A stretch of DNA of 64,000 bases. It comes from Pontibacterium sinense. Its GTDB lineage: Bacteria; Pseudomonadota; Gammaproteobacteria; Pseudomonadales; Balneatricaceae. Below are positions 1 through 64,000 of this stretch, piece by piece. Position 1 is the first letter of the stretch; the number at the start of each line of letters is the position of its first letter. The translations under genes were made by a program, and so were the position numbers. Where the stretch lies: NCBI RefSeq assembly GCF_015209595.1, contig NZ_JADEYS010000003.1, forward strand, positions 124,001-188,000, read 5' to 3'. The notes under the pieces are model-generated. The model searched no databases. It worked only from the letters and a program-made list of their open reading frames with translations, and was not told the origin of the DNA.

Positions 1-1
1 A

Positions 2-1468
2 CAGTTTGCCGAACTGGCTGCCCAGAATTTCAATCGTATTCCTGTTGTTCGCGAAGTACTTGCCGACCTGGATACACCTCTTTCCACCTATATGAAGCTG
101 GCTAACGCGCCCTACAGCTACCTGCTGGAGTCGGTTGAAGGGGGCGAAAAGTGGGGGCGTTACTCGATCATTGGTTTGCCATCACGCACGGTCCTCAAAG
201 TTTCTGGCTTTGATATCACTGTAGAGACTGACGGCGCTGTGGTTGAACGTCATCATTCCGAAGATCCTCTCGTCTTTGTGGAAGAGTTCCAAAAACGCTA
301 CCGCGTGCCGGATCTGCCGGGGTTGCCGCGTTTTAACGGCGGTCTGGTAGGTTATTTTGGCTACGATTGTGTGCGTTATGTGGAAAAACGCCTGCAGAAG
401 AATGTGCCTGAAGATGTAATCGGCACGCCGGATATTCTGCTGATGGTTTCTGATGAGGTTGTTGTATTTGATAACCTCAGCGGCAAATTGGTTTTGATCT
501 CTCATGCTGACCCGCAAGAGCCCGATGCTCTGGAGATTGCTCAGCAGCGCCTGGATGCACTGGTTAACCGCTTGCGCTTTAGTGTGCCTCATGAGCGTCA
601 GTGTAAGGGGCGTGAAGTTGATGAAAACGAATTCAAGTCCAGCTTTGGCGAACAAGAGTTTATGGACTCGGTTGATCAGATCAAGGAGTACATCCTCTCG
701 GGCGATGTGATGCAAACCGTCATCTCCCAGCGTATGTCGATCCCGTTCGACAACCGTCCGTTGGATCTGTATCGCGCACTGCGGAGCCTGAATCCCTCTC
801 CATACATGTATACGCTGCATCTGGATGACTTTCACGTGGTCGGTTCCTCGCCGGAAATTCTGGCGCGGGTGGAAGACGGTGTGGTCAGTGTGCGTCCGAT
901 TGCGGGTACCCGTCGTCGAGGTAAAACTGAAGAAGAAGATCTGGCGCTGGAAAAAGAGCTGCTGGCGGATCCAAAAGAGATCGCTGAACATCTGATGCTG
1001 ATCGACCTGGGGCGTAATGATGTGGGCCGGGTGGCTCAGATCGGTGGTGTTGAGTTAACCGGTAAAATGGTGATCGAACGGTACTCCCACGTGATGCATA
1101 TCGTTTCCAATGTTGACGGTAAGTTGAAACCGGACGTGACCGCAATGGATGTACTGCGTGCAACCCTGCCTGCCGGCACATTAAGCGGTGCACCTAAAGT
1201 ACGAGCGATGGAGATCATCGACGAGATGGAACCCGTCAAACGGGGTGTCTACGGTGGTGCGGTTGGTTACCTCTCCTGGAATGGTAATATGGATACTGCA
1301 ATCGCGATCCGTACGGCGGTCATCAAAGATAATACTCTGCATATTCAGGCAGGGGCGGGGGTGGTAGCAGACTCTGTACCACGCCTTGAATGGAAAGAGA
1401 CCATGAACAAAGGCCGTGCAATTTTCCGCGCGGTGGCGATGGTCGAAAAAGGTTTGGATAACCTCTGA
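2..1468 (+). CDS. trpE: Anthranilate synthase component I (5'-truncated by window)
   Basis: Large subunit of anthranilate synthase, converting chorismate to anthranilate with ammonia supplied by TrpG. The reading frame is open from base 2 and reads as typical TrpE N-terminus ([17 protein letters not shown]) before the first in-frame ATG at 92, so that ATG is internal and the true start lies upstream of the window. The tryptophan-feedback LLES motif is at 122-133. Chorismate-binding motifs follow in order: [36 protein letters not shown] and AGAGVVADS near the end. trpG follows after 23 bases. The LLES motif and the trpG-trpD neighbours separate it from PabB. Any attenuator or leader is outside the window. 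Confidence 0.96.
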
Positions 1469-1491
1469 ATCTCTGCACAGGACATAGATAA

Positions 1492-2076
1492 ATGTTGTTA
1501 ATGATCGATAACTACGATTCCTTTACCTACAACGTAGTGCAGTATCTGGGAGAGCTGGGTGCTGAGGTTGAGGTGCATCGTAATGATGAGATTTCTGTTG
1601 CCGAGGTTGAGGCAAAACAGCCAGATCATCTGGTAATCTCCCCCGGACCTTGTACTCCAAATGAAGCGGGTATCTCTGTTGAGGCGATCACGCACTTTGG
1701 CGGCAAGCTGCCGTTGTTTGGTATCTGTTTAGGACACCAGAGTATTGGTCAGGCGTTTGGTGGCAAAATCGTGCGCGCCAAAGAGGTCATGCACGGTAAA
1801 ACCTCTCCGGTATACCACAACAATACCGGTGTATTTGAAGGTCTTGCGAATCCGGTAGAGGTGACCCGTTACCACTCGTTGGTCATCGATCAGGCGACCC
1901 TGCCTGAGTGTCTGGAGATCACTGCGTGGACTCAGAACGAAGACGGCAGCATCGATGAAATTATGGGCGTGCGTCACAAGGAACTGGACATTGAAGGTGT
2001 TCAGTTCCACCCGGAGTCGATCCTCACCGAGCAGGGCCACGATCTGCTGGCAAACTTCCTGAAACGAAAAAAATAA
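1492..2076 (+). CDS. trpG: Anthranilate synthase glutamine amidotransferase subunit
   Basis: Class I glutamine amidotransferase that hydrolyses glutamine and channels ammonia to TrpE. At 194 residues it is the stand-alone size, not fused to TrpD as in enteric bacteria. The [10 protein letters not shown] segment is at residues 51-60, the nucleophile elbow GICLGHQ places the catalytic cysteine at 79, and the HPE of the triad is at 173-175 in VQFHPESIL. It lies between trpE and trpD on the same strand and is presumably cotranscribed. By sequence alone it could also serve as PabA for folate synthesis, since one amphibolic subunit is common in related bacteria. Confidence 0.96.
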
Positions 2077-2096
2077 CAGGCTGGATGGTTAATCCC

Positions 2097-3119
2097 ATGG
2101 ATATTAAACAAGCACTGGCTGCGGCGGTTGAGCGTCGCGACCTGACCTCTGACGAGATGAAAGCGGTCATGCGTCAGATAATGACCGGTGAAGCGACCGA
2201 AGCGCAGATTGGCGGTTTCCTGATTGCCATGCGCATGAAGGGCGAAACGGTTGATGAGATCAGCGCGGCAGCCGCCGTGATGCGTGAGCTGGCTATTCCA
2301 GTTTCCATTCAGTCTGAGAATGCTGTGGATATCGTGGGCACCGGCGGTGACGGGTCCAATCTGTTTAACGTCTCCAGTGCTTCTTCTTTTGTTGTTGCTG
2401 CGGCCGGCGGTAATGTTGCCAAACACGGTAACCGCTCAGTTTCTTCCAGCTCTGGTGCTGCTGACCTGCTGGAAACGGCCGGTGTGAATCTGGCGCTGAA
2501 TCCTGAACAGGTTAGTCGTTGTATTGATGAAATCGGGGTGGGCTTTATGTTCGCGCCTCAGCATCACAGTGCAATGAAGTATGCCATTGGTCCACGTAAA
2601 GAGATGGCGCTGCGCACATTGTTCAATGTGCTGGGACCGCTGACCAACCCTGCGGGTGCGAAACATTATCTGTTGGGTGTGTTTGATGGCGCGTTGTGCC
2701 GTCCGTTGGCTGAGTCATTGAAAGCACTGGGTGCTAAACATGCGCTGGTGGTGCACGCTGAAGATGGCTTGGATGAGATCAGTCTGGCAGGCAAGACACA
2801 GGTCGCAGAGCTGAAAAATGGCGAAGTGATGGAATATACACTGACACCGGAAGATGCAGGTCTTGAATGTCAGAGTCTGGATGGATTGCAGGTACATAGC
2901 TCTGATGAGAGCCTGGCCGTGATTCGGGCGGCCTTTGCCGGTGAAAATGCCAAGGCGATCGATATGATCTCCCTGAATGCCGGTGCTGCGATCTATGCTG
3001 CCGATCTGGCGGATACCTTGCGAGCGGGCGTAGAAAAAGCGAAAAGTACAATCCTCTCTGGCGCTGCGGCTGCTAAAGTGGAAGAGCTGGCACGGTTCAG
3101 CCAAGGATTTAAGGGTTAA
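2097..3119 (+). CDS. trpD: Anthranilate phosphoribosyltransferase
   Basis: Transfers the phosphoribosyl group of PRPP to anthranilate, the second step of the tryptophan branch. The glycine-rich PRPP loop [13 protein letters not shown] and the anthranilate-side segment [18 protein letters not shown] are intact. I place the start at ATG 2097 (MDIKQAL, matching the usual family start), with GGATGG at 2083-2088 as a plausible ribosome site. An upstream in-frame ATG at 2085 would add only MVNP and leaves no room for a Shine-Dalgarno sequence. From 2097 the protein has 340 residues, normal for the family. trpC begins four bases after the stop codon. Confidence 0.95.
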
Positions 3120-3123
3120 TTTG

Positions 3124-3933
3124 ATGTCTGATACACCAACGATTCTGAAAAAAATTCTGGCACGCAAAGCCGAAGAAGTTGCTGAACGCTCGGCCAACGT
3201 GTCCATCGATGATCTGAAAGCACAGATTGAAGCACAAAAAGGTACCGCAACAGATCCGCGCGGTTTTGTCGATAATATGGCGCGTGCGATTGCTGAAGGT
3301 CGCTCCGCAGTCATTGCTGAAGCGAAAAAGGCAAGCCCGTCAAAAGGTGTGATCCGTGAGAATTTCGTACCGGCTGATATTGCTCAATCTTACGAAGCGG
3401 GTGGTGCAAGCTGTCTGTCTGTGTTGACCGATGCGGACTATTTTAAAGGCTGCGAAGAGTACCTGATACAGGCACGTGCAGCATGTTCTCTGCCGGTTAT
3501 TCGTAAAGATTTTATTGTTGATGCCTATCAGGTTTATGAAGCGCGAGCGATGGGTGCCGACTGTATCCTGTTAATCGTGGCGGCGCTCGAAGATCAGCAG
3601 ATGACTGATCTGAATACGTTAGCTCATGAGCTGGGTATGGATGTGCTGGTGGAAGTACACAACGGTGATGAGCTGACCCGCGCGTTACCGTTGGGTAACC
3701 GTCTGATTGGTATCAATAACCGTGACTTACATACGTTCAATTTGTCACTGGACCACACTTTCGAGCTGCTGGATCGTATTCCGGAAGGAACGATTGTGGT
3801 GACTGAAAGTGGCATTCATACCCGCGATGATGTAGCTGTTATGCGTGAACATGACGTACACAGCTTCCTGGTTGGCGAAGCGTTTATGCGTGCCGAGGAC
3901 CCGGGTGCGAAGTTAAAAGAGCTGTTCGAATAA
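3124..3933 (+). CDS. trpC: Indole-3-glycerol phosphate synthase
   Basis: A TIM-barrel enzyme that closes the indole ring from carboxyphenylaminodeoxyribulose phosphate. Recognisable strands include [15 protein letters not shown] (catalytic lysine region), [30 protein letters not shown] and VTESGIHT. It has 269 residues from ATG 3124. A TTG at 3121 would add one residue and is less likely; AAGGGT about 10 bases upstream fits the ATG. It is monofunctional (no TrpF fusion) and closes the trpEGDC block. Genes for PRA isomerase and tryptophan synthase are not in this window. Confidence 0.95.
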
Positions 3934-3992
3934 TATAAAAAGACGAAGTCAGGCCTGCGAAGACAGGTCGGTTCTTGCTGGAGACGATCAAC

Positions 3993-4406
3993 GTGGATAT
4001 GAGTGCAAAAGTTAAGTGGGATGGGGATGTGCGTTTTCAGGGCACAACCGGTTCCGGTTTTGATGTGACCATTGATGGCGAGCTGAAACAAGGCCCGCGT
4101 CCGATGGAATTGATGTTGTTGGGGTTGGGCGGATGCACCAGCTACGACGTGGTGGGTATCTTGAAGAAAACCCGTCAGGACGTTGTGGACTGTGTCGCAG
4201 AGATTGATGCGAAACGCTCCGATGGCGTACCTGCGGTATTCACTGATATTCATGTGAAGTTTGTGGTGACGGGTCGTAACCTCAAAGAAAAGCATGTTGA
4301 GCGTGCGGTGAAGTTGTCCGCCGAGGAATACTGCTCAGCCTCTCTGATGCTGGAAAAAGGTGGTGTGAACATCACCCACAGCTACGAGATTGTCGAAGTC
4401 GAATAA
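3993..4406 (+). CDS. OsmC/YhfA-like redox-active thiol protein
   Basis: Small OsmC-superfamily protein. The family reduces organic hydroperoxides with two cysteines; the YhfA-like branch, which this resembles, has no firmly established substrate. Two conserved cysteines sit in the expected contexts: LLGLGGCTSYDV in the first half and SAEEYCSASLML in the second. GTG 3993 is preceded by GGAG with good spacing, while ATG 3999 (MSAKVKW) matches the usual homologue start; the two differ by two residues. An OsmC gene just after trpC is also seen in pseudomonads, where a vfr/crp-type regulator lies between; none is present here. A strong terminator follows. Confidence 0.85.
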   Translation: MDMSAKVKWDGDVRFQGTTGSGFDVTIDGELKQGPRPMELMLLGLGGCTSYDVVGILKKTRQDVVDCVAEIDAKRSDGVPAVFTDIHVKFVVTGRNLKEKHVERAVKLSAEEYCSASLMLEKGGVNITHSYEIVEVE

Positions 4407-4443
4407 ATGCTGGATAAGTGAGTGAATCACTTTTTAAGCGACT

Positions 4444-4485
4444 AAAACGGGTCGTCAGGAAACTGGCGACCCGTTTTGCGTTTTT
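4444..4485 (+). terminator. Rho-independent terminator after the trp/OsmC block
   Basis: Two 15-base arms (4444-4458 and 4463-4477) pair with one G-T wobble around a GAAA loop, and a T-rich tract follows. It separates the trp-side unit from the lipoprotein gene. Confidence 0.9.
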
Positions 4486-4633
4486 GAACCTGTGTTGTGC
4501 TGTCGTAGTCAGATATAGAGATCAGGAATCTATATTTTAAGTGCAGGTTTTGAGCAAGGACTGGCGCTCACTCTGCTCGAATTGGGGCGTTTCAAGGCAG
4601 GTGGCCCCGACCTCTTTCGGAGGAGGTACTGGT

Positions 4634-4954
4634 ATGTTGCGGTTATTTTTAGTGTTCTTGCTGGGTCTGGGGTTAGTCGGCTGCGCGTCTTTGAGCAAAG
4701 AGAGCTGCCTTGAGGGAGATTGGTTTGCGATTGGCCTGAAAGACGGTAGTAACGGACATAAAGCCGAGCGTCGATTTGACCATCAAGCGGCGTGTACTAA
4801 GCACGGGGTTTCGGCACAGCTACAGGTTGAAGAATACTTGCGTGGGAGAGAAGAGGGATTAGAGGAATACTGCACGCCCGAGAACGCTTATGACGTGGGT
4901 TTGAGGGTTGAATATCACCACAACGTTTGTCCGCAAGAGATGAAGGCCGTTTAA
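4634..4954 (+). CDS. DUF2799 family lipoprotein, 3' end possibly frameshifted
   Basis: Predicted outer- or inner-membrane lipoprotein of unknown function. The start at ATG 4634 is set by AGGAGG at 4621-4626; the frame is open further upstream but lacks a sensible start there. A short signal peptide ends in the lipobox LVGC, with the lipidated cysteine near residue 16. The family signature GDWFAIGLKDGSNG follows, then a YCTPENAYDVGL segment and VCP. At 106 residues it is shorter than many family members. Right after the stop, a neighbouring frame stays open to 5096 and reads like the missing charged C-terminus (see findings), so this copy may carry a one-base indel. Confidence 0.75.
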   Translation: MLRLFLVFLLGLGLVGCASLSKESCLEGDWFAIGLKDGSNGHKAERRFDHQAACTKHGVSAQLQVEEYLRGREEGLEEYCTPENAYDVGLRVEYHHNVCPQEMKAV

Positions 4955-5125
4955 CAAAGCTTGGCGTGAAGGGCGGCGTGAAGCACGTATCCGCTGTCTG
5001 GCTGATTATCATCTGGAACTCATACATTACCGTATGCACCATTACCGAATGCACCGTTATCACTTGAGCCCGCTGATCAGCAGTGATTGCTACTGAGGGG
5101 CTAAAATCAGGCTTTCATCTATCGG

Positions 5126-5154
5126 TTGTAGTCCTGAACGCTCGAGCGTATAAT
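5126..5154 (+). promoter_or_regulatory. Sigma-70 promoter for rpsF operon
   Basis: A perfect TATAAT at 5149-5154 lies 17 bases downstream of TTGTAG (5126-5131). It is the best sigma-70 match upstream of rpsF and leaves a leader of about 75 bases. Confidence 0.75.
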
Positions 5155-5181
5155 GCTGCGTCCTTAAAAATTAACCTCCTT

Positions 5182-5215
5182 GCTTTCGGAGCCATATTGG
5201 CAATCACCCGAAGGC
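5182..5215 (+). promoter_or_regulatory. Candidate S6:S18-binding leader hairpin
   Basis: In the rpsF leader, GCTTTCGG (5182-5189) can pair with CCGAAGGC (5208-5215, one wobble), enclosing a small hairpin GCCA-TAT-TGGC (5191-5201) and an unpaired CAATCAC stretch next to CCG. The location just ahead of rpsF and an exposed CCG are hallmarks of the known ribosomal S6:S18 autoregulatory leader. The assignment rests on hand folding. Confidence 0.45.
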
Positions 5216-5237
5216 TATTAACCCGTAAGGAGCTGCA

Positions 5238-5651
5238 ATGCGTCATTACGAAATCGTATTCCTGGTTCACCCGAACCAGAGCGAACAGGTTCCGGCAATG
5301 GTTGAGCGTTACACTGGTGTTATCACCGGCGCTGACGGTCAGATTCACCGCCTGGAAGACTGGGGTCGCCGTCACCTGGCTTACCCAATCAACAACGCTC
5401 ACAAAGCTCACTATGTTCTGATGAACATTGAGTGTGGCCAAGAAGCGCTGGACGAGTTGGAAAACTTGTTCCGTTACAACGATGCAGTGCTGCGTAGCAT
5501 GGTTATTCGTCGTAAAGAAGCGGTCACTGATGTGTCTCCAATCAAAGCTGCAGAATCTCGTGAAGAGCGTAAGCCTCGTCGCGATGATCGCCCGGAAGCT
5601 AAACCGGAAGCACCAGCTGAAGCTAAATCAGAAGAAGCTTCTGCTGAGTAA
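5238..5651 (+). CDS. rpsF: 30S ribosomal protein S6
   Basis: Small-subunit protein of the platform that binds 16S rRNA together with S18. The N-terminus [21 protein letters not shown] and the core [19 protein letters not shown] are diagnostic. At 137 residues it carries a long charged, alanine/glutamate-rich tail (from about residue 105, [20 protein letters not shown]), as in other gammaproteobacteria. AAGGAG lies six bases before ATG 5238. It starts the rpsF-rpsR-rplI operon; priB, which sits between rpsF and rpsR in enterics, is absent. Confidence 0.98.
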
Positions 5652-5683
5652 TCAGCTGATATAATTCTTTAGGAGAGACCAAA

Positions 5684-5911
5684 ATGGCTCGTTTTTTCCG
5701 TCGTCGTAAGTTCTGCCGTTTCACAGCTGAAGGTGTTCAGGAGATCGATTACAAAGATCTGGACACTCTGAAAGGCTACGTTACCGAAACTGGTAAAATC
5801 GTACCTAGCCGCATCACTGGCACTAAAGCTCGCTACCAGCGTCAGCTGGCTACTGCGATCAAGCGCGCGCGTTTCATCGCCCTGCTGCCATACACTGACG
5901 GCCACAAGTAA
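5684..5911 (+). CDS. rpsR: 30S ribosomal protein S18
   Basis: Partner of S6 on the 30S platform. The 75-residue sequence has the expected basic N-terminus ([10 protein letters not shown]), the [19 protein letters not shown] core and the [20 protein letters not shown] helix. It lies 32 bases after rpsF with TAGGAGAG as ribosome site. The cysteine in KFCRF belongs to the common zinc-independent form, since the other CXXC ligands are missing. Confidence 0.98.
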
Positions 5912-5924
5912 GCTGTGAAATAAA

Positions 5925-5941
5925 CTGCCACATATTGGCAG
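5925..5941 (+). repeat. Short intercistronic hairpin rpsR-rplI
   Basis: CTGCCA and TGGCAG form a 6-bp stem around CATAT. It lies between rpsR and rplI with no T-tract, so it more likely affects mRNA stability than termination. Confidence 0.4.
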
Positions 5942-5966
5942 AGAACTGATTTAAGAGGTTTCCGAG

Positions 5967-6413
5967 ATGGAAGTAATCCTGCTCGAAAAAATTGGTAAGC
6001 TGGGTAACCTGGGTGACAAGGTTACTGTAAAAGGTGGTTACGGTCGTAACTACCTGATGCCTCAGGGCAAAGCTGTTGCTGCTACCGAAGCTAACGTTGC
6101 GAAGTTCGAAGAACGTCGCGCTGAGCTGGAAGCTGCTGCTGCTGCTGCACTGAACGCTGCGACTGCACGTGCAGAAGAACTGAACGAAAAAGAAATTACT
6201 ATCGTTTCCAAAGCAGGCGACGAAGGTAAACTGTTCGGCTCTATCGGTACTAAAGACATCGCTGATGCTATCACTGCTGCTGGTGCAGAAGTTGAGAAGA
6301 GCGAAGTTCGTCTGCCAGAAGGCGCACTGCGTCACACTGGTGAGTTCGAAGTAGCTGTTCAGCTGCACCCAGAAGTAACTGCAACTGTTAAGCTGACTGT
6401 TGTCGCTGAATAA
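5967..6413 (+). CDS. rplI: 50S ribosomal protein L9
   Basis: Large-subunit protein with two globular domains joined by a long helix. The N-terminal signature [17 protein letters not shown] and [14 protein letters not shown] are present, and an alanine-rich helix ([20 protein letters not shown]) connects to the C-terminal domain, [12 protein letters not shown] to the end. Its 148 residues are normal. AAGAGG lies 10 bases before the start. It is the last gene of the operon; a strong terminator follows before dnaB. Confidence 0.98.
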
Positions 6414-6433
6414 TTGCCGTTAAGCTTCTACTG

Positions 6434-6472
6434 AAAAAGCACCGCTTGGGGAAACCCAGCGGTGCTTTTTTT
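6434..6472 (+). terminator. Rho-independent terminator after rplI
   Basis: An A-rich/GC stem of about 16 bp (AAAAAGCACCGC against GCGGTGCTTTTT, with one bulged base) closes on a GAAA loop and runs into seven T residues. Confidence 0.93.
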
Positions 6473-6563
6473 GTTTCTGAAGAGTCCGTAAAATATATCG
6501 AACGGGCTATGTGAGCCCACAACTGTCAGTCTTTGTTAGCTGATGGGTTCTATTCTAACTAAG

Positions 6564-6572
6564 TTATCCACA
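6564..6572 (+). promoter_or_regulatory. Consensus DnaA box upstream of dnaB
   Basis: A perfect TTATCCACA ends ten bases before the dnaB start codon, overlapping the place where a Shine-Dalgarno sequence would be. DnaA binding here could link dnaB expression to initiation. The role is inferred. Confidence 0.5.
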
Positions 6573-6582
6573 CCGAGTCCCT

Positions 6583-7977
6583 ATGGAATACTCTGAACTG
6601 AGCCAGGATGAACTGGCAAATATTAAAGTACCCCCACACTCGATCGAAGCCGAACAGTCAGTACTCGGCGGTTTGATGTTGGATAACAACGCCTGGGATA
6701 CAGTGTCTGAAACTGTGTCTGAGGAAAACTTCTACCGTCACGATCACCGTCTTATTTTCCGCACGATGACCAAGCTGGTGAATAATGCCCAGCCATTGGA
6801 TGTCGTGACGTTGTCGGAAGAGCTGGATCGTGTTGGTGAGCTGGATAATGCAGGTGGTCTGGAATATCTCGTAGATCTGGCACGTAACACACCAAGTGCT
6901 TCCAACATCCGCGCGTACTCTGAAATCGTACGTGACCGTGCGTTGCTCCGTCAGATGATCAATGCGGCCAATGAGATCGCAGAGGCTGCGTTTACGCCGG
7001 AAGGGCGTGCCTCAGAAGAGATTCTCAATGAAGCTGAGCAGAAGATCTTCCAGATTGCAGAAGATCGCCCCAATCAGGGTGGTCCGGAAGACATTAATCC
7101 ACTGCTGAAGAAAGCGGTGGATCGAATCGATTTCCTGTTTAACAACGACAGTGATATGACCGGTGTCACAACCGGTTTTGATGATCTTGATAAGAAAACA
7201 GCGGGTATGCAGCCGTCAGATCTGATCATTGTTGCTGCCCGTCCTTCGATGGGTAAAACCACGTTCGCCATGAACCTGGTCGAAAATGCGTTGATGGCCT
7301 CCAACCGACCGGTGCTGGTATTCAGTCTTGAGATGCCTGCAGACCAGCTGGTCACACGTATGTTGTCTTCCCTGGGGCGCATCGATCAGACCCGTATCCG
7401 TACCGGTAAGCTGGAAGATGATGATTGGCCGAAGCTGACCACGGCCGTGAATATCATGCGTGATAAACCGCTGTTTATCGATGATACAGCGGGTATCAGC
7501 CCCAACGAAATGCGCGCCCGTGCCCGTCGTATTGTGCGTGAGCATGGTGATCTGGCGCTGATAATGGTCGATTACCTGCAGTTGATGCAGATTAAGACGG
7601 GCAACACCGAAGGTCGAACCGCAGAGATTTCCGAGATCTCCCGTTCCCTGAAGGCACTGGCGAAAGAGCTGGAATGTCCGGTGGTTGCGCTGTCTCAGCT
7701 GAACCGTTCCCTGGAGCAGCGGCCAAACAAACGTCCGGTTAACTCCGACTTGCGTGAATCGGGCGCCATCGAGCAGGATGCCGATGTCATCATGTTTATC
7801 TACCGTGATGAGGTCTACAACGAAGACTCACCGGATAAAGGTGTGGCAGAAATTATTATCGGTAAACAGCGTAACGGTCCAATCGGTACCAGCCGTCTGG
7901 CGTTTATTGGTAAATTCACCAAGTTTGAGAACTTGGCGCCTGATGTCTACGCCCAGTATGTGGGAATGGATGATTAA
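6583..7977 (+). CDS. dnaB: Replicative DNA helicase
   Basis: Hexameric 5'-3' helicase of the replisome. The N-terminal primase-interacting domain (PPHSIEAEQSVLGGLMLDN) occupies roughly residues 15-120. The RecA-like domain carries Walker A (ARPSMGKTT, K225), Walker B (LALIMVDYLQLMQ) and DLRESGAIEQDADVIMFIYR. Its 464 residues are full length and no intein interrupts it. The start at 6583 is preceded only by a weak GAG ribosome site and by the DnaA box. In many relatives dnaB is followed by alr; here it is followed by a terminator and a TonB remnant. Confidence 0.97.
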   Translation: MEYSELSQDELANIKVPPHSIEAEQSVLGGLMLDNNAWDTVSETVSEENFYRHDHRLIFRTMTKLVNNAQPLDVVTLSEELDRVGELDNAGGLEYLVDLARNTPSASNIRAYSEIVRDRALLRQMINAANEIAEAAFTPEGRASEEILNEAEQKIFQIAEDRPNQGGPEDINPLLKKAVDRIDFLFNNDSDMTGVTTGFDDLDKKTAGMQPSDLIIVAARPSMGKTTFAMNLVENALMASNRPVLVFSLEMPADQLVTRMLSSLGRIDQTRIRTGKLEDDDWPKLTTAVNIMRDKPLFIDDTAGISPNEMRARARRIVREHGDLALIMVDYLQLMQIKTGNTEGRTAEISEISRSLKALAKELECPVVALSQLNRSLEQRPNKRPVNSDLRESGAIEQDADVIMFIYRDEVYNEDSPDKGVAEIIIGKQRNGPIGTSRLAFIGKFTKFENLAPDVYAQYVGMDD

Positions 7978-8005
7978 CACGTCTCCGTGATACATCGATT
8001 CAGAG

Positions 8006-8034
8006 AAAAAGCCCGGCATATGTCGGGCTTTTTT
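8006..8034 (+). terminator. Rho-independent terminator after dnaB
   Basis: AAAAAGCCCG pairs with CGGGCTTTTT around a short GCATATGT segment, followed by a T-run. Confidence 0.92.
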
Positions 8035-8102
8035 GTGCCTATTGTGGCCCATAAGGAGATAAGGTCTTTCAGAAGATCAGCTGATTAAGATTCAGCACTC
8101 TC

Positions 8103-8291
8103 ATGAATGACCTCTTTGTTGATGTTCTGTTGAAAAGGCCAGAACAGAAACAACTCGGCATACAGGACAAAGATCGCGAAGCGCTTAAGATGGTGAAGCG
8201 GGCGGCACCGTTCAACGCGATACCTGTTGAGCTGGAACGCAAGCAGTTAACGCTGGTGGTACCTGTGGCGTTTAAACTGTCTGCGAACTGA
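8103..8291 (+). pseudogene. TonB C-terminal domain remnant
   Basis: A 62-codon frame whose second half resembles the end of the TonB C-terminal domain: residues 28-59 read ALKMVKRAAPFNAIPVELER followed by KQLTLVVPVAFKL. In intact TonB proteins this stretch is preceded by the rest of the domain, a proline-rich spacer and a membrane anchor. None of these is visible in any frame upstream, where the dnaB terminator lies only about 70 bases away. ATG 8103 has no clear ribosome site, and a stop (TGA 8082) closes the frame upstream. The best reading is a decayed tonB-family gene; a short expressed TonB_C peptide is possible but less likely. Confidence 0.6.
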
Positions 8292-8364
8292 GACGTATGG
8301 CTGTGCTACCATCAACGCCCTCTGAAATGAAGTTTCCACCTGCTGAGCAAAAGGTATCGCTGTT

Positions 8365-8469
8365 ATGTCCCGCCTGAACTATCTGTGTCTGTTGGTTGCT
8401 GTTGTTGCATTGGCGGGATGTTCCCCCATCCCCGATCTACCGGGTCCCATCGGTATTCCAGGATTGTGA
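8365..8469 (+). CDS. 34-residue predicted lipoprotein
   Basis: Very small frame starting at ATG 8365, with AAAGGT about nine bases upstream. Residues 1-18 form a hydrophobic signal peptide ending in the lipobox LAGC (MSRLNYLCLLVAVVALAGC), so cysteine 19 would be lipidated. The mature peptide is only 16 residues, rich in proline and glycine, ending PGPIGIPGL. Tiny lipoproteins of this kind are scattered through gammaproteobacteria with no known role. It is followed at once by a terminator, which supports a real transcript end. I do not recognise a named family. Confidence 0.6.
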   Translation: MSRLNYLCLLVAVVALAGCSPIPDLPGPIGIPGL

Positions 8470-8489
8470 TTAAGCTTCTGGTTGAATGT

Positions 8490-8519
8490 AAAAAGGGCTG
8501 CGAATGTGCAGCCCTTTTT
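8490..8519. terminator. Bidirectional terminator
   Basis: AAAAAGGGCTGC pairs perfectly with GCAGCCCTTTTT around GAATGT. It has T-tracts on both strands, so it can end both the small lipoprotein gene and the convergent thioesterase gene. Confidence 0.9.
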
Positions 8520-8545
8520 ATTGGGAGACGCAACCGATTAATTGA

Positions 8546-8977
8546 TCAGGCGTCTTTTTCCATCTTCGCGCGGAAGCCTTCAGGGACACTGATCACTTTG
8601 CGCTGATCATAATCAAAGAACACGATACCCGTTTTAGCGTGAGCGACTTCCACTGCTGTCTTTTTATTCGACATCAGATAGAACAGGTCGCAGCCGTATT
8701 TATTGAAATCGCCAACGGTGACGCTGATCTGGATCTCATCACCGTAGAAGCCTTCTGACTTATACACAATCGCTGAGTCGGTCATGATGATGCCAGCGCC
8801 TTCCACATCCAGCTCGGTATAGTGGTAGTTTTCCAGAAAGCGTACACGGGCTTCATGCACCATGGAGAGTACGGCATCGTTGCTGAGGTGGCCGCCGTAG
8901 TTAATATCGCTGATACGGATAGGCAGATCTGTCGTAAAGGTGTAATGCTCTGGCATATCGATCTTAATGCGTGCCAT
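8546..8977 (-). CDS. Hotdog-fold acyl-CoA thioesterase (4HBT family)
   Basis: A 143-residue single hotdog domain that most likely hydrolyses acyl-CoA thioesters in the cytoplasm. The helix-strand signature ISDINYGGHLSNDAVLSMVHEARVRFL carries the DxNYGGHL catalytic region and a glutamate in HEARVRF. The rest matches the family pattern (YKSEGFYGDEIQISVTV; KTGIVFFDYDQRKV). The specific substrate cannot be read. It is divergent from the methyltransferase, with 61 bases between the starts, where AACATC (8995-9000) and GATGTT (9010-9015) form an inverted repeat. Confidence 0.82.
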   Translation of the reverse strand: MARIKIDMPEHYTFTTDLPIRISDINYGGHLSNDAVLSMVHEARVRFLENYHYTELDVEGAGIIMTDSAIVYKSEGFYGDEIQISVTVGDFNKYGCDLFYLMSNKKTAVEVAHAKTGIVFFDYDQRKVISVPEGFRAKMEKDA

Positions 8978-9038
8978 GATAAATCCTTATATAAAACATC
9001 AGTTAACACGATGTTATGCGAAGAGGCGTGCCGGGTCT

Positions 9039-9668
9039 ATGAATCCCTATCGACAATGGATATTTCCCCGCTTGCTGGACTGGGCGTCTGGCAAGATGGA
9101 CAAGGAGCGCGCTGAGCTGATCGCATTGGCGCAGGGCGAAGTGCTGGAGTTGGGATCAGGTACCGGAGCTAACTTTCCGTTCTACTCGGATCAGTTAGTT
9201 CGGCTTTGGGCATTGGAACCTGAAACGCCGGTGATGGCATTGGCTGAGCAGGTGCGTCTGGGGTTACCTGCGGTGCAGTCAGAAAAGATCAACCTGCTGT
9301 GTGCGGATGGCCATCATCTGCCGTTTGCAGACGACTCGCTCGACAGTGTGATCTGTTGTCTGGTGTTGTGCACGGTGCCTGATCCGGGAAAAATGATGCG
9401 GGAGGTGCGTCGGGTACTCAAACCGGATGGGCAATTACTGGTCTTTGAACATGTGGCCGCGAATGAGCAGTCAGTGCGCTTACAGGGCTGGCAGAATCGG
9501 TTGAACCCGATCTGGCGGACGTTAGCCTGTGGTTGTGAGCTCAACCGGCATACCCGTCGTACGATTGAGCAGGCCGGTTTTCAGTTTGAGACGATCAGAG
9601 ATGAGCGCCATCCAGAGTTTCCACGTATTGTATCGCCGATTATTCTGGGTGTTGCCCATCCTGTCTAG
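9039..9668 (+). CDS. Class I SAM-dependent methyltransferase
   Basis: A 209-residue Rossmann-fold methyltransferase. Motif I is VLELGSGTGANFPFY, followed by an acidic end of strand 2 (LEPETPVM), CADGHHLPFADDSLD and LVLCTVPDPGKMMREVRRVL (motif IV and post-IV). ATG 9039 (MNPYRQWIFPRLLDW) is preferred because upstream in-frame residues overlap the divergent promoter region and do not look like family sequence. It resembles the UbiE/METTL7-like group, in which an N-terminal helix leads into the fold. The substrate is unknown, and nearby genes give no hint. Confidence 0.78.
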   Translation: MNPYRQWIFPRLLDWASGKMDKERAELIALAQGEVLELGSGTGANFPFYSDQLVRLWALEPETPVMALAEQVRLGLPAVQSEKINLLCADGHHLPFADDSLDSVICCLVLCTVPDPGKMMREVRRVLKPDGQLLVFEHVAANEQSVRLQGWQNRLNPIWRTLACGCELNRHTRRTIEQAGFQFETIRDERHPEFPRIVSPIILGVAHPV

Positions 9669-9698
9669 AGGGATACTGTCGTGTTATCAGGCGCGATA

Positions 9699-10991
9699 TT
9701 AGCCCCGGTATTCGCGAATACTCTCCACCATACCGGATGTTAGCAGGGCCAGATCTTCGTTGGACATAACGTATGGTGGCATCACGTAAACCAGTTTGCC
9801 AAATGGGCGAATCCAGAGCCCCCGTTTTATAAACAGCGTCTGGATTTCGGTGGTATTCACCGGCTCTTTCATTTCGATGACGCCAATAGCGCCGAGGCAG
9901 CGTACATTGGCAACACTGTCCAGATCTGCAGCGGGTGCCAGTCCGCGTTTTAGCTCGCCTTCAATGCGATTCACTGCACTTTGCCAATCCATCTCTTGTA
10001 GCAACGTCAGGCTGGCATTTGCCACAGCACACGCCAACGGATTACCCATAAACGTTGGGCCGTGCATAAAGCAACCCGCGCCACCTTTAGAGATGGTTTC
10101 GCCAATCTCGGTTGTGGTGAGTGTCGCGGCGAGTGTCATATATCCGCCCGTGATCGCTTTACCCAAACACATAATATCCGGGGTGATCCCTGCGTGTTCA
10201 CAGGCAAACAGCTTTCCACTACGTCCAAAACCGGTGGCAATCTCATCGGCGATAAGTAGGACATCGTACTGATCACAGAGTGCTCGGGCACGTTTCAGAT
10301 ACTCAGGCGCGTAAAAGCGCATGCCGCCGGCGCCTTGTACAATCGGTTCCAGAATCAGCGCAGCGATCTCATCGTTATGCTGCTCCAGCATCTGAGAAAG
10401 CTCAGCAATATCGCTTTCATCCCATGGCTCGTCAAAGCCAATCTGCGGGGCAGGTGCAAAGAACTGCTGCGGCAACATACCGGAAAAAATTTCATGCATA
10501 CCGGTGACAGGGTCACATACGGACATCGCCCCAAAGGTGTCACCATGATAGCCATTTCGGATCGTAATGAGCTTGTGCTTATTCGCCTGGCCGCGGGCGT
10601 GCCAGTATTGGATCGCCATTTTCAGCGCCACTTCAACCGCGACCGAGCCTGAATCAGCCAGAAAGACTTTGTCCAGCGGAGCCGGAGTCATTTCGACCAG
10701 CTTTCGGCTCAGCTCTATGGCCGGTTCGTGGGTCAGACCCCCGAACATCACATGAGAAACCCGATCAATTTGCTGATGTGCGGCGTTGTTCAGCGTTGGA
10801 TTGTTATAACCATGAATCACCGACCACCAGGATGCCATGCCATCAATCAGCTCCTGACCATCGCTCAGTGTCAGGCGGACTCCTTCCGCAGAAACGACCG
10901 GATACATCGGTGGTGGATTGATCATTGAAGAGTAAGGATGCCAGATATGTTGCTGGTCAAAAGCAATCTGCTGTGGGCTGATCTCAGACAT
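9699..10991 (-). CDS. bioA: Adenosylmethionine-8-amino-7-oxononanoate transaminase
   Basis: PLP-dependent class III aminotransferase making 7,8-diaminopelargonate from KAPA with SAM as amino donor. At 430 residues it has the expected size. Diagnostic segments are IWHPYSSM near the start, [15 protein letters not shown], the NGYHGDT loop, [15 protein letters not shown], and [11 protein letters not shown] with the PLP-binding lysine at about residue 278. It is the only biotin gene outside the bioBFHCD operon (22.2-26.8 kb) and is on the opposite strand. Upstream is a minus-strand terminator, so it is probably transcribed alone. Confidence 0.95.
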
Positions 10992-11016
10992 AACGTGAAT
11001 TCACAGTGGCTCAAAT

Positions 11017-11045
11017 AAAAAACGGGCTCCCATTAGAGCCCGCTT
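11017..11045 (-). terminator. Terminator after the TDT transporter gene
   Basis: Read on the minus strand, GCGGGCTC and GAGCCCGT arms enclose TAATGG and are followed by TTTTTTATTTG. It isolates bioA from the gene upstream. Confidence 0.88.
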
Positions 11046-11069
11046 TCAAATCGGCTTCAAGCCATCAGA

Positions 11070-12053
11070 TCAATCGGGTTTGAATACGCCGCCGCTGCGC
11101 ACGGCTTTAAACGTTTTGAACAGCAGGAATGCGATGACCAGACTAGCGACAGTCAGTGATATCCAAGACAAGATCTCAAGGAAAGCGTAACCGGTTTTGT
11201 GGTACATGATCTGGATCGCGATTGAGGATGCTGCCAGTGGAAATGAATAGGCCCACCAGGACAGAAAGAACGGAATTCGACGGAAGCGCTCTAATTGAGT
11301 AAAGAGCAGCAACAGGAGGAACATTGCTGAATAGAACAAAATGCGGGCAAACGCATCAATTTCACCACCGTTGAGTTTTGTGTAGGAGATAAATCCAACG
11401 GCAGGCGGTGCAATCAGGATAAAAAGCGTAGGTAGTAGCTTTTCTGGTAGTGGATCATGAAACAGAACCCTGTTAAAAATCAGGGTCTTTAAAATAATCC
11501 AGTAAACGATCCCGATGCTGAAGAAGAACCAGCTGATCTCGTAAAAGCCGTGCTCGGTACCTGTGATAGGGACAATAATGTTGCCGACCACAGGAATGAA
11601 CCACGCGGGTGTACTATGTTGTATCTGGAACTTAGGATGATGTATCCACTGGGTAATGACATGTAACGTGAACCCCAGATGCATGATGCACCCCACCCCC
11701 CATAGATACAGGGAGAGATCTGTCGATACTTGTAGCGTTGCCACGCTGAGCAGCAGTACTGAGATAGAAAATGCAGGAAAAAAGCTAATTTTTATCGGAT
11801 GATGAAATTCTTTCAGGCTCATTTCAGGAAAGCGCAGTATCTTGATCACGTACCCAAGCGACACGGCTAAAAAGAGACAGGCAACCAGAACCAGAAGGAC
11901 CTGACTTACGATTACCGGAAGCTGCAGCACTTCAGCAGCTTTCTGCCAAGCCAGAGTCAGGCCGGTTGTTCCCATAATCATCGCAAAGAAAGCGATAGGG
12001 AAATGTTGAAGCTTTGATGATGTAGAAGAGGATGAGGTGGCAGAATTAGCCAT
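11070..12053 (-). CDS. TDT/SLAC1-type membrane transporter
   Basis: Integral membrane protein of 327 residues with about ten hydrophobic segments. It belongs to the tellurite-resistance/dicarboxylate transporter (TehA/Mae1/SLAC1) superfamily. Family features are the first helix FPIAFFAMIMGTTGLTLAW and the internal PVVGNIIVP and FFSIGIVYW segments. Members move anions, organic acids or sulfite, and the substrate cannot be read here. The N-terminus is serine/threonine-rich (residues 2-12). A 7-bp inverted repeat lies just upstream of its start (12071-12086). It is divergent from the hvfA-like gene, so a shared regulatory region is possible. Confidence 0.8.
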   Translation of the reverse strand: MANSATSSSSTSSKLQHFPIAFFAMIMGTTGLTLAWQKAAEVLQLPVIVSQVLLVLVACLFLAVSLGYVIKILRFPEMSLKEFHHPIKISFFPAFSISVLLLSVATLQVSTDLSLYLWGVGCIMHLGFTLHVITQWIHHPKFQIQHSTPAWFIPVVGNIIVPITGTEHGFYEISWFFFSIGIVYWIILKTLIFNRVLFHDPLPEKLLPTLFILIAPPAVGFISYTKLNGGEIDAFARILFYSAMFLLLLLFTQLERFRRIPFFLSWWAYSFPLAASSIAIQIMYHKTGYAFLEILSWISLTVASLVIAFLLFKTFKAVRSGGVFKPD

Positions 12054-12070
12054 TAGCGCCTCCGAGATAA

Positions 12071-12086
12071 ATTAGATAGATCTAAT
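12071..12086. repeat. Inverted repeat upstream of TDT gene, possible operator
   Basis: ATTAGAT and ATCTAAT are perfect inverted arms with an AG spacer, 18 bases upstream of the transporter start on the minus strand. This is a plausible repressor site; no partner regulator is encoded nearby. Confidence 0.4.
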
Positions 12087-12153
12087 ATAGTAAATCAGTC
12101 AACGTCACAGGCCAAGGGAAAACAGAATTTTAAGTCACTTGCTCAGTAAAACT

Positions 12154-12171
12154 GATCAGATGACAGGAAAT
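12154..12171 (+). promoter_or_regulatory. Shared 18-nt element, copy 1 (upstream of hvfA)
   Basis: GATCAGATGACAGGAAAT recurs with one difference at 14480-14497, upstream of the DoxX gene of the same locus. It lies 131 bases before the precursor start. This is probably a regulator site or promoter element common to both genes. Confidence 0.55.
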
Positions 12172-12302
12172 CGGGCAAGCAGGCGGATGATTCAGCGGCT
12201 TTTCCAAATTGCCGGACACAGAGTGTGATCGGTAAATTGAATAAAAAACGAAACCAAAAAATTGTTAATACTTCTACTACGAGAAGAATGAGGGTGAAAA
12301 CG

Positions 12303-12767
12303 ATGGCTACTACTAAATCTACTCTGAAACCTGTTGTTGCTGCTGTAAGTCTGGCGTTTGTTGCTGGTATGGCGACTGTTTCTACTGCAAATGCTGCAGC
12401 TAACCCATTTGCTGCGTCTGATCTGTCCTCCGGTTACGGCCAGGTTCAGCTGGCAGACAACCACAAAAATGCTGAAGGCAAATGTGGCGAAGGTAAATGT
12501 GGCGGCGACAAAAAAGCATCTTCTGAAGGCAAGTGCGGCGAAGGTAAGTGCGGCGGCGACAAAAAAGCATCTTCCGAAGGCAAATGTGGTGAAGGTAAGT
12601 GCGGCGGCGACAAAAAAGCTGATTCCGAAGGCAAATGCGGTGAAGGTAAGTGCGGCGGCGACAAAAAAGCTGATTCCGAAGGCAAATGCGGTGAAGGCAA
12701 ATGTGGCGGCGAGAAAAAGCCATCTGAAGGTAAATGTGGTGAAGGTAAATGTGGCGGTAACAGCTAA
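12303..12767 (+). CDS. hvfA: HvfA/bufferin-like precursor with twelve EGKCG motifs
   Basis: Precursor peptide of a copper-binding RiPP. Residues 1-31 form a signal peptide (hydrophobic VVAAVSLAFVAGMATV, ending ANA), so the product is exported. After a short linker (residues 32-57), residues 58-152 consist of six units of about 17 residues, each reading EGKCGEGKCGG plus a DKKASS-like spacer. That gives twelve cysteines, all within EGKCG, at 61, 66, 78, 83 and so on. In Haemophilus HvfA, EGKCG cysteines are converted to copper-binding oxazolone/thioamide groups. ATG 12303 is preferred over ATG 12288 because it starts a proper signal peptide. Followed by its modifying enzymes. Confidence 0.88.
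   Translation: MATTKSTLKPVVAAVSLAFVAGMATVSTANAAANPFAASDLSSGYGQVQLADNHKNAEGKCGEGKCGGDKKASSEGKCGEGKCGGDKKASSEGKCGEGKCGGDKKADSEGKCGEGKCGGDKKADSEGKCGEGKCGGEKKPSEGKCGEGKCGGNS
12474..12758 (+). repeat. In-gene tandem repeat, about 51 bp x 6
   Basis: Four 51-bp units (from 12474, 12525, 12576 and 12627), then a 48-bp unit (12678) and a truncated last unit (12726). Units three and four differ at a single base, which indicates recent duplication or slippage. Unit length is always a multiple of three. Confidence 0.92.
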
Positions 12768-12791
12768 GCAGCCCGTTTACAGTTAAACAAT

Positions 12792-12819
12792 CAGGGCTTC
12801 GTTTTACGAGGCCCTGTTT
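12792..12819 (+). terminator. Attenuating hairpin between hvfA and hvfB
   Basis: CAGGGCTTCG pairs with CGAGGCCCTG (one wobble) around TTTTA, followed by only a short TTTA. This weak terminator would let most transcripts stop after the abundant precursor and some read into the enzyme genes. Confidence 0.6.
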
Positions 12820-12843
12820 ACAACAGGCTTGAGGAAAGGACAG

Positions 12844-13695
12844 ATGAGAGAACAAGGTTATCCGGTCAAAGGTGCAGGTGTCGGTTATCGCCGCTGCATG
12901 ACAGATAGTTTGAAGAATGTTGATCCTGAACAGATCGATTTTCTTGAAGTCGCGCCGGAAAACTGGATTGGGCTGGGCGGTCGTTACGGAAAGAGCTTCC
13001 GCGAAGCCGCAGAGCGTTTTCCGGTGATGACACACGGTTTGTCATTATCTCTGGGTGGGCCTTCCCCACTGGATCTGGATTTTCTGAATCGCCTGAAAGG
13101 CTTCATGAAAGAACACAATATTCGTGGTTACTCGGAGCATTTGAGTTATTGCACCGATGACGGACATTTGTATGACCTGATGCCGATTCCTTTTACTGAG
13201 GAAGCCGTGCGTTATGTGGCGCAACGTATCCGCCAGACACAGGATGTGCTGGAACAGAAAATCGCTGTTGAAAATGTCTCTTTCTATGCGACGGTTGGTG
13301 CAGAGATGAGTGAAAAGGAGTTTTTGCTGGCGGTGCTCGATGAAGCTGATTGCGACCTGTTACTGGATGTGAACAACATCTACGTGAACAGCGTAAACCA
13401 CAAATATGATGCACAAGAGTTTCTCGCTGCGATGCCTGCTGAACGCATTATGTATCTACATGTAGCGGGGCATTACAACGAAGCTGATGATCTGATTGTT
13501 GATACCCACGGCGCGGATGTGGTCGATCCAGTCTGGACGTTGTTGCAACAGGCATATGATCAGTTTGGTGACGTTCCCACGTTGCTTGAGCGCGACTTTA
13601 ATATCCCACCGATGGCAGAGCTGCTGGTGGAAGTGGAACAGATTCGTAGTTATCAACAGATCTGGAGGCAGCGCAATGACCGCACCGTTGCATAA
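12844..13695 (+). CDS. hvfB: HvfB-like DUF692 multinuclear non-heme iron oxygenase
   Basis: MNIO enzyme expected to modify the cysteines of the adjacent precursor. The TIM-barrel metal ligands typical of DUF692 are visible in order: [64 protein letters not shown] and LLERDFNIP. It has 283 residues from ATG 12844, which is preceded by GAGGAAAGGA; the frame extends to a TTG at 12829 but that lacks a ribosome site. Its end overlaps hvfC by 20 bases, implying translational coupling. In related systems this enzyme uses iron and oxygen to form oxazolone/thioamide or thiooxazole rings. Which one is made here is not decidable. Confidence 0.9.
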
Positions 13696-14455
13696 TCAGG
13701 ACGATTTTCAGGCGCTGCAATACGGTTTTGCAGCCCATATCCGTAACCCGGATACTCACGATGCACCTGATGGCATTGAAGAGCGTCGGATGCAGATTTA
13801 CCGAGAGTTGTTTTACAACAATGTAGAAGGTTTTCTGGCAGGAAACTTCCCGGTAATGAAGGCAATTTCCAGTGATGAATACTGGCATCGGACAGTACGT
13901 AATTTCTTCGACCTGTATCGTTGCCATACCCCGTACTTTCTGGAGATCGGCCAAGAATTTATTGAATACGTCAATGGCGAACGCGTGCCGGATGATGAGG
14001 ATCAGCCCTTTATGAAAGAGCTGCTCCATTACGAATGGGTTGAGCTGGCGCTTGATAGTTCGGAGGTGGATCTGCCTGTTGAAGGGGTAGATCCGAATGG
14101 GGATCTATTGGCAGGCCATCCTGTGCAATCTCCTCTGGCATGGTCTCTTGCATATCAGTACCCCGTGCACTGCATATGTGAAGAATACGTGCCGCAGGAA
14201 CCCGGTGCCCAGCCAACCTACCTGATTGCGTATCGCAATCGAGAGGACGCGGTGCAGTTTATAGAGACCAATCCGGTCACCGCCCGTTTGCTGTATCTGT
14301 TGTCTGAGTCTGAAGAGATGAGCGGGCATGAAGCGTTGCAGCAAATTGCGGTTGAACTGCAACATCCATCACCGGAACAAGTGGTGGCTGGAGGCTTGCA
14401 GACCCTGGAACAACTCAGGGCGAGTGGAGTCATCCTCGGTACTTTAGCGCAATAG
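13676..14455 (+). CDS. hvfC: HvfC-like DUF2063 partner protein
   Basis: 259-residue DUF2063-family protein, the usual companion of DUF692 enzymes, thought to present the precursor peptide to the iron enzyme. The N-terminal domain signature is [20 protein letters not shown] followed by NFPVMKAI, and [16 protein letters not shown] lies in the middle. The C-terminal half (from about residue 170) is the less conserved winged-helix-like part. ATG 13676 sits inside the end of hvfB and has GGAGG upstream. Transcription with hvfB is near certain. The pair HvfBC acts as one complex in characterised systems. Confidence 0.87.
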
Positions 14456-14479
14456 AACGTGTGTTTTTAAAGGGTGACC

Positions 14480-14503
14480 GATCACATGACAGGAAATGTG
14501 ATC
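14480..14503 (+). promoter_or_regulatory. Shared element copy 2 inside a 24-bp inverted repeat (upstream of DoxX gene)
   Basis: The first 18 bases, GATCACATGACAGGAAAT, match the hvfA-upstream copy at 17 of 18 positions. Here the element is also a perfect hyphenated palindrome, GATCACAT / ATGTGATC with an 8-base spacer, ending 40 bases before the DoxX start. It looks like a dimeric regulator site. Confidence 0.55.
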
Positions 14504-14543
14504 AAACTCGTGAATAAGAGTGAAGGATTGAAGGAGCTACTAC

Positions 14544-15164
14544 ATGGCTAACGCACTGATAAATACTTATAACAAAGTGCATGATGTGCTGGACTACACC
14601 CGTCAGATGGACGGACTGGCACCCCTGTTACTGCGTTTATATCTGGCTCCTGTTCTGATGCAGGCGGGTTACAACAAGCTATCGCATTTCGATGATACCG
14701 TTGCCTGGTTTGGTAATGCGGAATGGGGTCTCGGTTTGCCGATGCCTGAAGTGATGGCTGCGCTGGCCGCAGGTACAGAGCTCTTTGGTGGTCTGGCATT
14801 GATTATTGGTTTTGCGACCCGCTGGATTTCCATCCCGTTGATGATCACCATGCTGGTGGCAGCATTCTCTGTTCACTGGGAAAACGGTTGGTTGGCAATT
14901 GCTGATGCAAGCAGCTGGTTGGCAAATGATCGTGTTATGGAATCCGTAGATCGGCTGAACGCGGCAAAAGAGATCCTGCGCGAAAATGGCAACTACAACT
15001 GGCTGACAGGTCGTGGGTCGGTGGTGATATTGAATAACGGTATTGAGTTTGCTATCACCTATTTCATCATGCTGCTGAGTTTGTTCTTTGTGGGTGGTGG
15101 TCGTTACTTCAGCGTTGATTACTGGCTGGCGAAGAAATTCCGTCCACAGGCTGTAGAGTCTTAA
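14544..15164 (+). CDS. DoxX-family membrane protein (HvfD-like)
   Basis: 206-residue membrane protein with four predicted transmembrane helices, including LLLRLYLAPVLMQAGYNKLSH, VMAALAAGTELFGGLALIIGF, ISIPLMITMLVAAFSVHW and IEFAITYFIMLLSLFFV. DoxX-like proteins are frequent fourth members of HvfABC and bufferin loci. They are suggested to supply electrons or assist at the membrane, but no role is proven. A ribosome site (AAGGAG) lies about eight bases before ATG 14544. The 88-base gap after hvfC contains the shared palindromic element, so it may have its own promoter. Confidence 0.82.
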   Translation: MANALINTYNKVHDVLDYTRQMDGLAPLLLRLYLAPVLMQAGYNKLSHFDDTVAWFGNAEWGLGLPMPEVMAALAAGTELFGGLALIIGFATRWISIPLMITMLVAAFSVHWENGWLAIADASSWLANDRVMESVDRLNAAKEILRENGNYNWLTGRGSVVILNNGIEFAITYFIMLLSLFFVGGGRYFSVDYWLAKKFRPQAVES

Positions 15165-15200
15165 CCTCCGCGACTGATGTGACACGCAAAAACTAAAGAC

Positions 15201-15229
15201 AAAAAGGGGGCCATTCGGCGCCCTTTTTT
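15201..15229 (+). terminator. Terminator closing the copper-RiPP locus
   Basis: AAAAAGGG-G-GCC pairs with GGC-G-CCCTTTTT (one internal mismatch) around ATTC, with a T-run. The A-run on the other arm makes it usable for the convergent gene as well. Confidence 0.85.
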
Positions 15230-15259
15230 AGTATCTGGGGGTAGCGCTGTGAGCACGTT

Positions 15260-15628
15260 TTACAGGCTTTTTTCCAGATCTTGCAGTTGTTGGCGCAGAA
15301 TTTCGGATTGTGCATCATCCTTTTTGAGCGCATCCACCATATCTTCAATCACCGGGGCACAACTGTGGCTTGCGCCCATTAACTCTTGCCAGAGCTTTTC
15401 GAGATCAGAGCCCGGGTCATCACGCAGATTCTTTTCATCCTGCAAGCATTGCAGGTAGTTGTTCAGGTAGGTACCGCTGACGGCCCCTTTTTCTAACAGC
15501 TGTTGTGACAAATCACCAATCCATCGCTCGGTTTCTGAAAAATCAGGATGGGTGTCTGCCCACGCGATTGGCGAGAGTAGGGCTGTTAACAACGAAGTAC
15601 TGAGCAAAGATGTGATCGGATGTCTCAC
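15260..15628 (-). CDS. Predicted periplasmic protein of unknown function
   Basis: 122 residues with a clear Sec signal peptide (SLLSTSLLTALLSPIAWA, cleavage near residue 24). The mature part is about 98 residues, mainly helical and acidic, with two cysteines (YLQCLQDEK and SHSCAPV) that could form a disulfide. I recognise no family. It lies downstream of the GGDEF gene on the same strand, about 100 bases apart, and convergent to the DoxX gene. A functional link to the copper locus is possible only by proximity. Confidence 0.6.
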   Translation of the reverse strand: MRHPITSLLSTSLLTALLSPIAWADTHPDFSETERWIGDLSQQLLEKGAVSGTYLNNYLQCLQDEKNLRDDPGSDLEKLWQELMGASHSCAPVIEDMVDALKKDDAQSEILRQQLQDLEKSL

Positions 15629-15726
15629 AGTGAGTGACCTGTGTGGTGGCTATAAGGTGAAGGCTATACCGAACGGGCTGAACCTGCCATGAATTATCTG
15701 ATAGTCCAGCCCAAAGAGAGAATCTC

Positions 15727-16986
15727 TTACGCGTGTGCGTAACCACCTTTGTTGTGAGCTTTAGCTTTGTAGAGGGCCTTATCTGCGTGTTCTATCAGGG
15801 ACTCTAAAGTGTCTTCCGGGGTAAGCTGGCTGATGCCGATTGAGCATCCGATACGCTCGTTATGTTGTTGCAGACGGTTGCGGATTCTTCGCGCTGTTTG
15901 GGTTGCACCCGCAAGTTGGCAATGCGGTAAAAATACCAGAAATTCATCCCCTCCCCAGCGGCCGGCAATGTCATCGTCGCGCACAATGTCATTGAGTGTC
16001 TGACCCACTTTACGCAGCACCGTATCACCAAACGGGTGACCGAATGTATCGTTGAGTTCCTTAAAGTGATCCAGATCGATCAGTAGCATGACCGCAGGAA
16101 TTTCATGGCGGTGGCAGTATCTAATTCTTTTTTTCATCAGTTCACTCAGGCCATGCCGGTTATAGACACTGGTGAGTGAGTCGAACAACGCCATTTCTGT
16201 CAGCTGGGCTTCCCGTTTCTGTAGTTGAGTGACCAGTTTATGTCGGGAGAGTACGCGGTCTATGCGTACCAGCAGTTCTTCTTCCGAGAAAGGTTTGCTG
16301 ACAAAGTCATCAGCGCCTAAATGAAATGCCAGTAGACGACGGGATGGATCATTAAAGCCGGTTAAGGCGATGACAGGCAGATCACTTATTGTGGTTCGAG
16401 TGTGGTGACGAATGTAGTGCAGCAGTTCCAGCCCCGTGTGTTTCTCGTCCAACAGAAGATCAGTAATGATCAGATCAAACTCTTTATATTCGAGCGCATC
16501 GATCGCGCCGGAATAGGTCATGTGCCATTCCACGGACATGCCTCGTTGTTGCAGCATGGTTGTGACAAGCTGGCCGTTGGTTGGACTGTCCTCTACCAGC
16601 AGTACGTTATCGTCAAATTGATAGCTGGTTCGGCGTAAAAGACGAATGATGCCATCAATGAGTTGATCGGGCTGGTGGCGATCAAGGACATCCGTAATGC
16701 CATGCCCCACCGCCTCTTTTACGAAATTAAAATCGTAGTCATAAGAGACGAGCATGACGGGTGTAAATTGATATTTGGGAAGAGAGCGGATGTGTTTCAG
16801 CAGGGGCAGATAGTCATCCGGTTGAATATAACGTGCCAGGGTAATCAGGTCGTATTGACTCGAATTCAGTGCTTTGAGTGTTTCGTATCCGTTGGAGCAG
16901 CTTGTTAACTCACAACCAATCGGTTGAAGTTGGCTTTTCAGCAGTTGGTGGAACGCGCGGTTGGGATCTACAGCAAGGATACGCAT
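15727..16986 (-). CDS. REC-REC-GGDEF diguanylate cyclase response regulator
   Basis: 419-residue cytoplasmic signalling protein. Residues 1-120 are a degenerate receiver: the position equivalent to the phosphorylated aspartate is alanine 51 (DLITLARYI). Residues 125-250 are a normal receiver with acidic VEDS, phospho-acceptor D176 (DLIITDLLLD), the threonine in IALTGF and the lysine in SKPF. A short linker leads to a GGDEF domain (about 265-419) with an intact GGDEF active site at 345-349 and an RDDD product-inhibition site at 336-339. It should make cyclic di-GMP under control of an unlinked histidine kinase. This is the tandem-receiver layout of PleD-like regulators. Confidence 0.9.
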   Translation of the reverse strand: MRILAVDPNRAFHQLLKSQLQPIGCELTSCSNGYETLKALNSSQYDLITLARYIQPDDYLPLLKHIRSLPKYQFTPVMLVSYDYDFNFVKEAVGHGITDVLDRHQPDQLIDGIIRLLRRTSYQFDDNVLLVEDSPTNGQLVTTMLQQRGMSVEWHMTYSGAIDALEYKEFDLIITDLLLDEKHTGLELLHYIRHHTRTTISDLPVIALTGFNDPSRRLLAFHLGADDFVSKPFSEEELLVRIDRVLSRHKLVTQLQKREAQLTEMALFDSLTSVYNRHGLSELMKKRIRYCHRHEIPAVMLLIDLDHFKELNDTFGHPFGDTVLRKVGQTLNDIVRDDDIAGRWGGDEFLVFLPHCQLAGATQTARRIRNRLQQHNERIGCSIGISQLTPEDTLESLIEHADKALYKAKAHNKGGYAHA

Positions 16987-17150
16987 TAACTCTGATTCCT
17001 GTTCTTATTATGGAAGGCCGTTCCTTCGTACTTTTCTGCGGATAGCTGCAAATAACACTGTGATTCACCCCGTTTGTAAAGGTGGCAGATATCCTCACTA
17101 CAGACTGCTTGTGTGCTTACCTCCGGGTATCCTCAAAGCCATGCCTGCCT

Positions 17151-17879
17151 TTAGGGCTTAGCTGAAGACTCTAAATAAGCGATCGATTCGATATAGATCT
17201 GATTGTCTGTGATTTTCCAGCGTATATCCAGATTGTGAAGTTTTACACCATACACCCGATCCGGGTCTTTCTTTTTGTATGCCGGACGTGGGTCGCAGCT
17301 CAGAATTTCACTGATCTGTTCGTCGAGCTTTTCTCCGGTGCGCTCTGTGTACTGACGACAGATTTCTAGTGCAGCGTCAGAATAGACAACGGGCAGGTCC
17401 AGCTTTTTAATCTGATCCGCGACGGAAAATTCAGCATCACTGATCACATCGGAATACGGTAGATAGGGTTTGATATCGAGTATCGGTGTACCGTCAAGCA
17501 GATCGGCACCGCGGACATCTAAACTGACTTTGTTTCCCTCTATACGTACGGCTTCTAACTTCACCGGTGAAAGTCCGACAGGGTTTGGACGAAAGGGTGA
17601 GCGCGTTGCAAAGACGCCCAGCTTTTTATTGCCTCCCAAACGTGGGGGGCGTACCAGTGGACTCCAGCCTTTATCCACACACTCACTGAAGACAAACACC
17701 AACCAGATATGGCTGCATTGCTCTAAACCTCGTACTGCGTCAGCCGAGCTGAACTCGGGCAGAAGCTCAATGGTTGAGACGATGCTATTTGCCAGACCTG
17801 GCTGACGAGGGATGCCAAACTTTTCTTTAAATGCACTGCGAACCACCGCGACAGGCTGCACGTTAAGGGACTCGATCAA
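17151..17879 (-). CDS. trmO: tRNA (adenine37-N6)-methyltransferase TrmO
   Basis: Methylates N6-threonylcarbamoyladenosine at position 37 of certain tRNAs. The N-terminal VirR/TsaA-type beta barrel carries FGIPRQPGL, HIWLVFVFSE, LGVFATRSPFRPNPVGLS and LLDGTPILDIKPYLPYSD, the core SAM-binding signatures. The C-terminal domain has DPRPAYKK and YGVKLHNLDIRW. The length (242) is typical of the proteobacterial form. Its first codon overlaps the end of the upstream 98-residue gene by four bases (ATGA), so the two are translationally coupled. Confidence 0.92.
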   Translation of the reverse strand: MIESLNVQPVAVVRSAFKEKFGIPRQPGLANSIVSTIELLPEFSSADAVRGLEQCSHIWLVFVFSECVDKGWSPLVRPPRLGGNKKLGVFATRSPFRPNPVGLSPVKLEAVRIEGNKVSLDVRGADLLDGTPILDIKPYLPYSDVISDAEFSVADQIKKLDLPVVYSDAALEICRQYTERTGEKLDEQISEILSCDPRPAYKKKDPDRVYGVKLHNLDIRWKITDNQIYIESIAYLESSAKP

Positions 17880-18172
17880 GCGTTATTCCCCGGATACAGC
17901 TGGCCTTTAATTTGAGCAGTGATGGCCAGACGTTCTTCATCAGTGAGTTTCAGGCTGTTCAGGCCTTTCTTCAGGCCCGCCAGAATGTCCAACTTTTGAT
18001 TGTCTTCGACATTCATTCCAATACGTGACAGTTCCAGGGACAGGATCATCGCGGTTTGTTCGGGCGTCTGTGCGTACTCAGGATTTTCATCGCGGACCTT
18101 GCAGGCATGGCCGATGAACTCTCGGGTTAACTGGCAGGCGCGGTCGGCTAGATTATCGGAAGAAATGGTCAT
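17876..18172 (-). CDS. Hypothetical 98-residue protein coupled to trmO
   Basis: Small soluble, helix-rich protein with no signal peptide or membrane segment. Cysteines occur at ACQLT and HACKV. I do not recognise the family. The coding case is good: it overlaps trmO by four bases in the classic ATGA manner, has normal codon use, and MTISSDNL is preceded by a purine-rich GAGAGG site on the minus strand. Position suggests coexpression with trmO. Confidence 0.65.
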   Translation of the reverse strand: MTISSDNLADRACQLTREFIGHACKVRDENPEYAQTPEQTAMILSLELSRIGMNVEDNQKLDILAGLKKGLNSLKLTDEERLAITAQIKGQLYPGNNA

Positions 18173-18217
18173 CGTTTGAGCCTCTCAAAACGAACTCTGA
18201 ATCGAATAGGGTTACGA

Positions 18218-18988
18218 TTATAACAAACCACTCAGACCGTCAAACAGCAGCTTAGTGCCTGCCAGCGTCAATAATCCGTAACAGATACGGTAGAACCAAC
18301 GATCATCGATGCGATGGTGGAGAAAACTGCCAAGATAGACGCCCAGTGGTGCCAAAGGTGCCAGCACAAGTGCAGTGAGCAGGGTGTCGCTGGTGAACTG
18401 TCCGAGCCAGAAATAGGGGACCAGTTTGATGTAGTTTACGGCGGTAAAAAAGATCACCGTGGTGCCCACAAAGGCAGATTTGTTCAGTTTCAGGGGTAAA
18501 AGGTAGATGTTTAATGGCGCGCCGCCTGCATGAACGCCAAAGCTGGTGAAGCCCCCGATAATGCCCCAGAATCCGCCACGCCAGACACTGGCTGGTTTAG
18601 CTTCATCACTCCCTTTGCCGCGTAGATGGTTGAGCACAAATGCCATGGCGACCAGACCGATCATCAGCTTGATCTGAGCTTCATTCAGGTAATGAAAGCT
18701 GAACGTTCCGATGATAATACCCAGCAGTGCGGCGGGCAGTAGAATGGAAAGGTGGGTCCAATCCGCATACTGGCGAAATCTTACCACCCCGAAGATATCC
18801 ATCAGACAGAGGATGGGTAACATGATCGCGGCAGCTTGAACGGGTGAGATCGCGAATGACATCATAGGTACCGCAATTAACCCAAGGCCGCCCCCGAAGC
18901 CTCCTTTAGATATTCCGGTAATCAACACAGCAGGGATGGCAAACAGGTAAAACAGAGGGAGATCAATCACATCAAGGGTTCCAGTCAA
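18218..18988 (-). CDS. Sulfite exporter TauE/SafE family permease
   Basis: 256-residue inner-membrane protein with about eight transmembrane segments. It shows the two-fold TauE repeat: GISKGGFGGGLGLIAVPMM in the first half and GGFTSFGVHAGGAPLNIYLL in the second. The family exports sulfite, sulfoacetate or related organosulfur anions, but many members have no known substrate. The start codon lies at the edge of the long terminator hairpin belonging to the upstream Spo0M gene. Confidence 0.88.
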   Translation of the reverse strand: MTGTLDVIDLPLFYLFAIPAVLITGISKGGFGGGLGLIAVPMMSFAISPVQAAAIMLPILCLMDIFGVVRFRQYADWTHLSILLPAALLGIIIGTFSFHYLNEAQIKLMIGLVAMAFVLNHLRGKGSDEAKPASVWRGGFWGIIGGFTSFGVHAGGAPLNIYLLPLKLNKSAFVGTTVIFFTAVNYIKLVPYFWLGQFTSDTLLTALVLAPLAPLGVYLGSFLHHRIDDRWFYRICYGLLTLAGTKLLFDGLSGLL

Positions 18989-19043
18989 AACAAAAAACTC
19001 TGAACACCGGTAAGTGATTGGTTCACTTATGATGTTCAGAGTT
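18987..19043 (-). terminator. Long terminator hairpin after the spo0M gene
   Basis: On the minus strand, outer arms AACTCTGAACA / TGTTCAGAGTT and inner arms ATAAGTGA / TCACTTAC (one wobble) form a two-part stem of about 19 bp, followed by TTTTTTGTTTT. The T-tract runs into the TauE start codon, so that gene's own signals must lie within the hairpin. Confidence 0.85.
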
Positions 19044-19077
19044 GTGACATAGCTAGTATAACGAGCGAGTTAGGTAT

Positions 19078-19821
19078 TTAGTTCAGGACCTGTTGCAGAT
19101 ACTGTTCGATTGCGTCCTGGCTAAGCTCGCTGTGTTCCAGCGTGACTGAGATAAAACCATCGCCACGGAAGCTGCGATCCAGTTCCATCAGTACATGGGT
19201 GCGGTTCGATTCAGGCACAAAGGAGACCTCGACCTCTTTAATACCAAACAAGCCGCCACTTTGTGGACGGAATTCCAGCTCTTGATAAGCACCGGCACTG
19301 GATGCAAAACCGTCACCCCGCAGGAAGCCTTTTTCAACGTCAGCACTGTTAAGGTAATAGCCGCAATTTTCCAGTGCGCCAACAAAGGCCCGCATAGCGT
19401 CGGTCGGAACAATGTTCAGTGGATCTTTGTCGCTGGCATCCAGCGCCATGTCGATCTCAAGACCGGTTGCCAGCCAAACCTGGCAGCGGTTGCTATTGCA
19501 GTGCAGTGCAGTAATGGGTGTTTCCTGATGCAGCATTGCTTCGAATGGCACAGAGATCGTCTCGCCCGGTTGCAGGGTCACTTTTTCCTGTACCAGCCAT
19601 TTCTGCAGTTTTATGTTTTCGTTGTGTTCACCATCATCGGTTTCGACTTCTGCGCGGGTGACCAAGGCCAGTTCGATACCTGAGATATCCTGTTCTACAT
19701 CACCCGCCGTAATCTCGATGGTGGCTCTGAATGGCTGGCCGGGCATTAACGTATCGGTTTCCAGCACGGTGTCTACTTTTGCGGCGCCAATCCCTACGCT
19801 GGCCAGTAATTTCTTAAACAT
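19078..19821 (-). CDS. Spo0M/SpoOM family arrestin-like protein
   Basis: 247-residue protein of the SpoOM family, named from Bacillus but widespread in non-sporulating bacteria. It starts FKKLLASVGIGAAKVDTVLE, followed by PGQPFRATIEITAG and the arrestin-like beta-sandwich pattern. The C-terminal part has LEFRPQSGGLFGIKEVEVSF and DRSFRGDGFISVTLEH. Its role in Gram-negatives is unknown, and a scaffold or cytoskeletal function has been proposed for the family. Four cysteines are present, including HCNSNRCQVW and ENCGYY. It is probably monocistronic given the strong terminator. Confidence 0.82.
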   Translation of the reverse strand: MFKKLLASVGIGAAKVDTVLETDTLMPGQPFRATIEITAGDVEQDISGIELALVTRAEVETDDGEHNENIKLQKWLVQEKVTLQPGETISVPFEAMLHQETPITALHCNSNRCQVWLATGLEIDMALDASDKDPLNIVPTDAMRAFVGALENCGYYLNSADVEKGFLRGDGFASSAGAYQELEFRPQSGGLFGIKEVEVSFVPESNRTHVLMELDRSFRGDGFISVTLEHSELSQDAIEQYLQQVLN

Positions 19822-19852
19822 CTACGAATTCCTTTATTCCATCTTTAAATCA

Positions 19853-20452
19853 CTAAACGTTTTCTAACACAGGCTTCAATACACTGCGATCACGCCATTT
19901 ATCTGCAGGTGGCTGGTAGGTTTTGAATGCCTGTAATATTTGATCGACCGAGTTTTCTACAACCAGCATACGGCTGTATTCCTCGCGGATGAACTGCTGA
20001 TTTTCTGCATGTTGGATAAATTCGAGCAGCTTATTGTAGAAGCCTGATACGTTATAGAGTGCACAGGGCTTGTGATGAACTCCCAGCTGCGCCCAGCACC
20101 AAACTTCGAATAGCTCTTCCAGTGTGCCGGTGCCACCGGGCATGGCAATAAATCCGTCGGCAAGTTCTGACATGATCGCCTTACGGTGGTGCATATCACG
20201 CACTTGTTTCAGCTCTGTCAGATGAGGGTGTGCCAGTTCTTTGTCGACAAGAACATCCGGCATCACGCCGATGACTTTGCCTCCGGCGTCCAGTGCGCCG
20301 TCAGCAGTTGCCCCCATCAGGCCAACCGAGGCTCCTCCGTAAACCAACTCGATCCCTTGTCTTGCCAGAGTCTGACCAAGATCATAAGCCGCCTGCATAT
20401 ATATCGATTCTGAGGGGCCTTCCGATGATCCACAATATACTGCTACTTTCAT
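19853..20452 (-). CDS. LOG-family nucleotide phosphoribohydrolase-like protein
   Basis: TIGR00730 (lysine decarboxylase-like, LONELY GUY) protein. Family motifs are VAVYCGSS at the start, LVYGGASVGLMGATAD, and the catalytic/binding PGGTGTLEELFE. Characterised relatives release ribose 5-phosphate from cytokinin or purine nucleotides. ATG 20452 (MKVAVYCGS) is chosen because homologues begin there; in-frame codons continue upstream to 20611 but do not resemble the family. That gives 199 residues. It is divergent from the NYN gene across a 254-base region. Confidence 0.85.
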   Translation of the reverse strand: MKVAVYCGSSEGPSESIYMQAAYDLGQTLARQGIELVYGGASVGLMGATADGALDAGGKVIGVMPDVLVDKELAHPHLTELKQVRDMHHRKAIMSELADGFIAMPGGTGTLEELFEVWCWAQLGVHHKPCALYNVSGFYNKLLEFIQHAENQQFIREEYSRMLVVENSVDQILQAFKTYQPPADKWRDRSVLKPVLENV

Positions 20453-20706
20453 AGATACTGCTCTATCCATCGATTCTATTCGTCCGTTCATAGTATCGAC
20501 TTCAGCTATAGGAGGATATGTCAGGCCGGAATAACATTGTTCCTTTATGTGTGAATGGGGGCGTTTAGTTGGATCAGCCCATATATTTTGATTAGGATGG
20601 ATGAGCGTCACTCATAGATCACCTCGCAGGTGATGAAGTGTCATCTGCTTGTATAGGGGTGGCGGGAAACAGCTGCCTAAATTATAGGATTCAACACCGT
20701 CTTATC
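20453..20706. other. Divergent intergenic region with two inverted repeats
   Basis: A non-coding stretch between the LOG and NYN genes. It contains ATGAG-CGTCA-CTCAT (20600-20614) directly followed by a perfect ATCACCT-CGC-AGGTGAT (20618-20634). Either could be an operator or a leader hairpin for the NYN gene. No clear promoter hexamers were picked. Confidence 0.35.
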
Positions 20707-21180
20707 ATGAACAAGATTGCGATCTTCGTTGACGTACAAAATATCTACTACACCACCCGTGAAACTTACGGGCGACAGTTTAACTACCATAAGCTGTGGC
20801 AACGCATTGGTTGTACTGGGGAGATCGTTTCTGCAACGGCCTATGCGATCGACCGGGGGGACAGTAGGCAGGAGAAGTTCCAGACTGCGCTAAAACATAT
20901 CGGTTTTGACGTAAAGCTCAAACCGTTTATCCAGCGCAGCGATGGCTCAGCGAAAGGTGACTGGGACGTGGGTATCACCATTGATGTAATGGACGCGGCC
21001 CGTGAGATCGATACGGTGGTGCTGCTCTCTGGCGACGGTGATTTTGATCTGCTGTTAAGAAAGATACGTCAGGATTTTGACGTTGATGCGATTGTTTATG
21101 GCGTCCCGGGACTTACTGCTAACTCACTGATCAACGAGGCAACGAGCTTTTACCCGATCGATCAGGATCTGCTGCTCTAA
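20707..21180 (+). CDS. NYN-domain (LabA/DUF88) putative ribonuclease
   Basis: 157-residue single NYN domain, a PIN-like nuclease fold. Acidic metal-binding positions are visible in IFVDVQN (D9), AKGDWDVGITID and LLSGDGDFDLLL. ATG 20707 (MNKIAIFVD) is the homologue-like start; an upstream in-frame ATG at 20638 would add an unrelated 23 residues. Family members are expected to cut RNA, but the target is not known. A zinc-ribbon gene follows 21 bases later, so the two may be cotranscribed. Confidence 0.82.
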   Translation: MNKIAIFVDVQNIYYTTRETYGRQFNYHKLWQRIGCTGEIVSATAYAIDRGDSRQEKFQTALKHIGFDVKLKPFIQRSDGSAKGDWDVGITIDVMDAAREIDTVVLLSGDGDFDLLLRKIRQDFDVDAIVYGVPGLTANSLINEATSFYPIDQDLLL

Positions 21181-21201
21181 ACTTCTAAGGCTCCCTTGCT
21201 T

Positions 21202-21453
21202 ATGGCCAAACCCAATCCGAAAGGCCCAACCAAAACCGTTGATATCTTTTGTGCCCGCTGCAAAACCAAACTGTACCGCTACCGCAAAGGGGGCAAAGGC
21301 GCTCTGGTAAAATGCTTCAAAGAGCGGATCAGCGAAGACTTTACGCAGGAGCCTTGTACCTGTCCCGGTTGTGATGCGGTATTTGCCCGCGAGATGCTTA
21401 TCCGGGGCGTGCCCGCGTATAAGATGATCGGCGGCAAAGTGACGATGAAGTGA
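21202..21453 (+). CDS. Small zinc-ribbon-like protein
   Basis: 83 residues, basic N-terminus (MAKPNPKGPTKTVD), then CARCKTKLYRYRKGGKG, with a second cysteine cluster PCTCPGCDAVFAR. The CxxC...CxCxxC spacing suggests one or two bound zinc ions and probably nucleic-acid contact. ATG 21202 is chosen; a TTG at 21196 would add only two residues. Its position right after the NYN nuclease suggests a joint RNA-related role (inference). It converges with comF, only six bases apart. Confidence 0.7.
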   Translation: MAKPNPKGPTKTVDIFCARCKTKLYRYRKGGKGALVKCFKERISEDFTQEPCTCPGCDAVFAREMLIRGVPAYKMIGGKVTMK

Positions 21454-21459
21454 TGTTGC

Positions 21460-22146
21460 CTATCGATCTTCTGCCGTGCGTACCAATACCCAGACATCAA
21501 TGACCTGTTGGGGGGACTGACGCAGGTGCTTGCAAATCTCCCGGACAGTTGTACCTGTAGTCATAACATCATCGATCAGGACGATATGCTGAGCTGAATA
21601 AGGACGGCACTCAAACGCCGCTTTCAGATTTTTCTGTCGGCTACTGCGATCCAATGACATCTGCTGAGCGGTCGCACGGGTTTTAGACAACAGGTCGCAT
21701 CTAACTGGAATGCCTAATTGCCTGCCTACACCTCTTGCCAGAATTTCAGCTTGGTTATAACCCCGCTCTCGCAGTCGACTGCGGTGTAATGGAACGGGTA
21801 TTAACACATCAGGCTGTGGCGCATTGGATAAGTGCCTTGCCATCAGCTCCGCCAATGCGGCCATGTAGACCGGTTTGTCGTGGTATTTGATCTGGGCGAT
21901 CAGTTGATTGACCGGAAACTGATAGTCAAATAACGCGGAAACAGATTGAAACGCGGGTGTCTTTGCAGAGCACTGTTGGCAGAGATGATCGTGTTCCTGT
22001 GGCAGGAAACAGCATGGACAGTGATGCTTGATCCATGGCAGATCCTTTACGCAGTCGCTGCATATTCCCTGAGTACGTTTTGTGCGTCCTTTACATAAAA
22101 CGCACTGGCTAAAAAATAGCCTGTAGTTATCTTGGTGTTTGTTCAT
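21460..22146 (-). CDS. ComF family phosphoribosyltransferase-like protein
   Basis: 228-residue protein with an N-terminal double zinc finger (CVLCKGR, CSDC, CPCCFLP and CQQC within residues 15-60) and a C-terminal PRTase fold. The substrate loop PVPLHRSRLRERGYNQAE and PRPP motif HIVLIDDVMTTGTT are intact. ComF proteins are needed for DNA uptake in competent bacteria, acting on incoming single-stranded DNA in the cytoplasm. Next to bioB, the classic gammaproteobacterial neighbour, in divergent orientation. Confidence 0.9.
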   Translation of the reverse strand: MNKHQDNYRLFFSQCVLCKGRTKRTQGICSDCVKDLPWIKHHCPCCFLPQEHDHLCQQCSAKTPAFQSVSALFDYQFPVNQLIAQIKYHDKPVYMAALAELMARHLSNAPQPDVLIPVPLHRSRLRERGYNQAEILARGVGRQLGIPVRCDLLSKTRATAQQMSLDRSSRQKNLKAAFECRPYSAQHIVLIDDVMTTGTTVREICKHLRQSPQQVIDVWVLVRTAEDR

Positions 22147-22149
22147 TGG

Positions 22150-22177
22150 TTGACAGTTCCTTCTGTCCCTATATCAT
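22150..22177 (+). promoter_or_regulatory. bioB promoter with embedded inverted repeat
   Basis: A perfect -35 TTGACA (22150-22155) and TATCAT (22172-22177) are 16 bases apart. The spacer holds GACAG-TTCCTT-CTGTC (22152-22167), an inverted repeat that could be a repressor site. GGTTGACAG overlapping the -35 resembles one half of a BirA operator, but the other half is not convincing. Confidence 0.6.
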
Positions 22178-22247
22178 TAGTCCATAGTGAGTGTGCGGGT
22201 CTATTTCTATCCGCATATTGAAGGATTTTCGAGGGGAAACAGAAACG

Positions 22248-23291
22248 ATGCAAGAGCAAGCACCTATCCGTCATGAGTGGTCAGAAGAAGAGGTTCGTGC
22301 CCTGTTTGCACTGCCGTTTAATGACCTGATGTTTCAGGCGCAAACTGTGCACCGTCAGAACTTCGATCCCAATGAAGTGCAGGTGAGTACACTGTTGTCG
22401 ATCAAAACCGGTGCCTGCCCGGAAGATTGTAAATACTGCCCACAGAGTGGCCACTACAACACCGGTCTGGAAAAAGAACGCCTGATGCAGGTGGAAAAGG
22501 TGTTGGAGAAGGCGCGTAAAGCGAAAGAGACCGGTTCTACCCGTTTCTGTATGGGCGCTGCCTGGAAACATCCTGCCGATAAAGATATGCCGTATGTTGT
22601 TGATATGGTGAAGCAGGTGAAGGCTCTGGGGCTGGAAACCTGCATGACACTGGGCATGCTGGATGAAGATAAAGCTGAGCAGCTAGCTGATGCGGGTCTG
22701 GATTATTACAACCACAATCTGGATACCTCACCTGAGTTTTACGACAAGATTATCACCACCCGTACCTATCAGGATCGTCTGGATACCCTGCACAACGTGC
22801 GTGAATCCGGTATGAAAATCTGCAGTGGCGGTATTCTGGGTATGGGTGAAACAGCGACCGACCGCATCGGTTTGTTGCGTCAGTTGGCTAATATGCCGGT
22901 ACCGCCGGAAAGTGTGCCTATCAATATGTTGGTGAAGGTTGCAGGTACGCCGCTGGAAAATGCCGATGATCTGGACAATCTGGACTTCCTGCGTACTATC
23001 GCTGTTGCACGTATCATGATGCCAGCGTCTCACGTACGTTTGTCTGCAGGCCGTGAAGCGATGAGCGATGAAATGCAGGCGATGGCGTTTATGGCTGGTG
23101 CGAACTCCATCTTTTACGGTGAGTGTCTGCTGACCACGCCAAACCCTGAAACACATCGTGACCTTCAGCTGTTTAAGCGTCTGGGCATTAACCCGGAACA
23201 GCGTATCTCTGAGAACGACGAAACACAGCAGCAGGTGATTATGAAAGATCTGCAGAAGCAGCAGGACAGCTCACACTTCTACGAAGCCTGA
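22248..23291 (+). CDS. bioB: Biotin synthase
   Basis: Radical-SAM enzyme inserting sulfur into dethiobiotin, the last step of biotin synthesis. The 4Fe-4S ligands CPEDCKYC are cysteines 57, 61 and 64. Other family segments are [36 protein letters not shown] and [13 protein letters not shown] (arginine ligand of the 2Fe-2S cluster). The 347-residue protein starts at ATG 22248 with GAGGGG upstream; earlier in-frame codons are leader. It heads the bioBFHCD operon. Confidence 0.97.
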
Positions 23292-23342
23292 TCACCTCCT
23301 GATCATATTTACGCAGGTTCTCCTTTAATGAGAGAGCCTGCG
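23289..23342 (+). repeat. Two intercistronic stem-loops bioB-bioF
   Basis: TGATCA-CCTCC-TGATCA (23289-23305) overlaps the bioB stop, and an 11-bp stem CGCAGGTTCTC / GAGAGCCTGCG (23312-23342) follows. There is no T-run, so mRNA processing or stabilisation of the bioB part is more likely than termination. Confidence 0.5.
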
Positions 23343-23370
23343 CACCTTCCTCTGTTGATCGGATCTGCTT

Positions 23371-24537
23371 ATGTCATTTGATCAGTTACGGGATGAACTG
23401 ACCGCCCGTAAATCCCAATCCCTTTATCGTCAGCGACGTATGCTGGAAAGCCCTCAGGCCCCTGAAGTACAGGTGGACGGCAAGCGTTATCTGGCGTTCT
23501 GCTCTAACGACTATCTTGGTCTGGCCAACCACCCGGATGTTATTCAGGCGCTGAAACAGGGCGCTGATCAGTACGGTGTGGGGGGCGGCGCGTCTCATCT
23601 GGTGAACGGTCATAGTCTGGCACACCATGAGTTGGAAGAAGCGCTGGCCGAATTTACGGGGCGTCCGCGTGCGCTGCTGTTTTCCACGGGTTACATGGCT
23701 AACCTCGGCGCAGTGAATGCCTTGCTGGATAAGCGTGATGCGGTATTTGAAGATCGTATCAACCACGCCTCGTTGCTGGATGCGGGACTGCTGAGCGGGG
23801 CTCGTTTTCAGCGTTACCTGCATAACGATGCACAAAGCCTGACCCAGCGTCTTGAGCGCAGTGATGCCCGTCGTAAGTTGGTTGTCACCGACGGCGTATT
23901 CAGTATGGACGGAGATATTGCCGATCTGCCTGAGTTGTGTAAAAGCGCTAAAGCCCAGAATGCCTGGGTGATGGTGGATGATGCGCATGGCTTCGGCTGT
24001 GTCGGCAAAGGTGGTCGGGGCTGTGTTGAGCATTTTGATCTCGGGCAAGATGACGTTCAGGTGTTAGTCGGTACCTTGGGTAAAGCCTTCGGCACGGCTG
24101 GGGCCTTTGTTGCCGGTAGCGAAGAGCTGATCGAAACCTTGGTACAGCACGCACGGACCTATATTTACACCACCAGTATGCCGCCAGCCGTAGCGATGGC
24201 GACACTGGCGAGCCTGAAGATCCTGCGCGACGAAGAGTGGCGTCGGGATAAACTGGCTGCACTGATCAATCAGTTCCGTGACGGTTGTGAGCAACTGGGG
24301 TTGGAATTGATGGATTCACCGACACCGATACAGCCGATTATGGTTGGGGATTCCGCTGAAGCGATGCGCATGAGTGCCGCGATTGAAGCTGAAGGCATTT
24401 TTATCGGTGCAATTCGTCCACCGACTGTACCGCAGGGCAGTGCCCGGCTGCGTGTGACGTTCAGTGCAACCCATACCGAAGCGCAGGTGACACGCTTGCT
24501 GGATGTACTTGAAAAAGTGAGTCAGAAACGTGATTAA
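23371..24537 (+). CDS. bioF: 8-amino-7-oxononanoate synthase
   Basis: PLP enzyme condensing pimeloyl-ACP with alanine to give KAPA. Segments [44 protein letters not shown] and [10 protein letters not shown] are typical of the alpha-oxoamine synthase family. The PLP lysine is K238 in [11 protein letters not shown]. The length, 388 residues, matches the usual BioF. Its last codons overlap the GTG start of bioH by eight bases. Confidence 0.96.
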
Positions 24538-25303
24538 ACTGTACACGGAAACCTGTGGAAATCCGTCAAAGCCTGATCTGGTCTTACTGCATGGCTGGGG
24601 AATGAGCTCCTCTGTCTGGCAAACGGTTGTACCGTTGCTGGAGCCGCATTTCAGGCTGACATTGATTGATCTGCCTGGGCTGGGAAAATCGCCTGCATTG
24701 GAACCTGAGTTTACGTTTGATGCTGCGGTTGATGCGTTGTTGGATGCGGCGCCAGAACGGGCCCATTGGCTGGGTTGGTCCTTGGGTGGCCAGCTTGCTG
24801 TTGCGGCTGCGGCTAAAGCACCGGCACGTATTTCGGCGTTGATCACGGTGGCGTCTAACCCATGTTTTGTTGCTCGAAACGATTGGCTGCCAGCGATGGC
24901 GACCGATACTTATACCGGCTTTAAAGATGCGCTGAACGATAATCCGACGAAGACGCTGACCCGCTTTATTATGTTGCAAACTCAAGGGGCAGACGCCGGT
25001 CGAGAGACCCTGAAACTGCTCAAACAACGGGTCAAAGACGATGCGCCTGCTGCATTGGCGTCTGCGCTGACTTTGTTAGAGACTGATGCACGTGCTTCTC
25101 TGATCGATGTGAAACAACCTGTGCTGATGCAGTTTGGCGATAAGGATCTGTTGGTTCCGGTTGCTGCTGCTGAAGCGTGCGCGCACATCAACGACGGCGT
25201 GAAAACGACCGTTTATGACGGTGCCGGTCACCTGCCATTTATCTCCCATTCCAAGATGTGGAGCGATGAGGTCATCTGTTTCTTGGCGAGCGTGTCTGCA
25301 TGA
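24530..25303 (+). CDS. bioH: Pimeloyl-ACP methyl ester carboxylesterase
   Basis: Alpha/beta hydrolase that removes the methyl group from pimeloyl-ACP methyl ester, ending the BioC-started chain synthesis. The oxyanion segment [12 protein letters not shown], nucleophile elbow GWSLGG (Ser84), aspartate in FGDKDLLVP and histidine in [10 protein letters not shown] complete the triad. A GTG start at 24530 inside the end of bioF gives the homologue-like IKLYTETCG. The overlap on both sides (ATGA with bioC) indicates tight coupling. Confidence 0.94.
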
Positions 25304-26097
25304 GTCCCTCGGCTTTTGATAAAAAGCGCGTCGCTGATTCTTTCAGTCGTGCTGCCAGCTCTTATGATTCCGTTGCGGAACTGCAACGGGATGTAGGGCA
25401 TGAACTGCTGACGCGCTTGCCTGACACCCAGCCGGAAGTGGTGATGGATCTGGGCAGTGGCACAGGGTATTTCACTCCACGCCTCAAACAACGTTATCCA
25501 CAGGCGTTTATGATCAGTCTGGATCTGGCGGAGGGGATGCTTAATTTCTCCCGCGAGCAGCGTCCGGTTGATGATACCGTGTGGTTATGTGGCGATGCAG
25601 AAGCGCTGCCGCTGGCGGATAATTCTGTTGACCTGATCTTTACCAGCCTGGCGATTCAGTGGTGTGAGCAGACCGATCGTCTCTTCTCAGAAATCTGCCG
25701 AGTGTTAAAACCCGGTGGCCGTTTTGTGTTCAGTACACTGGGTCCGGACACACTGCATGAGCTGCGTAGGGCGTGGGCTCAGGTAGATGATCTGATCCAT
25801 GTTAATCAGTTTATCGACTGGTCTGAGATGAAAGCGGACGTGCCTGAAATGCTGCATATCGATACCATCGAAACTGAATTTCGCGTCTGCCGGTATGCCC
25901 GCTTACGTGATCTGACCAATGAGTTAAAAGGCATCGGTGCTCACAATATGAATGCCGGTCAGCCTTCTGGTTTGACGGGGCGGGCACGGGTCAGAGCGTT
26001 TAGCGAAGCCTATGAAGCGCAGCGGCATGCGGAAGGATACCTGCCTGCCACTTACCAAGTGTATTACGGCGTTTTCAGTAAACGTCAGACAAATTAA
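25300..26097 (+). CDS. bioC: Malonyl-ACP O-methyltransferase
   Basis: Methylates malonyl-ACP to disguise it as a fatty-acid primer, the first committed biotin step. Starts with DKKRVADSFSRAASSYDSVA, the usual BioC N-terminus. SAM motif I is VVMDLGSGTGYFTPRL, followed by SLDLAEGML, CGDAEALPLADNSVD and SLAIQWCEQ. Residue count 265. LKGIGAHNMNAGQPSGLTG near the end is a BioC-specific signature. Overlaps bioH by four bases and is followed by bioD after 11 bases. Confidence 0.95.
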   Translation: MSPSAFDKKRVADSFSRAASSYDSVAELQRDVGHELLTRLPDTQPEVVMDLGSGTGYFTPRLKQRYPQAFMISLDLAEGMLNFSREQRPVDDTVWLCGDAEALPLADNSVDLIFTSLAIQWCEQTDRLFSEICRVLKPGGRFVFSTLGPDTLHELRRAWAQVDDLIHVNQFIDWSEMKADVPEMLHIDTIETEFRVCRYARLRDLTNELKGIGAHNMNAGQPSGLTGRARVRAFSEAYEAQRHAEGYLPATYQVYYGVFSKRQTN

Positions 26098-26108
26098 GCG
26101 AAACGAAT

Positions 26109-26798
26109 ATGGCGAAGAGAAGCTTTTTTATTACCGGCACGGATACCGATGCAGGTAAAACCATCGTAACCGCCGGTTTACTGGCGGCGGCCAATAAAGC
26201 AGGCAAACGGACGATTGGTCTGAAACCTGTGGCAGCTGGCTGTGAAGATACCCCGGAGGGTTTACGCAACTCTGATGCGGTGCTGCTGCAGGAAACCGCC
26301 AGTGTAAAGCTGAGTTACGACCAGGTGAACCCCATTGCGTTTGCGCCTGCGATTGCACCGCATATCGCGGCCATGCGAGAAGGTCGTATGATGTCTGGGG
26401 ACCGTATTGCGGCGTACTGTCGTGGCGCGATGATGCAACCCGCTGATCTGGTGCTGGTGGAGGGTGCGGGGGGCTGGCGTGTTCCGCTGAGCTACCGTGA
26501 AACTATGGCGCAGATCCCTAAGTCATTGCAGGTTCCGGTCATTCTGGTGGTGGGAATGAAACTGGGCTGTATCAATCATGCATTGATGAGCGCAGAAAGC
26601 ATCTCGCGTGACGGTATCCCGTTGGCGGGGTGGATCGCCAATCGCGTCGATGCTGATATGGAGTGTTACGAGGAAAATCGTGACACTATCGCTAATATGC
26701 TGCGTGCTCCCATGTTGGCAGAGATCCCTCATGTCACAGAACCAACACCGGACAACATTGCCGAATTTATTGATATTGATCGGCTGTTTTCTGGCTAA
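26109..26798 (+). CDS. bioD: Dethiobiotin synthetase
   Basis: ATP-dependent enzyme that closes the ureido ring of dethiobiotin from diaminopelargonate and CO2. The P-loop is GTDTDAGKTIVTAGLL near the start, followed by GLKPVAAGCED and the substrate-binding EGAGGWRVPL. 229 residues, standard length. It is the last gene of the bio operon. A 7-bp stem-loop follows the stop codon. Confidence 0.96.
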   Translation: MAKRSFFITGTDTDAGKTIVTAGLLAAANKAGKRTIGLKPVAAGCEDTPEGLRNSDAVLLQETASVKLSYDQVNPIAFAPAIAPHIAAMREGRMMSGDRIAAYCRGAMMQPADLVLVEGAGGWRVPLSYRETMAQIPKSLQVPVILVVGMKLGCINHALMSAESISRDGIPLAGWIANRVDADMECYEENRDTIANMLRAPMLAEIPHVTEPTPDNIAEFIDIDRLFSG

Positions 26799-26803
26799 TT
26801 AGT

Positions 26804-26824
26804 GACCAGATTCTGATTCTGGTC
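26804..26824 (+). terminator. Stem-loop after bioD
   Basis: GACCAGA and TCTGGTC pair around TTCTGAT just after the bioD stop. The following sequence is only moderately T-rich, so termination may be partial. Confidence 0.5.
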
Positions 26825-26916
26825 TACACTCCTTTCTGGAAGTATGACTATTTGTAGTGATTTCATCCGTTGATGAACGTGCTGCAGAGTATGAAGGAAG
26901 GTTGAGAGGAGGTCCT

Positions 26917-27165
26917 ATGAACGTCACCAATGCACTGCAATCCGGCGTAATCGGACAAAACAGAACCATGGATAATGTCGCTAAGGCATCCGGAGATCTG
27001 CATGGCAGCGGAAAATCAGACCATGCCGAGGAAGCAACCGGACGTGAACCAGCCAGTGTCAGTGCGGTAAAAGATACCACTGTGCAGGAAGCGGAAGCGG
27101 CAACCACTAAAGTTGTTACACCGACCTCTGAAACTGTGGGCGGTAACATCAATATTCACGTCTGA
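26917..27165 (+). CDS. Small unknown protein upstream of a SprA-like gene
   Basis: 82 residues starting at ATG 26917, which has GAGGAGGTCC just upstream; the frame opens earlier but without a start. The N-terminus MNVTNALQSGVIGQNRTMDN has the amphipathic helix pattern of short proteins often found before SprA-type genes and in flagellar rod/hook N-termini. The rest is hydrophilic and probably disordered (GKSDHAEEATGREP; TTKVVTPTSET). It ends ten bases before the next gene, so the two form a unit. No function is known. Confidence 0.7.
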   Translation: MNVTNALQSGVIGQNRTMDNVAKASGDLHGSGKSDHAEEATGREPASVSAVKDTTVQEAEAATTKVVTPTSETVGGNINIHV

Positions 27166-27174
27166 GTCTATCAG

Positions 27175-28002
27175 ATGGAATTGTCTTCGGCTGGCGCGTT
27201 AACCCCACCACTTTTATCTTCACCCGCAGTTACGCCTGCGGGTGACCGTGCTATTCAGCCCGATAAAACTGCCTCACCCGGTAACTCATCGACTAACCTT
27301 GAAAGCGCCGCTAAGTCTGTGTCTGAATCGACTGCTGGGCGTAAAGCTGATGGCTCAGAAAAGGATCAGGGGCAATCCGCAAACGGTTCTGTTACACAGC
27401 TAACTGACGAACAGCTCAAAGTTGTTCAGGAGCTGGAAGCCCGTGATCGGGAAGTCCGGCAGCACGAGCAGGCGCATGCGTCTGTGGGTGGTCAGCATAC
27501 GGGTGCACCGTCGCTGGAATATACTCGGGGGCCGGATGGCCGTATGTACGCTACGGGAGGTGAGGTGAGTGTTGATACCTCGGCGGTGGCGAACGATCCC
27601 CAAGCGACAATAGAGAAAATGCGTACGGTGATTGCGGCGGCTTTGGCACCGGTAGAGCCTTCAACACAAGACCGTCAGGTCGCAGCGAAAGCGCAAGCCT
27701 TGCTGACAGAGGCGCTTGCCAGTTTATCGTTAGAAGAAGACGCTCAAAAGCAGGATGACGCCGATAAAGCGGATGCAGAGAAAGAGGGTGGTCAACCTGA
27801 ACCAGGTATGTCACCCAACCGCGCATCCCGTGATGCTGCAGTCAGCGCTGTAACCGATGAAAATAATGTATCAGAGCAAACAGCGCACAACGGTGTGAAG
27901 ACGTTGGATAGCATCCAGTTGGAGATGGAGCGGCGTTTAGTCGAGACAGGTGTGTTTAGTAAGGTCTTTCCAGAAGGCAGTCTGATCGAACAGCAGGTCT
28001 AA
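27175..28002 (+). CDS. SprA-related putative metalloprotease
   Basis: 275-residue protein of the SprA-related (putative metalloprotease CJM1_0395-like) family. A zinc-protease HExxH motif is HEQAH at residues 97-101 in REVRQHEQAHASVGG. It is followed by the family segment PDGRMYATGGEVSVDTS and DPQATIEKMRTVIAAALAP. The N-terminal 85 residues and C-terminal 100 residues are low-complexity and hydrophilic. No signal peptide is evident. A third zinc ligand is not obvious and proteolysis has not been shown for the family, so catalytic activity is inference. Confidence 0.78.
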   Translation: MELSSAGALTPPLLSSPAVTPAGDRAIQPDKTASPGNSSTNLESAAKSVSESTAGRKADGSEKDQGQSANGSVTQLTDEQLKVVQELEARDREVRQHEQAHASVGGQHTGAPSLEYTRGPDGRMYATGGEVSVDTSAVANDPQATIEKMRTVIAAALAPVEPSTQDRQVAAKAQALLTEALASLSLEEDAQKQDDADKADAEKEGGQPEPGMSPNRASRDAAVSAVTDENNVSEQTAHNGVKTLDSIQLEMERRLVETGVFSKVFPEGSLIEQQV

Positions 28003-28050
28003 GCGGGCGGTTTTCACTTTCCCGTTTTCCCCCAAGAGAATTAGAGCTTC

Positions 28051-28812
28051 TTAGTTCTCTAAAAATCCTAGAACAATTTTTCCGAAAATAGACGGCTTCT
28101 CGGCATGTGGCCAGTGGCCTGCCCCCTGCATGAGTTTGTAGCCTGTATTCGGAAACAGGCTAAGCACCTGATCTTTGTGTTCTGGCAGGATGTAGTTGGA
28201 TTCCCCGCCTTTGATAAACAGGGTTTTTCCCTGAAATGGAGAGCCTTGCGGTGCGGCACCAATCGTGTCGTACTGATCATGCAGTACATCCAGATTCATG
28301 CGCCAGTCAAACTGCTTTTCAGTGTTGCGGTAGAGGTTTTTCAGCAGAAATGCACGGACCCCGGGTTCGGCCACGTGTTGAGCCAGTTGTTTGTCCGCTT
28401 CGCTGCGTGACTTTAGCTGATCCAGTTGGATCGCATACAACCCTGCAAAGACATCCTGATGATGTGGGCTGTATTCAACCGGAGCGATATCCACGACGAT
28501 TAACTTGCGGATACGGTCAGGATAATTCAGCGCCAGCTGCATAGCGGCTTTCCCCCCCATCGAGTGCCCCAGAATATGGGCGCTCTCTATACCCAGATCA
28601 TCCATCAACTCAACAATATCCGCGGCCATGGATGGGTAATCCATGATTGGGTCATGGCAAGAGCGACCATGGTTGCGCATATCCACTGCGACCACCTGAA
28701 AATGTTCTGACAGTGCTTTGATCTGCGTACCCCAGTTTTCATAGGTACCAAACAGGCCATGCATGATGATCAGCGGTTCACCGTTGCCATAGATCTGGTG
28801 GAATAGTTTCAC
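28051..28812 (-). CDS. Alpha/beta hydrolase, YbfF-type esterase
   Basis: 253-residue cytoplasmic esterase close to E. coli YbfF. HGLFGTYENWGTQIKAL forms the oxyanion region, GHSMGGKAAMQLAL carries the nucleophile serine, and GAGHWPHAEKP the histidine. MRNHGRS is a YbfF-like signature. The physiological substrate is unknown; short acyl-CoA and methyl esters are cleaved by relatives. It follows fklB on the minus strand after a strong hairpin. Confidence 0.86.
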   Translation of the reverse strand: MKLFHQIYGNGEPLIIMHGLFGTYENWGTQIKALSEHFQVVAVDMRNHGRSCHDPIMDYPSMAADIVELMDDLGIESAHILGHSMGGKAAMQLALNYPDRIRKLIVVDIAPVEYSPHHQDVFAGLYAIQLDQLKSRSEADKQLAQHVAEPGVRAFLLKNLYRNTEKQFDWRMNLDVLHDQYDTIGAAPQGSPFQGKTLFIKGGESNYILPEHKDQVLSLFPNTGYKLMQGAGHWPHAEKPSIFGKIVLGFLEN

Positions 28813-28854
28813 AGGGAGGTATCTCCGGATGAAGAGTGTTAAGAGAGGGGAGGT

Positions 28855-28880
28855 GCCAGCCGGTAAGATGACCGGCTGGC
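28855..28880 (-). repeat. Perfect 10-bp hairpin between fklB and ybfF-like gene
   Basis: GCCAGCCGGT and ACCGGCTGGC form a perfect stem with a six-base loop, 15 bases after the fklB stop. There is no T-tract on the minus strand, so it may be a stabiliser or a Rho-assisted stop. Confidence 0.6.
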
Positions 28881-28894
28881 AAACGTGAAGCGGC

Positions 28895-29521
28895 TTACAG
28901 GATTTCCAGCAGCTCTACGTCAAATACCAGTGCAGAGTATGGAGGGATGCCGCCTGGGGAACCCTGAGCACCGTATGCCAGGTTGTAAGGGACATACAAA
29001 CGCCATTTAGAGCCTTTGGTCATCAGCTGCAATGCTTCAGTCCAGCCAGCGATAACGCCGCCTACAGGGAATTCAGCTGGCTGACCGCGGTCGTAGGAGC
29101 TATCAAAGACTTTACCGTCGATGAATGTGCCGTGGTAATGTGTGCGAACTTTGGAGCTGGCAACAGGTTTTTCGCCATCTGCTTCACCCGCTTCAACGAT
29201 TTCGTACTGCAGGCCGGATTCCAGAGTGACAACACCTTCACGTTTAGCATTGTCTGCCAGGAACTCTTCACCCGCTTTTACGAACTGTTCTGCCTGCTTC
29301 TGCTGTTCTTCCTGCAGACGCTGGTTGATAACGTCAAAAGCAGCCTGAATTTCGCTGACTTCGATCGCCATCGCTTCGCCGTTAAAAGAATCGCGGATAC
29401 CTGCGGAGAGTGCATTCAGGTCTACGCCTTCAAAGCTGTTGCTTGCCAGCTGATCGCCCATCTGACGACCGATGCCGTAGCTCGCTTTCTGTTCGGTTGT
29501 TTCCAGTTTCAGTTCGGACAT
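28895..29521 (-). CDS. fklB: FKBP-type peptidyl-prolyl isomerase FklB
   Basis: 208-residue two-domain FKBP. Residues 1-90 form the helical dimerisation domain (QKASYGIGRQMGDQLASN to INQRLQEEQQKQAEQF). Residues 105-208 are the FK506-binding isomerase domain with VRTHYHGTFIDGKVFDSSYD, PVGGVIAGWTEALQLM and YGAQGSPGGIPPYSALVFDVELL. The absence of a signal peptide points to the cytoplasmic FklB type, not periplasmic FkpA. The catalytic pocket residues look conserved. Confidence 0.92.
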   Translation of the reverse strand: MSELKLETTEQKASYGIGRQMGDQLASNSFEGVDLNALSAGIRDSFNGEAMAIEVSEIQAAFDVINQRLQEEQQKQAEQFVKAGEEFLADNAKREGVVTLESGLQYEIVEAGEADGEKPVASSKVRTHYHGTFIDGKVFDSSYDRGQPAEFPVGGVIAGWTEALQLMTKGSKWRLYVPYNLAYGAQGSPGGIPPYSALVFDVELLEIL

Positions 29522-29566
29522 GTTGTCTGTTCCAGAGATGTTAAGACCGGCGGTGCGTCGGCCTGA

Positions 29567-30409
29567 TTAGTTGTTGAGAAATAATATTGGGTCGACGCGC
29601 ACATTATTCAAGCTTACGCTCCAATGAAGATGTGGTCCGGTAACGCGGCCGGTCTTTCCGATCAGGCCAAGGGTGTCACCAGTCTTGAGTTTATCGCCCG
29701 GTTTTACGTCGATACGGCTCATATGGCAGTACATGGTGGTCAAACCCTGTCCGTGGTCCATGATGACCGTATTGCCATTAAAAAAGTAATTGCCGGTGGT
29801 GAGCACCGTGCCTGAGGCGGGTGCCGTAATCGGTGCGCCGAGTGGGGCTGCGATATCCAATCCACTGTGAGGATTGCGGGGTTGTTTGTTAAAAAAGCGC
29901 TTCAGGCCAAAAGGGCTGCTGAATGGACCTTTTGCGGGCAGGGCAAATGTGACCGGAGGTTGAGCAATAGGATCCCAGTGTTTGAACGCGCCGACCATCT
30001 CTGCTTTTTCCCGTCGCCAGCGTTTGACCTGCTCCGGATCAGGATTCACGTGTTTCTTGTTTTTGATGGTTAAATACTGCGCTTTGTACTCTTTATCCTC
30101 GATCGTAAACGGATACTTCTCCCCACCGGCTGAAATGACCAGCTTCTGTGCTGACTTTGCTTTGAGTGGGATGCCAACAACGGCCAGCCAACGCGTCTGA
30201 TTTTCGTAGGCAGTCCCTGTGGCACTGACGACCATCACGCGATTTCCGCGAAAATCGGCTTTTGGTGCTGAGGCGGAAACAATACCGGACAATGGCACCA
30301 CGGCGATTCCGCCCGGCACCCGCGATTCTTTGGGTAGATCACCCGCATAAAGGGCGGTGCTGAGGATCAGTGCCAGGGATGTAGTCACGAGTGGTTTCAT
30401 CAAACGCAT
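29567..30409 (-). CDS. M23 family metallopeptidase (LytM domain)
   Basis: 280-residue exported peptidoglycan peptidase. A signal peptide (TTSLALILSTALYA) ends near residue 22. The N-terminal domain (about 30-140) is beta-rich. The C-terminal LytM domain (about 165-275) has the zinc ligands HSGLD and HLHW intact, so it is probably an active endopeptidase and not an EnvC/NlpD-type activator. Its ATG shares one base with the xseA stop codon (TGATG), indicating coupling. An equivalent gene next to xseA and guaB is common in pseudomonads. Confidence 0.9.
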   Translation of the reverse strand: MRLMKPLVTTSLALILSTALYAGDLPKESRVPGGIAVVPLSGIVSASAPKADFRGNRVMVVSATGTAYENQTRWLAVVGIPLKAKSAQKLVISAGGEKYPFTIEDKEYKAQYLTIKNKKHVNPDPEQVKRWRREKAEMVGAFKHWDPIAQPPVTFALPAKGPFSSPFGLKRFFNKQPRNPHSGLDIAAPLGAPITAPASGTVLTTGNYFFNGNTVIMDHGQGLTTMYCHMSRIDVKPGDKLKTGDTLGLIGKTGRVTGPHLHWSVSLNNVRVDPILFLNN

Positions 30410-31770
30410 CAGTTATTCTCCGTAATAATATCGTCGACGGTGCATTGCAGGCGGCCTTGTTGTAAACGGGTCTCTATGCGGTCCCCGACCTGGACCTGTT
30501 GACTATCGTGTATGACTTTTCCTTGCGTGTCGTGAACAATGGCATAGCCTCGATCCAGGGTGGCCAGAGGGCTGACCGCATGCAAGCGACCGGCTTGTCC
30601 CTTTAATTCCATGCGAGCTTGTAGCAGTCGAGTCTGTAGAAGCTGTTGCAGGTGTTGATAGGACTGCTGCACCTGCTGGCGATAACGGCTTATCTGTTGG
30701 TTAGGCTGTTGATTGTTCAGGCGCTGCTGCAGCTGATCCAGCCTGTTTCTGCGTTGATGCAGGCGTTGTTGTATCGCGCGTTGCATTCGCTGTTCCAGAT
30801 CATCCAGTCGCTGTGATTGCTGCCTTAGCTGATCACCCGGATGGCGCAGGCGGGCACGCAGTGCATGAAGGCGTTCTTGTTTTGTTCGCAGCTGGCGTTG
30901 CAGTTGCAGCGATAAGCGCTGGCGTGACTGGTTCAGACGCAGTTGCAGGTTGCGCTGGTCCGGACTCACCATCTCGGCGGCGGCTGAGGGAGTGGGCGCA
31001 CGGACATCAGCAACAAAATCGGTAATGACGACATCCACTTCGTGTCCCACTGCGCTGATCACTGGAATCTGGCTATTAAACACGGCACGGGCCACCGGTT
31101 CTTCGTTAAAGGCCCAGAGATCTTCCAGCGATCCACCGCCCCGTCCGACGATTAACACATCACATGCGTTGTGCCTGTTGGCAAGTGCAATCGCCCGTAC
31201 AATTTGCGCGGTGGCGTCTTCACCTTGTACAGCGGTCGGGTACAGCGTGACCGGTAATCCGGGAAAGCGCCGCTCCAGAACGGTCAGGGCATCGTGCACA
31301 GCGGCGCCCGTAGGCGAGGTGATAATGCCAATATGAGAGGGGTGGTCGGGTAGTGGTTGTTTGCGCTGACTATCAAACAGGCCTTCGTGATGCAGGCGTG
31401 CTTTTAACTCTTCATAAGCCTGCTGTAATTTGCCTGACCCGCTTTCCTCCATATAGTCACAGATCAGCTGATAGTCACCGCGACCTTCATAAAGGCTGAC
31501 TTTAGCGCGGACAATCACCCGGTCGCCGTTCTTGGGTTGATACTTCAAGAAGTGGCTACGGTTTTTGAACATGGCGCAGCGAACCTGGGCCTTGCTGTCT
31601 TTTAATGTGAAATACCAGTGGCCAGAGCTGGGGCGAACAAAGTTGGAGAGTTCGCCTTCCACGCTGATCATCAGGAAGGAGCGTTCAAGTAGGGAGCGTG
31701 CCTGTTTGTTCAGCTCGGTGACTGAAATCGCCCGCGTGGTGTTTTGATTATCGCTATACATGGCGCTCAT
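30409..31770 (-). CDS. xseA: Exodeoxyribonuclease VII large subunit
   Basis: Catalytic subunit of the single-strand exonuclease ExoVII. An N-terminal OB-fold (ISVTELNKQARSLLE, VEGELSNFVRPSSGHWYFTL) binds DNA. The nuclease domain contains GIITSPTGAAVHD, VGRGGGSLEDLWAFNEE and AVGHEVDVVITDFVADVRAPTPSAAAE. A long glutamine/arginine-rich coiled coil (about residues 280-400) and a small C-terminal segment follow. ATG 31770 is used; ATG 31761 three codons later is equally possible. Divergent from guaB, a very conserved arrangement. Confidence 0.95.
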   Translation of the reverse strand: MSAMYSDNQNTTRAISVTELNKQARSLLERSFLMISVEGELSNFVRPSSGHWYFTLKDSKAQVRCAMFKNRSHFLKYQPKNGDRVIVRAKVSLYEGRGDYQLICDYMEESGSGKLQQAYEELKARLHHEGLFDSQRKQPLPDHPSHIGIITSPTGAAVHDALTVLERRFPGLPVTLYPTAVQGEDATAQIVRAIALANRHNACDVLIVGRGGGSLEDLWAFNEEPVARAVFNSQIPVISAVGHEVDVVITDFVADVRAPTPSAAAEMVSPDQRNLQLRLNQSRQRLSLQLQRQLRTKQERLHALRARLRHPGDQLRQQSQRLDDLEQRMQRAIQQRLHQRRNRLDQLQQRLNNQQPNQQISRYRQQVQQSYQHLQQLLQTRLLQARMELKGQAGRLHAVSPLATLDRGYAIVHDTQGKVIHDSQQVQVGDRIETRLQQGRLQCTVDDIITENN

Positions 31771-31892
31771 CTTAAACCAAGTTCAGGGTTGGCTGAATCG
31801 CCTTGAGGGGGGAATAAGTGCTTTATCTTTCGGTACTTGAGTTTGAGTCATATTGGGATATGAATTTATCGTTGCATATTGCGTTGGATGGA

Positions 31893-31921
31893 TTGAGCAA
31901 AAAGTCTAATGGCTGTATAAT
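31893..31921 (+). promoter_or_regulatory. Sigma-70 promoter for guaBA
   Basis: A consensus TATAAT (31916-31921) is 17 bases after TTGAGC (31893-31898), with a short leader of about 35 bases before guaB. No clear PurR-type palindrome was seen. Confidence 0.75.
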
Positions 31922-31962
31922 TCCGCTCTTAATTTTTTCAACGAAATACAGGTTGGCTGCGA

Positions 31963-33432
31963 ATGTTGCGAATCGCTGAAGACGCACTTACTTTTGACGA
32001 TGTGTTGCTGGTTCCGGGCTACTCAGAAGTATTGCCCAAAGACGTTTCCCTTAAAACCCGTTTGACTAAGGGTATCGAACTGAATATCCCGCTGGTATCT
32101 GCGGCGATGGATACAGTGACCGAATCTCGTCTGGCGATTGCGATGGCTCAGGAGGGTGGTATTGGTATCATCCATAAGAACCTGACCATTGAACAGCAGG
32201 CAGAAGAAGTTCGTCGTGTGAAGAAGTATGAAGCAGGTGTCGTGAACGATCCTGTGACCTGTTCTTCCGATATGACGGTAGGTGAGCTTCATAAGCTGGC
32301 CGCTCAGATGGGATTCTCTGGTTTCCCTGTGATCGATAATGGCGAGCTGGTGGGTCTGGTGACCAGCCGTGATATGCGCTTCGAAAATCATCTGGATGCA
32401 ACAGTGGCGTCAATTATGACTCCAAAAGAGCGTCTGGTGACGGTTGAAGAAGGTGTGGATAAAGATAAAGTCCGCAACCTGCTGCGTAAGCACCGCATTG
32501 AAAAGATCCTGGTCGTTGACGAAGACTTTAAACTTTGCGGCATGATGACCGTGAAGGATATGAACAAAGCTAAGGCGTATCCAAATGCGGCCAAAGATGG
32601 TCAGGCTCGCCTGATTGTTGGCGCGGCTGTGGGTACGGGCCCTGAAACACCTGAGCGCGTTGAAGCGCTGGTGAATGCCGGTGTTGATGTCATTATTGTT
32701 GATACTGCACATGGCCACTCCAAAGGTGTAATTGATCGTGTCGCTTGGGTTAAGCAAACTTTCCCTCAGGTACAGGTCATTGGTGGCAACATTGCGACAG
32801 CTGAAGCGGCCATTGCGCTGGCTGAAGCGGGTGCTGATGGTGTGAAAGTGGGCATCGGTCCTGGTTCTATCTGTACAACACGTATCGTTGCAGGTGTAGG
32901 TGTGCCGCAGATCAGTGCTGTTGCTAATGTTTCTGCTGCACTGGAAAAATACGGTATCCCAGCTATTGCAGACGGCGGTATTCGTTTCTCTGGCGATCTG
33001 GCAAAAGCGATCGTTGCAGGTGCTTCTGCCGTGATGGTGGGCTCCATGCTGGCGGGTACTGATGAAGCGCCGGGCGAAGTTGAACTGTTCCAGGGGCGTG
33101 CCTTCAAATCCTACCGTGGTATGGGTTCGCTGGGTGCAATGGGTCAGACAACGGGTTCTTCCGATCGTTATTTCCAGGACGCAAATGCAGGCGTAGAGAA
33201 GCTGGTACCGGAAGGCATTGAAGGTCGTGTACCTTGTAAAGGTCCGATGGCCGGTGTTGTGCACCAGCTGATGGGCGGTGTGCGTGCTTCCATGGGTTAC
33301 ACCGGCAGTGCAAGCATTGACGTAATGCGCTCTGTGCCACAGTTTGTACGAATCACTAACGCTGGTATGGCTGAGAGCCACGTCCATGACGTGAGCATCA
33401 CTAAAGAAGCGCCAAACTACCGCGTCGGTTAA
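31963..33432 (+). CDS. guaB: Inosine-5'-monophosphate dehydrogenase
   Basis: Oxidises IMP to XMP with NAD, the committed step to GMP. The TIM barrel is interrupted by two CBS domains (about residues 90-205; [16 protein letters not shown] and [19 protein letters not shown]). The catalytic loop [15 protein letters not shown] holds Cys304; [26 protein letters not shown] and MGSLGAMG (flap) follow. Full length at 489 residues. guaA follows after 77 bases containing a leaky hairpin. Confidence 0.98.
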
Positions 33433-33450
33433 TTTTTATTCATTATGACG

Positions 33451-33480
33451 AATGGGGTGGTGTGAACCGCCCCATTTTCG
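33451..33480 (+). terminator. Partial terminator between guaB and guaA
   Basis: AATGGGGTGGT pairs with ACCGCCCCATT (one wobble) around GTGA, followed by TTCGTTT. The imperfect T-tract would allow read-through into guaA. Confidence 0.6.
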
Positions 33481-33509
33481 TTTCAGATCCTCCACTGGAG
33501 TGACAGTAG

Positions 33510-35090
33510 ATGACACAAGATATTCATGCTCAACGCATTCTGATTCTGGATTTCGGTTCCCAGTACACGCAGCTGATTGCACGTCGTGTACGAGAGATTG
33601 GTGTTTATTGTGAGATTTACGCCTGGGACCTGGATGATCAGGCTATTCGTGATTTTAATCCAAAAGGGATTATTCTGGCGGGTGGACCTGAGTCTGTAAC
33701 AGAAGGTGAATCACCACGTGCACCGGATGTGGTATTTGAGCTGGGTGTTCCTGTTCTGGGTATTTGCTACGGCATGCAGACGATGGCCGCACAGATGGGC
33801 GGTAAAGTTGAAACCTCTGAAAAGCGTGAGTTTGGTTATGCGAAGGTACGCTTGGAAGATAGCCCAAGTCGTTTGCTGGAAGGGATCGAAGATCACTTAG
33901 CGAACAACGGCTCCCTGCTGTTGGATGTGTGGATGAGCCACGGTGACAAGGTTACCGAGCTGCCTGAAGGCTTTGGTATTATCGCGTCTACTGATTCTGC
34001 GCCAATTGCTGCGATGTGCCACCCAGAGAAGAACTTCTACGGTGTGCAGTTCCACCCGGAAGTGACGCATACCAAACAGGGTGGTCGTATTCTGGAACGT
34101 TTTGTTCTAGAGATCTGTGGCACTGAAGCGTTGTGGAATCCAGCAAACATCATTACTGACCAGATTGAAAAAGTACGTAATCAGGTTGGAGATCAGAAAG
34201 TTCTGCTGGGACTGTCCGGTGGTGTGGATTCTTCGGTTGTTGCTGCGCTGTTGCACAAAGCAATTGGTGATCAGCTGACCTGTGTGTTTGTCGATAACGG
34301 TTTGTTGCGTAAGCACGAAGGTGATCAGGTAATGGACATGTTCGAGAAGAACATGGGCGTACGTGTTATCCGTTCCGACTCTGAAGAGCTGTTTCTGGGG
34401 CGTCTGGGTGGTGAAAGCGATCCAGAGAAAAAACGTAAAATTATCGGTAATACCTTCATTGAAGTATTCGATGAAGAAGCGACTAAGCTGCAGGATGTGC
34501 CCTTCCTGGCGCAAGGTACTATCTACCCAGACGTGATTGAGTCTGCTGCATCCAAAACCGGCAAAGCGCACGTAATCAAATCACACCACAATGTGGGTGG
34601 TTTGCCTGATGACATGGCGATGGAGCTGGTTGAGCCTCTCCGCGAGTTGTTTAAGGATGAAGTTCGTAAACTGGGTCTGGAACTGGGTCTGCCATACGAT
34701 ATGGTGTACCGTCATCCGTTCCCGGGTCCGGGTCTGGGTGTGCGTATTCTGGGTGAAGTGAAGAAAGAATATGCGGATATCCTGCGTGAAGCTGATGCGA
34801 TTTTTATCGAAGAGCTACACAAGGCGGATTGGTACCACAAGACCAGTCAGGCATTTGCGGTATTCCTGCCGGTTAAGTCTGTTGGTGTGGTGGGTGACGG
34901 TCGTCGTTACGAGTACGTGGTTGCATTGCGTGCAGTTGAGACGATCGATTTCATGACCGCTCGCTGGGCGCATCTGCCATACGAATTGCTGGAAACGGTA
35001 TCAGGGCGCATCATCAATGAGATCCCTCATGTCTCTCGTGTGACTTACGATGTTAGCTCTAAGCCACCTGCGACGATTGAGTGGGAATAA
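33510..35090 (+). CDS. guaA: GMP synthase (glutamine-hydrolysing)
   Basis: Converts XMP to GMP with glutamine-derived ammonia. The N-terminal GATase domain has [17 protein letters not shown] and nucleophile Cys86 in GICYGMQ, with HPE in [10 protein letters not shown]. The ATP pyrophosphatase domain carries the PP-loop [13 protein letters not shown]. The C-terminal dimerisation domain includes [16 protein letters not shown] and ends PPATIEWE, the near-universal GuaA terminus. 526 residues. Cotranscribed with guaB. Confidence 0.98.
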
Positions 35091-35114
35091 TCACGACTGA
35101 TTATTTGCCATAAT

Positions 35115-35140
35115 AAAAAGCCCGCTATTGCGGGTTTTTT
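35115..35140 (+). terminator. Rho-independent terminator after guaA
   Basis: AAAAAGCCCGC and GCGGGTTTTTT pair around TATT, with the T-run included in the 3' arm. Confidence 0.9.
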
Positions 35141-35215
35141 ATTGCGTAGAATATGGGGTTCGGAGCGGTTGTATGCGAGTGAAGAGCAAAGCAGATAGGA
35201 GCGGGTTGTTATTCC

Positions 35216-35740
35216 ATGACTGATGAGATGCAGGCACAGCAAGATAATCACTGGATGCAGTGTGCGTTGGCGTTGGCAGAGCGCGCTGCCGATGCGGGTG
35301 AGGTGCCCGTGGGGGCCGTGGTTGTGCTGGATAATCAGGTGATTGGTGAGGGCTGGAATCAGCCTATTAGCAGTCATGATCCAACGGCCCATGCTGAAGT
35401 GTTAGCTTTGAGAGATGCTGCGCATAAAGTGGGTAATTACCGGTTAGTGGAGGCGGATCTCTATGTCACGATCGAGCCTTGCACTATGTGTGCGGGTGCG
35501 ATGGTGCATGCACGTGTGAGGCGAGTTGTTTATGGCGCGTCAGAGCCTAAATCTGGTGTCGTTGAAAGTAACGGGCGGTTGCTGGAGCAGCCGTGGATGA
35601 ATCATCGGGTTGAGGTAACCGCTGGGGTGTTAGCAGATCAGTGCAGTGAGCGGATTAGTTTGTTCTTTAAGCAGCGTCGTGCAGAGAAGAAAGCTGCTAA
35701 GCAAGCCGCCAGAAAGTCACTATCACCGGACGAGGGCTAA
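35216..35740 (+). CDS. tadA: tRNA-specific adenosine deaminase
   Basis: Deaminates A34 of tRNA-Arg(ACG) to inosine. The zinc site is visible: HAE (H59, E61 as proton shuttle) and PCTMC (C89, C92) in IEPCTMCAGAMVHARV. GASEPKSGVVES and LFFKQRRAEKK are typical of the C-terminus. 174 residues from ATG 35216, with AGGAG at 35197-35201; internal ATGs give shorter forms. It ends only eight bases from the convergent mltF stop, with no hairpin between them. Confidence 0.95.
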   Translation: MTDEMQAQQDNHWMQCALALAERAADAGEVPVGAVVVLDNQVIGEGWNQPISSHDPTAHAEVLALRDAAHKVGNYRLVEADLYVTIEPCTMCAGAMVHARVRRVVYGASEPKSGVVESNGRLLEQPWMNHRVEVTAGVLADQCSERISLFFKQRRAEKKAAKQAARKSLSPDEG

Positions 35741-35748
35741 GAGCTCAA

Positions 35749-37221
35749 TCAGAGCGCCAGGGGCGGTGTCTTGAGATTGTTTAGTTTCTTTTCGCTTTCG
35801 GTCATTTCCTGAGGTGTCAGGTGTTGTGCTTCTCGCATCTGGCGTAGCTGAACCTCCCACCGAATCAGTTCCAGGTAGCGCTGGATGTTCTTAACATAAA
35901 TGACCGGTTCGTAACCGCGGGCGTAACCACGTTTCACGGTTTTATAGTAGCGGGGTTTGGTGAGCAGTGGTAAGAACTCGCGCACGTGGTCCCATCGGTT
36001 GGGGTCTTTACCAGCACGCTGTGTCAGAATTCGTGCGTCTTCGAGATGACCGAATCCTACGTTGTAACTGGCTAGGGCAAACCAAATTTTGTCTTCCTGC
36101 CTTACCCGTTCCGGGATCTTCTTAATGACTTTCTGAAAGTAGCGGGCACCGCCACGTATGCTTTGTTCTGCATCGATACGATCGGTCACGCCGACTTCCT
36201 TAGCCGTAGCCTTGGTCAACATCATGACTCCGCGTACCCCGGTTGGGGATACCGCCTTGCTGTTCCAGTGTGATTCCTGATAAGCAATAGCTGATAGCAG
36301 TTGCCAGTCGATTCCGGTTTCAGCTTCCGCATCGTGGAAATAGGGTTCCAGCAGGGGGAAGCGTTCTTCCATTTGTTTTCGAAAGGTCACGGTATCGAAG
36401 AAATTGAGCCGGTTTTCTCGCTGGAGGTATTTTACCTTCAGTCTTTCAATCAACTGTTCGGTTTCTGGTTTCTGGAAGAAACGCTCAAGTGCCAGCTTTA
36501 ATGAGTTGTCCGGGTGTGGTGAGTACATCCAGGCGAGGGGTTGAGGTTCAGTCAGAGGGATGCTTTTGTTGACGCCCGGGAAATATGAACTGTGCGATTC
36601 GTAAGTCACGGTATCCATGACAGTGAAATCAATACTGCGTGTGTGCACCTGCTCCAGTAGATCGATTGTGGAGCTATCAGGGCTTTCCGTCCAGGTTAGA
36701 TCAGGATTATCCGCTTTTAATGCTAGCAGGGCCTCAATGTGGCTGCTGTTAGCAGGAACCACTAACGTCCGTTCTTTAAGGTCATCAAGGGTTTTAGGTG
36801 CTGGTCGGCCTTGCGTAATCCGGTAGATCAATGCAGAACTGGTCTGTAGATAAGGTGGGGCAAAGGCAAACTGTTCCAAACGTTGTGGTGTCACTGTGAG
36901 ATTGGCACCGGCCAGATGCGCATCACGATTCTTAATAATGGTGAATATTTCGCTGAACGTGGGAGCGAGTACAACCTCAAGCTCAACTTTGATGAAGCTG
37001 GCGAAGGCTTGGGCTAACTCATATTCGAAACCGGCAGGGTCGCCTTTTTCGAGAAAGTAGGTGCTCGGTGTATTGCGCGTCACGAATTTCAGGCTGCCGG
37101 ATTCTCGGATGGCCTGAAGCTCGGTTTTACTGTTGTAGCTAAGGATGGCAGGGGTGATCAGCAGGATCATAATCCCGATTACATGCACTACATCCTTCTT
37201 GCGTTTAAGATCAAACAACAT
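35749..37221 (-). CDS. mltF: Membrane-bound lytic murein transglycosylase F
   Basis: Outer-membrane-associated transglycosylase with a regulatory solute-binding-like domain. Residues 8-30 form a hydrophobic signal/anchor. A periplasmic SBP_bac_3 domain spans about 38-270 (GSLKFVTRNTPSTYFLEKG, FAPPYLQTSSALIYR). The SLT catalytic domain spans about 285-460, with the catalytic glutamate in AIAYQESHWNSKAVSPTGVR and LASYNVGFGHLEDAR. The signal peptide lacks an evident lipobox. Divergent from purL, the usual gammaproteobacterial neighbour. Confidence 0.94.
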   Translation of the reverse strand: MLFDLKRKKDVVHVIGIMILLITPAILSYNSKTELQAIRESGSLKFVTRNTPSTYFLEKGDPAGFEYELAQAFASFIKVELEVVLAPTFSEIFTIIKNRDAHLAGANLTVTPQRLEQFAFAPPYLQTSSALIYRITQGRPAPKTLDDLKERTLVVPANSSHIEALLALKADNPDLTWTESPDSSTIDLLEQVHTRSIDFTVMDTVTYESHSSYFPGVNKSIPLTEPQPLAWMYSPHPDNSLKLALERFFQKPETEQLIERLKVKYLQRENRLNFFDTVTFRKQMEERFPLLEPYFHDAEAETGIDWQLLSAIAYQESHWNSKAVSPTGVRGVMMLTKATAKEVGVTDRIDAEQSIRGGARYFQKVIKKIPERVRQEDKIWFALASYNVGFGHLEDARILTQRAGKDPNRWDHVREFLPLLTKPRYYKTVKRGYARGYEPVIYVKNIQRYLELIRWEVQLRQMREAQHLTPQEMTESEKKLNNLKTPPLAL

Positions 37222-37330
37222 AAGCGCGCTATTTCTGGTATCCCATAGGGTGTTTCAGGTAAAATTACTGCCTGATTTTCTCCTGTAACCACGGCCTGCC
37301 CGACAACCTTTTAAGAGGCTTGTAAAAAAC

Positions 37331-40300
37331 ATGCTAGCATTGCGTGGAGCACCTGCTCTTTCTGCTTTCCGTCACGAAAAGCTGCTGTCTGCTCTTCAGT
37401 CCAAAGTCCCTGCGATCACTGCACTGTACAGTGAATTCATGCACTTTGCAGATCTGGAGCAAGATCTCTCAGCAGACGAACAACAGGTATTGGACCGTAT
37501 CCTACGTTACGGACCAAAAGCCGACGTTGAAGAACCTGTCGGTCAGTTGTTTCTGGTTGTTCCCCGTCCGGGCACTATTTCACCATGGTCTTCTAAGGCA
37601 ACAGATATAGCGAATAACTGTGGCCTGAGCAAGGTGAAACGTCTCGAGCGCGGCGTGGCATATTATATTCAGGCATCCGGCGATCTGGATCAAGCCGCAT
37701 TGGATGCAACTATCGCCGAACTTCACGACCGTATGGTGGAAGCCGTTCTGCAGGATGTTGATGCAGCTGCAACGCTTTTTATTGAAGAATCCCCTGCTCC
37801 TTTGACCACTGTGGATATTCTTGCCGGTGGTCGTGATGCGTTGGTGACGGCGAATACTGCCTTAGGTCTGGCGCTGGCTGAAGATGAGATCGACTATCTG
37901 GTTGATAGCTTTAAGGATCTGGGTCGAAACCCAACTGATGTCGAGCTGATGATGTTTGCGCAGGCAAACTCGGAGCATTGCCGCCACAAGATTTTTAATG
38001 CGTCTTGGGATATCGATGGGGAAGCACAGGAGAAATCCCTGTTCGCTATGATCAAGAACACCAATGAGCTTGGTGGTGAAAACGTACTGTCCGCTTATAA
38101 AGATAATGCATCTGTTATCGTCGGTGCTAAAGCGGGCCGTTTCTTCCCTAACCCGGAATCGAAGCAGTACGGTTACAACCAAGAAGATATCCACATTCTG
38201 ATGAAGGTGGAAACGCATAACCATCCAACAGCGATTGCGCCTCATTCCGGTGCTGCTACAGGTTCGGGTGGTGAGATTCGTGACGAAGGTGCAACAGGTA
38301 AAGGCTCCAAGCCCAAAGCCGGTCTGACAGGCTTCACGGTATCTGATTTGAACATTCCTGGCTTCGAACAGCCTTGGGAATCTAACTACGGTAAACCAGA
38401 TCGTATCGTTAGCGCACTGGACATCATGATTGAAGGTCCAATCGGTGGTGCTGCGTTTAACAACGAATTTGGTCGTCCAGCGTTGACCGGTTACTTCCGT
38501 ACGTTTGAGCAGAAAGTAAACGGTGCTGCTGGTGAAGAAGTTCGCGGTTATCACAAGCCGATTATGATTGCCGGTGGTTTGGGTAACATTCGAGCTGATC
38601 ATGTTGAAAAGGGTGAAATCCCGGTTGGCGCGAAGCTGATCTGTCTGGGTGGTCCTGCGATGCAGATCGGTCTGGGCGGCGGTGCGGCATCCTCCATGTC
38701 TTCAGGCACCTCTTCAGCTGATCTGGATTTCGCATCGGTGCAGCGTGATAACCCGGAAATGGAACGCCGTTGTCAGGAAGTAATCGACCAGTGCTGGCAG
38801 CAGGGTGATGAAAACCCGATCGCATTTATCCATGACGTAGGTGCGGGTGGTTTGTCCAATGCATTTCCTGAGCTGGTAAAAGACGGTGAGCGCGGCGGTA
38901 ACTTTAATCTGCGCAATGTAAATAACGATGAGCCGGGCATGTCTCCATTGGCGATTTGGTGTAACGAAGCGCAGGAGCGTTACGTTATGGCGGTTGAGCC
39001 AAAAGATCTGGCGCGTTTTGAGGCGATCTGTCAGCGCGAGCGTTGCCCATATGCGATTGTGGGTGATGCCACTGAAGAGCATCATCTGACCCTGGGTGAT
39101 ACTCACTTCGAGAACAAGCCGGTTGATCTGCCGATGAGCGTACTGTTTGGTAAGCCGCCGAAGATGCACCGTGCTGTTGATCGTATTGAATATGATGTAC
39201 CGGCATTTGATGCGACCGCAATTGATCTGAAAGACGCTGCTGAGCGTGTGATGAAGTTGCCAGCGGTTGCGTCTAAATCCTTCCTGATTACCATCGGTGA
39301 CCGTTCTATTACGGGTACGGTTGCGCGTGACCAGATGGTCGGACCTTGGCAGGTGCCTGTGGCAAACTGCGCGGTGACGACCTCTTCCTACGATACCTAT
39401 GCCGGTGAAGCGATGGCGATGGGTGAGCGTACCCCGTTGGCTTTGGTTGACTCTCCTGCATCTGGTCGTATGGCGATTGGTGAGACGATCACTAACCTGG
39501 CGTCTGCGAAGATTGCTGAGATTGCTGACATTAAGTTGTCTGCAAACTGGATGTGTGCAGCAGGTCATCCGGGTGAAGATGAAAAACTTTACGACACCGT
39601 TAAGGCGGTGGGTATGGAACTGTGTCCTCAGCTGGGCATTACGATTCCGGTCGGTAAAGATTCCATGTCTATGCGCACTGTCTGGAATGATAACGGCGAA
39701 GACAAATCTGTGACGGCGCCGATGTCTCTGGTTATTACCGGTTTTGCGCCGGTGACCGATGCACGTAAAACACTGACACCACAGCTACGTACTGATCTGG
39801 GTGAAACTGACCTGATCCTGCTGGATCTGGGTAACGGTCAGAATCGTCTGGGTTTGTCGGCGCTGGCACAGGTTTACAATCAGGTCGGTCAGGATGTCGC
39901 TGACGTTGAAAATCCAGAACAGCTGGCTGCGTTCTTTGCTGCAGTTCAGGAGCTGAATGCACAGGATCTGTTGCTGGCATACCATGACCGTGCGGATGGT
40001 GGTTTGTTTGCAACTGTTGCTGAGATGGCTTTTGCCGGTCGTGCGGGTGTTGATCTGAACCTCGATATGCTGGCCGCCGACAGCAGCGAGTTTGCGGCAG
40101 CACTTTACTCCGAGGAGTTGGGTGCGGTGATTCAGGTTAAGCGTGATAACACCGAAGAGGTGTTGACCGAACTGAATGCTGCCGGTCTGGGTGATATTGC
40201 GAAAGTGATTGGCTCGCTCAACGACGATGATCAGATCTGTATTCACTTTGATGATGAAGAGATCTACGCTGAGAGCCGCGTGCAGTTGCAGCGCTGGTGG

Positions 40301-41233
40301 GCAGAGACCTCTTATCGTATTCAGGCGATGCGTGATAACTCTGAATGTGCTGAGCAGGAATTTGATACCCTGCTGGATGTTGCCAATCCAGGTCTGCATG
40401 CAGAGCTTACCTTCGATATTAATGAAGATGTGGCTGCGCCTTATATTCAGACAGGTTCTCGTCCACAGATGGCCATTCTGCGAGAGCAGGGTGTGAACGG
40501 TCAGATTGAGATGGCTGCAGCGTTTGATCGTGCAGGTTTCGATGCTGTTGACGTTCATATGAGTGATGTCCTGGAAGGTCGTCGCACATTGGATGAGTTC
40601 AAAGGATTGGTTGCTTGTGGCGGCTTCTCTTACGGTGACGTATTAGGTGCAGGTGAAGGGTGGGCTAAATCCATCTTGTTCAATACGCGTGCCCGTGATC
40701 AGTTCCAATCATTCTTTACACGTGAAGATACCTTTGCGTTGGGTATCTGTAATGGTTGTCAGATGCTATCCAACTTGCACGAATTGATCCCGGGAACTGA
40801 CCTGTGGCCACATTTCGTGCGTAACGTGTCTGAGCAATTTGAAGCGCGTGTGGCGATGGTTGAAGTGCAGGAAAGTAACTCTATCTTCCTTCAGGGAATG
40901 CAGGGTTCTCGTATGCCGATCGCAGTTGCCCATGGCGAAGGTCGTGCGGAGTTTGCTGATGAAACCCATCTGGCTAACCTGCAGGGCAGTGGTTCTGTTG
41001 CGCTGCGCTATGTGGATAACTATGGCAAGGTGGCTGCAACTTATCCGGCCAACCCGAATGGTTCTCCAGAAGGTATCAGCGGTGTTACGACTGAAGATGG
41101 TCGTGTCACTATAATGATGCCGCATCCTGAGCGTGTATTCCGTGCTCTGCAGAATTCCTGGGCTCCGGATCACTGGGATGAGGATGGCGCGTGGATGCGT
41201 ATGTTCCGCAATGCCCGCGTTTGGGTCGATTGA
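37331..41233 (+). CDS. purL: Phosphoribosylformylglycinamidine synthase
   Basis: Single-chain large FGAM synthetase of 1300 residues, the Gram-negative form. Starts [19 protein letters not shown], matching homologues. In order: N-terminal and linker domain, two AIRS-type halves (ATP site [31 protein letters not shown]), and a C-terminal glutamine amidotransferase with nucleophile Cys1140 in [12 protein letters not shown] and HPERV near the end. It makes FGAM in purine synthesis. It is likely monocistronic with a terminator directly behind. Confidence 0.98.
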
Positions 41234-41254
41234 TCGCTTGACGTCTAATGTCTG

Positions 41255-41282
41255 AAAAGGCGGCCTTAGGGTCGCCTTTTTT
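41255..41282 (+). terminator. Rho-independent terminator after purL
   Basis: AAAAGGCGGCC and GGTCGCCTTTT (one wobble) pair around TTAG and run into T residues. Confidence 0.9.
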
Positions 41283-41526
41283 GTATGTGTTCAGGAACGT
41301 ATAAATACGTCTGAAACGACTCTGAAAGATCCAAAGAGAGGGTTCTAAAGCGGCGTTCTGTTTTGTCAGGTAGCTTGTGAAGGGCTCAATATTCCACTGC
41401 GTTTCCTTTCTCACATATAGCGCTTTTATTGCCCACCGAAAAATTCTCGGACATGTTCACTGGCTCATAAAGATAACTATGACTGCAAGTAGGATGTGGT
41501 TCTATCAAAGGAAGCGGGTGCGTAGA
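41283..41526. other. Non-coding gap between purL and rhodanese gene
   Basis: No supported coding frame. It holds an inverted repeat ACGTAT-AA-ATACGT at 41297-41310 and otherwise unremarkable sequence. Both flanking genes end here (convergent), so a protein-operator role is not obvious; a small RNA is conceivable but unsupported. Confidence 0.4.
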
Positions 41527-41886
41527 TTAGTTTTTTTCAGTGGGGAGTTTTAAGCGCCACCAGTTCAACATACCGCCTTTTAGCTCATATGCCTCGATGC
41601 CTGCCCGACGTAACTTTCTAACGGCAGGGGTGCTTCGGTGTGCGCTCAGGCAAATACAGATGATAGGTTTATGTACTGAGTCGAGCTCCGGGGCTGAAAG
41701 TGAAAAGCGCTGCAGCGGGAGATTAATACTGCCTTGAATATGGCTGTGTTGCCATTCAGTATGGCTACGGACATCAATCAATTGAAAATGATCTGAAACT
41801 TCGAGAGGGTCGCAGGGAAGTTGGTTCGGATTGATTTCAGGGACATGCCCAAAAGGCAACCAGTCTAACCAGCGAGGAAGTTTCAT
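41527..41886 (-). CDS. Rhodanese-like sulfurtransferase
   Basis: 119-residue single rhodanese domain without signal peptide. LIDVRSHTEWQHSHIQGSIN is the N-terminal rhodanese signature, and the active-site loop is CLSAHRS with the catalytic cysteine present. KLRRAGIEAYELKGGMLNW closes the fold. It probably carries persulfide sulfur in the cytoplasm. It overlaps the upstream DsrE-like gene by four bases, so the two are coupled; a joint role in sulfur handling is inferred. Confidence 0.88.
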   Translation of the reverse strand: MKLPRWLDWLPFGHVPEINPNQLPCDPLEVSDHFQLIDVRSHTEWQHSHIQGSINLPLQRFSLSAPELDSVHKPIICICLSAHRSTPAVRKLRRAGIEAYELKGGMLNWWRLKLPTEKN

Positions 41887-42320
41887 GGGCGAACGTAAAT
41901 GTAGCCTTTTTGCTGAAGATCGATAATCGTAGGCAGACCGGCCTGGACGACATCCTCCTCTTCTACTTCATATAGGTCTTTGTGTGTTACTTTGTAGCCG
42001 TCGAGTGAGTTGCCGCAGATAATGAACTGCACGTCTCTTAAGCGAAGTGAATCCAGCGTTATCTGCTTGGCTTCGTCTTCTGCTGCTGCAACGAAATATT
42101 CGATAGCTTTACCGTGCACCACAACCTTAATATCGATGCGACCTTCCCCCACTTCACCGAGATGATTGCTGATATTCACCATCGTTTCTGCAATACGATG
42201 GGTGTCACCATAGTTCATATGGTAAACAACCTTTTGTTCCTGATAATTCTCAGCGGTCGCATTCGAAGTCAGGCCAATAAACAGAATAAAGGTGGTCAGT
42301 AATCGCTGTAGTGGTTTCAT
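41883..42320 (-). CDS. Exported DsrE-family protein
   Basis: 145 residues with a signal peptide (LLTTFILFIGLTSNATA, cleavage near residue 23) and a DsrE/DsrF-like fold. KVVYHMNYGDTHRIAETMVNI and VQFIICGNSLDGYKV match the family, with a cysteine at the usual sulfur-carrier position. Periplasmic DsrE-like proteins are common next to sulfur genes but poorly characterised. Translationally coupled to the rhodanese gene. Also downstream of the OmpA-like gene on the same strand, separated by a strong hairpin. Confidence 0.8.
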   Translation of the reverse strand: MKPLQRLLTTFILFIGLTSNATAENYQEQKVVYHMNYGDTHRIAETMVNISNHLGEVGEGRIDIKVVVHGKAIEYFVAAAEDEAKQITLDSLRLRDVQFIICGNSLDGYKVTHKDLYEVEEEDVVQAGLPTIIDLQQKGYIYVRP

Positions 42321-42341
42321 AGTCGTCGTTTTCTGGTTAGA

Positions 42342-42364
42342 GGAGGGACCGTGTTGGTCCCTCC
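42342..42364 (-). repeat. Perfect 9-bp hairpin after the OmpA-like gene
   Basis: GGAGGGACC-GTGTT-GGTCCCTCC lies eight bases past the OmpA-like stop. The minus strand then reads TCTAACC, with no T-run, so it may protect the abundant upstream mRNA or act as a partial terminator. Confidence 0.6.
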
Positions 42365-42371
42365 AAACAGA

Positions 42372-42986
42372 TTATTGCTTAACCTGCTTCACGCCGTTGA
42401 TGGTTACTTCAACGCGACGGTTTTCTGCAAGACACGCTTTAGTATCGGTTTCGCAGGTTTTAACAGGGTTCGCTTCACCGGAGTAGTCAGTCAGGATCAG
42501 GTTAGGGTTAACACCACCTGCTGTCAGCGCTTCAGCCACTGCATTTACGCGTTTGCGAGAAAGCGCCATGTTGTAATCGTTTGCACCGAATTTATCAGTG
42601 TGACCGCTCAGAGAGATGCTTTTCAGCTTAGTCAGGCTGGAAACATATGCGGTGATTTCTGCAACGCTTTTAACTTCGCTGCTATCGTAATCGAAATAAA
42701 CGATATGAGTTTCACTTACCAGCATGTTTTTAACAGCAGGTGCCGGTGCTGGTGTTGGTTTAGGAGCAGGAGCAGGTGCTGCAGCCACAGGCTCTTTGTA
42801 GCCATCGCAGCCCTTAATCGCGTTGTCTTCTTTCCAGAAGCCGTGACGCCAGCAGTCACCGAAACCGGTACGCCATACGGTCTCTGCCGTGGTTGTAGCG
42901 TAGCCTTCGTTCTCCGGGTGTGCCTGAACGGTTGCAGCTGCAGTAGCAGCAAGCAGAATGCCGGAAGCGATTGCGATCTTTTTCAT
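42372..42986 (-). CDS. OmpA-family outer membrane protein
   Basis: 204 residues from ATG 42986, chosen because AAGGAAAG precedes it and it begins a normal signal peptide (KKIAIASGILLAATAAATVQA). The mature N-terminus has the segment TVWRTGFGDCWRHGFW typical of short OmpA/OprF-type proteins in beta- and gammaproteobacteria. It is followed by a proline/alanine-rich linker (APAPAPKPTPAPAPA) and the OmpA C-terminal peptidoglycan-binding domain (YFDYDSSEVK, LSGHTDKFGANDYNMALSRKR, ENRRVEVTI). No eight-stranded barrel is present, so it is probably a periplasmic/peptidoglycan tether. Two pairs of cysteines may form disulfides. Confidence 0.88.
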   Translation of the reverse strand: MKKIAIASGILLAATAAATVQAHPENEGYATTTAETVWRTGFGDCWRHGFWKEDNAIKGCDGYKEPVAAAPAPAPKPTPAPAPAVKNMLVSETHIVYFDYDSSEVKSVAEITAYVSSLTKLKSISLSGHTDKFGANDYNMALSRKRVNAVAEALTAGGVNPNLILTDYSGEANPVKTCETDTKACLAENRRVEVTINGVKQVKQ

Positions 42987-43049
42987 TTTTCTTTCCTTGT
43001 ACATGGCGGATGATATTTATTGCAGTATGCGCAGTACACCTTGTCCGCG

Positions 43050-43083
43050 CTTAACTTATACTGAACAGTTTGTTTAAGTTAAG
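43050..43083. repeat. Inverted repeat in OmpA-like gene promoter region
   Basis: CTTAACTT (43050-43057) and AAGTTAAG (43076-43083) are perfect inverted arms 18 bases apart. On the minus strand they bracket a TATAAG -10-like hexamer. This is a plausible operator. Confidence 0.4.
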
Positions 43084-43147
43084 CTAATTAAGGAAGTTCT
43101 GATGTAATACTACTGCGAATTAAATCTTAAAAGGAACCCTTCTTTAG

Positions 43148-43447
43148 TCAGGGTAACACTTTTTTATAGGGTTTTACGGTAACCTTTTCGTAGACGCCTG
43201 CTGCGAAGTAAGGGTCCGCATCGGCCCAGCTTTTAGCCGCTTCTAAAGACTCAAACTCAGCAATCACCAGACTGCCAGTAAAGCCTGCTTCACCAGGATC
43301 TTCCGAGTCGATTGCGGGTAGTGGGCCTGCTGCAAAGAGTCGTCCTTGTTGCTTTAACTCTTCTAGTCGTGCCAAGTGATCCGGTCTGGATTTGAGACGG
43401 TCTTCCAGGCTGTTTGCTACATCTTCGGCAATAATTGCGTAATACAC
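43148..43447 (-). CDS. YciI family protein
   Basis: 99-residue dimeric alpha-beta-barrel (ferredoxin-like) protein. [44 protein letters not shown] and [21 protein letters not shown] match YciI, with the conserved histidine of the putative active site in RPDHL and the aspartate in DPY. Function is unknown in E. coli. Directly downstream of yciB on the same strand (15-base gap), the same pairing as in enteric bacteria. Confidence 0.9.
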
Positions 43448-43462
43448 GGCAGTACTCCGGTT

Positions 43463-44008
43463 CTAATCTTGGTTGTCTGTATTTTGAATATGGCGGGAAA
43501 GATACATTCCTTGTGCCAGAATAAAGACTAACGTCAGCCCCAGCATGCCAAATAGTTTGAAGTTAACCCAAATCTCTTCGCTGAAATTGTATGCAACTAC
43601 AAGGTTAAGTACACCCATGACGATGAAGAATATCACCCATGCGATGTTCAGGTGACGCCAGGCAATTGCAGGCAGCTCAAGGTTGCTCTCCATCAAACGC
43701 TGTACAATGGGTTTGCTACCGATGAATTGGCTACCCAAAAAAGCAGCGCCAAACAGCCAGTTTACGACGGTAGGTTTCCATTGGATAAATGTTTTGTCCT
43801 GAAAAATGACGGTTGCACCGCCGAGTAGGACAACCAGCGCCAGGGTAACCAACTGCATTTTTTCGATCTTATGGGAACGAATCCAGGTGTACAACATCTG
43901 AAGCAAGGTCGCTGGAATAAGTACAGCAGTTGCTAAGATTATGTCATCAGTTGATTTGTAGACGCCAAAGAATATGATGACGGGGAGGAAGTCGAGTAGT
44001 AGTTTCAT
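43463..44008 (-). CDS. yciB: Inner membrane septation protein A
   Basis: 181-residue polytopic protein (IspZ/YciB) with about five transmembrane helices, involved in cell-envelope synthesis and division. MKLLLDFLPVIIFFGVYKSTDDIILATA is the usual start; GGATVIFQDKTFIQWKPTVVNWLFGAAFLGSQF is the central signature; NLVVAYNFSEEIWVNFKLFG lies near the end. Upstream of yciI and divergent from the PHP gene. Confidence 0.94.
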   Translation of the reverse strand: MKLLLDFLPVIIFFGVYKSTDDIILATAVLIPATLLQMLYTWIRSHKIEKMQLVTLALVVLLGGATVIFQDKTFIQWKPTVVNWLFGAAFLGSQFIGSKPIVQRLMESNLELPAIAWRHLNIAWVIFFIVMGVLNLVVAYNFSEEIWVNFKLFGMLGLTLVFILAQGMYLSRHIQNTDNQD

Positions 44009-44073
44009 CGCATCTGCTGTCTGTCAGAGTTAAGTCTCAAGTATAAAGTTGCTCAGGTAAGTTATAAATACTC

Positions 44074-44925
44074 ATGTCCATACTATTCCCAAAATATGAC
44101 CTCCATTGTCACAGTACGGCCTCAGATGGTCGATTGTCCCCCGAGGCATTGCTTGCCAGAGCGATAGATCGTCGCGTTGAGGTGCTGTCCTTGACTGATC
44201 ATGACACTCTGAAAGGTGTTAAGGAGCTCATAGCGAAGGCAGATCCGACGATTCAGATAATTCCAGGTTTGGAGTTGACGGCCAGCTGGAACAATCGGGT
44301 GCTACATATAATTGGTTTGGGTGTCGATGAGAATGATCGGGATTTGAACATATATCTCGAGCATCTGGATGTCTTAAGACAGGCACGAGCTGATAAAATA
44401 TGTGAGCGTCTTGTAAAGCAGGGTGTATCACGTGAGCCATTGTTTTCTGCGGTGAAAGAAAATTCTGCTGGTGCAATTGTTGGGCGCCCGCATATAGCTA
44501 AATCGCTGGTTGATATGGGAGTAGTGAATAGTGAGCAGGCGGCGTTTAAACTGTATTTAGGGACGGGAAAAGCCGGTGATGTGAAAATGGACTGGCCTTC
44601 ATTTACAGAAGCGATCTCTGTAATAAATGGCGCTGGCGGGGAGGCTGTGTTGGCTCATCCGACTAAATATAAAATGACGTTTACAAAAATTAGAGCGGTC
44701 GTTAACGATTTTGTAGCAGCAGGTGGTTCTGCAATTGAAGTTTCGTATACGGGTATTTCTCCTAATCATCAGGCGGATCTTGAGCGATTAGCAAGGAAGA
44801 TGGACATAATGGTGTCTGCGGGCAGTGACTTTCATTCTCCTTCTCACGGCTGGACAGATGTTGGTAAATTTCCGCCAGTAAAAGATTTGTCACGGCACGT
44901 TTTATCGAAGTTACTTCAGGCTTGA
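44074..44925 (+). CDS. rnm: PHP-domain 5'-3' exoribonuclease (RNase AM, formerly TrpH/YciV)
   Basis: 283-residue PHP metallophosphoesterase. Metal-ligand motifs: DLHCHSTASDG at the start, SLTDHDTLKGV, GLELTASW, LAHPTKY and GSDFHSPSH. E. coli YciV/RNase AM removes 5' nucleotides from short RNAs and matures rRNA 5' ends. It is followed by the YciO-type gene as in E. coli (yciV-yciO). Only a weak ribosome site (AGGTAAG, far upstream) precedes ATG 44074. Confidence 0.9.
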   Translation: MSILFPKYDLHCHSTASDGRLSPEALLARAIDRRVEVLSLTDHDTLKGVKELIAKADPTIQIIPGLELTASWNNRVLHIIGLGVDENDRDLNIYLEHLDVLRQARADKICERLVKQGVSREPLFSAVKENSAGAIVGRPHIAKSLVDMGVVNSEQAAFKLYLGTGKAGDVKMDWPSFTEAISVINGAGGEAVLAHPTKYKMTFTKIRAVVNDFVAAGGSAIEVSYTGISPNHQADLERLARKMDIMVSAGSDFHSPSHGWTDVGKFPPVKDLSRHVLSKLLQA

Positions 44926-44973
44926 GCAATATCACGTTAAACTGGCAGTAAATAATCGACGTGGATAACTGCC

Positions 44974-45591
44974 GTGAGCCAGTTCTTTCAAATACATCCA
45001 GATAACCCTCAGCAACGCCTGATTAAACAGGCCGTTGAAATCATTCATCGTGGTGGTGTCATTGTCTATCCTACTGATAGCGCCTATGCATTGGGTTGTC
45101 ATTTGGGGGATAAAAATGCGCTTGAGAAAATTAAGCGTATCCGGCGTCTGGATGACAAGCATAACTTTACGCTGGTTTGTCGTGACCTGAGTGAAATTGG
45201 CACTTATGCAAAAGTGGGGAATCAGGCCTACCGCATTTTAAAGTCACACACGCCAGGTGCTTACACTTTTATATTAAAGGCGACTACAGAAGTTCCGCGG
45301 CGGTTACTTCATCCAAAACGTCGCACGATTGGTTTGCGGATTCCGGAAAATCCAATTGCGCTTGAATTGATGCGTGAGTTGGGTGAACCAATTATGAGTA
45401 CCTCGCTTATATTACCCGATGAATCTGAGCCGATGATGGATCCATATGAAATTCGTCAAACGTTACAGCACGAAGTTGATCTGGTTATCGATGGTGGTTA
45501 TTGCGGGATGGAAGCAACGACTGTTGTAAATTTGGTTGAAGAGTTTCCTGAAATAATACGTGAAGGTGCTGGATCGTTGGCTGGTTTCTGA
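44974..45591 (+). CDS. YciO-type Sua5/YrdC-family protein
   Basis: 205-residue member of the L-threonylcarbamoyladenylate synthase superfamily, YciO branch. GGVIVYPTDSAYALGCHLGD, KRIRRLDDKHNFTLVCRDLSEI, RTIGLRIPEN and EPIMSTSLILP are characteristic, and the end GAGSLAGF is typical. Whether YciO supports t6A synthesis is debated. The start is GTG 44974 with only a weak upstream site. The gap to the PHP gene is 48 bases. Confidence 0.9.
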   Translation: MSQFFQIHPDNPQQRLIKQAVEIIHRGGVIVYPTDSAYALGCHLGDKNALEKIKRIRRLDDKHNFTLVCRDLSEIGTYAKVGNQAYRILKSHTPGAYTFILKATTEVPRRLLHPKRRTIGLRIPENPIALELMRELGEPIMSTSLILPDESEPMMDPYEIRQTLQHEVDLVIDGGYCGMEATTVVNLVEEFPEIIREGAGSLAGF

Positions 45592-45594
45592 CTT

Positions 45595-45629
45595 TCTATA
45601 GCATTTGGATTGAAAAAATTCGCTATAGA
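45595..45629 (+). repeat. Inverted repeat after the yciO-type gene
   Basis: TCTATAGC and GCTATAGA pair across a 19-base loop just after the stop codon, flanked by TTT and AAA. A weak terminator is possible. Confidence 0.45.
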
Positions 45630-45651
45630 GAAAACAACAAAAATATTTTAA

Positions 45652-45689
45652 TTTTTTTGGATTTTTTTTTGGATTTTTTCTATTCTTTT
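45652..45689. promoter_or_regulatory. Phased T-tracts upstream of the H-NS gene
   Basis: T-tracts at 45652-45658, 45662-45670, 45674-45679 and 45686-45689 have centres about 11, 10.5 and 11 bases apart. Tracts in phase with the helix give intrinsically curved DNA, a preferred H-NS target. An autoregulatory site is inferred. Confidence 0.6.
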
Positions 45690-45739
45690 AACTATAAAGA
45701 TAAGCACGTATTTATATTGAATTACTGGTGATTAGAAAA

Positions 45740-46126
45740 ATGTCCGATTTCCTTAAAACGCTGACTCGTAAAAACTCCTTGCGCAAGCATTGCGCTGATC
45801 TGTCTGTTGCTGAAATTGAAAAAGTTCTGGCGGATCTGAAAGAGATTGCTGAGGACAAGCGCGCGGAAGAGGAAGCAGCTGTAGCAGCGAAGCAGGCGCG
45901 AGAAGAAAAAATTGATGTTATCCGTCAGACTATGAAAGATGCGGGTATCGATCTGGAAGACCTGTTGGGCTCTATTGATGTAGCGCCTAAGAAAAAAGTA
46001 CAGCCTAAATACCGAATTACGGATGAAGATGGTACCCATGAATGGTCTGGTCGCGGTCGCACGCCTATCGCTTTCCAGAAGTTCTTTGATCAGGGCAACA
46101 CAAAAGAAGACTGCCTGATCAAATAA
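45740..46126 (+). CDS. H-NS family nucleoid-associated protein
   Basis: 128-residue H-NS-like protein. The N-terminal helical oligomerisation region (MSDFLKTLTRKNSLRKHCADLSV to about residue 70) contains an alanine/glutamate-rich coiled coil. A linker leads to the DNA-binding domain KYRITDEDGTHEWSGRGRTP, with the AT-hook-like RGR motif. ATG 45740 is preferred; a GTG at 45728 would add four residues and lacks a spaced ribosome site. It is probably a global silencer of AT-rich DNA, and its upstream region is itself AT-rich and curved. A strong terminator follows. Confidence 0.9.
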   Translation: MSDFLKTLTRKNSLRKHCADLSVAEIEKVLADLKEIAEDKRAEEEAAVAAKQAREEKIDVIRQTMKDAGIDLEDLLGSIDVAPKKKVQPKYRITDEDGTHEWSGRGRTPIAFQKFFDQGNTKEDCLIK

Positions 46127-46151
46127 ATCGCTTCCGATTCTGATAGAATAG

Positions 46152-46184
46152 AAAAGCCTGCAAGGTTCCTTGCGGGCTTTTTTT
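46152..46184 (+). terminator. Rho-independent terminator after H-NS gene
   Basis: AAAAGCCTGCAAGG pairs with CCTTGCGGGCTTTT (one wobble) on a two-base loop, then a run of T. Confidence 0.92.
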
Positions 46185-46251
46185 ATTATTTTGGGGTTTG
46201 CATCCTGCGCAGATCCCGTGCTACTACCCATTTATGCTTGGAGCGTCGAAC

Positions 46252-47097
46252 ATGGCTGATGAAAAGCTACATAAAGTATTGGCGCGCTCTGGAATTGGCT
46301 CACGTCGTGAGATGGAGCGTTGGATACAAGATGGTCGTATTATCGTTAACAACGAAAAAGCGACCTTAGGTGACCGTATTGGCCCACAGGATGTGGTGAA
46401 AGTTGATGGTCACGATGCAAAACTGGTGTTTGGAAAAGACGCGGCACGACGTGTACTTATTTATAACAAACCCGTCGGTGAGATCTGCACCCGGCATGAT
46501 CCGGAAGGCAGGGCAACGGTGTTTCGTCATTTGCCGCCGCTGAAAGAAGGTCGCTGGATCGCCATAGGACGTCTGGATATTAATACCTCCGGACTGCTGT
46601 TGTTTACCACGGATGGTGAGTTGGCGAATGCATTGATGCACCCGTCAGCAAATATCGATCGTGAATACGCCGTGCGTGTTTTAGGTGATGTTTCAGAGGC
46701 AACGCTGAAAACGTTAACTGAAGGTGTGTTGCTTGACGATGGTATGGCGCGCTTTTCAGATGTGCAGTACTTCGATGGCGAAGGTGCCAATAAGTGGTAC
46801 CACTGTGTTGTTATGGAAGGGCGCAACCGAGAGGTGCGTCGACTGTGGGAATCACAGGAGCTACAGGTCAGTCGTCTGAAGCGAGTACGTTATGGACCGG
46901 TTTTCTTGCCGAGTGATGTGCGTGCGGGGACCTGGCGTGAAATGACGCCAAAAGAGGTCAAGGAGCTGAGTAAAATGATGGAGGTGACGCCTAAAAAGTC
47001 ACGTCCGATGTCGATTGCTGAAAAGGATCAGATGAAGCGACGCTACAAGCGTCAGCGCACTCGTCGCTCTGAAGACCGTAAGCGTACCGAAGACTAA
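46252..47097 (+). CDS. rluB: 23S rRNA pseudouridine(2605) synthase
   Basis: Isomerises U2605 of 23S rRNA. An N-terminal S4 RNA-binding domain (KLHKVLARSGIGSRREMERWI) precedes the RsuA-type catalytic domain, in which GRLDINTSGLLLFTTDG carries the catalytic Asp109. The RluB/RsuA-family EGRNREVRRLWES and KRVRYGP follow. The C-terminus (about residue 250 on) is lysine/arginine-rich. ATG 46252 is chosen as the S4-domain start; earlier in-frame codons overlap the H-NS terminator region. 281 residues. Confidence 0.92.
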   Translation: MADEKLHKVLARSGIGSRREMERWIQDGRIIVNNEKATLGDRIGPQDVVKVDGHDAKLVFGKDAARRVLIYNKPVGEICTRHDPEGRATVFRHLPPLKEGRWIAIGRLDINTSGLLLFTTDGELANALMHPSANIDREYAVRVLGDVSEATLKTLTEGVLLDDGMARFSDVQYFDGEGANKWYHCVVMEGRNREVRRLWESQELQVSRLKRVRYGPVFLPSDVRAGTWREMTPKEVKELSKMMEVTPKKSRPMSIAEKDQMKRRYKRQRTRRSEDRKRTED

Positions 47098-47118
47098 TGC
47101 CTCATTAGTCATTCGAAT

Positions 47119-47146
47119 AAAAAAGCAGCCATCAGGCTGCTTTTTT
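47119..47146. terminator. Bidirectional terminator between rluB and yciK-like gene
   Basis: AAAAAAGCAGCC and GGCTGCTTTTTT are perfectly complementary around ATCA, giving T-runs on both strands for two convergent genes. Confidence 0.93.
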
Positions 47147-47169
47147 ATTTGTGTCGATCAGGGCAATCG

Positions 47170-47910
47170 TTACTGAGCGTTAAGAGACTGTCCATTGATC
47201 TCTTTGCTGTCGGCACCCATCAGGTAAAGATATACCGGCATAATATCTGCTGGTGCTGGATTTGTCTGTGGCGGCTCGCCTGGGTAGGCCGTTACCCGCA
47301 TCTGTGTACGAGTTGCACCAGGGTTGATGCAATTCACACGGATCGGGCTGGTATTTTCGAGCTCGTCTGCGAGTACTTCCATGAAGCCTTCTGTTGCAAA
47401 CTTGGAAACAGCGTAAGCACCCCAGTAGGCACGCCCTTTACGACCAACACCGGATGAGGTGAAGACGATGGATGCGTCAGAAGACTCGTGCAGTAGTGGA
47501 AGCAGTGCCTGCGTCAGCATAAAAGAAGCATTCACGTTGACCTGCATAACCTGATTCCAGATTGACGGATCATAATTCTCGATAGCTGTCCGTACGCCGA
47601 GTGAGCTGGCATTGTTCAGTAAGCCGTCGAGGCGCCCGAACTCCTGCTCCAGCGTATTCGCCAGCTCCATATATTCATGTTCCGTCGCGCTTTCGAGATT
47701 GAGAGGAACAATGGCGGGTTGTGGATAACCCGCAGCTTCGATCTCATCGTAGAGGCTTTCCAGTTTATCCAGTGTGCGTCCAAGCAGGACAACAGTTGCA
47801 CCATGGGCCGCATAGCTTTTTGCGGCTGCGCGGCCAATGCCATCGCCTGCGCCGGTTACCAGAATGATACGGCCTGCAAGCAGTTGTTCAGGGGCTTGAT
47901 AATCAAACAT
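47170..47910 (-). CDS. YciK-type short-chain dehydrogenase
   Basis: 246-residue SDR. The dinucleotide-binding TGAGDGIG motif is near residue 20, NNASSLG near 100, and the catalytic serine/tyrosine/lysine are in VFTSSGVGRKGRAYWGAYAVSKFA. PGATRTQMRVTAYPGE is the YciK-specific C-terminal part. The substrate is unknown. It follows mupP by 12 bases on the minus strand, matching the ubiG-mupP-yciK order of pseudomonads. Confidence 0.9.
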   Translation of the reverse strand: MFDYQAPEQLLAGRIILVTGAGDGIGRAAAKSYAAHGATVVLLGRTLDKLESLYDEIEAAGYPQPAIVPLNLESATEHEYMELANTLEQEFGRLDGLLNNASSLGVRTAIENYDPSIWNQVMQVNVNASFMLTQALLPLLHESSDASIVFTSSGVGRKGRAYWGAYAVSKFATEGFMEVLADELENTSPIRVNCINPGATRTQMRVTAYPGEPPQTNPAPADIMPVYLYLMGADSKEINGQSLNAQ

Positions 47911-47922
47911 GGGTCCCGTTCC

Positions 47923-48600
47923 TTATTGTAATGCGTATAGTGATTGTAGCAGTGGCTTTATCTCGGAGGCACAGTCAACATAATGGTCTGCTGCCCAGCT
48001 TCTGATATCGGTGTCAGCATCGATATAACCGTATCCTGCGGCAATTGTCTTCATGCCTGCGCGTCGTCCACTTTCGATATCCCGAATATGGTCGCCTACA
48101 TACAGCGTATTTTCTGGCAGGCAGCCAATTTGTGTGCAAGCCAGAAAGAGAGGCTCAGGGTGTGGCTTGCGCTCAGTGACGTGATCCGGGCAGATAATGC
48201 TGCTAGCGCGGTGTTGTAAGTTCAGTCCTTCCATGACCGGGGTTGTGTATAACTCCGGTTTATTCGTCACGATTCCCCAGGGTACCTGGTGCTGCTCCAG
48301 CCAGTCGAGCAGATCGCTAATGCCTTGGAAAGGGATCGTATCAACATCCAGATGCTGCAGGTACAGAGATAGCATGCGCTGATGAAGGGTAGTAAAACGG
48401 CTGTCTGTAATATCGATTTCAAAGGCTGCGCAGACCATAGCGCGAGCGCCATTTGAGACGTGCTCGCGCAGAAATTCCAGTGATACCGGCTCAAGACCTT
48501 CTTCTGCAAGTAGCTGATTGACCACCCAGTGGAAATCCGGCGCGGTATCTAAAACCGTTCCGTCAAGGTCGAAGAGTACGGCCTCAAGTGGCTGACTCAT
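47923..48600 (-). CDS. mupP: N-acetylmuramic acid 6-phosphate phosphatase (MupP-like HAD)
   Basis: 225-residue HAD phosphatase with motif I LFDLDGTVLDTA (D9/D11), motif II in GIVTNKPEL and motif III/IV in YVGDHIRDIESGRRAG. It could be called phosphoglycolate phosphatase by similarity, but its position between ubiG and a yciK-type gene, as in Pseudomonas, points to MupP of the anabolic peptidoglycan-recycling route. The MupP versus Gph assignment is by context. Confidence 0.85.
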   Translation of the reverse strand: MSQPLEAVLFDLDGTVLDTAPDFHWVVNQLLAEEGLEPVSLEFLREHVSNGARAMVCAAFEIDITDSRFTTLHQRMLSLYLQHLDVDTIPFQGISDLLDWLEQHQVPWGIVTNKPELYTTPVMEGLNLQHRASSIICPDHVTERKPHPEPLFLACTQIGCLPENTLYVGDHIRDIESGRRAGMKTIAAGYGYIDADTDIRSWAADHYVDCASEIKPLLQSLYALQ

Positions 48601-48606
48601 AATGGC

Positions 48607-49335
48607 TTACTCTGCAGGTTTACGGGTTGCGATCATGTAATTGACGTCAACATCCTTCGGATTCAAGCGATACGCTTTGGTCAGTGGGTTGTAAACCAGC
48701 CCTGTCATCTCAAGGCTTTGCAGGCCGCTTTTGCGTATCCAGTTGCCGAGTTCTGATGGGCGGATGAATTTCTGGAAATCGTGTGTGCCTTTAGGAACCA
48801 GCTTCAGAATCTGTTCTGCACCCATGATAGCGAACAGATAAGCTTTTGGATTGCGGTTCAGCGTAGAGAAAAAGACATAGCCGCCAGGTTTAACCAGCTG
48901 GGCGCAGGCACGAACAATAGAGGACGGATCAGGCACGTGTTCCAGCATCTCCATGCAGGTCACCACATCAAACGATTCGGGCTGTTGTGCGGCCAGCTCT
49001 TCGACAGGAATCTGTTTGTAGTTCACCTGTACGCCGCTTTCCAGGCCATGGAGTTTAGCGACTTTAAGTGGCGCTTCACCCATATCGATACCCATAACGG
49101 TTGCACCGCGCTGAGCCATAGATTCAGACAAAATTCCGCCGCCACAACCTACATCGAGTACTTGCTTATCGACGAGGCGGGCAATCTGATCGATAAAGCC
49201 CACTCTGAGAGGGTTGATGTCATGCAGCGGTTTGAACTCGCTGTTGCGGTCCCACCATTTACTGGCCAGTTGTTCAAACTTGGCGATTTCATCGTGATCA
49301 ACGTTGACGTGTTCGGCGTGGCTTTGAGTGCTCAT
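48607..49335 (-). CDS. ubiG: Ubiquinone biosynthesis O-methyltransferase
   Basis: Methylates two hydroxyl groups during ubiquinone synthesis. [19 protein letters not shown] at the start and [19 protein letters not shown] (SAM motif I) are diagnostic. [20 protein letters not shown] and [19 protein letters not shown] follow. 242 residues. First gene of the minus-strand ubiG-mupP-yciK unit (6- and 12-base gaps), divergent from gyrA. Confidence 0.96.
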
Positions 49336-49606
49336 GATTACAGCAAATCTCCATAGGTAAGCAGCTATTTTATCATTGGCTTCGTGACGCGCATAGCACG
49401 GAAAATGGAAGAGGGTTAGATGTGATCTCGATTTGTTGAATGGCTCTGAGACGCTTTCTAAGCCCGTAGGAGCGTTTTTTGTCCGTTCAGGTATATCTAC
49501 CTAATGTCTTCATTTTTCAGGATTTGTGATTCCTTTGTGGTATACTCGTCCGGTTATAGAGAGCCGGCGCATTCAGTCGCCGGACTAGCTGATCGAAGGA
49601 TAGTGA
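49336..49606. other. Divergent ubiG/gyrA promoter region
   Basis: A 271-base non-coding region. On the plus strand, TGG-TATACT with the -10 at 49541-49546 is a good extended -10-like element for gyrA. No matching -35 at normal spacing was found. No other genes are seen. Confidence 0.5.
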
Positions 49607-52237
49607 ATGGGTGATCTAGCCAAAGAGATTTTGCCAGTTAACATTGAGGATGAGCTCAAGCAGTCCTATCTGGATTATGCAATGAGTGTCATCGTGGGCC
49701 GTGCGCTCCCAGACGTTCGGGACGGCCTGAAACCAGTGCATCGTCGCGTACTTTTCGCGATGAGTGAGCTGAACAATGACTGGAACAAACCGTATAAGAA
49801 ATCTGCACGTGTGGTTGGTGATGTAATCGGTAAATACCACCCTCATGGTGACAGTGCGGTATATGACACTATTGTTCGTATGGCCCAGAATTTTGCCATG
49901 CGTTACACCTTGGTTGATGGTCAGGGTAACTTCGGTTCGGTAGACGGTGATTCCGCTGCGGCGATGCGTTACACCGAGATCCGAATGGACAAGATCTCCC
50001 ATGAGCTGTTGGCCGATTTAGAGAAAGAAACCGTCGATTTTGTTCCTAACTACGACGGCACCGAACAGATTCCGGATGTATTGCCTACCCGCGTACCTAA
50101 CTTGCTGGTGAATGGCTCTGCGGGTATCGCTGTAGGTATGGCGACCAATATTCCTCCGCATAACCTGACCGAAGTGGTTAAAGGTTGTATCGCGTTGATC
50201 GAAAACGGTGATCTGACCGTTGACGAGTTGATGGAATACATTCCGGGACCGGATTTTCCAACCGGCGGCATTATCAATGGTCGTGCCGGCATTCTGATGG
50301 CGTACCGCACGGGGCGCGGTCGCATCTACGTACGTGCAAAACATCATGTGGAAGAAGATTCACGTGGTAAGCCATCGATCATTGTTACTGAAATCCCTTA
50401 TCAGCTAAACAAAGCACGCTTGATCGAAAAGATCGCGGAGCTGGTTAAAGAGAAGAAGCTGGAAGGTATTACCGAGCTGCGTGATGAGTCTGATAAAGAC
50501 GGCATGCGCATCGTTATCGAACTCCGTCGTGGTGAAGTGCCTGAGGTTATTGTGAATAACCTGTTCACACAGACCCAGATGGAGAGTGTGTTCGGTATCA
50601 ACGTTGTAGCTCTGGTTGATGGTCAGCCGCGTACACTGGATCTGAAGTCTTTGCTGGAGAACTTCATCCGTCACCGCCGTGAGGTTGTGACCCGTCGGAC
50701 CGTATTCGAACTGCGTAAAGCGCGTGAGCGTGGTCACCTTCTCGAAGGTCTGGCCATTGCGCTGGCGAATATTGATCCGATTATCGAACTGATCAAAACG
50801 TCGCCAACACCTGCAGAAGCGAAAGAACGCTTGATCGCAACGGCTTGGGAACCGGGGAATGTGGTTTCTATGTTGGAGCGTGCTGGTGAGGATGCTTGCC
50901 GTCCTGAAGAGCTGGAAGACCAGTTTGGCCTGCGCGATGGTCGTTACAATCTTTCCCCGGCGCAAGCCCAGGCGATTCTGGACCTGCGCTTGCACCGCCT
51001 GACTGGCCTCGAGCACGAAAAACTGATCGCTGAGTATCAGGAACTGCTAGAGAAAATCGCAGAACTGCTGAAAATCCTCGGCTCTCACGAGCGCTTGATG
51101 GAAGTGATTCGCGAAGAGCTCGAAGCGATTCTGGAAGAGTACGGAGATGAACGTCGTACTGAGATCATGGCATCCCGTCAGGATTTGACCGTGGCAGACC
51201 TGATCACCGAAGAAGATATGGTTGTGACCATCTCTCATGGTGGTTATGCGAAGACGCAACCGATTGCGGACTACCAGGCTCAGCGCCGTGGTGGTAAAGG
51301 TAAATCGGCGACCTCGGTTAAAGACGAAGATTTCATCGAACACCTGTTGGTGGCCAATACCCACGACACGATTCTGTGTTTCACCAGCCGCGGTAAAGTG
51401 TACTGGTTGAAGGTATATGAGATCCCTCAGGCGAGTCGTACTGCGCGTGGTCGTCCAATCGTTAATATTCTTCCTTTGGAAGAGGGCGAACGTATTACGA
51501 CAATTCTGCCTGTTAACGAATACAGCGATGATCGCTTTGTCTTTATGGCGACTGAGCTGGGTACGGTTAAGAAAGTAACACTGAGTGCCTTCTCCCGTCA
51601 GCGTACATCCGGTTTGATTGCCCTGGATCTGAATGAAGGGGATCGTTTGGTCGGTGCCGCCATTACTAATGGTAGTGACGATGTGATGTTGATCAGCAGC
51701 GCCGGTAAAGCGATGCGTTTTGACGAGAACGATGTGCGTCCGATGGGTCGAACTGCCCGTGGTGTTCGCGGTATTCGTATGGCGGAAGAAAATCGTGTCA
51801 TTGCGCTGATTATCCCGCAGGAAGGTGGTGTGATTCTGACCGCCTCCATGAATGGCTACGGTAAGAAAACCAACATTGACGACTTCCCGGTTAAAGGCCG
51901 TGGTGGCCAGGGTGTGATCGCTCAACAGTGGTCTGAGCGTAATGGTGATCTGGCGGGTGCCGTGCAGGTCTTCAATGGCGATGATGTCATGCTGATCAGT
52001 GATCAGGGTACGCTGGTACGTACCCGTACCGAAGAGATCTCTGAGCTGGGACGCAATACGCAAGGGGTTACCCTGATCCGAGTGGCTGAAGATGAAAACC
52101 TTGTGGGACTGGCGCGAATTGAAGAGCCGGATGAACCCGAAGACGAGGTGGAAGCAGCCGAGGATGGCAATGCTGAACAGCCTGCTGCTGAACCTGCAGC
52201 GGCTGTTGATACCCCGGACGCGTCTGACGACGCATAA
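49607..52237 (+). CDS. gyrA: DNA gyrase subunit A
   Basis: 876-residue catalytic subunit of gyrase. The active-site tyrosine is Tyr122 in [10 protein letters not shown]. The quinolone region [15 protein letters not shown] keeps the susceptible residues Ser83 and Asp87. The C-terminal wrapping domain has the GyrA box QRRGGKG and several beta-pinwheel repeats, and ends in a long acidic tail (from about residue 835, [20 protein letters not shown]). AAGGATAG precedes ATG. A terminator follows before serC. Confidence 0.98.
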
Positions 52238-52241
52238 AATG

Positions 52242-52267
52242 AAAGTGCGGCTATGGCCGCACTTTTT
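52242..52267 (+). terminator. Rho-independent terminator after gyrA
   Basis: AAAGTGCGGC and GCCGCACTTT pair perfectly around TATG and continue into T residues. Confidence 0.9.
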
Positions 52268-52299
52268 ATCTGTACACTGATGGTTTAAGCAAAATTACT

Positions 52300-53385
52300 A
52301 TGACTCGTAAGCATAATTTTAGCGCTGGCCCGGCAGCATTGCCGGAAGCTGTACTGGACGTCGCTCAGAAAGAGTTGATGGATTGGCAGGGTAACGGTCT
52401 TTCCATCATGGAAATGAGCCACCGGAGCAAAGAGTTTATCGCTGTGGCGGAAACGGCGGAACAGGATCTGCGTGATCTGTTGTCGATTCCAGATAATTAT
52501 AAAGTGATTTTCTTGCAAGGCGGCGCGACAGCGCAGTTTGGCCTGATCCCTCTCAATTTGCTGGGTGATAAAACGAAAGCGGATTACATCAATACGGGTG
52601 TCTGGTCTAAGAAAGCGATCAAAGAAGCCCAGAAGTTCTGTGATGTAAACGTGGTTGCCAGCTCTGAAGCAGACAACTTTACGACGCTACCTGCGCAAGC
52701 GGATCTGAAACTGGACCCTGAAGCAGCGTATGTGCATTACACACCAAATGAAACGATTGGTGGCCTGGAGTTCGATTACATTCCCGAGACAGGTGATGTG
52801 CCTCTGGTTGCCGATTTTTCTTCCAATATTTTATCGCGTCCGCTGGATGTGAGTAAGTTTGGGATGATTTATGCCGGTGCGCAGAAAAATATTGGCCCTG
52901 CCGGTTTGGTTGTTGTGATTATCCGCGAAGATCTGTTGGGTCAATGTACGGACAGTGCGCCGACGATGTGCAACTACACCGTACATGCTGAAGCAGATTC
53001 GATGTTGAATACCCCGCCGACCTTTGGCTGGTATCTGGCTGGGTTGGTATTCAAGTGGTTGAAAGAACAGGGTGGTCTGGATGCCATATCTGCGCTGAAT
53101 CAGCGTAAAGCGGCGAAACTGTACGATTACATCGATAATAGCGGTTTCTACAGCAACCCGGTTGCCAAAAATGGTCGCTCCTGGATGAACGTTCCTTTCA
53201 CTCTGGCAGATGATAGTCTGGACAAAGTTTTCTTGGCAGGTGCTGAAGATGCTGGTTTGCTGAATCTTAAGGGGCACCGCTCTGTTGGTGGGATGCGTGC
53301 CAGCATCTATAACGCCGTACCGGAAAGCTCAGTTGATGCTCTGATCGCATACATGAAACGTTTTGCCGCAGAACATACCGCCTGA
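52300..53385 (+). CDS. serC: Phosphoserine aminotransferase
   Basis: PLP enzyme of serine synthesis, also used in the PLP pathway. Starts NFSAGPAALPEAVLDVAQKEL. FLQGGATAQFGLIPLNLL, ADFSSNILSRPLDVSKFG and the PLP lysine K196 in GAQKNIGPAG are diagnostic. 361 residues. It begins the serC-pheA-hisC-tyrA/aroA-cmk-rpsA run, which is conserved in pseudomonads. Confidence 0.97.
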   Translation: MTRKHNFSAGPAALPEAVLDVAQKELMDWQGNGLSIMEMSHRSKEFIAVAETAEQDLRDLLSIPDNYKVIFLQGGATAQFGLIPLNLLGDKTKADYINTGVWSKKAIKEAQKFCDVNVVASSEADNFTTLPAQADLKLDPEAAYVHYTPNETIGGLEFDYIPETGDVPLVADFSSNILSRPLDVSKFGMIYAGAQKNIGPAGLVVVIIREDLLGQCTDSAPTMCNYTVHAEADSMLNTPPTFGWYLAGLVFKWLKEQGGLDAISALNQRKAAKLYDYIDNSGFYSNPVAKNGRSWMNVPFTLADDSLDKVFLAGAEDAGLLNLKGHRSVGGMRASIYNAVPESSVDALIAYMKRFAAEHTA

Positions 53386-53407
53386 AAATAAGACAGAAGA
53401 GTTTGAT

Positions 53408-54499
53408 ATGAGTGATCAGGAAAAGGAACTTGGCGTTCTGCGTCAGCAGATCGACTCCATCGATAAGCAGATCCATGAACTGCTGAATCAACGGGCCTCC
53501 TGCGCACAACAGGTGGCAGAGGTGAAACTGAAATATCAGGGTGCCTCTGATGTTGTGTTTTATCGTCCAGAGCGTGAAGCGCAAGTACTGCGCCGCGTGA
53601 TGGAGCGTAATGAGGGGCCGCTACCAGACAAAGATGTTGCTCGCTTGTTTCGTGAGGTAATGTCGGTTTGTCTGGCGTTGGAAAAACCGATGCGGGTGGC
53701 TTTTCTGGGTCCTGCCGGGACCTTCACTCAGCAGGCTGCGCTTAAACATTTTGGCCTCTCTGCTGAAAGCGTACCGCTTAATTCGGTCAGCGATGTGTTT
53801 CGTGAAGTGCAGTCTGGCAATGCTCATTACGGTGTTGTGCCGATTGAAAACTCTTCAGAAGGCATTGTTAATCACACTTTAGATCTCTTCAAACGCTATG
53901 ATGTGACGATCTGTGGAGAGGTCGAACTGCCTGTTCATCAGCACCTTCTGCTGAAGCAGGATGGTGATCGTAAAGAGGTCAAACGCGTCGTTGCACATCA
54001 TCAATCTCTAGCCCAGTGTCGCGCCTGGCTTGACACCCACCTGCCGGATGCGGAGCGCGTTGCGGTTAGCTCAAACGGTGAAGCCGCACGTATGCTGGTC
54101 GGCAGCGATGGCACTATAGCCGCCATCGCGGGTGATATGGCGGCTGAGTTGTATGAGCTGGATATTGCAGAGCGTAACATTGAAGATCAACCGGACAATC
54201 GCACACGTTTTCTGATCGTGGGTAATCAGGTTGTTGAGAGCAGCGGTGTAGATAAAACGTCTATTCTGGTTTCCAGTAAAAACAAGCCGGGTGCCCTGTA
54301 TCAGTTGCTGGAGCCGTTTTACCGGAATCAGATTAGTCTGACTCGGGTTGAAACCCGTTCTATGAACAGCGGTTGTATGTTCTATATCGATTTTGAAGGG
54401 CATAGTTCGGACACAGACGTAGAGAAAGTGTTGAACGAACTGGCCGTTGTCAGTGAAGAACTGAAACTGTTGGGTTCTTATCCCAGTGCCGTGCTCTAA
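53408..54499 (+). CDS. pheA: Bifunctional chorismate mutase/prephenate dehydratase
   Basis: Makes phenylpyruvate from chorismate. Residues 1-90 are an AroQ chorismate mutase (LRQQIDSIDKQIHELLNQRA, VFYRPEREAQVL). The dehydratase domain follows (FLGPAGTFTQQAALKHFG, VVPIENSSEGIVNHTLD, catalytic threonine in DNRTRFLIVG). A C-terminal ACT domain (about 275-363) has GALYQLLEPFYRNQISLTRV and a variant ETRSMNSG in place of the usual ESRP-type phenylalanine-binding motif. ATG 53408 is the homologue start; the frame also covers the end of serC. Confidence 0.95.
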   Translation: MSDQEKELGVLRQQIDSIDKQIHELLNQRASCAQQVAEVKLKYQGASDVVFYRPEREAQVLRRVMERNEGPLPDKDVARLFREVMSVCLALEKPMRVAFLGPAGTFTQQAALKHFGLSAESVPLNSVSDVFREVQSGNAHYGVVPIENSSEGIVNHTLDLFKRYDVTICGEVELPVHQHLLLKQDGDRKEVKRVVAHHQSLAQCRAWLDTHLPDAERVAVSSNGEAARMLVGSDGTIAAIAGDMAAELYELDIAERNIEDQPDNRTRFLIVGNQVVESSGVDKTSILVSSKNKPGALYQLLEPFYRNQISLTRVETRSMNSGCMFYIDFEGHSSDTDVEKVLNELAVVSEELKLLGSYPSAVL

Positions 54500-54511
54500 A
54501 AGGTATCCGCT

Positions 54512-55615
54512 ATGAGTTGTGATTTTCGTGAGTTAGCTGTTCCTGGTATTCAAGGGCTGCATCCATACCTACCCGGCAAGCCGGTAGAAGAGCTCGAGCG
54601 TGAGCTGGGTATCAGCAATATCGTAAAGCTTGCAAGTAACGAAAATCCTCGGGGGCCGGGTGCAAGCGTTACTCGTGCTGTCAGTGCATCTGTCGCTGGT
54701 TTGAGTCGCTATCCGGATAGTAATGGCTTTGAGTTAAAGCAGGCGCTGGAGACCGAACTAGGTGTAGAGTCGTCCCGAATTACATTGGGAAATGGATCCA
54801 ATGATGTTCTGGATCTGCTCGGTCGCACGTTTATCCAGCCCGGTGATGAAGTTATTTATTCCGAATATAGCTTCGTGGTGTATGCGCTGGTTACACAAGC
54901 CCTAGCGGCAAAAGCGGTCGTCACACCCGCAAAAAACTGGGGGCATGATCTGGATGCGATGGCGGATGCGATTACTGATCGTACCCGGATGATCTTTATT
55001 GCAAACCCGAACAACCCTACCGGCACCTGGTTGACCGACAGTGAGCTGCAGACCTTTCTGGCGAAAGTACCTGCACACGTCGTGGTTGTGCTGGATGAAG
55101 CGTATACCGAATATGTCGCGTTAGATGACTTTCCGAATGGCTTGCTGCTGCAGGCTCAGTATCCCAATCTCGTGGTTACCCGTACTTTCTCCAAAGCGTA
55201 TGGTCTGGCCGCGTTACGCGTCGGGTTTGCGGTGGCGAATGAAGCGATCACCGATCTGCTAAATCGTATTCGCCAGCCATTTAATGTGAACTCCATTGCG
55301 CTGAGTGCTGCGGTGGCTGCGTTGTCTGATCAGGAATACCTGAAACGATCTGTACAGTTAAATACCGCGGGAATGGCTCAACTGGAGTGCGGCTTAGCGG
55401 CGCTCGAGCTTGAATGGATACCATCAGCGGGTAACTTCCTGACGGTGGATATGAAGCAAGATGCGGCAGAGTATTATCAGGCGTTGTTGCATCAAGGGGT
55501 GATTGTGAGACCGGTAGCCAATTACGGAATGCCCAATCATTTGCGAATCAGTATCGGGCTGCCGGAAGAGAATCAGCGTTGTCTGGATGCTCTGGCTAAG
55601 GTGTTATCTGCGTGA
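54512..55615 (+). CDS. hisC: Histidinol-phosphate aminotransferase
   Basis: PLP aminotransferase family I. KLASNENPRGPG, YPDSNGFELKQAL, GNGSNDVLDLLGRTF and FIANPNNPTGTW are typical, and the PLP lysine is K228 in TFSKAYGLAALRVGFA. In this aromatic gene context it probably also or mainly transaminates phenylpyruvate and hydroxyphenylpyruvate (HisC2-like); that is inference from position. 367 residues, overlapping the next gene by four bases. Confidence 0.93.
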   Translation: MSCDFRELAVPGIQGLHPYLPGKPVEELERELGISNIVKLASNENPRGPGASVTRAVSASVAGLSRYPDSNGFELKQALETELGVESSRITLGNGSNDVLDLLGRTFIQPGDEVIYSEYSFVVYALVTQALAAKAVVTPAKNWGHDLDAMADAITDRTRMIFIANPNNPTGTWLTDSELQTFLAKVPAHVVVVLDEAYTEYVALDDFPNGLLLQAQYPNLVVTRTFSKAYGLAALRVGFAVANEAITDLLNRIRQPFNVNSIALSAAVAALSDQEYLKRSVQLNTAGMAQLECGLAALELEWIPSAGNFLTVDMKQDAAEYYQALLHQGVIVRPVANYGMPNHLRISIGLPEENQRCLDALAKVLSA

Positions 55616-57825
55616 GTCATTTTTTGAATAAAGTGCTGGTTATTGGGCTAGGGTTGATCGGTGGTTCTCTGGCTAAATCGTTACGCGAGCAACGTGCCTG
55701 TGCAAATGTGGTTGGTTTTGATCGCGATCAGCGTGAGATGCAGGAAGGCCTGCGTCTGGGGGTGATCGATTCGATGGCCGAAAACTTAGCGGAAGAGGTC
55801 TCCAGTGCCGATCTGGTGGTGCTCGCTGTTCCGGTTAAGGCAACTGAAGCCGTGCTGGAACAGATCAAGCCTTTCCTGACGCCTTCAACGATTTTAACGG
55901 ATGTCGGTAGCACCAAAGGCAATGTGGTTGAAGCCGCAGAACGTGTTTTTGGGCGCTTGCCTGTAGGGTTTGTACCCGGACATCCGATTGCCGGGTCAGA
56001 AAAGAGTGGTGTGGCCGCAGCAGATTCACAACTTTTTAATGGTTATAAAGTCATACTGACGCCCCTGCAGAATTCTTCGGCCGAGGCTACAGCCCGTGTT
56101 GAAGAGATGTGGCGCTTTACAGGCGCTGAGGTATTGATGATGGATGTGGCCCGGCACGACGAAGTGTTGGCGGCGACAAGCCATCTTCCCCATATTCTGG
56201 CGTTTTCTTTGGTTGATACGCTGGCGCGGGAAGAGGAGAACCTGGATATTTTTCGTTACGCAGCGGGTGGTTTCCGTGATTTTACCCGTATTGCCGGCAG
56301 TGACCCAACCATGTGGCACGATGTCTGTTTGGCAAATAAAGAACCGCTGCTGAGGCAGTTGGACCGATTTACAGCAGGGCTGGCCCGGTTGCGCAGCGCA
56401 ATCGAACAGGGCAACGGCGACATGATGCTAGGCACATTCACCCGTGCTCAGGCAGCCCGTGAACATTTTTCCCGAATTCTTTCAGATACTGCATCATCTC
56501 AAACTATGAATACTTCAAATGTAATTTTCCGTGCACAACCAGGCGGTTCTGTTACCGGTACCATCCGAGTACCGGGCGACAAATCCATTTCTCATCGTTC
56601 CATCATGCTGGGGTCTCTGGCTGACGGTATTACAGAGGTGAGTGGTTTCCTAGAAGGTGAAGATGCACTGGCAACCCTTCAGGCTTTCCGTGATATGGGG
56701 GTTGTGATCGAAGGCCCTAATCAAGGCAAGGTTCGTATCCATGGCGTTGGTCTGAACGGATTGCAGGCCCCTCCGGGACCTATTTATGTAGGTAACTCGG
56801 GTACAACCATTCGTCTGTTGTCAGGTTTACTGGCGGCTCAGCAGTTTGATACTGAGTTGAGTGGCGATGAGTCACTGAGTAAGCGACCGATGGAGCGCGT
56901 GGCAAAACCACTGCGCTTGATGGGCGCTCAGATCGAAAGTGGAGAGGGTGGTCGCCCGCCGCTGAAAATTAAAGGTGGTAGTGACCTCAAAGCGATCAGC
57001 TACGAAATGCCGATGGCGAGTGCGCAGGTAAAGTCCTGCCTGATGCTGGCTGGACTGTATGCAGACGGTGTCACTTCCGTGACTGAGCCAGCGCCGACTC
57101 GCGACCATACGGAGCGTATGTTGCAAGGCTTTGGGTACGCTGTTGCACAGAACGGTAGTAAAGTATCCGTGACCAGTGGTGGCACTCTGACCGCCACCCA
57201 GATTGACGTCCCAGCAGATATATCTTCTGCCACGTTCTTCTTGGTCGCTGCGGCAATCACGCCAGGATCTGATCTGACGCTGGAGCATGTGGGCATCAAC
57301 CCAACCCGAGTGGGCGTGTTAAACATCCTGAAACTGATGGGCGCAGACCTGGAGCTGATGAACGAACGTGAAGTGGGTGGTGAGCCGGTTGCTGACATCC
57401 ATATCCGTTATGCGCCGTTGAAAGGTATTCAGGTTCCTGAAGATCAGGTACCGCTCGCCATTGATGAGTTCCCTGCACTATTTATCGCTGCGTGCTGTGC
57501 TGAAGGTGAGACTGTTGTAAGCGGTGCTGAAGAGTTGCGGGTCAAAGAAAGTGACCGTATTCAGGTGATGGTTGATGGACTGAAAGCACTGGGCGCTGAT
57601 ATCGAAGGTACGCCGGATGGTGCGATCATTCGAGGCGGTCAGTTGCACGGCGGAGAAGTATTTGCGCATGGCGATCACCGTATTGCAATGTCCTTCAGCA
57701 TTGCAGCATTGCGTTCCAGTGGTGAGATTAAAATTAATGACTGCGCAAATGTGGCGACATCATTCCCTACATTCGTAGACCTTGCTCAGGAAGTTGGTTT
57801 GAACGTCAATGAGGGAGACAGCTGA
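55612..57825 (+). CDS. Fused prephenate dehydrogenase / EPSP synthase
   Basis: 737-residue bifunctional protein (TyrA-AroA). Residues 1-298 are TyrA: the NAD-binding [46 protein letters not shown], and [17 protein letters not shown] with the catalytic histidine. From about residue 299 (internal ATG 56506, [14 protein letters not shown]) comes Aro[35 protein letters not shown], and the glyphosate-loop residues in that segment. The same fusion is known in Pseudomonas. GTG start at 55612 inside the end of hisC. No stop or frameshift interrupts the join; the internal ATG could also yield free AroA. Confidence 0.95.
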
Positions 57826-58520
57826 TGTCCTCTGTACACGAACAAGCTAGTGTCATCACGGTAGATGGCCCTAGTGGATCAGGCAAAGGCACGTTGTGTC
57901 AGCTGTTGGCGAAAGAGCTAGGCTGGAATTTGCTGGACAGTGGTGCGCTGTATCGATTAGTCGCACTGGCGGCTGATCATCACGGTGTAGAGTTGGATGA
58001 TACTGAGGCATTAACGGTATTGGCGGAGCACTTAGATGTTCAGTTTAATGCGGTTGAAGGTTCTGATGGTATCCGTATCGTCCTTGAAGGTGAGGAAGTG
58101 ACCGATACGATCCGTACGGAAAAGGTTGGAGGGGATGCGTCGGTTGTTGCCGCAATTCCTGCTGTACGTGAAGCCTTGTTGAATCGTCAGCGGGCGTTTG
58201 CGACTGAACCGGGTTTGATTGCCGACGGACGAGATATGGGAACCGTTGTTTTCCCAGATGCCCCGTTGAAAATTTACCTTGATGCCAGTGCAGAGGAACG
58301 CGCTGACCGTCGCTATAACCAGTTGATTAACAAGGGACTGGGTGCTAGTCTTCAAGCTATATTAGAGGATATAAAAGCCCGAGATGCGCGTGATATGAAC
58401 CGTGCTGTAGCACCTCTAAAGCCAGCTCAAGACGCTATTGTGCTTGATTCGACTAAGCTTACGATCGATGAAGTACTCGCAGCGGTAATGGAAGAGGTGC
58501 GACACAAAGGGCTCCGTTAA
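57825..58520 (+). CDS. cmk: Cytidylate kinase
   Basis: Phosphorylates CMP and dCMP. The P-loop is [20 protein letters not shown], followed by [13 protein letters not shown] and [21 protein letters not shown]; the lid has [13 protein letters not shown]. 231 residues. Start ATG shares one base with the tyrA-aroA stop (TGATG). rpsA follows after 30 bases, the near-universal cmk-rpsA pair. Confidence 0.97.
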
Positions 58521-58550
58521 CCCTGATGAGATAGTGAGGATCGTACAGCT

Positions 58551-60236
58551 ATGAACGAAAGTTTTGCAGAACTTTTCGAGGAGAGCCTACAGGATCTGGA
58601 TATGGCTCCCGGTTCTATCGTGACCGGCGTGGTTGTCGCTATCGATAGTGATTTCGTGGTTGTAAACGCGAGTCTCAAATCTGAAGGAGTTATCCCTAAA
58701 GCACAGTTTTTGAACGACCAGGGTGAGCTGACGATCACTGAAGGTGATGAAGTTCAGGTAGCACTGGAAGCGGTAGAGGATGGTTTTGGATCAACCGTCC
58801 TGTCCCGCGAAAAAGCCAAACGTGCAGAAGCCTGGAAAGAACTTGAGAAAGCGTTTGAGCAGGATCAGGTTGTAACCGGACCGATCACCGGCAAGGTGCG
58901 GGGTGGTTTCACAGTTAGTATAAATACCATTCAGGCTTTCCTGCCTGGATCATTGGTTGATGTCCGCCCAACGCGTGACACAGCCCATCTTGAGGCCGGT
59001 CAGGATCTTGAGTTTAAGTTAGTTAAACTCGATGCCAAGCGGAATAACATTGTCGTTTCCCGCCGTGCCGTTCTGGAAGCCGCTTACAATATCGAACGTG
59101 AAAAACTACTTGAGCAGCTTGAAGAAGGCAGTGTCGTCAAAGGTATCGTGAAAAACCTGACCGATTACGGTGCATTCATCGATCTGGGTGGTGTGGACGG
59201 CCTTCTGCATATCACGGATATCGCCTGGAAACGCGTAAAACATCCAAGTGAAGTGCTGACGATCGGTGAAGAGATCGATATTAAGGTGTTGCGTTTCGAT
59301 CGGGAACGGAGCCGCGTATCTCTTGGTCTGAAACAGCTTGCCGATGACCCCTGGACCAAGCTTCAGAAGACGTGCTCCGTTGGCAGTCGGGTTGCTGCGC
59401 GAATTACCAATCTCACAGATTATGGTTGTTTCGCCGAAATCGAATCTGGTATCGAAGGTTTAGTTCATGTTTCCGAGATGGACTGGACCAATAAAAACGT
59501 TCATCCGTCCAAAGTAGTACAGATTGGCGACGAAGTTGAGGTCATGATTCTTGATATTGACCAGGAACGTCGTCGTATCTCCCTGGGTATGAAGCAGTGT
59601 AAGCCTAACCCATGGTTGCAGTTTTCTGAGACGCATAAAAAAGGTGATCGCCTCAGCGGTAAGATTAAATCGATTACCGATTTTGGTGTGTTTATTGGGT
59701 TGGACGGCGGTATTGATGGTCTTGTGCATCTATCAGACTTGTCATGGGATGAGTCTGGCGATGTGGCTGTTAAGCGCTTTAGCAAAGGCGATGAGGTCGA
59801 TGCTTTGGTTCTTTCAGTGGATCCTGAGCGGGAACGTATTGCTTTGGGACTCAAGCAATTGGCATCCGATCCGTTTGCTGAATATGTGGATCAGAATAGC
59901 AAAGGCAGTAAAGTGACCGGCATCGTCCGTGAACTGGAGAACAAACAGGCTCGAGTTGAGCTTGCTGAAGGTGTGGACGCAATATTAAAAGCATCGGATG
60001 CGAGCCGCGAAGGTCTTGACGATATAGCCAGCGCTTATAGCGTTGGGGATGAAGTGAGTGCGCTGATTACCAGCATTGATCGCCGTAACAGAGTGATCAA
60101 TATTTCAGTGAAACACGCTGAAATGCATTCAGATAAAGCGGCAATGCAGTCCGTGAATCAGAAATCTGTCGATGTGTCTGGTCCGACCACCATTGGTGAT
60201 CTTATCAAGGCGCAGATGAACAAGGATAAATCCTGA
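58551..60236 (+). CDS. rpsA: 30S ribosomal protein S1
   Basis: RNA-binding protein that brings mRNAs to the ribosome. 561 residues with six S1 motifs. Two N-terminal ones ([42 protein letters not shown]) bind the ribosome. Four more bind mRNA (for example [25 protein letters not shown] and [23 protein letters not shown]). Starts [13 protein letters not shown]. The own leader between cmk and rpsA is only 30 bases. A terminator follows. Confidence 0.98.
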
Positions 60237-60241
60237 TTCTG

Positions 60242-60270
60242 AGAGGAGAGCATCGCTCTCCTCTTTCATT
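60242..60270 (+). terminator. Terminator after rpsA
   Basis: AGAGGAGAGC pairs with GCTCTCCTCT around ATC, followed by TTCATTT. Confidence 0.82.
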
Positions 60271-60337
60271 TATAGGGCCTGTTGCCTAGGACGTCATAGC
60301 GACATAGAGAAGTGAAGCGAAAATCCAGAGGCTAGCC

Positions 60338-60634
60338 ATGACCAAATCAGAATTGATAGAACGTTTGGTTGATCGACATGACCAGTTGTCGGTAAAGGAT
60401 GTAGAATTGGCGGTGAAAGCAATGCTTGATCAGATGACTGAAGCATTGTCCCACGGTGATCGGATTGAAATCCGAGGTTTCGGTAGTTTTAGTCTACATT
60501 ACCGGGCCCCGCGTGTTGGAAGGAACCCAAAGACGGGCGAGTCAGTGGAACTTGAGGCAAAGCATGTTCCACACTTTAAACCGGGCAAGGAGCTTAGAGA
60601 ACAGGTAAACTCCAGCTTAGAAGAAGGCGTATAA
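60338..60634 (+). CDS. ihfB: Integration host factor subunit beta
   Basis: 98-residue DNA-bending protein of the HU/IHF family. [30 protein letters not shown], the beta-arm signature [22 protein letters not shown] and the C-terminal [11 protein letters not shown] are diagnostic of the beta subunit. Its place after rpsA is the usual proteobacterial location. Partner subunit IhfA is not in the window. Confidence 0.97.
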
Positions 60635-60672
60635 CGTTTCCCGAATGCTGTTCATAAAAGAGGTTTAGTGAA

Positions 60673-60978
60673 GTGCGTTGGATTAAAGGCGCAATCCTTG
60701 GATTGCTATGTCTGCTGTTTTTATTTGTGGGCGTGATGTTCACGATCAACAACACTCAGCTGGTGACAGTCGATCTGGTACTGCTCAAGCTGCCTGAAGC
60801 AAGTTTGTCGTTATGGTTAGTTGCCACGTTTATTTTGGGTGGTGTGCTGGGTATGGCGATTAGCGTTGTGAGTGTTTTACTGTTGCGTACCCGACTGCGT
60901 GCAGAACGCCGTCGTGTTACTAACGCTCAGAAGGAGTTGGACCAGCTGAGAACAGCTGGCTTAAAGAATGCCGCCTGA
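60673..60978 (+). CDS. lapA: LapA family inner membrane protein
   Basis: 101-residue protein with two transmembrane helices (ILGLLCLLFLFVGVMFTINN and LSLWLVATFILGGVLGMAIS) and a cytoplasmic basic coiled coil. LapA (YciS) works with LapB in regulating lipopolysaccharide assembly. Start GTG 60673 with AGAGG nine bases upstream. Its 3' end overlaps lapB by 11 bases. Confidence 0.9.
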   Translation: MRWIKGAILGLLCLLFLFVGVMFTINNTQLVTVDLVLLKLPEASLSLWLVATFILGGVLGMAISVVSVLLLRTRLRAERRRVTNAQKELDQLRTAGLKNAA

Positions 60979-62170
60979 AGTCGACAATTACCTGCTGATT
61001 GTTCCGCTGTTTATAGCGGTTGCAGTGGGTTGGTGGTTAGGACGACGTGAGCGACAAGAGCGTAGTAAAGAGCAAAGTAAACGGTTATACAGCAATATCA
61101 GTCGGGATTATTTTACCGGGCTGGACTACTTGCTGAACGAGCGCACTGATGAGGCAATCGAAAGCTTCATCAAAGCGCTTGAAGTCAATTCTGATACTAT
61201 TCCTGCCCACATAGCCTTAGCGAAACTCTTTCGCCGTAAAGGTGATGTTGATCGCGCTATTCAGATTCATCAGAACTTGCTGGCCCGTCCGGATTTGGAT
61301 CGCAGTGAGTTTTTGCGTGTACAAATGGCACTTGCACGTGACTATTATGCGATCGGCCTGTTGGATCGTGCTGAGAACCTGTTGCTGGAGATTATTCGAC
61401 AGCGCCCCATGCGTGAAACGTTAGTGAAAGCGCAGCGACTGCTAATCTCCCTGTATGAAAAAGAAGCGGAATGGGAAAAGGCGCTGACTGCTGCGGATCA
61501 GTTAGCGACGGATGAGCGTAAGCTGCTCAGTCGGGAATTAGCGCACTATTGTTGCGAGCTGGCTGAGGCATTGATTGCCCGACACCAGTACAAGGAGGCT
61601 CAGGGGTATCTGCGTCGTAGCGAAATCTATGATCCCAATGGTATTAGAAGCTGTTTAATTAGCGCACGTATCGCGATGGATCAGTCGCAGTGGAAGCTTG
61701 CAATAAAACATCTGAAACTGGCGGTCGATCGTGACCCGTTATTTGTATCGGAAACGCTGGATCTCTTGCGTCGTTGCTATGATCATCTGGCGGCGGAAAA
61801 GGAACTCAATGCATATTTGAAACGATGCATGGTGAACGCGCCCTCTACCAGTGTCACACTCGCGGTGGCCGAGCAGATCAAAGACGAGCAGGGGCTTTAT
61901 GTTGCGGGAAGCTTTATCACGGAAGAGTTGAAAAAGCGTCCATCGGTTAAAGGCTTCAATCGCCTGATTGATATGCATATTGAGCATGGGGCGGAAAGCG
62001 CACGTGACAGTCTAAGAGTGTTGCGCGGTTTGACCGGGCAGTTAGAACTATCCAAGCCGGTGTATCGCTGTAATAATTGTGGCTTCTCTGGGAAATCCCT
62101 GTTGTGGCAGTGCCCCTCCTGTAAAAAGTGGAGTACAACGAAACCCATACAGGGCCTGGAAGGCGAGTAA
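60968..62170 (+). CDS. lapB: Lipopolysaccharide assembly protein B
   Basis: 400-residue membrane-anchored TPR protein (YciM). Residues 8-25 form the anchor ([17 protein letters not shown]), followed by [22 protein letters not shown] and a series of TPR repeats. The C-terminal rubredoxin-like zinc site is [18 protein letters not shown]. LapB guides FtsH to degrade LpxC and so sets lipopolysaccharide levels. Overlaps lapA and is followed by pyrF after 23 bases, the same order as in E. coli. Confidence 0.95.
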
Positions 62171-62193
62171 TAGTTAATTCTGAGAGAGCTTTA

Positions 62194-62904
62194 ATGATCA
62201 AAGATTCCAAGCGCGTTATTGTTGCGCTCGATTACCCAAGTCAGGCTGAAGCGCTGGCAATGGCGAAACGTCTGGACCCAGCCCGCTGTCGGGTAAAAGT
62301 GGGAAAAGAGTTGTTTACCCGAAGTGGACCTGCGGTGGTCGAGGCTCTGCATGCACTGGGTTTTGAAGTCTTCCTTGATCTGAAATTCCACGACATTCCT
62401 AATACCACTGCGAAAGCGGTGCGCGCGGCTGCTGAGTTGGGCGTATGGATGGTTAATGTGCATGCAAGTGGCGGCCGCCGGATGATGGAAGCCGCGCGTA
62501 ACGAGTTAGAGCAGGTGAATGGCTCTGATACGTTGTTGATCGGTGTGACAGTGTTGACCAGCATGGAACGTCAGGATCTGGCTGATATTGGTTTGGACAT
62601 CGAGCCGCTGGATCAGGTCAAGCGCCTGGCCAAGCTAACAGAAGAAAGCGGACTGCATGGTATTGTGTGCTCTGCGCAAGAGGTTAAACCTCTGCGTGAT
62701 GTTATCTCTCCTGATTTCCAACTGGTGACGCCGGGGATTCGTCCGGCAAATGCCGCAGTCGGTGATCAGAAGCGCATTATGACGCCGTCTCAAGCGCTGG
62801 AAGCTGGCAGTACCTATCTGGTGATTGGTCGTCCGATCACTCAGGCAGGCGAGCCGGTACAGGCATTAGCTGATATAGAAGCCGAGATCGCGCCGTTGCT
62901 CTGA
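62194..62904 (+). CDS. pyrF: Orotidine-5'-phosphate decarboxylase
   Basis: Last step of UMP synthesis. The catalytic [27 protein letters not shown] at the start, TPGIRP and [11 protein letters not shown] near the end identify it. 236 residues. ATG 62194 is preferred: the in-frame extension back to 62128 lies inside lapB and is unrelated to the family. Purine-rich GAGAG precedes the start. Confidence 0.97.
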
Positions 62905-62927
62905 TCGCTGCATTCTGATAAAAAGAT

Positions 62928-62957
62928 AAGGCTGGTTATGGATTAACCGGCCTTTTT
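62928..62957 (+). terminator. Rho-independent terminator after pyrF
   Basis: AAGGCTGGTTA and TAACCGGCCTT (one wobble) pair around TGGAT, followed by TTT. Confidence 0.85.
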
Positions 62958-62987
62958 CATGTCCCGTGTCTACATGGAGGTTTCCCT

Positions 62988-63290
62988 ATGACACTGCTAA
63001 ACCCGCTGCGGGCGTTGCTCGCGACCCTGTTGTTCTGCTTTTCCCTTTCTGTGACTGCGGCTCCGCCCGCAATTGATCTTAATACGGCGTCAGCCAAAGA
63101 AATTGCCACGACGTTATCCGGTATCGGTATGAAAAAAGCATTAGCGATTCTCGATTACCGGACGTTGAATGGCCCGTTTGTTCGGATAGATGACTTGGTT
63201 AAGGTAAAGGGAATTGGTGCGGCAACACTCAACAAAAACCGTCACCTGATGATGGTTGGCGTTGAATCGCAGGTTCAACCTAAGCAATAA
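62988..63290 (+). CDS. ComEA-like helix-hairpin-helix protein
   Basis: 100-residue exported protein. A signal peptide (ALLATLLFCFSLSVTA) ends near residue 25. The mature domain has two helix-hairpin-helix motifs: IDLNTASAKEIATTLSGIGMKKA and IDDLVKVKGIGAATLNKNR. It binds DNA in the periplasm, as in ComEA of natural competence, or is the short YbaV/ComEA-related form. Together with comF it suggests at least remnant DNA-uptake ability. GGAGG precedes ATG 62988. Confidence 0.87.
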   Translation: MTLLNPLRALLATLLFCFSLSVTAAPPAIDLNTASAKEIATTLSGIGMKKALAILDYRTLNGPFVRIDDLVKVKGIGAATLNKNRHLMMVGVESQVQPKQ

Positions 63291-63293
63291 CGT

Positions 63294-64000
63294 TTAGTGC
63301 TGGTCTGGCCACAACCAGGCGGCGCCGCGAACTCCACTGGCGTCGCCGAATTTGGCAGGTACTAAACGAGTAACAACCGTATCTGAGAAAACATACTGTT
63401 GCCACAGTGCCGGTACTGCTTCATATAACGAACTTACCTTGGAAAGCCCACCTCCCAGAACAATGATCTCCGGATCAATCATGTTGATTACTGTCGCCAG
63501 GCTTTTCGCTAAGCGGCGGTAGTACTGCTGGCTCAGGGCTTGTGCCAGAGGATCACCTGTACTTACCCGTTGCCAGATTTCTTCTGAACGAAGTGTTTCA
63601 CCACTCAGTTTCTGATATTGCAAGCTTAGGGCCGGACCACTCAGCCAGGTTTCTATGCAGCCTTGTCGACCGCAGTAACAGGGCGGGATAGCGGCTTCGC
63701 TGCTGCTAGGCCACGGTAGCGGGTTATGCCCCCATTCTCCGCTGATGGAGTTGGGTCCGCAAACGATCTGCTGATTGATCACCAGTCCGCCGCCGACACC
63801 CGTCCCTAAAATCACACCGAATACAGAACTGGCGCCGGCTGCAGCACCGTCAGAGGCTTCGGATAGGGAAAAGCAGTTTGCATCATTGGCGCATCGCACC
63901 GGTCGTTGCAAACGTGCGCTGAGGTCTTTATCCAGAGGTTGTCCTATCAGACAGGTGGAGTTGGCATTTTTGACCAGCCCGGTCGCTGGTGAAATGGTGC
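63294..64000 (-). CDS. ROK family sugar kinase (5'-truncated by window)
   Basis: C-terminal two-thirds of a ROK kinase; the frame stays open to the window end, so the start lies beyond base 64000. CANDANCFSLSEASDG, VFGVILGTGVGGGLVINQQ and the zinc loop GEWGHNPLPWP plus CYCGRQGCIETWLSGP are classic. It resembles the Mak/NagK fructokinase or N-acetylglucosamine kinase group, and the substrate cannot be fixed. A TTG at 63911 is not a real start because upstream codons continue the family sequence. Convergent with the ComEA-like gene, three bases apart. Confidence 0.9.
   Translation of the reverse strand, partial: TISPATGLVKNANSTCLIGQPLDKDLSARLQRPVRCANDANCFSLSEASDGAAAGASSVFGVILGTGVGGGLVINQQIVCGPNSISGEWGHNPLPWPSSSEAAIPPCYCGRQGCIETWLSGPALSLQYQKLSGETLRSEEIWQRVSTGDPLAQALSQQYYRRLAKSLATVINMIDPEIIVLGGGLSKVSSLYEAVPALWQQYVFSDTVVTRLVPAKFGDASGVRGAAWLWPDQH

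Follow-up and report, generated by a model that had tools for sequence, protein, structure and literature searches.

A twelve-motif hvfABCX operon in Pontibacterium sinense, with a conserved hairpin that may favor the precursor over its maturation enzymes

We have analyzed a stretch of 64,000 nucleotides from Pontibacterium sinense (contig NZ_JADEYS010000003.1, positions 124,001 to 188,000), here called the window, in which a first-pass annotation had proposed a four-gene RiPP locus. The open reading frames that it named, a precursor, a DUF692 enzyme, an overlapping DUF2063 protein and a DoxX protein, are all found where they had been placed, at 12303-15164. The genes and the sequence features around them are the following.

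12303 to 12767, plus strand: hvfA, RiPP precursor, 154 aa (NF050137 match and motif count).
12474 to 12757, plus strand: tandem array that codes for the EGKCG pairs, with a repeat unit of 51 nt in 5.6 copies.
12792 to 12816, plus strand: intercistronic hairpin with an 11-pair stem and a 3-nt loop, followed by TTTACAAC; it ends 27 nt before the start of hvfB.
12844 to 13695, plus strand: hvfB, MNIO (DUF692) peptide maturase, 283 aa (Pfam, NCBIfam and PDB matches).
13676 to 14455, plus strand: hvfC, DUF2063 / NGO1945_C partner protein, 259 aa (Pfam, NCBIfam and PDB matches).
14544 to 15164, plus strand: hvfX, DoxX-family membrane protein, 206 aa (Pfam and NCBIfam matches).
15201 to 15229, plus strand: terminator-like inverted repeat with a T run, after hvfX (found by eye; not in the output of the terminator scan).

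The proposed assignment to the copper-binding RiPP family of HvfABC and DoxX is backed by matches of each of the four proteins to a curated model, and by a gene order that is conserved in relatives. HvfA matches the KCGExKCG domain model NF050137 of NCBIfam in 5 stretches at 140 bits (cut-off 19.5), it has no Pfam family above cut-off, and it reaches 79.5 bits with the strict HvfA equivalog NF050188, for which the cut-off is 95; because it falls below that last cut-off, we file the locus at the level of the HvfA family and not as a strict equivalog. HvfB scores 442.9 bits with NF003818 (cut-off 360) and 1.5e-104 with PF05114, which identifies it as an HvfB-type MNIO maturase adjoining its precursor. 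The DUF2063 (PME1/HvfC) partner, whose gene overlaps hvfB by 20 nt, is recognized by NF050145 (314.8 bits, cut-off 142) and PF09836 (7.9e-26), and HvfX by NF050144 (243.9 bits, cut-off 80) and PF07681 (2.8e-24). A DoxX/HvfX protein is frequent in operons of the HvfA family, and it is not obligatory. Two other models for maturases give scores below their cut-offs with HvfB: that of bufferin (BufB, NF050167), with 269.4 bits against a cut-off of 310, and that of methanobactin (MbnB, TIGR04159), with 47.6 bits where 325 are required. HvfB aligns to PDB entry 3bww (7e-77) and HvfC to 3dee (4e-9), structures that have been named as MNIO and PME1, respectively (PMC13097082). We are highly confident that the locus is an hvfABCX (captophorin / Buf_EGKCG) operon of a marine gammaproteobacterium, a confidence that covers the identity of the operon and the class of its product.

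The DUF692 enzyme had been said to carry all expected ligand motifs. We can follow this claim for two of them, LDVNN and DTHG, which align with 3bww and are the motifs that the comparison covers. In Haemophilus HvfB, residues N175, D242 and H244 are reported as essential (PMC13419390), and their equivalents are probably held, judging from the alignment, by the LDVNN and DTH motifs. The distance from the asparagines of LDVNN to the aspartate of DTH is 42-43 residues here, versus the 67 that separate N175 from D242 in Haemophilus (PMC13419390); this stretch of HvfB (window 13363-13509) is about 24 residues shorter.

Operons of this kind are already known and mostly explained in print, and the locus adds one more member. 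The hvfABCX operon of Haemophilus influenzae (oxazolin) has the same four gene types, and all four proteins described here match hvf family models. Its precursor has a signal peptide and paired AEGKCGEGKCG motifs (PMC13419390), to which the signal-peptide-like start and the pairs of HvfA correspond, but it has 6 motifs where the precursor in the window has 12, and the latter stays below the NF050188 cut-off. The Buf_EGKCG/oxazolin systems described by Antoine et al. in 2025 (PMC12452194) combine core RiPP, MNIO, DUF2063 and DoxX genes in various ways, and nothing essential differs between them and this locus, since 12 cysteines fall within the published range, in which the longest member reported has 58. 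Fontiphorin (fonABC) and the captophorins share the EGKCG-type repeats, the MNIO with its DUF2063 partner and the expected 5-thiooxazoles; fontiphorin, however, has seven 5-thiooxazoles, as compared to twelve candidate sites here (PMC13097082). Finally, the mmrABC genes of Microbulbifer, three as named by the authors, encode similar two-cysteine cassettes, and a tested precursor had all six of its cysteines modified with a loss of 4 H each, but there the precursors have 5-8 cysteines (PMC12538549).

The precursor is dominated by its motif array. We count exactly twelve EGKCG motifs in HvfA, as the first-pass annotation had done, and 12 of its 12 cysteines lie inside them. The strict pairing that had been described holds for the six pairs, each with a gap of 5 between its cysteines, and not quite for the distance between pairs, which is 12 in four out of five cases and 11 in the last (the full series being 5, 12, 5, 12, 5, 12, 5, 12, 5, 11, 5). 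Among the 60 codons that make up the motifs, variation is confined to synonymous positions: Glu is always GAA, while Gly alternates between GGC and GGT, Lys between AAA and AAG, and Cys between TGT and TGC. This, together with the 51-nt tandem repeat, tells us that the array did not arise by chance, and the confinement of codon variation to synonymous positions points to selection on the peptide. By eye, the N-terminus resembles a signal peptide (a basic start, a hydrophobic core and an Ala-rich end), and this region aligns across 15 sequences. For another Buf_EGKCG member a beta-helix model has been reported (PMC12452194). AlphaFold2, run on HvfA with an alignment of 15 sequences, produced no fold (pLDDT 39), a result that does not reproduce the beta-helix and neither backs nor excludes it.

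Is such an array unusual? The precursor had been called unusually regular, which the comparison does not bear out: of the 12 Oceanospirillaceae-type loci closest to the window, 11 have the same paired layout, and it is also in print for the family (PMC12452194). Those 11 loci have 8-14 motifs, and the exception to the layout, L018, has 4. Across the 29 loci of the window's family the number goes from 5 to 14. For a wider census we picked 80 loci by HvfB similarity, 72 of which have an open reading frame with at least two relaxed motifs, [ED][GASN]KC[GAS]; the median in these 72 is 7 motifs, and 7 of them have at least 12. Twelve motifs is a high count, and not an unusual one.

The closest named matches of HvfB, at 89% each, are from Pontibacterium granulatum and an uncultured Marinobacterium, with gene order in common on both sides; a locus of the same genus (L091) has an HvfB at 97%. 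The precursor domain model finds matches in 38 of 116 genomes of the window's family, five of them from its genus (the window's own genome is included in both counts), and in 52 of 274 genomes, again including its own, in a draw at the level of the class. Among the 80 loci, hvfC sits beside hvfB in all 80, a pairing that is partly built in by selecting on HvfB similarity, and the rows share ancestry; BLAST detects hvfX in the fetched flank of 56 loci, and hvfA in 61.

The spacers between motifs are often uniform within a species and different between species (GDKKASS/GDKKADS here, GEKKTA in L009, GDKASKS in L014). Comparing the window with L009, spacer identity is 0.90 and 0.92 within the two arrays and 0.71 between them. 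This pattern hints at repeat turnover. For concerted evolution of the array it is no more than a hint: several pairs of loci do not show the within-array likeness of spacers (L021/L030, L063/L075 and L015/L017), and the DNA of the motif cores has no consistent excess of identity within arrays (for the window and L010, 0.889 and 0.880 within, 0.894 between).

The genome carries two further MNIO loci, whose maturases both pass the BufB model NF050167 (385.4 and 337.7 bits, cut-off 310). One of them (L001, contig C49, 715-3025) has a BufA2-type precursor with 12 cysteines in two similar halves (NF050166, 122.8 bits, cut-off 60), and its bufA2-bufB2 gap contains an 18-pair hairpin (L001, 1202-1245), a parallel to the one between hvfA and hvfB. 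The other (L003, contig C12, 1174-3404) has a DUF2282 (Buf1) precursor, with a gene for an ECF-like sigma factor lying downstream; the gap between its precursor and its MNIO is 15 nt, without a hairpin. Counting the hvf locus, three types of captophorin are thus encoded in a single genome.

Around the hvf operon we saw no extra operon genes. The nearest flanking genes are all on the minus strand, and they encode a TehA-like transporter, a BioA-like protein (a label taken from the translation only), a small protein, a GGDEF protein, TrmO and TauE. A scan for promoter consensus in 11000-15800 returned a single site, inside hvfX, versus 6.1 expected, and an alignment of 16 regions upstream of hvfA has no block common to all. 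An inverted repeat, TTAG...CTAA (window 12068-12089), lies close to where the divergent TehA-like gene begins, and a similar repeat is visible by eye upstream in L009, L010, L016 and L018. Because all four of these loci carry the TehA-like gene, the repeat may belong to that gene; L011 has a TehA-like gene and no obvious copy of the repeat. The small protein (window 15260-15628, minus strand) has a signal-like start followed by two cysteines and no match in Pfam or NCBIfam at E 0.001; 5 of the 80 loci have it downstream of hvfX.

The hairpin between hvfA and hvfB looks like an overlooked regulatory part of these operons. We found no description of it among the best-ranked papers of the literature searched, and neither 'hairpin' nor 'terminator' is used anywhere in the main texts of PMC13097082, PMC12452194, PMC13419390, PMC12538549 and PMC5413113. 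The intergenic region folds with a z-score of -2.88, and 1 in 200 shuffles is as good. In relatives, we say that a hairpin is present if its stem has at least 7 pairs, at least 4 of them GC. By this rule all 13 Oceanospirillaceae-type loci, the window being one of them, have a hairpin, and so do 28 of the 29 loci of the window's family (L105 is the miss), two sets that overlap and whose rows share ancestry. When the intergenic regions of both sets are restricted to those of at least 60 nt, all 38 have the hairpin, versus 3.39 expected from dinucleotide shuffles. Elsewhere it appears in 2 of the 58 other loci selected by HvfB similarity (L059 and L082) and in 3 of 21 class loci (L121, L129 and L139); the gap between hvfA and hvfB is longer than 450 nt in L121 and L139. 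Gaps in these two groups are mostly short (median 21 nt for the 58 loci and 27 nt for the 21), so that the hairpin is absent there in part because the gap is too short to hold one.

The 41 rows with a hairpin include 29 distinct hairpin sequences, with several pair types at every position. Since pairing was the criterion by which the hairpins had been chosen, these numbers are a measure of divergence, and not an independent test of covariation. Searching Rfam with 11000-15800 gives no match up to E = 1. The end of the stem is 20-40 nt upstream of hvfB in 32 of the 41 rows. A promoter would hardly fit into this distance, and read-through or processing is therefore a better candidate than a transcript of hvfBC that starts in the gap; one that starts at a promoter within hvfA is still conceivable.

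The hairpin may well, at about even odds, raise the message and expression of hvfA over those of hvfBC, and it could do so in two ways. One is leaky termination. The other is protection of the hvfA part of the mRNA. That the hairpin is an element of mRNA stability or processing only, and not a leaky terminator at all, is a serious alternative, to which we give somewhat less than an even chance. The hairpin is not in the output of the terminator scan, whose rule is 5 T in 8, and in the window 3 T are found in the next 8 bases. Moreover, for 12 of the 41 hairpins every 6-nt window around the end of the stem has fewer than 4 T, and some have tails that are not U-rich, such as ACACTCAACA in L089 and ATAGCAGAGG in L110. 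On the other hand, the remaining 29 reach 4 T or more in such a window, although the windows counted may overlap the stem by its final four bases. Read-through, if it occurs, could also be under the control of metal or iron status.

The product of the operon is likely to be a periplasmic poly-5-thiooxazole copper chelator, by analogy with characterized relatives, from which its ring chemistry, export and copper binding are all projected. Enzymes of the HvfBC type take 4 H from each cysteine of related EGKCG precursors to form 5-thiooxazoles (PMC13097082, PMC12668002, PMC13419390, PMC12538549). The type of ring had been left open by the first-pass annotation, and we take it to be 5-thiooxazole because this is now the product ring assigned in print to the HvfB type of enzyme (PMC13097082; PMC13419390). 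In the proposed mechanism, the precursor would be presented by HvfC to the multinuclear iron enzyme HvfB, which would oxidize the EGKCG cysteines (-4 H each) to 5-thiooxazoles. The modified peptide would then go via Sec to the periplasm, and there it would bind Cu(I) through its many thiolates, acting as a buffer. Copper binding is reported for characterized EGKCG products (PMC13097082, PMC12668002, PMC13419390). Less favorable to a buffer is the behavior of gonophorin mixed with copper, which has been observed with 1 or 2 Cu bound but also as a complex mixture with precipitation (PMC12668002).

Instead of a detoxifying buffer, the modified peptide could in the main be a metallophore that acquires or delivers copper, in the manner of methanobactin. 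HvfB is in the same superfamily as the methanobactin enzyme MbnB, albeit far below the cut-off of its model (47.6 bits with TIGR04159, cut-off 325), and the authors of the Microbulbifer study doubt a role in copper protection, having found no clear role of this kind (PMC12538549). We consider a metallophore unlikely, as the signal-peptide-like start and the long multi-site array suggest a protein that is retained in the periplasm, and a Pfam scan of the six neighboring genes finds no TonB receptor or peptide exporter among them. A function of the array with a different soft metal, or in redox or thiol stress, with copper binding being incidental, is quite unlikely: a DoxX homolog is reported to protect against oxidative or sulfur stress (PMC12452194), but copper is what the characterized EGKCG products are reported to bind (PMC13097082, PMC12668002, PMC13419390), and the operon has no other metal-specific gene.

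Returning to the copper buffer, we give an even chance to a reading that brings together the array and the hairpin. The conserved hairpin, with stems that have diverged and remain paired, would set a high ratio of precursor to enzyme, by leaky termination or by segmental mRNA stability, and a bulk copper buffer would be made from few enzyme molecules. The nisA-nisB arrangement of nisin is a precedent. If this is true, long arrays and the hairpin would be two means to a high capacity, and the hairpin offers a simple and testable account of how substrate could be kept in excess of enzyme. The operon itself is one more long paired-repeat member of a large and recently characterized family of copper-binding RiPPs. 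The arrays of its relatives, which in all but one of the 12 nearest loci have between 8 and 14 motifs, provide a natural series with which to ask: does copper capacity scale with the number of repeats?
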